A stretch of DNA of 24,522 nucleotides, from IMG/VR virus record IMGVR_UViG_3300043313_000820, positions 1 through 24,522 of that record, one strand, 5' to 3'. Each line of letters opens with the position of its first letter. Position 1 is the stretch's first letter. This document shows positions 1 through 24,522 of the stretch, piece after piece. Position numbers and translations under genes: made by a program. The stretch is from a virus. The notes below the pieces were generated by a model. That model was not told the origin of the DNA. It saw only the letters and a program-made list of their open reading frames with translations, and ran no database searches.

Positions 1-1558
1 AACTCCTGGCGCGACGGTCGCGGCCCTCACGGCGGCGGGTGTTCTGGAACAGCTCCCGGAACGTGCCGCTTTTGACCTCGACCTCGACCGGCTTGTTGCG
101 AGTCCGGCCGTGCATCTTAGACAGTCCTAGCCCAATCAGGGCCAAAGCATCCACCAAATCGTCCTTTGCGCCGTGCGGAAACTTCAGGATCTGGTCCTGG
201 GCGTCGGACCACCAGCGGGTGAAAGCCGGGAAATGAACCATCTTCATGGTGGTGCGGGCCTGGATCGCCTGCGCGCGCTGCTGCTTGTCGGCGGCCGGGT
301 TGATCGGGTCGATGGCGCAGAACACCTGCTTCTCGATCATGCGCTTGCGCAGGAAGGGGCCGATGGACTTGGTGATCGCGCCGCCCTCGGCCCACCAGAA
401 CTGCGGCTTGTACTTCTTCATCAGCGCGATCATGCCCTCGACCGCGGCATGGGAATCAAGCTTTGCCCAGACCACATCCGGCATGATCCAGATGTTGTCC
501 TTCTCATCGACGCCAACGATCATCAGGCACGTCTTGTCCGCGACCCGATCCGTCGAGACGGCGTGATCCGAAGCACCATAGAATCGTAGCTTATGGAATG
601 CCGGAACGTCGTCCATTTTGTTGTAGGCGACGAGGTCTTCGGATCGGAAGAAGGCACCTTCTTTAGGACTTGGGCGTCCCTGGTATAGCGCAGCAAATCC
701 TCTCGGATCGGTCGCACGAATATCCTCCAGATACTGCTTGGTGAACCGCTCCGGCCAGAGCGGCTCGCCCTCGGCGCGGCCGAGAATGTCATCCGCTTCG
801 GCCAGCGCCGGCAGGTCGATCTTGCGCCAGGCCTTGGCCTCATCGACGTTGAAGTAGGGGTTCATCGGGTCGATTAAGCGCCCGACGAGGTCGTCTTCCG
901 TCCATCTCGTTTGAACGATAACAATCGTCCCGGTGGAGTCCATGAGGCGTGTTCGCAGGACTTGGTTGTACCACTGCCAGAGCTTCTCCCGCACCAGCAC
1001 ACTGTCTGCCTCTGTTCGATCCTTGATCGGGTCGTCCAGCAGGATGCAGTGACCACCGCGACCAGTGATGGATGATCCACGACCAACAGAGAAAACCACT
1101 CCATCGCGAGTTGTTTGAACTCGGTTAACGGCGTTTGCTCCGATTTTAATCTCAACTCCAGGGAAGACTTGCTTGTACTGCGGCGTCTCCATGATGTCCC
1201 GGACACGCCGTCCAAGATCCCAGCTGTAGTGCTCGTTGTAGGTGGCGACGATGATCGACCGCTCGGGGTGCCGGCCGATGTACCAGGACGGGAACATGGC
1301 GGACGCGAGGGTGGTTTTTCCGAATCTTGGTCCGACATTGATCATTAGCCTTCGATAGTCACCGCGCTCGACCTCTTCCAGCGCAGCGCCGATCACGCGA
1401 TGAAAACGCTGCGGCTTGTAAAGCGAATACTCGACATCCTCATCGTAGTTCGGGTCCGGCATCATCAGCTGCGTGAACGCGATCAGGTCATCGCGGGCGG
1501 CGATGATCGCACGCTTGCGTTTGAGGAGCTGGAGCGTGCGCTTGTCGTCCTCAGTCAT
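1..1558 (-). CDS. terL: Terminase large subunit, 3' end cut by window edge
   Basis: This is the ATPase/nuclease motor that packages phage DNA into the prohead. The frame is open for 519 residues and leaves the window before a stop. The ATPase domain shows a Walker A-like GPRFGKTT (residues 76-83), a Walker B CILLDDP (171-177) and a coupling segment VIVQTRW (213-219). The C-terminal RNase H-like nuclease has candidate metal ligands D331 (YGASDH), E391 (WWAEGG) and D466/D467/D470 (HGAKDDLVDAL). Start: the ATG at 1558 shares 8 bases with the end of the upstream gene, so translation is probably coupled. The family is the common phage terminase with C-terminal nuclease (Terminase_6-like). Alternative reading frames over 523-1338 are shadows; the real frame has no break. 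Confidence 0.95.
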   Translation of the reverse strand, partial: MTEDDKRTLQLLKRKRAIIAARDDLIAFTQLMMPDPNYDEDVEYSLYKPQRFHRVIGAALEEVERGDYRRLMINVGPRFGKTTLASAMFPSWYIGRHPERSIIVATYNEHYSWDLGRRVRDIMETPQYKQVFPGVEIKIGANAVNRVQTTRDGVVFSVGRGSSITGRGGHCILLDDPIKDRTEADSVLVREKLWQWYNQVLRTRLMDSTGTIVIVQTRWTEDDLVGRLIDPMNPYFNVDEAKAWRKIDLPALAEADDILGRAEGEPLWPERFTKQYLEDIRATDPRGFAALYQGRPSPKEGAFFRSEDLVAYNKMDDVPAFHKLRFYGASDHAVSTDRVADKTCLMIVGVDEKDNIWIMPDVVWAKLDSHAAVEGMIALMKKYKPQFWWAEGGAITKSIGPFLRKRMIEKQVFCAIDPINPAADKQQRAQAIQARTTMKMVHFPAFTRWWSDAQDQILKFPHGAKDDLVDALALIGLGLSKMHGRTRNKPVEVEVKSGTFRELFQNTRRREGRDRRARS

Positions 1559-1781
1559 CAGGGCCGTGCTTCACCTTGTGCATCGGCGCGTCCGGCAGGG
1601 TCTTGATCTTCACTTTCGGTGAGGACGAGATCGCGTTGACCTCGGGGGCGACCGGCTGCGGGCCCTTGGTTGGCGAAGTGTGGTGGGTGTAGTTGTCCTG
1701 AGTCTTGGACACTGGCGGCGGCTTGGCGGTCGGCAACGGCTTGACCGGATTGAGGGTGGGAGCCTTCGTCATTTTTGCCAT
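1551..1781 (-). CDS. Small Lys/Pro-rich hypothetical protein, 76 aa
   Basis: No family is recognised. The protein is rich in Lys, Pro and Thr, has no predicted membrane segment and looks largely disordered (repeated PxxKP patterns in residues 7-25). A good ribosome-binding site (GGGAGGG) precedes the ATG at 1781. It lies between a 37-residue basic gene (one ends where the other begins, TAAATG) and the large terminase, with which it overlaps by 8 bases. Its position just before terL suggests a late accessory or virion-associated role; this is inference only. Confidence 0.65.
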   Translation of the reverse strand: MAKMTKAPTLNPVKPLPTAKPPPVSKTQDNYTHHTSPTKGPQPVAPEVNAISSSPKVKIKTLPDAPMHKVKHGPDD

Positions 1782-1895
1782 TTATTTCTTCCCTCCCTTC
1801 AGCGACTTAGCCTGCTTGGTCATCTGCTTGGACGCGACCTTCTTGGTCGGTTTGCCGGTTGCCGGGGGGCCTTTGCCGCCTGATTTTTTGGGCAT
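1782..1895 (-). CDS. 37-residue very basic protein
   Basis: A short gene starting MPKKSGGKGPP and ending SLKGGKK. Eleven of 37 residues are Lys and there are no acidic residues, so it is histone-tail- or protamine-like and probably binds nucleic acid. GGAG lies eight bases before the ATG, and its stop TAA directly abuts the next ATG (TAAATG). The N-terminus (MPKK) and the basic Ala/Thr/Lys composition resemble the first 40 residues of the gene at 7605-8132, suggesting a common module. The tight spacing and ribosome-binding site argue that it is expressed. Function is unknown. Confidence 0.55.
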   Translation of the reverse strand: MPKKSGGKGPPATGKPTKKVASKQMTKQAKSLKGGKK

Positions 1896-1919
1896 GGAGA
1901 GTCTCCTTTGTTGGTCTGG

Positions 1920-2126
1920 TTATCTGAGCCGCGGTACGCCGCTGCCCTCGATCAGACTGAGCAATATCATGATTACGATCAAGACGCCGATGACGATGAT
2001 GGCGATGCGGGCGATCCGGTGGAACGGCTCGGGGACCGGGATGATGTCGATCAGGTAGATCAGGAGCCCGCAGATACAGCCAACAACGATGATGTAGATA
2101 ACGACGCTGACTAATCCGGTGATCAT
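1920..2126 (-). CDS. Small two-TM membrane protein, holin-like candidate
   Basis: The protein has 68 residues with two strongly hydrophobic segments (about residues 4-28 and 40-60) separated by a short Pro-rich turn (DIIPVPEPFHR) and a short basic tail. I chose the ATG at 2126 because AGGAGG stands six bases before it; an upstream in-frame extension to 2189 would run into the neighbouring lipoprotein gene. The pattern resembles small phage membrane proteins of the Thivi_2564 type. Its position beside a lipoprotein and a one-TM protein, just before terL, matches where T7-like phages keep holin and spanin genes, so a lysis role is plausible but unproven. Confidence 0.75.
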   Translation of the reverse strand: MITGLVSVVIYIIVVGCICGLLIYLIDIIPVPEPFHRIARIAIIVIGVLIVIMILLSLIEGSGVPRLR

Positions 2127-2128
2127 GG

Positions 2129-2308
2129 CTACCTCCTGATCGGTTCGCAGAGCGACAGCTGAAAGGCATTGCGAGCCAGGTGCCGGCACTGCGCCTGGGC
2201 GTTGATCGCGTCGATGTCGGCCTTGGTATAGAACTCGATCAGCGCCTCGCGCTCGGTGACGCAGCCTGTCAGCAAAAGCAGCATTCCCAGCGCGACCGCC
2301 TGTGGCAT
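2129..2308 (-). CDS. Small lipoprotein, possible o-spanin
   Basis: The 59-residue product begins with a short hydrophobic signal (MPQAVALGMLLLL) and a lipobox LLTGC with lipidated Cys16, giving a mature lipoprotein of about 44 residues anchored in a membrane. I prefer the ATG at 2308 over the one at 2332 because GGAG is well spaced before it and it starts just after the upstream stop (TGACCATG). The mature part has two further cysteines. In phages, a tiny lipoprotein next to a one-TM protein often forms the outer half of a spanin pair; unlike lambda Rz1 this one is not proline-rich, so that role is a guess. Confidence 0.7.
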   Translation of the reverse strand: MPQAVALGMLLLLTGCVTEREALIEFYTKADIDAINAQAQCRHLARNAFQLSLCEPIRR

Positions 2309-2310
2309 GG

Positions 2311-2496
2311 TCAACTCCGGTTCAAGAGGCATTTCTCCAGCAAGGTTGTGTTACGCGCCTCGCGTTCGCGCATGGTAACGCTGATATCCCGCATGATGTA
2401 AATGCCGGCGAGCAAAAACGTGACGTTGGTCAGCACCATCGCCAGCGCCAGCGGGTTCTGCTTGAGCCCCTCCAGCGCGGCGGTGATGCGGGTCAT
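2311..2496 (-). CDS. Single-TM small membrane protein, 61 aa
   Basis: A short N-terminal amphipathic stretch (residues 1-15) is followed by one membrane segment (about 16-36) and a charged tail (MREREARNTTLLEKCL), probably outside the cytoplasm. The ATG at 2496 overlaps the upstream stop as ATGA, so expression is coupled. It could be a very short inner-membrane spanin partner for the adjacent lipoprotein, or a pinholin/antiholin-like protein. At 61 residues it is much shorter than typical Rz proteins. No family is assigned with certainty. Confidence 0.7.
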   Translation of the reverse strand: MTRITAALEGLKQNPLALAMVLTNVTFLLAGIYIMRDISVTMREREARNTTLLEKCLLNRS

Positions 2497-2831
2497 TTCT
2501 TCTTCGGCGCGGTTGCCGGCTTGCCCGCGCCGCCCTTCACCTTGGCGGCGAAGTCCACGGCCGAGATCGGCGGCTTGCCTTCCAGGGTGAGGATGCGGTT
2601 CTCATGGTCGAACGCCAGCTGCTCCGCGTCCGACAGTGGTGCCGGTGGCGGGGGCGGAGGCTCGACATAAGGATCTGGTGTGTTGCCCGCTTCCTTCCAC
2701 TGGATGTAACCGGGGGACATGGCGTCACCGTTGTAATCGCGGTTGGCCATGTCGGGCGGGATGCAGGCCCCGTCGCTGTTACGAATGACAGCGCAGGGTT
2801 CGGTGGCGGCGGTGAGTGTGTAGTCGGTCAT
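2493..2831 (-). CDS. Tail-associated hypothetical protein with proline hinge
   Basis: This 112-residue protein follows directly after the tail-protein array. Residues 35-60 (PGYIQWKEAGNTPDPYVEPPPPPP) resemble a segment seen in many small phage tail-fibre-associated proteins (an 'xxWxxxGNTPxP' stretch before a proline run). The C-terminal half holds a short charged helix and a Lys-rich end (PKKK). Its ribosome-binding site (GAGG) lies inside the last codons of the upstream tail gene. A role as tail-fibre accessory or assembly factor is suggested by position and by the motif; no enzymatic features are visible. Confidence 0.65.
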   Translation of the reverse strand: MTDYTLTAATEPCAVIRNSDGACIPPDMANRDYNGDAMSPGYIQWKEAGNTPDPYVEPPPPPPAPLSDAEQLAFDHENRILTLEGKPPISAVDFAAKVKGGAGKPATAPKKK

Positions 2832-2833
2832 GA

Positions 2834-4078
2834 TCAGAGCCTCGCGTCCAGTTTAACTCGCGCAGCGATATCGTTATTGGCGAGGAGTTTTGTTGCGTCA
2901 CCGGTGACAAGCACGGCAGACGCTATTGTACCATTAAGCACAACGCCTTTTGACGACGCTCCAGCCCCCAGAACGAGGCCTGTCAACGTAACCACGCTTG
3001 TGCCTGATGTATGCAGTCCGAGAAGCGTACCGGCCAATCCCAGTGTAGGTAAGCTCCGCATGGTCGGAACGAGTTCCCTGAAAAACTGTGCAGCTGTCGA
3101 GGATGAGCACTGTCCATTGGCGAAAATCTCAAATGCGCTCTCACCGCCCCATTGCTGGTAATACCTCTGGCACGTCAGCAACTCCTGATCATACGGCCGC
3201 ATGATCAGCGGCGACTGCGCGGCGGTCGGGGCGTAAATGCCGGGGAGGACGACGACGCCGGTCAATGAGAAATAGCCGCCGGAGGCCATGTTGTTCGCGG
3301 TCCCTGACGATGACGTCTCGATTAAAATCTGCAAGCCGACGGTGTTATCTGTTTTCCACGTTCCTGTCGTTTGCGCGGGGATGGTAACCGTCACCCACTG
3401 GAACGTCGCACCGCCCGCAAGCACAAACGGAAACCAGCTTGATGTGACCGAGCCGTCAAAATTCTGGATCAGCAGACGATACGTCCCTGCAAAGGCCGCG
3501 CGCGCCCAGAAACCGATAGTGATCGGTTGTGCCGCTGATGTCCCCCATGCCAGCCGCATGATGCGGTAGCCTTCAATCTTGTGCATAAGCCTTACATAGC
3601 TTGCGCCGATTGATGCCTGCGCAACATTTGGCACGACCTGCAAGCATTGCTTAAAACCATACGCATCCGTTGCACTAAAAGTCGCCTGACCGACGGCTGC
3701 CGTTCCGGTTGCCAAATCTGCAATGCCTGTCCACCCATCCAGAACAAACTTTGTTTGCACTCCAGTCAGCAGCACACCTGTAGCGCCGTTCTCTTGACTG
3801 ACATCCATCGAGCCGTTGATCTGCATTCCCGAATACGCCATCGCATCCGCAACGCGCGCATCGAGTTGCTGCTTCGGCACCGCGTGCAGCGCGCTGGTGG
3901 CGTTGCGCGGCAGGGTCAGGTCGCCGGTCATGGTGTCGCCAGCGAGCTTCACAAAAGTCGATGGTGGCGTCTGCGCGCGCCAGATGGTGCCGTCCCAGGT
4001 GTATTGCGGGATGCCGGCCTGGGCCGGTGTCGGATACTTGTCGCCGACGAGAGGTGAGGCCGGGAAATTGATGCCCAT
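2834..4078 (-). CDS. Tail fibre-like receptor-binding paralogue (third of three)
   Basis: The 414-residue protein is the last of a tandem set of three related tail proteins. N-terminal residues 1-35 (MGINFPASPLVGDKYP...YTWDGTIW) match the second paralogue. Residues 43-72 carry the tail-fibre repeat KLAGDTMTGDLTL...AVPKQQL, and residues 82-95 the shared YSGMQINGSMDVSQE. The central region has the beta-sandwich signature AWGTSAAQPITIGFW and a TIPAQTTGTWKTDN stretch typical of a carbohydrate-binding-like domain in phage fibres. LIMRPYDQELLTCQRYY follows, then a variable tip, and the protein ends in DARL. It probably contributes to receptor binding. GAGG inside the previous gene's last codons serves as its ribosome-binding site. 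Confidence 0.85.
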   Translation of the reverse strand: MGINFPASPLVGDKYPTPAQAGIPQYTWDGTIWRAQTPPSTFVKLAGDTMTGDLTLPRNATSALHAVPKQQLDARVADAMAYSGMQINGSMDVSQENGATGVLLTGVQTKFVLDGWTGIADLATGTAAVGQATFSATDAYGFKQCLQVVPNVAQASIGASYVRLMHKIEGYRIMRLAWGTSAAQPITIGFWARAAFAGTYRLLIQNFDGSVTSSWFPFVLAGGATFQWVTVTIPAQTTGTWKTDNTVGLQILIETSSSGTANNMASGGYFSLTGVVVLPGIYAPTAAQSPLIMRPYDQELLTCQRYYQQWGGESAFEIFANGQCSSSTAAQFFRELVPTMRSLPTLGLAGTLLGLHTSGTSVVTLTGLVLGAGASSKGVVLNGTIASAVLVTGDATKLLANNDIAARVKLDARL

Positions 4079-4081
4079 GGT

Positions 4082-5371
4082 TCAGAGCCTCGCGTCGGAA
4101 GCAACGTCGTCGGAAAATTCTATCAGGCCGCCAGCAGCCGTTGCCTGTGCGTAAATAGTAACCCCGGTAGGTAGCGTATGCGCGACACTGACCGCTCTCG
4201 CCCCCGCACCTGAAGATGTGTTAGTGAACAGCGTAATCGCCGGTGTGGCGCGCATTTCCGGCGCATACGGTATACGGACGCCAACATACGCTCCGATAGC
4301 ATAAGCATTGCCGACCGCGTGTGCGCGATCCTTGCGCCAGTACCTTTTGCACGTCAGCAACTCCTGATCATACGGACGCATGATGCGCGATGACTGCGCG
4401 GCGGTGGGCGCTGCGGTGCCGGGGAGAACAGCGAGGCCGGTGATGCGCATCGTATCCGACACTGCTGCCATGGCGTTGATCTGCCCCGGTGCAGCAACGT
4501 AATTAACTGCGCCGCTCAACCATACTCCAGCAGATGGTGCCGTCATCGTTGGTCCAGCGGCCATTGCGAAAAACACCGAAAGACCGTTCCCGTTGCTGGT
4601 ATTCCATACCCCATCAATACAGCCGGGGATTACAAACGTCTTGAACTCGTTCGTATTGGCGGCATTCTGCGTATAGGTCTGGGCATAACATCGGGTGCCA
4701 TCGGCATTTCTGAGTGTGAATGAATATATTCCAGTTCTGACATGCGCGGTCCAGAAGCTGATTGTAATCGGTGTTGCGACAGCGCTTCCCCACGCAAGCC
4801 GGTTAACGCGGTATCCTTCTATTACGTGTTCGGCACCGTAAAACTCACCGCCGGTAACTGATGTGTCAGGCGTCTGAACCTGCAAGTTAAGGTAATATGT
4901 AAAGCCGGGAAACAGTGTTGTGTGGGGTGCAGTCTGCGCTGAGATTGCATTGGTCATGCAATACAATCTCCAGCCGTCACTGATAACAGAGTTATGTATG
5001 TTTGTTGGTGTGTGGTTTCTTTCCTGACTGACCTCCATCGAGCCATTGATCTGCATCCCCGAATACGCCATCGCGTCATACGGCGCAGCCCATGTCATAT
5101 CGGGCACGGGAATGGCGACGGCCTCGGTCCACTGCGTCGTGTCGCCGTCGTTGTACTTGATGTTGAGCGTGCCCTGGTTGCTCTTCCACCAGAGCGAGCC
5201 GTCGGGCACTGGCGTCGGCTCGGTATCGCTGACGAAGACGCCGCTGCCGCCGGCGCTGTCGCCGACCGCGGTCCAGGTGGTGCCATCCCACTTGTACTGC
5301 GGCTTCTCGGGGACGGCCGGGTTCGGATAGAGTTCGCCGAAGAGCGGGGCGGATGGGAAATTCATGCCCAT
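4082..5371 (-). CDS. Tail fibre-like receptor-binding paralogue (second of three)
   Basis: This 429-residue protein shares its N-terminus (MGMNFPSAPLFGELYP...YKWDGTTW) with the downstream paralogue. With the upstream paralogue it shares the module at residues 46-86 (VFVSDTEP...GSLWWKSNQGTLNIKY). YSGMQINGSMEVSQE (103-117) opens the common core, which contains AWGSAVATPITISFW and LIMRPYDQELLTCKRYW. It lacks the GDTMTG repeat found in both neighbours. The C-terminal tip is unlike the other two and ends in the common DARL. The variable tip on a conserved core fits a receptor-recognition role. It has no signal peptide or enzyme motif. Confidence 0.85.
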   Translation of the reverse strand: MGMNFPSAPLFGELYPNPAVPEKPQYKWDGTTWTAVGDSAGGSGVFVSDTEPTPVPDGSLWWKSNQGTLNIKYNDGDTTQWTEAVAIPVPDMTWAAPYDAMAYSGMQINGSMEVSQERNHTPTNIHNSVISDGWRLYCMTNAISAQTAPHTTLFPGFTYYLNLQVQTPDTSVTGGEFYGAEHVIEGYRVNRLAWGSAVATPITISFWTAHVRTGIYSFTLRNADGTRCYAQTYTQNAANTNEFKTFVIPGCIDGVWNTSNGNGLSVFFAMAAGPTMTAPSAGVWLSGAVNYVAAPGQINAMAAVSDTMRITGLAVLPGTAAPTAAQSSRIMRPYDQELLTCKRYWRKDRAHAVGNAYAIGAYVGVRIPYAPEMRATPAITLFTNTSSGAGARAVSVAHTLPTGVTIYAQATAAGGLIEFSDDVASDARL

Positions 5372-5374
5372 GGG

Positions 5375-7168
5375 TCAGAGCCTCGCGTCGGCGGTGTACT
5401 GAAAGTACGCAGCCGCGTTAATGTTGATGGTGCCGCCAGAGTTGTTGACCATCCCAAATCCAGTGTCACCGACAGCAAAAGTGCTACCGCTGCCTGCCGC
5501 CAGATTTGATCCGCTGTTGTCGGAGATGGCCCCCTGCGTACCATTCGCGCTGTAGATCAATACCGTAGGCGCACTGCGCATGCGCATGGCCAGTCTCACA
5601 CCGCCATATGGCAGATTATTGCCTATAGGTGTCGGGTTGGCTGGAACTTGTATTATGACAGCGCCGGGGTTCGCCCCTGTCGCGCCGGGGGCAATCGCAT
5701 ACGGATAACTTTTCTGCCAGTACCGCTGGCACGTCAGCAACTCCTGATCATACGGACGCATGATCAAGGCAGAGCGCGCGGCGGATGGCGCTTCGATGCC
5801 GGGGAGGACGACGACGCCTGCGAGACGCATGGTGCCAGAGACAGCATCGCAGCAGTTCACCTGTCCGGTGGTCGCCTTGAAGTTGCCGACGACCCACGTA
5901 TTCGGCGTTGGCGTGATGAAGGTCGGCCCTGCCATCATCGTGAAGTCTAAACTTAGCCCTTGCACGTTGCCGACTGGATGCGTGTCCGTCGTCATCCCCT
6001 GCACGGTGATGACGTTGTACTGCCAGACGTTGGCGGCGGCTTGCGTGTAAGTGGAAACGTAACTTTTGTTGATCGTATTGACGCTGGCGTTGACGCAGTA
6101 CAGCCCCGGCTTTGTGTGACACGACCAGAACGCAATCGTGACCGGCTGTGCCTGTGCCGTGCCCCATCCCAGACGTGACGTGCGATAGCTTTCAATCGGG
6201 GTGTACAGGATGACAAGCTCGTCGGCTGTCAACGCTGGCTGCGCGACTGTCGTGTAGGCGTAGATGTTGCGTTGAAAACCGGGCAGCGGAATAGACGGGA
6301 CTTCCGACGCGCATTGCACACGCGCTGTCTGTGTGCTTGTGGTGTAAAATTTCCAGCTATCGATCAGGTTACCGGCAAGGCCCGATGTAACCGTCAGACC
6401 CAGTTCCTGACTGACTTCCATCGCGCCGTTGACCTGCATGCCGCTGTAGGCGAGCGCATCCTTCGCAGTGGCCGCGACCGTATCGAGCTGCTGCTTCGGG
6501 ACGGCTTGCAGCGCGCTCACGGCGTTGCCGGCGAGCGCGAGCGGGCCGCTCATGGTATCGCCCGCGCGCTTCACAAGGCCCGAGAGATCGCCGCCAGGAA
6601 GTGCGACGGCCTGCACCCAGGCAGTGCTGTCGATGTCGTGAAAGCGGACGTAGAGGATTCCGGTATTGCTATTCCACCACATCGAGTTGTCGGGCGCGCC
6701 GACAGGGGCGGTGTCTGAGATGTAGAGCGGCGGTGGCGGCGGCGGGATTGCTGCGATCGAGGAAGACAGCTGCTGGAGCGGCACCGCCTGCATCGCCGCC
6801 GCGGCATTCGCTGCGAGCGTTATCGGGCCGGTCATGGTGCCGCCGGCCTTCGGCAAGTAAGGCGTTAGATCCGTATCCGCAGTGATGTTCTTCCACTGCG
6901 TGGGATTGAACGCGCCTGGCGTGATCGCCACCAGCGCGACCAGGATACTGCCGCTGTGGGCGACCAGATCGTTGATGGCGTATTTGGAGCGCGTGTCGAA
7001 GATGCGCACGGCCAGCAGAGGAAGAGGCGTGCCGATCGACCCTGATGCCGCGTCACCGACCGCGATCTGGCGATTGCCGGTGTTGACGGCAATCTCGCCC
7101 GGCTCAAGCGGGTTGGTGAAGGGTATGTCAGGGCTGTCCGCCCGACGGTGGCGGTATTGAGACGTCAT
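5375..7168 (-). CDS. Tail fibre-like receptor-binding paralogue (first and longest)
   Basis: The 597-residue protein is the largest of the three. Its N-terminus (residues 15-55, NPLEPGEIAVNTGNRQIAVGDA) is of the kind phages use to open tail fibres, followed by a short module (63-95, YAINDLVAHSGSILVAL...FNPTQW). Two GDTMTG-type repeats occur at about 107-135 and 201-228, with a polyproline hinge (142-147) and a WW module (148-190) between. The common core starts at YSGMQVNGAMEVSQE (241-255), continues with GWGTAQAQPVTIAFW (334-348) and LIMRPYDQELLTCQRYW (468-484), and the protein ends in DARL. Because only this copy has a long N-terminal extension, it is the likeliest to attach to the virion, with the others added to it or alternating with it; that is inference. 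Confidence 0.88.
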   Translation of the reverse strand: MTSQYRHRRADSPDIPFTNPLEPGEIAVNTGNRQIAVGDAASGSIGTPLPLLAVRIFDTRSKYAINDLVAHSGSILVALVAITPGAFNPTQWKNITADTDLTPYLPKAGGTMTGPITLAANAAAAMQAVPLQQLSSSIAAIPPPPPPLYISDTAPVGAPDNSMWWNSNTGILYVRFHDIDSTAWVQAVALPGGDLSGLVKRAGDTMSGPLALAGNAVSALQAVPKQQLDTVAATAKDALAYSGMQVNGAMEVSQELGLTVTSGLAGNLIDSWKFYTTSTQTARVQCASEVPSIPLPGFQRNIYAYTTVAQPALTADELVILYTPIESYRTSRLGWGTAQAQPVTIAFWSCHTKPGLYCVNASVNTINKSYVSTYTQAAANVWQYNVITVQGMTTDTHPVGNVQGLSLDFTMMAGPTFITPTPNTWVVGNFKATTGQVNCCDAVSGTMRLAGVVVLPGIEAPSAARSALIMRPYDQELLTCQRYWQKSYPYAIAPGATGANPGAVIIQVPANPTPIGNNLPYGGVRLAMRMRSAPTVLIYSANGTQGAISDNSGSNLAAGSGSTFAVGDTGFGMVNNSGGTININAAAYFQYTADARL

Positions 7169-7209
7169 CGAGCACCTCGGGCAGCAATCAGGCAGTAATC
7201 AGGTCGTAA

Positions 7210-7608
7210 TCAGGGTCGAGGGTCTTTGTGCGGGTAGCGCCTGTTTCTAACACGTTCGCCGACCGAGCGGTCGAGAACATAGCGTTCGTGGTCCTGAATA
7301 ATGAACGGCGTGCCGGCCGGGGCCGGGATGCCGGTCGGAGGTGGCGGCGATGGCGTGCGGGCGGCAATGTGCGCCGGCGGCGGCAGGATATCGCCGCCGT
7401 GCTGCGTCACAAGCGCGGCCGCCGGCGCGACGTACTCGGCCTTGGTCTTCGCCGCGGTGTTGTACGCCACCGCGGTGCCGTGCAGCTCGATGAACTCGTT
7501 CAACGGCCCGTCATAGGTCGCCGGGTCCGGCGGGACGCCGCGAAGGTTGATCCTTTGCGGGTCTGCCGGCTCGACCGGAAACGGATGAATGACGGGTTCG
7601 TCGGTCAT
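7210..7608 (-). CDS. Hypothetical Pro-rich late protein, 132 aa
   Basis: No family is recognised. The sequence is Pro/Ala-rich with a folded-looking core (NLRGVPPDPATYDGPLNEFIELHGTAVAY), a low-complexity PSPPPPTG segment near residue 90 and a basic C-terminus. The start ATG at 7608 overlaps the upstream stop as ATGA. Lying between the fibre genes and in the same operon, it is probably a minor virion component or assembly factor. There is no transmembrane segment or catalytic motif. Confidence 0.65.
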   Translation of the reverse strand: MTDEPVIHPFPVEPADPQRINLRGVPPDPATYDGPLNEFIELHGTAVAYNTAAKTKAEYVAPAAALVTQHGGDILPPPAHIAARTPSPPPPTGIPAPAGTPFIIQDHERYVLDRSVGERVRNRRYPHKDPRP

Positions 7609-8132
7609 TCGCGCGGATTGGCCTTCTTCTCTTCCGCGCTGCGGTGATCCGGCGCGTGGTAGCCTTCGGCATCCTTGCGATAGTCAGGATGGTCAGGACT
7701 GAGCTTCTCGCCAGTCAGCGGAGAGACATTTGGCTCGCCGGTGGGGTCGCCGCCGGGGCGGGATGGCGGATTCGGAAGCGGGCCAGCCGGCGGGGTCGCC
7801 ATCGGATCTTCTGTTGGCTCAATGGGGTCCATTTGGACATTGGCCGGGGGCGGGTTGGCCATGGTGGTCTTGCCAGGATCAAGCGAGCCAGGCTTTGGCG
7901 TTGCGCCGTAAGGTGAGGTCTTCTCGTTCTCTTTCGCCTGCGCTTCGCCTTCGCGGCGCAGCTGCTCCTGGTTCTTGCCGCCGCGGTCGGTGTCGTCGTC
8001 CTTCTTGCCGGCCATTTTCCTCTTCCTCCGTTTTGACGCGAGAGAGCCCGCCTGGGTAACGGTCTTCTTGGTCCTTACGTTCGCCGCCGGCGCGGTCTTC
8101 TTTTTAGTCGTCTTTTTTGCCTTTTTGGGCAT
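7605..8132 (-). CDS. Lys-rich/disordered protein, 175 aa, possible dual start
   Basis: Residues 1-45 are extremely basic (MPKKAKKTTKKKTAPAA... SKRRKRKMAGKK), like a histone H1 tail; the rest is hydrophilic, Pro/Gly-rich and apparently disordered. The first ATG (8132) has GGAGG in front, and an internal ATG (8012, residue 41) is preceded by a second strong GGAGGAAGAGGAAA, which also encodes the RKRK run. Two products, with and without the basic tail, are therefore possible. The gene overlaps the TIG-domain gene by 29 bases and the next gene by four. DNA binding or capsid/tail packaging of nucleic acid is suggested only by composition. Confidence 0.6.
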   Translation of the reverse strand: MPKKAKKTTKKKTAPAANVRTKKTVTQAGSLASKRRKRKMAGKKDDDTDRGGKNQEQLRREGEAQAKENEKTSPYGATPKPGSLDPGKTTMANPPPANVQMDPIEPTEDPMATPPAGPLPNPPSRPGGDPTGEPNVSPLTGEKLSPDHPDYRKDAEGYHAPDHRSAEEKKANPRE

Positions 8133-8535
8133 CCGATTTCCTCCGCTGGGCCCCGCCTGTCTCAGTAAAAGTAAAATCCAGGCTGTTTGATCCGAGCGGG
8201 CCGTTTCTGACCTTCACCGGCACCGCCGCCGGGGCGAAGAGTGACGGTTTGACGCCGGTGGAGACTTCGGTGTCGCTAATAAGGGTAGTCGGCTCATCCA
8301 AGGTGCCGAAGACGATCACGGTGTCGGCGGTGAAGTTGGTGCCGACCACTTTCATGACGATATCGGGGTCGCCGCTGACCGCAGTGGCCGGGTCGAGAGA
8401 TGTCACCGTCGGCGCAAGCCCCTGCGCGTCTTCGAGGCTCTCGACCGTGAGCGGATACTCACCGCCCTTGATCGTGACGTTGGCGGGGCCGGCAACCACC
8501 AGCTTCTCGCCGGCCTTCACTTCGTAATGCGGCAT
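8104..8535 (-). CDS. IPT/TIG immunoglobulin-like domain protein
   Basis: Residues about 41-128 form one IPT/TIG Ig-like domain: PTVTSLDPATAVSGDPDIVMKVVGTNF opens it, followed by VIVFGTLDEPTTLISDTEVSTGV and the closing strand PVKVRNGPLGSNSLDFTFT. Such domains occur on phage capsid or tail surfaces and often bind host polysaccharide or decorate the virion. The first 40 residues (MPHYEVKAGEKLVVAGPANVTIKGGEY) form a short separate beta-rich head. The C-terminus is basic and overlaps the next gene by 29 bases. It lies between two tail-fibre-type genes, so a virion decoration or fibre accessory role is likely. Confidence 0.8.
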   Translation of the reverse strand: MPHYEVKAGEKLVVAGPANVTIKGGEYPLTVESLEDAQGLAPTVTSLDPATAVSGDPDIVMKVVGTNFTADTVIVFGTLDEPTTLISDTEVSTGVKPSLFAPAAVPVKVRNGPLGSNSLDFTFTETGGAQRRKSDAQKGKKDD

Positions 8536-8545
8536 GTCGCTCTCC

Positions 8546-8926
8546 TTAAGTCATGATTCCAGCATCAATCACGGCCGGTAAGCCGATGACAACGGTCCAG
8601 CTGCCGTTCATGCGCGCATATTGCTGGCCATCTGAAGGCGCTTCAGGAAATGGCGGGATCACCATCCAGCCTGCGCCCTTGCGGCCGTACAAATTTCCAT
8701 TGCTCGGCGCTTCGCCGACGGTGATCGCCCAGGCCGCGTTCTGGCGGGCGTAGAACTTGTTGTCGGCCGGCGCGTCGGGGATGCCGCTGGATGCGCCGAG
8801 CTGGGTGTTGAAAATGGTCGGAATGACCTTGCCGCCGCCGGACGGCCCGCGGATTTCGACAATCTCGCCGGGGTCAGCGTCGTCGGTGGTCGGGACAAAG
8901 AGGGCGAGGCGCGCGTTCTGGGTCAT
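8546..8926 (-). CDS. Short tail protein with three YxR...W repeats
   Basis: This 126-residue protein contains three copies of a motif about 21 residues apart: residues 51-69 (DAPADNKFYARQNAAWAIT), 73-88 (EAPSNGNLYGRKGAGW) and 95-112 (EAPSDGQQYARMNGSWTV). This APSDGxxYxRxxxxW repeat is common in phage tail-fibre and fibre-linked proteins. The start at 8926 overlaps the upstream fibre stop as ATGA; an upstream extension to 8953 is unlikely because it would lie inside that gene. It probably forms a small beta-structured fibre or tail decoration. Confidence 0.8.
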   Translation of the reverse strand: MTQNARLALFVPTTDDADPGEIVEIRGPSGGGKVIPTIFNTQLGASSGIPDAPADNKFYARQNAAWAITVGEAPSNGNLYGRKGAGWMVIPPFPEAPSDGQQYARMNGSWTVVIGLPAVIDAGIMT

Positions 8927-10320
8927 GTGATCGTCACCGCGGTTGCGAACCAAACTGCCCAGAGCTTTGCTGTCGAGGGAGGCGCTGCGCCCATGATCAG
9001 GGTCGCGGCGTTGGCGGAATAGTCAGTGCCCGGCTCCTGGATGATGCCGTCCAGTGAGACTTGCAACTGCGCGCTGTCGGTAATGGCCGTCGGCTGCGGG
9101 CCGTTGGTCGGATGGCTGTAGGTCAAGGTGTAAGTCGCGTTGGTGCCGTTGACCGCCCCGGTCAGCCCGCATTTGAAGCTGTGGACGCCAGTTGGCGTGA
9201 GACTGGAGTCGGCGACCAGCAGATCCCACTGGATGACGCTGTTGACCGTGGCCGGTATCGTCAGGGTGAGCGTGTCGCCGGTGACCGTGTAGTCAAGGGT
9301 CGGGACCAGCTTGACGCCGTTGAGGTGGACATCACTGGGCGAAGTACCGACCGCCGGCGTAGTGCCGTTGTAGTCCTGGCCTGTGAATGTGGTCTGGCCG
9401 GCGGTCGCGAGATAGACAAAACGCGAGGTGATGCCGGCGGCGAGGGCGAACGGGCTGACCCAGGCGCTGCCATTCCAGAAGTAAACGGTGTCGGTGTCGG
9501 TGTCGTAATAGAAGGAGCCCGGCGGGATCGGGTTCGGCACCTTGATGCCGGTGTCGGGGTTTACCGAGCCTGGGATCGGCGGGTCGGTCCAGCCGCCGAG
9601 GTAATAGAAAGACCAGGGGCCGACCAGCTGCGCGGCGTAGATCGCCCACCACTTGGCGCTCCATAGGCCGGCGTTGCCGCCGTAGCCCTCAACCGGCTGA
9701 TAATAGAGGCCGTGGCCGAACGGATGGCCGGCGATGTAGGCCGGGGCGTCGTTGGGGTTGACGACAGGGCCGGCCAGGTACTCGGCCCACTGCGTGGCCT
9801 CGTTTTTGGCCGCGATGGCGTTGTCAGCCTGCGCATGGCTATAGGTAGATGAGTTCTGGCTTTGAGTAGCTGCGTATTCGGCGCGATCGGCAGCGTTCTC
9901 GGCATCGGAGGAGGCGTCTTTGGCGACGACGTTGCCGTGGCTGATGGCCGAGAGGTACTGCGCGGCGGCGACGGCAGCGGATTCGGCGTCTTTGGCGTAG
10001 AGAGCGACGTTATTCTCGGCGTTGATGGCCTGGGCCGCGCCTTGTTCGGCGCGGGTGGCCTGCATCAGGGTGTGCAGGCGGACATCGCGGACCAGGCTCT
10101 CGGTCAGCTCCGGCGCAATCTGTGCCGGGCCAATCAGATGGCTCTTGAGCTTGCCGTCGTCGCGGCGGATGTCGGCCAGGGCCACTTGCGTGGAGTGGAT
10201 CGCGTCGATCAGGTTCTTGATCTGGGCGTCCAGCCGATCGGCCGGGATGCCGGCGCGCGGGTTATTGCGGGCGAGGTCTGTGAACGACACTTGTCGAGCT
10301 GGCCGTGTGATGGCTGGCAT
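8923..10320 (-). CDS. Tail fibre protein with Ala-rich coiled coil and two beta modules
   Basis: Residues 1-85 form the N-terminal region (SFTDLARNNPRAGIPADRLDAQIKNL). Residues 86-182 are an Ala-rich heptad-like coiled coil, suggesting a trimeric shaft. Next come a Trp/Tyr/Gly-rich region (195-245) and a YYDTDTDTVYFWNGSAWV unit (271-288). Two beta modules of the LNGVxLxPxxDYT kind follow: 301-370 (RFVYLATAGQTTFTG...VHLNGVKLVPTLDYTV) and 381-465 (SFKCGLTGAV...VSLDGIIQEPGTDYS). These modules are common in podovirus tail fibres. It is the first gene of the leftward late block and diverges from the gene at 10397, so it is probably transcribed from the 10321-10396 gap. Confidence 0.85.
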   Translation of the reverse strand: MPAITRPARQVSFTDLARNNPRAGIPADRLDAQIKNLIDAIHSTQVALADIRRDDGKLKSHLIGPAQIAPELTESLVRDVRLHTLMQATRAEQGAAQAINAENNVALYAKDAESAAVAAAQYLSAISHGNVVAKDASSDAENAADRAEYAATQSQNSSTYSHAQADNAIAAKNEATQWAEYLAGPVVNPNDAPAYIAGHPFGHGLYYQPVEGYGGNAGLWSAKWWAIYAAQLVGPWSFYYLGGWTDPPIPGSVNPDTGIKVPNPIPPGSFYYDTDTDTVYFWNGSAWVSPFALAAGITSRFVYLATAGQTTFTGQDYNGTTPAVGTSPSDVHLNGVKLVPTLDYTVTGDTLTLTIPATVNSVIQWDLLVADSSLTPTGVHSFKCGLTGAVNGTNATYTLTYSHPTNGPQPTAITDSAQLQVSLDGIIQEPGTDYSANAATLIMGAAPPSTAKLWAVWFATAVTIT

Positions 10321-10396
10321 CGGAGAATCCCGCTAACGTGGCCGCCGACGCCCAGACAGGCGCGCAATTTATCGCATTTTTGCCCAAGGAAATCCA
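10321..10396. promoter_or_regulatory. Divergent intergenic region between late block and rightward gene
   Basis: This 76-base gap separates the tail-fibre gene (leftward) from a rightward gene and should hold promoters for both. The rightward side has an AAGGA ribosome-binding site before the ATG at 10397 and an AT-rich tract (TTTATCGCATTTTT). I could not recognise a convincing -35/-10 pair or a phage polymerase promoter. Confidence 0.35.
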
Positions 10397-10882
10397 ATGC
10401 TCTCAGCCGAGGCCGCCGCCGCGCTGGTCAACCTGGAGAACGGCGCGCATTTCAACACGCTGCACACGGTCGCGCGCGAGCTGGTCGCCGCGGGTTTCGC
10501 TCAAGTTGGCTGGGGCGGCACTTACATTGAAATAACGGCGGCCGGCCGCAAGGAAGTCAGGCGCGGGGTGAGGTACGCGAACACATCCGGGGGCCCGAAC
10601 ATGTTCGACCTGAATTATGACCCGATGAGCAACCCCGCCGCCCCGTCGCCGATGTCCACGCCGATCCCGGAAGTTGCAAATCCGACACCACAAATCGCTC
10701 AGGAGGTGCAGGAACCAAGTCCTAAAACTGTGATGGTGGAGCTGCCGCCGATCGCGCCCTTGCCGCCGCCGGCGGACATGCGCGATCGCGCTTTGCGCGC
10801 TGCCGGCGTGGCCTCGGGCAAGACAGGTGTGTGGATCGAGGCGGCATGGCTGGAAGAGTTCATCAATGCACTGGCGGAATGA
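10397..10882 (+). CDS. Hypothetical protein, 161 aa, winged-helix-like start
   Basis: The N-terminal 55 residues (MLSAEAAAALVNLENGAHFNTLHTVARELVAAGFAQVGWGGTYIEITAAGRKEVRR) read like a compact winged-helix fold ending in the 'ITxAGRxxV' strand common in small phage winged-helix proteins. Residues 75-130 are Pro-rich and probably disordered. A short C-terminal helix (130-161) closes the protein. The ribosome-binding site AAGGA is well spaced. It is transcribed against the late block, and its stop overlaps a small membrane-peptide gene. DNA binding is possible, but no function is claimed. Confidence 0.7.
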   Translation: MLSAEAAAALVNLENGAHFNTLHTVARELVAAGFAQVGWGGTYIEITAAGRKEVRRGVRYANTSGGPNMFDLNYDPMSNPAAPSPMSTPIPEVANPTPQIAQEVQEPSPKTVMVELPPIAPLPPPADMRDRALRAAGVASGKTGVWIEAAWLEEFINALAE

Positions 10883-10985
10883 AAAACAAAAACCAAACGG
10901 CGAGCCCGATACGAATTTTCAATTCGTGTTGCTGCTGATTTTTATTTTCGCATTGTTGATGACGGTGATCGCGTTTGGTTGGTGA
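10866..10985 (+). CDS. 39-residue single-TM peptide
   Basis: The frame starts at ATG 10866, inside the last codons of the upstream gene, with GGAAGAG seven bases before it. The product is MHWRNEKQKPNGEPDTNFQF followed by a 19-residue hydrophobic segment (VLLLIFIFALLMTVIAFGW) that ends at the stop. The polar N-terminus and C-terminal membrane anchor resemble many small phage membrane peptides. It overlaps the upstream gene by 17 bases in another frame. No homologue is recognised. A competing frame from ATG 10879 gives only 19 residues and no membrane segment. Confidence 0.45.
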   Translation: MHWRNEKQKPNGEPDTNFQFVLLLIFIFALLMTVIAFGW

Positions 10986-11053
10986 GCAGGACTATGCAAT
11001 TTCGGCACTATGCAGTTTTGATAAGTATAGTCCAACCTACCAAGTATAAAAAT

Positions 11054-11088
11054 CCAAAGTTTGAAAACCAAAACCAAATTTTGAAAAC
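11054..11088. repeat. Two near-identical 15-mers, 20-bp period
   Basis: CCAAAGTTTGAAAAC (11054-11068) and CCAAATTTTGAAAAC (11074-11088) differ at one base and start 20 bases apart, inside an AT-rich tract. The spacing of about two helical turns would place the units on one face of the DNA. Confidence 0.6.
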
Positions 11089-11158
11089 GTAAAAAATTTT
11101 GCGCGCAGCATTGCGAACGCGGGCGCTGCCAAGCTTGGGGCGGGGCAGGGGGCCATAA

Positions 11159-11230
11159 GATACAGATAGTACAGACGATACATATCATACGTAAGATACA
11201 TTCCTCGCGCATGATACACACGCACGGCAA
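11159..11230. repeat. Four GATACA units at exact 18-bp period
   Basis: GATACA occurs at 11159, 11177, 11195 and 11213, always 18 bases apart. Degenerate half-steps (AGTACAG at 11168, CATACG at 11186) give a weaker 9-base sub-period. The intervening bases are not conserved, so a site-specific DNA-binding protein, rather than a simple tandem duplication, is suggested. The array resembles iterons but is short. Confidence 0.65.
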
Positions 11231-11238
11231 GGCCTATA

Positions 11239-11259
11239 CAATTAACACCATGTTAATTG
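11239..11259. promoter_or_regulatory. Perfect 8-bp inverted repeat, operator-like
   Basis: CAATTAAC (11239-11246) and GTTAATTG (11252-11259) are exact reverse complements around a 5-base spacer, the geometry of a dimeric repressor site. It lies nine bases right of the GATACA array, in a gene-free region, downstream of the small-terminase gene. Confidence 0.5.
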
Positions 11260-11317
11260 CACGATCGGCTTAAGCTGTTGATTATGTTGACGTTTACCGA
11301 TCGCGCCAGTGAGCCAA

Positions 11318-11587
11318 CTAACGCCGCGCTAATGACCGCGCGATTTCTTCGTCTAGTTCTGTTGCTGTTAGTTCTGCGCCGCGTTTGTCGGAATGATTTG
11401 CGCTTTCGCCGTCACTGAAATGATCTAACAATGCGCGAGCGGCTGATACTTTCGCTGCTGCCGGCGCGCTTGGGTCACGCATTGCCTCTAAGAGCGCCTG
11501 CTTTACTTCATCTTTTAGAGACACTAGCCCGCTTATACTTGCCGGCCGCGCTTCTACTTGCACTGTTCTTTGCCTTTGCTTCGGCAT
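11318..11587 (-). CDS. terS: Probable terminase small subunit
   Basis: The 89-residue protein has a basic N-terminus followed by a helical core (SLKDEVKQALLEAMRDPSAPAAAKVSAARALLDHF) and an acidic-basic C-terminal helix (ELTATELDEEIARSLARR). The 'AAKVSAARxLLDH ... TATELDEEIARxL' pattern matches small terminase or related DNA-binding subunits of phages from alphaproteobacteria. The start at 11587 is chosen because AGGAGG stands nine bases before it; an in-frame extension to 11659 would overlap the HGG gene further. The gene overlaps the upstream HGG-motif gene by 80 bases. The large terminase lies almost 10 kb away, which is unusual. Confidence 0.55.
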   Translation of the reverse strand: MPKQRQRTVQVEARPASISGLVSLKDEVKQALLEAMRDPSAPAAAKVSAARALLDHFSDGESANHSDKRGAELTATELDEEIARSLARR

Positions 11588-11825
11588 TACGCTTTGCCTC
11601 CTGCCGCTTTGCCATTGCCTTAAACAGATAACCACCATGGCAATGGCATGTGTTCGCATGCTGCATTGCTATCTTGCCGCATGGCTTGCCGCTGTGACGC
11701 GCAATTGCCGTGCACATCCGACGATTAGTGAAACCTTTTCTGAATGCATGCGCGCGCATTGCCGCTTTCCATGCAGCATTGCCGCTTTGTGGTTGCGCCG
11801 CGCGCGATTCTTTTTCTTCAAACAT
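11508..11825 (-). CDS. HGG-motif zinc-finger-like phage protein
   Basis: Residues 38-65 show C38, C49, C60, C62 and H63 in the arrangement Cx10C-x10-CxCHGG (MCTAIARHSGKPCGKIAMQHANTCHCHGG). This is the pattern of small phage proteins with an HGGxxxG-type motif (SGKPC ... CHGG), which probably bind zinc and are often found beside terminase genes. The tail (70-105) is Lys/Ala-rich and helical. ATG 11825 is taken as start; a TTG codon directly before it is an alternative. The last 80 bases overlap the small terminase in another frame. A packaging or HNH-like accessory role is inferred from position. Confidence 0.65.
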   Translation of the reverse strand: MFEEKESRAAQPQSGNAAWKAAMRAHAFRKGFTNRRMCTAIARHSGKPCGKIAMQHANTCHCHGGYLFKAMAKRQEAKRNAEAKAKNSASRSAAGKYKRASVSKR

Positions 11826-11833
11826 CAAATTTC

Positions 11834-11866
11834 TTGATTGACAGCCCTTGGCTCATATGAGACAAG
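11834..11866 (+). promoter_or_regulatory. Promoter region with 20-bp palindromic operator
   Basis: CTTG-G-CTCATATGAG-A-CAAG (11847-11866) is palindromic apart from one mismatched pair. Overlapping it are a consensus-like -35 TTGACA (11838-11843) and an alternative pair TTGATT (11834-11839), 16 bases, TATGAG (11856-11861). The site lies between the leftward HGG gene (start 11825) and the rightward operon (start 11909). A repressor dimer here would cover the promoter; the HTH protein at 14182-14373, the last gene of that operon, is the obvious candidate. Confidence 0.5.
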
Positions 11867-11908
11867 ACCAATGCGAATTGAGATTAACAGGAAACAGGAA
11901 CAAGCGAA

Positions 11909-12586
11909 ATGTTGGTTAAGGAAGCGACTGCGATCGCTGGATCAATTGGTTATCCCTCCAAAATGCCTGGAACGTCTTACGGCATTCCCGCGCAAGCATG
12001 CATCACAGGCGCAAAGCTTGCGAAGGTTGAAGGTTCAACCTGTTCCAGCTGCTACGCCCTTAAGGGCAATTACATCTATCCGTCCGTTGAAAAGGCGCAA
12101 GCAAAACGGATTGCAAGCATCGTCAACCCGCAATGGGTTCCGGCAATGGTCCGCAATCTTCAAGCGGCGCATACACCCCGCAAGAACCGCAAAACCGGCG
12201 AGATGGAATGCCTTCCGCCATATCACCGCTGGCATGATGCCGGTGATTTGCAGTCCGAAGCGCACTTGCAAGCTATCTGCGATGTTGCTTCGGCAACGCC
12301 GGAATTGTCGCATTGGTTGCCGACTCGGGAAATCGGAATCCTTTCCCGTTTCGTGAAAAATGGCGGGATTATTCCTGACAATCTCACAGTGCGAGTGTCG
12401 GCAACCATGGTTGACGGCAACGCGCCGAAGGCGTGGCCCATTACATCAACAGTGCATCACAAGAACGATGCACAAGGGCACGATTGCCCTGCCATTCACC
12501 GGACCGGAATTGACAAGGGCAAGTGCGCAGACTGCCGCGCATGCTGGAACAAGGCTGTTCCGAACGTTTCGTACCACAAGCACTAA
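11909..12586 (+). CDS. GP88-family phage protein
   Basis: The 225-residue product has the features of the mycobacteriophage Gp88-like family. These are SKMPGTSYGIPAQAC (residues 17-31), then CSSCYALKGNY (45-55), a central YHRWHDAGDLQS (105-116) followed by a helix and HWLPTRE (135-141), and a Cys cluster GKCADCRACW (205-213). Cys31/45/48 and Cys206/209/212 could hold metal or an Fe-S cluster. The HDAGD...TRE layout recalls the Gp37/Gp68 (DUF5131) radical-SAM-like proteins, but the canonical CxxxCxxC is not present. The biochemical role of the family is not known to me. AGGA precedes the ATG by about ten bases. It is the first gene of the rightward operon. Confidence 0.85.
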   Translation: MLVKEATAIAGSIGYPSKMPGTSYGIPAQACITGAKLAKVEGSTCSSCYALKGNYIYPSVEKAQAKRIASIVNPQWVPAMVRNLQAAHTPRKNRKTGEMECLPPYHRWHDAGDLQSEAHLQAICDVASATPELSHWLPTREIGILSRFVKNGGIIPDNLTVRVSATMVDGNAPKAWPITSTVHHKNDAQGHDCPAIHRTGIDKGKCADCRACWNKAVPNVSYHKH

Positions 12587-12696
12587 ACCCGCAACCATAG
12601 CTACGCGGCCGGCAGCGCAAGCTTACCGGCCTCGCAGCAGTGCGCCCTGGCGATATTTCCAGGTCGTGAATTTTTGGAACCTGAAAGGCTGACCCC
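12587..12696. other. 110-bp spacer, weak hairpin only
   Basis: Between the GP88 gene and the next gene there is a short GGCCGG ... CCGGCC inverted pair (about 12619-12643) and, further on, an AGGT/ACCT pair around an AT-rich loop. It may terminate or attenuate transcription. No gene is seen. Confidence 0.35.
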
Positions 12697-13035
12697 GTGC
12701 TGAAATATGATCACCTAGATACGATTTTCGTTGGCGTTGAATCCGGCAACGAAAGCGACGTCATAGAAATAGACGTCGTGTCAAACATCATAAGCCGCGG
12801 CGATGACACCATAGACGGCCGCGGCCTGTACCCTGGCCTAGCATGGGATTGCTATCCCGGCGCAGGCCGCTGGAATCATGCCGGCGATACCATCGCCTAT
12901 CTAATCAATGAAGGTCAGATACTCGCCGACACTATCGAAGCGTACTCGGACCGCGATGGTGAGCAATCCGAAGTGACCTGGGAAGTGAAACCCGAATCAA
13001 TCGCAGTACTGCGCAAACATGGAATCATCTCATGA
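12697..13035 (+). CDS. Hypothetical acidic protein, 112 aa
   Basis: No family is recognised. It is acidic, with a beta-rich N-terminal half (DTIFVGVESGNESDVIEIDVVSNIIS) and a compact Trp/Gly segment (GLAWDCYPGAGRWNHAGDTIAYL). It has no membrane segment. The start codon is GTG with AAAGG eight bases before. The stop overlaps the next start (ATGA). Its size, charge and location in a small-gene operon are like those of phage anti-host or accessory proteins, which is only suggestive. Confidence 0.7.
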   Translation: MLKYDHLDTIFVGVESGNESDVIEIDVVSNIISRGDDTIDGRGLYPGLAWDCYPGAGRWNHAGDTIAYLINEGQILADTIEAYSDRDGEQSEVTWEVKPESIAVLRKHGIIS

Positions 13036-13226
13036 GTGGAATCCGTTACGTCATACGCGACAAGGCAACCCAAGGCTGTGACTTCCTGCTGTGGGGCGAC
13101 GACGACGAAGACGGCGCGCGCGAGTGTCTGCACAAGGCAATCGCCGATGGCGTAGACGCCGAACTGATTGTGACACTCGCCCATGACATGGACGAACACA
13201 CCCGCAAGCTTATCGAAGGAAAGTAA
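13032..13226 (+). CDS. Hypothetical acidic protein, 64 aa
   Basis: MSGIRYVIRDKATQGCDFLLWGDDDEDGARECLHKAIADGVDAELIVTLAHDMDEHTRKLIEGK reads as an alternating beta-alpha fold with a conspicuous acidic run (DDDED, residues 23-27). It overlaps the upstream gene as ATGA, so expression is coupled. No family is recognised. Its layout (short beta strand, acidic turn, helix, strand, helix) resembles the neighbours at 13534 and 13814, hinting at a set of small alpha/beta proteins. Confidence 0.65.
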   Translation: MSGIRYVIRDKATQGCDFLLWGDDDEDGARECLHKAIADGVDAELIVTLAHDMDEHTRKLIEGK

Positions 13227-13237
13227 GGAACCTGAAC

Positions 13238-13534
13238 ATGCTCTCCGAAAAATCCAAAGCAGCATTAACCCTGGCCTATGCCACCCGCGGCAAAAACCGC
13301 GGCCAGCTCCTGGCCAATTGCCCGAAGTCCGACACCCTGGCCGCAGCGGCATGGCAAGGCGCAATGCTGAGTTGTAACCCGTACAAGGCCAGCATCGGAG
13401 CGATGCTGTTCATGACCGAGGAACAGCGCGTAGTCCGCGATGAGATCCTGGCCCACTTCGATGCCTTGCCGCGCGAGTATCGCATCATGGCACAGCGTGA
13501 CCGCGAAGCCCTCGAAAAATTGGGAGTCTGGTGA
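13238..13534 (+). CDS. Hypothetical protein, 98 aa, ends AQRDREALEKLGVW
   Basis: Residues 1-45 (SEKSKAALTLAYATRGKNRGQLLANCPKSDTLAAAAWQGAML) form two helices; residues 46-98 carry NPYKASIGAMLFMTEEQRVVRDEILAHFDALPREY and the tail RIMAQRDREALEKLGVW. A good AAGGA precedes the ATG at 13238. The last 14 residues recur, with one K-to-R change, at the end of the 37-residue chimera at 13701-13814. No family is known to me. The stop overlaps the next start as TGATG. Confidence 0.7.
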   Translation: MLSEKSKAALTLAYATRGKNRGQLLANCPKSDTLAAAAWQGAMLSCNPYKASIGAMLFMTEEQRVVRDEILAHFDALPREYRIMAQRDREALEKLGVW

Positions 13535-13704
13535 TGCACACCTATTCAATCGAAGTCCGCTACCGGACCAACAGCGGGTGCAACATAACCCGCGTCAATG
13601 TCGATGCCTTGGACATCGAACACGCCATGCAACTGGCATCCGACAAAGTCCGCCGCAGGCGGGGAGTCATCCGCATAGATGGCTGCGATTGGAGCGCTCC
13701 ATGA
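13534..13704 (+). CDS. Hypothetical protein, 56 aa
   Basis: The frame starts with ATG 13534, which shares a base with the upstream stop (TGATG). The product is MHTYSIEVRYRTNSGCNITRVNVDALDIEHAMQLASDKVRRRRG followed by VIRIDGCDWSAP: a strand, a loop, a helix with a basic RRRR patch (residues 40-43) and a final strand. This beta-beta-alpha-beta arrangement is like many small phage regulatory proteins. It overlaps the following chimeric ORF by four bases (ATGA). Codon use is as in neighbours, so I think it is expressed. Confidence 0.55.
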   Translation: MHTYSIEVRYRTNSGCNITRVNVDALDIEHAMQLASDKVRRRRGVIRIDGCDWSAP

Positions 13705-13814
13705 TGCGCGTATTGATAGGATGCGAGCAGTTCGGCGTAGTGCGCGAGGCCATGCGAAAGTATGGCCACGCACAGCGCGATCGTGAGGCGCTGGAACGCC
13801 TGGGGGTGTGGTGA
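13701..13814 (+). pseudogene. 37-aa chimera: methylase-like N-terminus fused to duplicated tail
   Basis: The first 23 residues (MMRVLIGCEQFGVVREAMRKYGH) are the hallmark start of the phage DNA cytosine methylase-like family (MRVLIxCExSGxVRexFrxxGHdAwScDl). Instead of the expected SAM-fold continuation, the sequence passes straight into AQRDREALERLGVW and a stop. That tail is the end of the gene at 13238-13534 with one change. The remainder of the methylase is missing, so this is a deletion or recombination product. Whether the 37-residue peptide is made is open, though both flanks are TGATG/ATGA-coupled. Confidence 0.6.
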
Positions 13815-13972
13815 TGTTCATCATCGTCATCACATACGGCCCGGACCCGACGGCTAACGAATACGTCGGACCCTTCACCAGGGAACTGGCCGCGATAGAC
13901 TTCGCGAAAGCCTGGTACAGCAATGACAACTGGGATGTTGTCACCCTGCTCGACCCGGAGGACGCCGGATGA
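13814..13972 (+). CDS. Hypothetical protein, 52 aa
   Basis: The ATG at 13814 overlaps the chimera's stop (TGATG). The protein MFIIVITYGPDPTANEYVGPFTRELAAIDFAKAWYSNDNWDVVTLLDPEDAG is a small alpha/beta unit. Its 'VGPFTRELAAIDFAKAWY ... WDVVTLLDPED' pattern is common in short phage proteins of unknown function. It is acidic with no Cys or membrane segment. Its stop overlaps the next start as ATGA. Confidence 0.6.
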   Translation: MFIIVITYGPDPTANEYVGPFTRELAAIDFAKAWYSNDNWDVVTLLDPEDAG

Positions 13973-14178
13973 GCAACATGCATTGCACTCAATGCGGGTC
14001 GCTGTTGTCCGCAGTAACCTGGGCATGCGTTCGCGGCCAGTACTGCAAGCCCGCGAACCGCCAGGGATACAGCGCCACAGCCGTAGACAAGGCCATACAG
14101 GCGTCAAACCGGAGCGGGCGGCATATCAGCGCCCGCGAAGCGAAGGCGATCCACGCCCTTCTGAAAGGCCGGGAGTAG
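13969..14178 (+). CDS. Small Cys-rich protein, zinc-ribbon-like
   Basis: CxxC at residues 6-9 (HCTQCGSLL) and cysteines in WACVRGQYC (20 and 26) form a possible zinc-binding site. The rest is basic and helical (SNRSGRHISAREAKAIHALLKGRE), giving a candidate small nucleic-acid binder of 69 residues. GGAGG precedes the ATG at 13969, which overlaps the upstream stop as ATGA. It sits directly before the HTH gene. No named family is recognised. Confidence 0.65.
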   Translation: MSNMHCTQCGSLLSAVTWACVRGQYCKPANRQGYSATAVDKAIQASNRSGRHISAREAKAIHALLKGRE

Positions 14179-14181
14179 CCC

Positions 14182-14373
14182 ATGGACCGCGAACGCTTCA
14201 TAGCCGGCCTGGCGCAGCTGGGGTTCAATCTCAGCACGGGGCACCGCCTGCTCGGCATAGGCCGGGAAACCGTCTACCGCATCGGCCGGGGAACCTCGAA
14301 AGTTCCGCCAGTGGTGGCCAGGCTAATGGACATGTACGAACGCTTCGGCGTGCCCGACGAGCACAAGCCGTAG
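14182..14373 (+). CDS. Small HTH DNA-binding protein
   Basis: The 63-residue product is a single helix-turn-helix. The first helix is DRERFIAGLAQLGF; the HTH spans residues 18-38 (STGHRLLGIGRETVYRIGRGT), followed by a stabilising helix VPPVVARLMDMYERFG, as in small Cro/CI-like or Aca-like regulators. GGGAG is six bases before the ATG. As the last gene of a small-protein operon whose promoter carries a 20-bp palindrome, it probably autoregulates that operon. This layout is like anti-CRISPR operons ending in an aca regulator, though none of the other genes is a known anti-CRISPR. Confidence 0.8.
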   Translation: MDRERFIAGLAQLGFNLSTGHRLLGIGRETVYRIGRGTSKVPPVVARLMDMYERFGVPDEHKP

Positions 14374-14380
14374 CGCCGCC

Positions 14381-14405
14381 GCCGGCCGGGCGTAGCCCGG
14401 CCGGC
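14381..14405. terminator. 11-bp GC hairpin, probable bidirectional terminator
   Basis: GCCGGCCGGGC (14381-14391) and GCCCGGCCGGC (14395-14405) pair perfectly around GTA. It lies just after the HTH gene, where two operons converge. There is no U-run, so it may act with a factor or merely stabilise the transcript. GGCGTAG recurs at 14389, 14403 and 14418. Confidence 0.5.
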
Positions 14406-14449
14406 GTAGTCCTGCCGGGCGTAGCGCCGCCCTGCCGGGGGTTCGATTT

Positions 14450-14546
14450 GGTGTCGCAGTGACGCTTAGTGACGCACTTTTCTTCTTATAAAGCTCTTAA
14501 GGACTAGAACACCTATAAGTGAACCTGCGACACTCAGCGACACTGA
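14450..14546. repeat. Symmetric 8-bp repeats flanking AT-rich core
   Basis: Left arm: GGTGTCGC (14450-14457), AGTGACGC (14458-14465) and AGTGACGC (14468-14475). Right arm, inverted: GCGACACT at 14527-14534 and 14537-14544. Between them is an AT-rich core of about 50 bases with a CTTATA/TATAAG pair. The 10-base spacing inside each arm puts the units on one helix face. It abuts the SF3 helicase gene, so replication-origin or operator roles are possible. Confidence 0.55.
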
Positions 14547-14564
14547 GTGGATGCCCCGGCCAGA

Positions 14565-15947
14565 TCAGATTTGACCTAACTTCAATTGAACGTTGAGGAA
14601 ATACCGGCCAGCGTTAGTCCTTTTGTAGGTGACACCGGCGGCCTTCATGGCTGTCGTGAAGGTGTTTCTGGCCCCGACAGACCGGCCTAAATGGCCACAA
14701 TATGCCCTCCAAACGGCAAAAACCTCGCTTGTTTCGACCATTTTAGGGGGGTCTTCCGCAGGCGAGAACTTTTCGAGGTAGGTACTGATGAAGTCCTTGA
14801 GGACGTTCTCCTCGGCGAAGTAATCCTCAGTGTCCTCGCGTATAATCTGCGCGACATGCAGCCGGCCCTCCTGCTCCCGCTCCACCGCGCCGTCGATAAT
14901 CCAGCGCAGGATCGAAGCCCCCTCCTCGGCGATGAACTCCTTCTCAAGGTCGGGGATTACATCAGCTTCCTTGACTTCCAGCGGGAATGTCCCCACCAGG
15001 AACCGCCGCCGCACCGCCTCATCGACCTCCTTCAGCGTCGGTTTCCTGTTACCGGAGACGATGATCGTGCAGCGGGCCACCATCCGGTAGAAATCCTGCC
15101 GCATCCGCCGCACCGCGATCGGGTCGCCGCCGGTCAGATCCTTGATCAGCGCAGTGTCCCAGGTGGCGTCCTCGTCAATCTCGGTGATGATCACCATCCG
15201 CGCGGACAGCACATCGACCAGGGCAGTGGGGTGCTGCGACTGCTTCTGCACCATCAGCAAGTCCCGAGGCGCGTTGACCGCGTGATCCCCCAGCAGGCCG
15301 GCGACAGTGCGCAGGAACACACCCTTGCCGTTGCCGCCGTGGCCGTAGACGAACATGATTTTCTGGTCGCGCGAGGTGCCCTCGGCGCAGATGCCCGCCA
15401 GCTGCCGCAGCGTCTTGCGATAGTCCGCGTCCCCGGCGGTGATATCCGTCAAGAATTGTTCGAAACGCGGGCCGAGCGGCGTCCCGGCCGGCGCTGGCGT
15501 CACCGCCGTGATCACCGTGATGTGGTCTGCCGGGTTCGCTGGCCGCAGCGTGCCGTCGCGCAGGTCAGCCGTGCCGCCGGGGGTGCCGAGCAGGAAAGCG
15601 TCAGCGTCGAACAGCGCGGAGCGGGCCAGGAACGAAGGCAGCGCGCGGCATATCCGCTCGATCGCAGCGATAGACTTCTGCGATTGCAGGCGGTTCGCCT
15701 CCGCGTGCGTGATGATCTGCACATTGGAGAAAGCATTTGCAAAAGTCGTGAGGAAGAACCGCAGCGCGTCGAGCAGCTCCGGCGTCTGCCGGCGCGCCCA
15801 GTGCGTCTTCACCCACTGCAACCACACGCCCTCCTCGGTGTTGTAGCGCCACTGCTCACCGTTGAACTCGGCGAAGGTGAGCGCCAGCGTCGATTCGGTG
15901 ACGCGCTTGTACTTCTTGACCCACGCATGCGCTTGTTTGATCTGCAT
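14565..15947 (-). CDS. SF3 helicase, D5/P4-type primase C-terminal part
   Basis: This is a replicative DNA helicase of superfamily 3 related to the C-terminal half of phage/plasmid P4- and D5-type primases. With an alternative GTG start three bases upstream, residue numbers here count from that GTG: Walker A GHGGNGKG (203-210), Walker B MVIITEID (252-259), motif C CTIIVSGNRKP (294-304, sensor Asn301), and an arginine-rich RRRFL (314-318). The N-terminal 150 residues resemble the D5 N-terminal domain. A C-terminal winged-helix-like region follows (395-450). ATG 15947 overlaps the prim-pol stop by one base (TGATG), so the two subunits are made together and likely form one primase-helicase. Confidence 0.92.
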   Translation of the reverse strand: MQIKQAHAWVKKYKRVTESTLALTFAEFNGEQWRYNTEEGVWLQWVKTHWARRQTPELLDALRFFLTTFANAFSNVQIITHAEANRLQSQKSIAAIERICRALPSFLARSALFDADAFLLGTPGGTADLRDGTLRPANPADHITVITAVTPAPAGTPLGPRFEQFLTDITAGDADYRKTLRQLAGICAEGTSRDQKIMFVYGHGGNGKGVFLRTVAGLLGDHAVNAPRDLLMVQKQSQHPTALVDVLSARMVIITEIDEDATWDTALIKDLTGGDPIAVRRMRQDFYRMVARCTIIVSGNRKPTLKEVDEAVRRRFLVGTFPLEVKEADVIPDLEKEFIAEEGASILRWIIDGAVEREQEGRLHVAQIIREDTEDYFAEENVLKDFISTYLEKFSPAEDPPKMVETSEVFAVWRAYCGHLGRSVGARNTFTTAMKAAGVTYKRTNAGRYFLNVQLKLGQI

Positions 15948-16900
15948 CACGGCACCTTCTTCGTGAATATAAGTTTGAGCATTTCCTGCGTCTCCGGGTC
16001 TTCCAGCAGCATCGGCCGGTGCGTCAGCCCGGTCTTGAAATCAATCACCGCCAGCCCCGTGCGCGGCGACCAGGACACCTTCGCCCGCGGCGACCCGGTC
16101 GAGCGCGGGTCGTTGGTGAAAGACCCCGTCAACCTCAACTGCGGTTGCCGCAGCATCACCCGGTTGCGCGCCTCCTCCGTCAGCTCCTGCAAAGTGTACG
16201 CGCTGCCATCGACATCGTGAAAAATCGTTTGGTCGTTCAGGTCATGCACCGGCTGGAAGCCCCCGCCGGCCGCAGCCGCGAGCGTGTCCACATGCATGCC
16301 GGGAAAGTTCACCAGCACGTCCTCGGCCGCCATCAGTGCGGCGTTGACCTGCTCGCGCGTCATCTCGGGAAGATCATCAATCCGCACGTTGGCTGGCGAG
16401 CGATCGTTGACCCAGTGATACGTGCGAATCACGTTGCCCTTGTCATCGTGCGAATGCGGGCCGAACGCGCCGAGCTGCGCACCAGGTCCGCCGCCGAACG
16501 CCTGCACCGCGTAGGTGACCTTTGGTTCGCCCTCGATATAGTAGCGTCTTGTGTGTAACTCGCGGAACGGCTCGTCCTCGGTGGACATGCGCAGGAAGAA
16601 CGCCGTCTTCGGCGGATTCCCGATTCGTTCCAGGCCACCCAGAACACTCCGCGGCAGCACCGCGCGCACCGCCGCAGCGACATCGGCCCGCGGCAGGTCG
16701 TTGTCGAAGACGAGCAGCGGCGGGTCAGCGCGCAAGCCGATCGCCGGCCAGCGTGATTGCCGCGACCAGCGTTTACACTTTGCCTCATCGACCTCGACAA
16801 TCGGCCAGCCCTTCAGCATGCAGACCTTGTCGCGGTTGGGCAGCGGCGTGTAGCCGTTCGCCAGCAGTTGCGGGAACAGGTGCCTTACGCTATCAGTCAT
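15947..16900 (-). CDS. Bifunctional primase/polymerase (prim-pol) domain protein
   Basis: The N-terminal 200 residues form an archaeo-eukaryotic-primase-like prim-pol domain: PLPNRDKVCMLKGWPIVEVDEAKCKRW (20-45), the metal-binding VFDND (64-68), RIGNPPKTAFFLR (92-104) and GAQLGAFGPHSHDDKG (140-155) with a His motif. In most phages this domain is fused to the SF3 helicase; here it is a separate gene, 317 residues, coupled to it by a one-base overlap. It makes primers for replication. AGAGGA lies about 11 bases before the ATG. Confidence 0.88.
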   Translation of the reverse strand: MTDSVRHLFPQLLANGYTPLPNRDKVCMLKGWPIVEVDEAKCKRWSRQSRWPAIGLRADPPLLVFDNDLPRADVAAAVRAVLPRSVLGGLERIGNPPKTAFFLRMSTEDEPFRELHTRRYYIEGEPKVTYAVQAFGGGPGAQLGAFGPHSHDDKGNVIRTYHWVNDRSPANVRIDDLPEMTREQVNAALMAAEDVLVNFPGMHVDTLAAAAGGGFQPVHDLNDQTIFHDVDGSAYTLQELTEEARNRVMLRQPQLRLTGSFTNDPRSTGSPRAKVSWSPRTGLAVIDFKTGLTHRPMLLEDPETQEMLKLIFTKKVP

Positions 16901-16951
16901 GACGCGGCGTTCCTCTCAATTCGCACTTGTATGGATTGTTCGCGAGAATAC

Positions 16952-16981
16952 ACGGCCGCCGGTTTCCTGTCCGGCGGCCGT
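16952..16981. terminator. 11-bp perfect hairpin in replication operon
   Basis: ACGGCCGCCGG (16952-16962) pairs with CCGGCGGCCGT (16971-16981) around an 8-base loop. It stands in the 88-base gap (16901-16988) between the Cys-rich small gene and prim-pol. There is no U-run, so it may be an attenuator or an mRNA-processing/stability element rather than a classical terminator. Nothing else is recognised in the gap. Confidence 0.45.
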
Positions 16982-16988
16982 ACTCGTT

Positions 16989-17210
16989 TCAGTTCTGCTC
17001 TTGTCCGTCCACTTCCAGTGCTTCTTCCTCTTCATCATTCAGTTCTGGAGTAACTTCACAGCCGCAATTGTCGCAAATGATTGCGTAGCCGCTTTTCCTG
17101 TCACTGATGTGGAATGGTCCACTCACGATCCTAACGATTCCATCGGCAGTCACATCGAAAACTGCTTCGCCGTCGTGGCGACACCGAAATCCTTCGCACT
17201 CAAGATACAT
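16989..17210 (-). CDS. Small Cys-rich protein overlapping the polymerase gene
   Basis: The 73-residue protein has C5, C10 (LECEGFRCRHDG; positions approximate) and a CDNCGC cluster near residue 46, so it may bind zinc. The C-terminus is strongly acidic (DEEEEALEVDGQEQN). Although its first 61 bases overlap the polymerase C-terminus in another frame, an excellent AGGAGG seven bases before the ATG supports translation. It may interact with the polymerase or a template; no family is recognised. Confidence 0.7.
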   Translation of the reverse strand: MYLECEGFRCRHDGEAVFDVTADGIVRIVSGPFHISDRKSGYAIICDNCGCEVTPELNDEEEEALEVDGQEQN

Positions 17211-19375
17211 TCTTCGTCCTCCTGTTTTTTAGCGGCGGAATAGTACCACCGCTCCGTCACATCGACCGCAAGCGGGAGGTCATCCGCCCACTCATGGCCG
17301 AAGATCATGGCGCGCTCGATCGCGGCCTTCGTTCGCTCGACATCCGCAGTGTCGCACTCGACGACAATCTCGTCGTGCGAATGCGACACCACCTCGAAGC
17401 CTTGGTTCACCAGCGTCACGATCGATTCGCGCAGCAGGTCAGCCGCAGCTGCCTGCGTCACGTTCTCCGCGAAGCGCCCGCCGTACAGCGCGATGATGCC
17501 GCGATCGCGTCGGAACGTCAGCCCATGCCGCGTCTCGATCACCTGCTTCGAGATTTTATCAGTGATGTCGTAATCACGCATCTTGCACGATGGGTAAGTC
17601 AGCGCGCGGCCTGATGGAAGGATGCACAACAGCAATCCATCGCGCCGGAGCGGAACATACACGAACTGCACGCGGCCGCATTTGACTGGTATGCGCGGTG
17701 TCTTGATCGCATCGCGCGCGGCACCGAACAAACCGTAAGACTCATCGCGGTTGTGCTTGCCCCAGAACTTCGGTGCCCATGGGTTCGCCTTGCGCCAGGC
17801 ATCCACCACAGCTTGTGCCTCGGCATCTGTGAAGTGCATCCTGTAGAGCGCGGCCATCGCGTGCAGCGCGTTCTTGCCACCGCCGAAGCCACAGGCCAGG
17901 ACAGCTACCTTGCCCTTCTGCCGGTCGTCCTTGCCGATCGCCTCGGGCGGCACACCCGTCATGCCGCCGGCAGTCACGCGATAGAGATCCGGCGCGGACG
18001 GGTCCGCGTCCGAGCGGCGAAACGAATTGAGAAGCTCGTTGCCGCCCTTCGACGCGGACAGCCACGGCAGCACCCGCGCTTCGACTTGGCTGTAGTCCGC
18101 CTTCACCAGCGTCCGGCCCTCCGGCGCGCAGAACGCGGGCCGGATCGTCAGCGCGAGCTTGCGCGCCGGCACCTCGCCGTTGCCGTGCGCGGCCAACTGC
18201 TCAAGCGTGCAACCGCTGGCGATCAGCGCAACCGTGGACTCCTCCCAGTACCCGTAGTCATCCGAGCGGTCGCGGCCGAGCGTCGTCCGCGTCAGGTTCT
18301 GGAGCTGGACCCCAACCCCGCTGAACCTTCCGGTTTGACCCCCGCCGTTGAACTGGAACTGGCCAAAGACACGCCCGTCGATCTCGCTGTTCAGGATCGC
18401 CTGAAACTTCTTCGGGGCGGCGGACGCCCCGAACTCCCGCAATTCGAGCACCTCCATCAGCACCGCGTCCTTGCACTCCTCCCGCCGCAGGCGGTCGAGG
18501 AGGCGCTCGACAGTGCCGCGGGCGATCGTCAGCTTGGTCTTCTCGACCAGCGTCTCGTCGTCCTCGGCCTCGGCCTCCTCCTTGAATACGGTCGCCATGA
18601 TCAGCCGGCACTCGGGATCAGGAAGGCGATCGTGTATCCACTGCGCCAGCCGCAGGTTCTGGTTGATCGAGGTCACCACCCCGTCGGTCAGCACGGCCAG
18701 CCGCTCGCTGATCCGCGTCTCCTCCTCCGCGGCCAGCCGCGCCGCCTCCCGGCAGAAGTCCACATCCACCCCCGCCCCGGTGTCGTTGACGATCTCGTTG
18801 GCCTGGTAAGCCGCCCAGTCGTACTCGGTCAGGGCGGGGAGCATCAGCCGGAAGCAGCGCCGCAGCTCGTCTGTGTCGCGGATCGCGTAGGTGCAGAACT
18901 TCGCCCACTTCTCCGGTTCCGCCTCGGCCATCACCGCCTCGGCCCCGCAGAACAGCGCAATGAGGCTCTTCCCGTCCTTCTGCTTTCCCGGCCCTCCCAG
19001 CCGCGTGGATGCGCTTTGCAGATCCCTGGGCAGATTATGCGCCAGTGCCGCCGCACGCGCGTCTATGACCCGCTCTGGCAACATAAGCGGGGCTCCAGCC
19101 ATGGCGTAATTCCAGATGCAGCGATCAAAGCCCGTGTTCCAGGCACAGAACACCTTCCCGGCCTCGAAGGCCTCGCGCAGGTCAGGGGGGAGGGTGGCGT
19201 AAGTCAACGCCCCTCCCCCGTGCTCCACGATCTGCACCGGGCCTAAGCCAATTGCGTAGGTGAGGATCACCGGCTCGGCCTCGATCGCATAGCGGTAGGG
19301 GCCGAGCTTGATGGGAACTGGACTGCGCGATTCGAAATCAAAAAAGACAAGGTTTTCAGTCGCATAACGGTTCAT
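17150..19375 (-). CDS. Family A DNA polymerase with 3'-5' exonuclease
   Basis: The replicative DNA polymerase has 741 residues from ATG 19375 (GGTGA precedes). Proofreading exonuclease: Exo I FDFE (12-15, D13/E15), Exo II NTGFD (80-84), Exo III YAIRD (163-167). Polymerase: TGRFSG (348-353), motif A KADYSQVEAR (425-434, Asp427), motif B RQKGKVAVLACGFGGG (485-500), motif C HSHDEIV (665-671, Asp668). Motif B has Phe at the position where T7 polymerase has Tyr, so discrimination against dideoxynucleotides is expected. An in-frame extension to 19624 would overlap the upstream gene and is Arg-rich, a typical shadow. The C-terminus overlaps the next gene by 61 bases. Confidence 0.95.
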   Translation of the reverse strand: MNRYATENLVFFDFESRSPVPIKLGPYRYAIEAEPVILTYAIGLGPVQIVEHGGGALTYATLPPDLREAFEAGKVFCAWNTGFDRCIWNYAMAGAPLMLPERVIDARAAALAHNLPRDLQSASTRLGGPGKQKDGKSLIALFCGAEAVMAEAEPEKWAKFCTYAIRDTDELRRCFRLMLPALTEYDWAAYQANEIVNDTGAGVDVDFCREAARLAAEEETRISERLAVLTDGVVTSINQNLRLAQWIHDRLPDPECRLIMATVFKEEAEAEDDETLVEKTKLTIARGTVERLLDRLRREECKDAVLMEVLELREFGASAAPKKFQAILNSEIDGRVFGQFQFNGGGQTGRFSGVGVQLQNLTRTTLGRDRSDDYGYWEESTVALIASGCTLEQLAAHGNGEVPARKLALTIRPAFCAPEGRTLVKADYSQVEARVLPWLSASKGGNELLNSFRRSDADPSAPDLYRVTAGGMTGVPPEAIGKDDRQKGKVAVLACGFGGGKNALHAMAALYRMHFTDAEAQAVVDAWRKANPWAPKFWGKHNRDESYGLFGAARDAIKTPRIPVKCGRVQFVYVPLRRDGLLLCILPSGRALTYPSCKMRDYDITDKISKQVIETRHGLTFRRDRGIIALYGGRFAENVTQAAAADLLRESIVTLVNQGFEVVSHSHDEIVVECDTADVERTKAAIERAMIFGHEWADDLPLAVDVTERWYYSAAKKQEDEECILSAKDFGVATTAKQFSM

Positions 19376-19394
19376 GACGTCACCCATGGTAAAT

Positions 19395-19418
19395 CGGCCC
19401 GGCAGGATTGCCGGGCCG
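19395..19418. terminator. 10-bp perfect hairpin before polymerase gene
   Basis: CGGCCCGGCA (19395-19404) pairs exactly with TGCCGGGCCG (19409-19418) around GGAT. It lies in the 67-base gap upstream of the polymerase start, just after the preceding stop, so it may act as an attenuator or stabiliser of the leftward transcript. Confidence 0.45.
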
Positions 19419-19442
19419 TTGTGGAGGGAAGCGAGGGAAACT

Positions 19443-20222
19443 TTAGGCTGTTGCGCGACCAGGACGCCGCCGCGCGGTCTGCGGCTGCGGCTCGGGAGCC
19501 GCCGCCTCGGGCTGGCGGCCGTTGCCACGCGCCGCTGCCCGCGGCTCTGGCTTCGGCGGTTCAGCCTGCACCGCCGCCCGCGGCGGCTGCTCGGGCTCGA
19601 CCGGCACGATGCCGTGGCCGTCATAGTCGTCCTCGCCGATCCAGCGCACCATCTTCAGGATCGGGTTGTGGAACGTCTTCTTCCAGTCGGGATGCAGATA
19701 CGAACGGATCTGCAACTCGACCACCGGGCAGAGCCTGGTCTGATCGACCTGCGCCTGCTTGCGCACGTCCAGCACCAGCTGCTTGATCATCGCCTTCGCC
19801 CCGTAGGAGCCGTTCTTGTACAGCGCCACCGTGCCGTCATCCTCGCCGCTGACGCACTTCAGCTCGACGCCGAACTGCATCGTGTACGGCACGCCGACGT
19901 CGGGAAGATCAGCCAGCCGCGGCAGCGGCGCGTTCGCCGACACCATCCGCTCGCCGAGCGGCTTGCGCTCCTTCGCGCCGGCCGGCGGCCAGGCGATGTA
20001 GCCGTGCATCAGCGTGCGGATGTCCAGCGCCCACTCCGAGCCCTCCTCAACGATGATCCGCTCCTGGCCATAGCTCCAGAGCCCGTCGCCGTTGATGCCG
20101 ATGAAGGGAAGCCCGCTTGCGACACCGCCAGCATCGGCGATGCTGTTGGCGATGTTGGCGATTCCGTTCAGCAGATCCTGCATGCGGTTCGCGTGATCCG
20201 GCAGATTTGAATTATCAGTCAT
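19443..20222 (-). CDS. Unknown replication-region protein, 259 aa (SSB-like candidate)
   Basis: The first 185 residues look globular and beta-rich: GINGDGLWSYGQERIIVEEGSEWALDIRTLMHGYIAWPPAGAKERKPLGERM, then FGVELKCVSGEDDGTVALYKNGSYGAKAMIKQL and PVVELQIRSYLHPDWKKTFHNPILKMVRW. The last 50 residues are Pro/Ala/Arg-rich and disordered. The position, between a RecB-like nuclease and DNA polymerase in the replication operon, is where phages of this type keep a single-strand binding protein. That is context only; I recognise no OB-fold signature. GGAG stands eight bases before the ATG. Confidence 0.75.
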   Translation of the reverse strand: MTDNSNLPDHANRMQDLLNGIANIANSIADAGGVASGLPFIGINGDGLWSYGQERIIVEEGSEWALDIRTLMHGYIAWPPAGAKERKPLGERMVSANAPLPRLADLPDVGVPYTMQFGVELKCVSGEDDGTVALYKNGSYGAKAMIKQLVLDVRKQAQVDQTRLCPVVELQIRSYLHPDWKKTFHNPILKMVRWIGEDDYDGHGIVPVEPEQPPRAAVQAEPPKPEPRAAARGNGRQPEAAAPEPQPQTARRRPGRATA

Positions 20223-20241
20223 AAAGGTAACTCCATGGGTA

Positions 20242-20256
20242 ACGGCACAATGCCGT
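20242..20256. terminator. 6-bp hairpin in operon gap
   Basis: ACGGCA (20242-20247) and TGCCGT (20251-20256) pair around CAA in the 44-base gap upstream of the 259-residue gene. It is shorter than the other operon hairpins but occupies the same kind of position. Confidence 0.35.
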
Positions 20257-20266
20257 GGGGTTGAGG

Positions 20267-21436
20267 CTACTCAGCTTCGCCGAGAACTTCAATCATGATT
20301 TCCGATATCTCGTCAGGACTTGCTGATATCGCCGGCCGCTTGTCGCCCGCCGGCGCAAGCGTTGTGCCCGACGACACCATGACGGCAGCGCCGGTCGGGA
20401 TCTTCTTCTTCAGCTCCTTCTCGACCTTGGCCGGTGACTTCAGCACCGCGTCGTAGAGATCTTTCTTCGGCACGCCCAGCACCTTCGGCAGCTCGGCCTC
20501 GGTCGCGTTCCACTGCCGCGTTCCGCGCTTGGCGACCAGCTTCCAGCCAGGCACCTCGCTGCCTTCGGCCAGCAGCAGATGCGCCTGCGCCCGCGCCTCC
20601 TTGATCAGCTTCTCGGCGATCGGCGCGGCTTCGAGGATCTTCAGCAAGGTCGGCATGTAGTCCGAACCCGGCAGCGTCGGGATGTACGTGTCCTTCGACA
20701 GGTCCAGCAGCGGCCCTGTGTGATGCGGACAGATCGTCCGGCAGGCCTGGAAATCGCACCAGCGGCCGGGGTGTGTCTCGTCCTGGGTCAGGGCGAACTC
20801 CAGCCCGTCTTCGAACTCGTCCAGGTCGTTCAGCGTCACCTCGGTCGAGGTGATCGGGTCGTTATCGCGCGCCCGCGGCTGCACGATCGTCAGAACAATC
20901 CGACAACCATCCGGGAACATGCCGGGGTAGGTGTTGCGCGCGGCGCAGGCGTAAAACATCAGTTGTTCGTTGGGGATACCGTCATATTCAGCCTGTACGC
21001 CCTTACCCGCGCCGAACTTCCAGTCCGACACGTAGGTGATGTTCTCGCGGTCGTCGCGACCGATCACGTCCGCGGTGCCGAACGCGCCCTTGATGCCGGG
21101 GAACTCGACCTCGGCCTCGATCACCCAGTGATCGACCTTGATCAGGAAGTCCGCCCAGTACGCCATCGCCGGCATCAGCGCACTCTGGATCAAGGAAGCC
21201 GTGATCTCCACCTCGTTGCTGTTGGCCACGACGTGTTCACCTTCCAGCTTCGCCAGCGTCGTCTTGCGGGTGATCAGCATCTCCATCGCCGTGTGCAGCG
21301 CGGTTCCCTCGGTCGAGTAGAACGAATCGCGGTTGGTGGGGATCGGCACCTGCGCCAGCAGATGCTTCGACCCAGGACAGTTGATGACGCGCGCGGCGGA
21401 CGAGCCGCCGACGACGGAGGAGTGGCGCACAGGCAT
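20267..21436 (-). CDS. DUF2800 RecB/Cas4-like nuclease
   Basis: The 389-residue protein is a PD-(D/E)XK exonuclease of the phage DUF2800 family. HSSVVGGSSAARVINCPGSKHL (5-26) starts it, with EGTALH (43-48), GAFGTADVIG (117-126, Asp123), VSDWKFGAGKGV (136-147, Asp138/Lys140) and NEQLMFYA (156-163). Cys20, Cys227, Cys232 and Cys236 (WCDFQACRTIC) can bind a 4Fe-4S cluster, as in AddB- and Cas4-like nucleases. It probably acts in recombination or DNA-end processing with the SNF2 helicase and polymerase in this operon. AAGGGA precedes the ATG. Confidence 0.9.
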   Translation of the reverse strand: MPVRHSSVVGGSSAARVINCPGSKHLLAQVPIPTNRDSFYSTEGTALHTAMEMLITRKTTLAKLEGEHVVANSNEVEITASLIQSALMPAMAYWADFLIKVDHWVIEAEVEFPGIKGAFGTADVIGRDDRENITYVSDWKFGAGKGVQAEYDGIPNEQLMFYACAARNTYPGMFPDGCRIVLTIVQPRARDNDPITSTEVTLNDLDEFEDGLEFALTQDETHPGRWCDFQACRTICPHHTGPLLDLSKDTYIPTLPGSDYMPTLLKILEAAPIAEKLIKEARAQAHLLLAEGSEVPGWKLVAKRGTRQWNATEAELPKVLGVPKKDLYDAVLKSPAKVEKELKKKIPTGAAVMVSSGTTLAPAGDKRPAISASPDEISEIMIEVLGEAE

Positions 21437-21448
21437 GACGGTATCCCT

Positions 21449-21634
21449 TCAGGGTCTGTTGAGAGCAATGGCAACCAGCTGCCGGATCGCCTCCTGGCGC
21501 GAGATGTCATCCCGCCGCCATCGGTCGATCGCCTTGACCTGCGGCGGGTGCATCCGCAGCATCAACGGGATGCTGGGGGCAGGCAACTTTGGCCGGCCAA
21601 TCTTCTTTGGGCTTGTTTTTGGTATCTGCTTCAT
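21449..21634 (-). CDS. Ribbon-helix-helix (CopG-like) DNA-binding protein
   Basis: After a basic N-terminus (KQIPKTSPKKIGRPKLP), residues 22-58 give a strand (PLMLRMHP), helix (PQVKAIDRWRR) and second helix (SRQEAIRQLVAIAL), the RHH layout used by small dimeric repressors. At 61 residues it is a typical size. Located between two nuclease genes, it may regulate the replication operon. No clear ribosome-binding site is visible before its ATG. Confidence 0.8.
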   Translation of the reverse strand: MKQIPKTSPKKIGRPKLPAPSIPLMLRMHPPQVKAIDRWRRDDISRQEAIRQLVAIALNRP

Positions 21635-21646
21635 TTAGGTCTGGTA

Positions 21647-21931
21647 TCAAGAACCAAGCAATCGGTCAATGTCCGCTGTTGACTTTACCACTACCGCCAC
21701 CGCGCCCAGCCGGGAGAACTCGCCGAGATGCCAGACCTGATGCGGCGACAGCCGGCCTCCCTTCGGGCGCTTCAGCTCCACGAACCACACCCGCCCGCCG
21801 GGCAGCACCACAATGCGATCGAAGAAGCCACGCCGGCCGATCGCCTTGACCTTGATGCACAGCCCGCCGAGCGCCTCGACGCGCAGGCGCAGCTCACGCT
21901 CGATCGCACTTTCCAGTATTCGTTCAACCAT
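21647..21931 (-). CDS. VRR-NUC nuclease
   Basis: This is a 94-residue standalone VRR-NUC domain, a PD-(D/E)XK nuclease related to Holliday-junction resolvases and FAN1. ESAIERELRLRVEALGG (8-23) has the leading Glu residues, FFDRIV (36-41) the metal-binding Asp38, and FVELKRPKGG (50-59) the catalytic Glu52/Lys54. SPHQVWHLGEFSRLGAVAVVV closes the fold. It probably resolves branched DNA during phage replication or packaging. I chose ATG 21931; an upstream TTG at 21994 would run over the divergent gene. There is no ribosome-binding site on this strand. Confidence 0.9.
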   Translation of the reverse strand: MVERILESAIERELRLRVEALGGLCIKVKAIGRRGFFDRIVVLPGGRVWFVELKRPKGGRLSPHQVWHLGEFSRLGAVAVVVKSTADIDRLLGS

Positions 21932-21944
21932 GTGAGGAGACAGT

Positions 21945-22307
21945 ATGAGCGACGGTGACGACGGCAGCAATGAAGGTCCGGCTGAGCGGGCCAAGCGCGC
22001 GGGTATGGATCAGGTCGAGGAGAACGCCAACAAGATATGGGTCGAGTATATGCTTGATCTGATCTGGGATGTCTGCCGGGTGCGCAGGCAGTTCACCACA
22101 GACGACGTGTGGGATTTCTACAATCTCGCATCACCGGATCGGCGGCCGACCACACATGAACTGCGCGCCATGGGGCCAGTGATGTTGAAGGCGGCGAAAG
22201 AAGGCATGTGTGAGAAAGCCTTCATGCCGGCGATCCCGTCCCGCCGTGCATCACTTCACGCCAGCCCGCGCACGGTCTGGAATAGTCTGATTTACGAGGG
22301 TGAGTGA
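21945..22307 (+). CDS. Hypothetical phage protein beside SNF2 helicase, 120 aa
   Basis: After a polar start, residues 30-60 (IWVEYMLDLIWDVCRVRRQFTTDDVWDFYNL) and 70-120 (HELRAMGPVMLKAAKEGMCEKAF...RRASLHASPRTVWNSLIY) match a widespread small phage protein pattern (FTxDDVW ... GxVMxxAxxxGxI ... RxxxHxxxxxVW). It could be a helical DNA-binding or replication accessory protein. GAGGAG is well spaced before the ATG. The stop overlaps the helicase start (TGATG), so the two are co-translated. Confidence 0.8.
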   Translation: MSDGDDGSNEGPAERAKRAGMDQVEENANKIWVEYMLDLIWDVCRVRRQFTTDDVWDFYNLASPDRRPTTHELRAMGPVMLKAAKEGMCEKAFMPAIPSRRASLHASPRTVWNSLIYEGE

Positions 22308-23698
22308 TGCGGCAGCAGTCCGAGATGCGTCCCTACCAGGATCGTATCGCCACCACACTCTACGAATCTGACGAGAAGATCGCCGTGGCCCGCCCTGGCG
22401 GCGGCAAGACGATTGCGGCGTTGACCGCGATTGTTGATCTGAAGCGCGACGGCTACATCCGCCACGCGCTGGTGATTGCGCCGAAGCGGGTCGCCAGGGT
22501 TGTCTGGCCGGACGAGATCGCCAACTGGGCGCACACCGCCGGCCTTACCTATCAGGTAATGACCGGCACGCCGGCGCAGCGCGTCAACATGCTCGCTGCC
22601 GCCTGCGAATATGATCTCACCATCGTCGGCCTCGACATCGTGGACTGGCTGATGAGCGAGCTGTCGAAGTGGCCGGATGACCACCCGCTGTTCGACCTGA
22701 TGGTGATCGATGAGGTCAGCCGGCTGCGCAACCCGACCGGCAAGCGCGCGCACATCCTCTTACGTCATGCCAAACGCTGGAAGATGCTGTGGGGGCTGAC
22801 CGGCACGCTACGCCCGAGCGGTGCCGAAGACCTGTTCATGCCCGCCACTGTGGTCACGCGCGCGAAGATCTGGGGCAAGAGCTTCTACAAGTGGAGGCAA
22901 CAGCGGTTCTATCCGCTGGACTTCAACGGCTACAACTGGGCACCGCTGCCGGGCGCGGAGGAGGTGATCAACAGAGAGATCGCGCCGCTGTGCGTGACGC
23001 TGAACGACAACGAACTGCCGCAGCTGCCGCCGCTGTCGGTGATCTTCGACCGCATCGAGCTACCGCCGAACGCCCGCCGCCAGTATGACGACATGTATCG
23101 CAAGCTGATGGCTGAGTATTCCGATACTGCGGTGGTCGCGTCCAGCGCGGCAATCGCCACCGGCAAGCTCGCGCAGATGGCCAATGGATTCGTCTACGAC
23201 AACGGCCACACCGAGCGCCTACACGAAGAGAAACGCGAGTGGCTCCAGGATATTGTCGATGGTGCCGCAGCTCCGGTCATGATCGTCTACGAGTATCTGG
23301 AAGACCTTGCCGTCATACGTGACGTACTTGGCGAAGACGTTCCTTACCTCGGGGCCGGCGTCAGTGATAAACAGGCCGCGGCAAACATACTCGCGTGGAA
23401 TGCCGGCGCGCTTCCATTTCTTGCCCTGCACCCGGCCTCTGGCGGCCATGGCCTCAACCTCCAGACTGGCGGCTCTGACCAGGTTTGGATCTCACCCACC
23501 TGGTCGCCTGAACTGTGGGAGCAAACGATCGCTCGTATCTATCGTTCCGGCCAGCTTAACCCGGTGATTGTGCGTGTCTGTCTGGCATCCGACACAGTGG
23601 ACCAGATGAAGGTCAACCGCGTGCATCACAAGATGACGGCGCAGGCGGCGTTCGAAGCCTACCTGCGGGCGACACAGAAGGAGATCAGTCCCGCTTGA
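22307..23698 (+). CDS. SNF2-type SF2 helicase
   Basis: The 463-residue DNA-dependent ATPase shows a Q-like MRPYQ (7-11), Walker A ARPGGGKT (28-35), motif Ia LVIAPKRV, DEVS box VIDEV (133-137), motif III GLTGT (163-167) and, in the C-terminal lobe, motif V ASGGHGLNLQ and motif VI ETIARIYRSGQ-like (QTIARIYRSGQ). Phages often encode this compact SNF2-family enzyme next to VRR-NUC; together they probably process branched DNA. It starts at ATG 22307 overlapping the upstream stop. The 3' end overlaps a convergent gene by 14 bases. Confidence 0.93.
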   Translation: MRQQSEMRPYQDRIATTLYESDEKIAVARPGGGKTIAALTAIVDLKRDGYIRHALVIAPKRVARVVWPDEIANWAHTAGLTYQVMTGTPAQRVNMLAAACEYDLTIVGLDIVDWLMSELSKWPDDHPLFDLMVIDEVSRLRNPTGKRAHILLRHAKRWKMLWGLTGTLRPSGAEDLFMPATVVTRAKIWGKSFYKWRQQRFYPLDFNGYNWAPLPGAEEVINREIAPLCVTLNDNELPQLPPLSVIFDRIELPPNARRQYDDMYRKLMAEYSDTAVVASSAAIATGKLAQMANGFVYDNGHTERLHEEKREWLQDIVDGAAAPVMIVYEYLEDLAVIRDVLGEDVPYLGAGVSDKQAAANILAWNAGALPFLALHPASGGHGLNLQTGGSDQVWISPTWSPELWEQTIARIYRSGQLNPVIVRVCLASDTVDQMKVNRVHHKMTAQAAFEAYLRATQKEISPA

Positions 23699-23999
23699 CC
23701 CGCACAATCTCCACCCACTTCGTCATCGCGGTCCAGGCCGGGTGATTGTCCGGCACCGGGTCGTCCACCGGCCAGAGAAACTGCTTCAGCAGGTCGTTGA
23801 CCGCCATGAAGCAGGTGACCGTCTCGACGGTGCAGCCGGTCGCCTTCGCCTTGTCGATATCGTCTTCCGGCGCGAGCCACACCCGGCCTTCATCATCGGT
23901 GACCTTCAGCAACCGGCCGCGACTGTTCGCGGCCGGGTTGACGCGGATCAGCTCGCCGTCACGCGGCTCGCGGATTTCGACCATTGACGTGGCGGCCAT
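23685..23999 (-). CDS. Hypothetical phage protein, 104 aa
   Basis: No family is recognised. An N-terminal segment (EIREPRDGELIRVNPAANSRGRLLKVTDDEGRVWLAPEDDID) looks beta-rich; the middle holds DKAKATGCTVETVTCFMAVNDLLKQF and the end WTAMTKWVEIVRVKRD. A strong GGGAGAGG stands before the ATG at 23999. It overlaps the convergent helicase gene by 14 bases and the upstream small gene by 41 bases. Confidence 0.7.
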   Translation of the reverse strand: MAATSMVEIREPRDGELIRVNPAANSRGRLLKVTDDEGRVWLAPEDDIDKAKATGCTVETVTCFMAVNDLLKQFLWPVDDPVPDNHPAWTAMTKWVEIVRVKRD

Positions 24000-24147
24000 C
24001 GGCCTCTCCCTTGCGATCGAGCTTGAACAGCAGATCCTCGATCGCGTCTTCTTCGGTGCGGCCGTGGCCGAACAGCAAGCGGTTCACTTTCCAGGCGATG
24101 TAGTGATCGCCGACCTGGGCGACCATCAGGGCTGGCTTGATTCTCAC
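23959..24147 (-). CDS. Small HicB-like fold protein, 62 aa
   Basis: MRIKPALMVAQVGDHYIAWKVNRLLFGHGRTEEDAIEDLLFKLDRKGEAD starts with a strand-turn-strand and then GxGxTxEEAIEDLL, the layout of the HicB/DUF1902-type ribonuclease H-like small fold. No HicA toxin is visible, so an antitoxin role is not claimed. The start is GTG 24147 with GAGGAG eight bases before, and the upstream stop overlaps (GTGA). The 3' end overlaps the next gene by 41 bases. Confidence 0.6.
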   Translation of the reverse strand: MRIKPALMVAQVGDHYIAWKVNRLLFGHGRTEEDAIEDLLFKLDRKGEADGRHVNGRNPRAA

Positions 24148-24377
24148 GGCGTGTTCTCCTCATGGAACATGTCGTGTTGTAGATCGACAACGCTAACAAC
24201 GAATGAACCTTGCTGCTTCTTCAGCATGTCCGCGGTTTCATGGTTAAGCCGGAACAGCTGTTCGCGCGTCAGCGCGTAGCGGAGAAACTCTCCGTTATGT
24301 GCCTGGATGTTGAGTGTCGGCCGATTGCGTGTGGGTGACGTGAGGTAGACATATTGCAGCGGCGGGTATTCGCTCAT
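24144..24377 (-). CDS. Hypothetical phage protein, 77 aa
   Basis: MSEYPPLQYVYLTSPTRNRPTLNIQAHNGEFLRYALTREQLFRLNHETADMLKKQQGSF looks like two strands followed by a helix. ATG 24377 is preferred because AAGGTAG precedes it; ATG 24395, which overlaps the upstream stop as ATGA, is the alternative. No family is recognised. It is the second of a set of tightly coupled small leftward genes. Confidence 0.6.
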   Translation of the reverse strand: MSEYPPLQYVYLTSPTRNRPTLNIQAHNGEFLRYALTREQLFRLNHETADMLKKQQGSFVVSVVDLQHDMFHEENTP

Positions 24378-24391
24378 GATTGGCACTACCT

Positions 24392-24522
24392 TCATAATGA
24401 ACAGACCCGGCAAGCTCCCACGTCGCGCAGGCCTGTCAACGTCTCTTTGACGGTACGTGGCACGCGCCCACCTTCGAACTCCGCGCGCAGATCCCGCAGT
24501 GCGGTCGGCCAGGTGTCACGCC
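24392..24522 (-). CDS. C-terminus of a leftward gene, cut by window edge
   Basis: An open frame from the right edge ends RDTWPTALRDLRAEFEGGRVPRTVKETLTGLRDVGACRVCSL, followed by TGA at 24392-24394. The amphipathic helix and CRVC end look like genuine protein. The ATGA coupling to the next ATG also supports it. Too little is present to name it. Confidence 0.5.
   Translation of the reverse strand, partial: RDTWPTALRDLRAEFEGGRVPRTVKETLTGLRDVGACRVCSL

Follow-up and report, generated by a model that had tools for sequence, protein, structure and literature searches.

The locus analysed here raises the question of what kind of operon joins a run of small rightward phage genes to a terminal gene for an HTH protein, how such an operon would be controlled and what its small genes are for. 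It lies in the 24.5-kb virus contig IMGVR_UViG_3300043313_000820 of IMG/VR, the whole of which is referred to as the window. Comparison with relatives suggests that it is likely to be a negatively autoregulated phage accessory operon, in which one promoter would serve a GP88-family gene, a set of exchangeable small genes and, in last position, the HTH gene, the product of which very probably shuts off the promoter of its own operon. The nine genes (GP88, P2, P3, P4, P5, P6, P7, P8 and HTH; 11909-14373, + strand) have the extent and coordinates given by the first-pass annotation, with the 63-residue HTH protein encoded last (Table 1). They had been described as mostly coupled through ATGA or TGATG, and five of the eight junctions do overlap in this way; the other three have gaps of 110 nt (GP88–P2), 11 nt (P3–P4) and 3 nt (P8–HTH). 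GP88, P2, P3, P4, P5, the C-terminus of P8 and HTH are supported as coding because they are under purifying selection (dN/dS 0.11–0.38). On the left, the ORF at 11508-11828 shows weak similarity to the terminase small subunit. The operon region gave no match to isolate phages at the DNA level, HTH, P2, P4 and P5 gave none at the protein level and an Rfam scan of the operon found no family.

Table 1. Features of the operon and its boundaries in the window.
Feature	Position	Strand	Remarks
Left boundary, two overlapping divergent ORFs	11318..11828 (11508-11828; 11318-11659)	-	kept in relatives
Promoter (inferred)	11838..11866	+	sequence reading and alignment with relatives' promoters
Putative operator, 20-bp palindrome, 9/10 pairs	11847..11866	.	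inferred HTH-protein binding site
GP88-family gene (PF17338), 225 aa	11909..12586	+	all 21 syntenic loci, two subfamilies
R2, intercistronic hairpin, GNRA-type loop	12587..12636	+	starts directly 3' of GP88 stop codon
P2, 112 aa, GTG start	12697..13035	+	2/21 loci; sole homolog in syntenic loci: L084
P3, 64 aa, acidic	13032..13226	+	5/21 loci
P4, 98 aa, commonest cargo gene	13238..13534	+	14/21 loci
P5, 56-57 aa	13531..13704	+	absent from other syntenic loci; relatives near GP88 in L022, L028
P6, 37 aa, probable fusion scar	13701..13814	+	methyltransferase-like N-terminus and P4 C-terminus copy
P7, 52 aa	13814..13972	+	window only; relatives not found in syntenic loci
P8, 69 aa, Cys-containing N-terminus and conserved tail	13969..14178	+	
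HTH regulator (predicted), 63 aa, last gene	14182..14373	+	21/21 loci
Right boundary, D5_N primase/helicase, convergent to operon	14565..15950	-	

Scans using the HTH protein and GP88 yielded 20 non-redundant contigs that share the layout of the window, all of them metagenomic and with uncurated ORFs; the primase, when used as a search bait, found nothing. In these relatives leftward packaging-side genes are followed by a divergent region and then by the operon, with GP88 at or near its head, the cargo behind it and HTH last, and 3' of the operon there is mostly a leftward primase N-terminal homolog together with a VRR-Nuc gene. Cargo was compared by homology, because gene calling with a codon model had overlooked GP88 and some genes of low GC content. 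With the window counted, HTH and GP88 are constant, the named cargo genes range from the common P4 to P5 and P7 (Table 1), and about 25 other small ORF families each occur in 1–7 loci. The locus L010 is nearly minimal, with one small gene, GP88 and HTH, the last directly 3' of GP88 and without P8. A comparison of homologous operons for gene swapping had been proposed, and across the 21 loci the small genes vary rather than forming a constant core; those between GP88 and HTH are swapped between viruses. Swapped small genes in a self-regulated operon would make the locus a good place to seek anti-host or anti-defence proteins.

The eight genes before HTH had been regarded as unknown, short or odd, which does not hold for the first of them: it is a clear GP88 gene (PF17338, 92.5 bits with a gathering cut-off of 24.4). 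The head gene of the L086 type scores 119 bits against the same model, and the two PF17338 subfamilies are divided between nine loci of the window type (PHROG 1392) and 12 of the other (PHROG 1617). GP88 is 38–47% identical to relatives in Roseobacter, Pelagibacter and Caulobacter phages, and homologs are known also in Acinetobacter phages. Its AF2 model (pLDDT 94) has mostly radical SAM enzymes (viperin, TYW1) as best structural neighbours, with Z scores of 6.0 or less and no Foldseek hit with an E value below 0.001, and its conserved cysteines are arranged as C31...C45xxC48 instead of the canonical CX3CX2C. Because of the low Z scores and the lack of the canonical motif, the likeness is taken as a lead only, being too weak for a claim that GP88 is a radical SAM enzyme.

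Among the cargo, P4 is predicted to be all-helical (pLDDT 83), and its model found no fold match in the PDB. P6 reads MMRVLIGCEQFGVVREAMRKYGH-AQRDREALERLGVW; its N-terminal 23 residues are similar to the beginning of phage DNA methyltransferases (55–67% identity over 21–23 residues, with weak E values of 0.03–0.7), its last 14 residues resemble the end of P4 (93% amino-acid and 71% nucleotide identity), and the gene that follows is joined by the same TGATG junction. P6 had been listed as one gene among the eight; it is most simply explained not as a normal gene but as a recombination scar, left when a methyltransferase gene was cut short against a diverged second allele of P4. The methyltransferase remnant is the only anti-defence hint in the cargo.

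Searches of Pfam, PHROGs, NCBIfam and PADLOC with the operon proteins other than GP88 gave nothing significant, and the cargo matched no known anti-CRISPR, anti-restriction or defence family in them, in agreement with the earlier remark that no known anti-CRISPR is recognisable. This lack of anti-defence similarity, together with the wide occurrence of GP88 in phages where no relative of this HTH gene turned up, favours a reading that we give an even chance, namely that the same autoregulated operon carries ordinary early host-takeover or replication-accessory proteins; small ORFans are common in the early operons of lytic phages. Opposed to it are the repressor-last design and the high cargo turnover, which form the acr–aca pattern, and the P6 remnant, which points to a past contribution of sequence from a DNA methyltransferase gene, such genes being a common anti-restriction device. 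That the cargo counters host defences is a reasonable guess, though one that may well prove wrong, and general roles in taking over the host are no less likely.

The case for autoregulation begins at the promoter, which would consist of TTGACA (11838-11843), a 17-nt spacer and a weak -10 element, GACAAG (11861-11866); a strict sigma-70 consensus scan found nothing in the window. The 20-bp palindrome with one mismatched pair that had been reported here is indeed present, and reads CTTGGCTCAT-ATGAGACAAG. Taken alone it is not significant, since the window contains two such palindromes where 1.27 ± 1.0 would be expected, and a claim of significance by single-window statistics was rejected. Its weight comes from the relatives, where its position is conserved and its sequence varies in concert with that of the HTH protein. 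When the operator of each locus was taken as the best palindrome picked from the divergent region, each of the 20 syntenic relatives was found to keep a palindrome at the same operon promoter (21/21 loci counting the window; for example TGTCCCGATCGGGATA, TTGTGCCATTTGGCACAA and TTGTGTCATGTGAGACAA), so that the position proved to be conserved, as the reading in the first-pass annotation required. The two arms agree at 7.06 of nine positions, compared with 6.10 of nine for shuffled arms (p=0.001, 16 distinct operators).

The operators also change in step with the protein. The recognition helix of the HTH protein comprises approximately residues 28–36, and the inner ten operator bases diverge together with residues 27–34 (r=0.84), whereas eight-residue windows outside the helix reach an r of at most 0.31. 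With the rest of the protein controlled for, residues 29–36 retain a partial r of 0.78 (permutation p=0.0002), whereas, once the helix is accounted for, the remaining residues make no further contribution (p=0.26); these permutation p-values are optimistic because the loci share ancestry and so amount to fewer than 20 independent ones. The helix STIYRM pairs with the operator TCCCGATCGGGA or near variants of it, T[TS].YR pairs with TGCCNNTTGG, and both ETVYRI and ATMYRI pair with TCATATGA. A PWM scan of 732 kb recovered all 20 tested head operators and only three further sites, two of which are inside the operons of L100 and L099 at clear promoters (TTGACA-17-AATATC and TTGACA-17-CATATA, respectively), where the second operator occupies the spacer exactly. 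The inverted repeat within a core promoter is clearest at these two internal promoters; the promoter elements of the window are weak. We conclude from this strong comparative evidence that proteins of this HTH family very probably bind these operators. In validated Aca operons, studied experimentally with RFP reporters in E. coli, an inverted repeat lies within the core promoter (PMC9410906), and the position of the operator and its match with those operons make repression the natural reading here (PMC9410906).

The operator lies between divergent units and near the start of the leftward ORF, as would suit a Cro/CI-like switch of the leftward packaging genes and the rightward operon. We consider this improbable, since the position of the operator tracks the rightward -35 and -10 elements while a leftward promoter is not recognisable, the extra operators of L099 and L100 are inside the rightward operon and inspection of the window ORFs by eye revealed neither an integrase nor a lysogeny gene. 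An operator between divergent genes could nevertheless also control the leftward packaging genes.

In database searches the HTH protein weakly matched one PHROG of transcriptional regulators and, in Pfam, generic HTH models only; its profile listed no Aca among PDB sequences to an E value of 10 and gave one partial, 26-residue match in bacterial genomes (a Lachnospiraceae MAG). The preceding protein, P8, has the conserved tail AIQASNRSGR.I.A.EA..IH.LL.GR, and in several relatives this tail and HTH form a single ORF, which suggests that the tail is functionally tied to the regulator. This fusion and the weak resemblance of HTH homologs to Xre/MqsA antitoxin HTH models might recall an antitoxin-like addiction pair of P8 and HTH in an otherwise unrelated operon, an arrangement that is highly improbable given that there is no toxin-like partner, that L010 has HTH directly after GP88 and lacks P8, and that the operator heads the whole operon.

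The autoregulated accessory operon remains the preferred model, and it starts from what is observed: gene order, operator position, helix–operator association, cargo turnover and purifying selection. A rightward promoter, pointing away from the packaging genes, would drive GP88, the cargo and HTH. The HTH protein, most likely a dimer, would read one palindrome arm with each recognition helix, and because the palindrome occupies the space between the -35 and -10 elements, RNA polymerase would be blocked once repressor suffices, with a short early burst of cargo proteins as the outcome. Dimer binding, repression and early timing are the steps that we infer. Within each lineage, the repressor and operator would evolve as a pair, with the cargo turning over one gene at a time.

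As to how genes might be replaced singly, many cargo genes in the relatives are separated by a repeated 63-nt element with precise bounds, R1, laid out as TGATTGCAG, a variable GC-rich stem-loop, CGGCAATCATGCCG and AACAGG. Its 25 distinct copies fit a model of 20 pairs (95.6% of cells paired), of which 12 changed on both sides, and none of 500 shuffles reached any of the five measures applied; the covariation is carried by the inner stem, with the outer stem weakly supported. In most of the copies listed the TGA with which R1 starts is itself the stop codon of the preceding gene, and almost all have the next start codon 8–18 nt downstream. R1 is also present in more distant GP88-bearing contigs and matches no Rfam family. 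In the window its model gave chance-level matches inside genes only, so that the window is without R1. L003 (4225-4589) and L098 (4013-4379) share a segment of 93% identity that opens with the first R1 base and ends shortly 3' of the stop codon of the cargo gene, while their flanks are 66–82% identical or unrelated, and L094 (4307-4583) and L089 (3874-4150; 91%) have an R1–gene unit in common at different operon positions. In these relatives R1 plus one gene thus behaves as an exchange unit. The window has a different hairpin, R2, common to it and to L005, L006 and L084 (nine pairs, five compensatory), with a further copy found independently in L010; the support is comparative and comes from few sequences, the single-sequence folding energy in the window being ordinary (z 0.41).

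These hairpins could be portable joints, running from the upstream stop codon to the next ribosome-binding site, by which single anti-host genes are swapped within a frame of coupled repressor and operator. We regard such a cassette-exchange locus as doubtful; if true, the locus would represent modular counter-defence islands of a new class, controlled by a regulator family of their own. The hairpins themselves may be RNase III substrates or binding sites for a phage protein. If the analysis is right, the HTH gene and its operator would provide a guilt-by-association handle on dozens of new small protein families of uncultured phages, the paired variation of recognition helix and operator would supply a naturally occurring series of specificities for a very small repressor, and the hairpin linkers would offer a concrete, testable mechanism by which single accessory genes are exchanged with the operon left unbroken.

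Among known systems, the PeSLs of T4-like phages are reportedly repeated intergenic stem-loops between small genes that accompany module shuffling, and going by title they are said to be promoter–terminator composites. R1 resembles them as a repeated structured intergenic element exchanged together with a gene, in relatives only; unlike them, it is a linker of stop codon, hairpin and ribosome site within one operon, is found in unrelated phages and is missing from the window. Although the first gene of the operon belongs clearly to the GP88 family (PF17338; PHROG 1392, 1617), members in isolate phages occur without a detected relative of this HTH gene. The locus differs from acr–aca operons in lacking a known Acr and any detectable homology to PDB Aca proteins, in the constant GP88 gene at or near its head and in the structured hairpins that separate the cargo of the relatives. 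It shares with them small genes without assigned function followed by a small HTH gene in last position, one inverted repeat in the core promoter with autorepression (predicted here) and an operator sequence specific to the regulator type. The acr–aca-type organisation proposed in the first-pass annotation is well supported in its regulatory half by the terminal HTH gene, the operator at the promoter, the helix–operator covariation and the variable cargo, and in regulation and cargo turnover the locus, as judged from sequence comparison, works like an acr–aca operon.

A covarying hairpin of 58–67 nt, termed R1, is located between the small cargo genes of related loci, where its 5′ edge usually coincides with the stop codon of the preceding gene. 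R1 was found in 25 distinct copies, is without a match in Rfam and is exchanged between phages together with a gene as a unit. A second covarying hairpin (R2), with a GNRA-type loop, is common to the window, L005, L006 and L084, and is also present in L010, where it is placed before GP88 (the PF17338 gene).

The P8 tail (IHRLL...GRH) and the HTH protein form a single open reading frame in four contigs, and relatives of the cargo gene P5 are found in other phages upstream of GP88 on the opposite strand. A second promoter-operator occurs within the operon at L099 3467 (TTGACA-17-CATATA) and L100 4415 (TTGACA-17-AATATC), the spacer being filled by the palindrome in both. An ORF in the cargo region of L085 (4386–4700) is highly repetitive (LDRVRPLARV repeats).

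In the gap between the convergent HTH and primase genes, window 14380–14533 contains a perfect 12-bp GC hairpin (14380–14406) and an 18-nt inverted pair (14451–14468/14516–14533) rich in GTGTCGC/GTGACGC repeats; these elements may serve as a terminator and as a site of replication or regulation. Elsewhere, three successive tail-fibre-like ORFs (window 2834–7168, minus strand) all contain GSM/AMEVSQE-like and RPYDQELLTC segments, which suggests tandem duplication.

Coordinates of hairpins and cargo-related reading frames
Feature	Locus	Position	Strand or placement
R1	L087	3991-4052, 4453-4519	
R1	L089	3874-3936, 4573-4635	
R2	window	12587-12636	immediately 3′ of GP88
P5 relative	L022	570-719	-
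P5 relative	L028	1423-1587	-
P8 tail-HTH ORF	L003	4815-5192	
P8 tail-HTH ORF	L007	7087-7464	
P8 tail-HTH ORF	L014	7146-7523	
P8 tail-HTH ORF	L088	4785-5192
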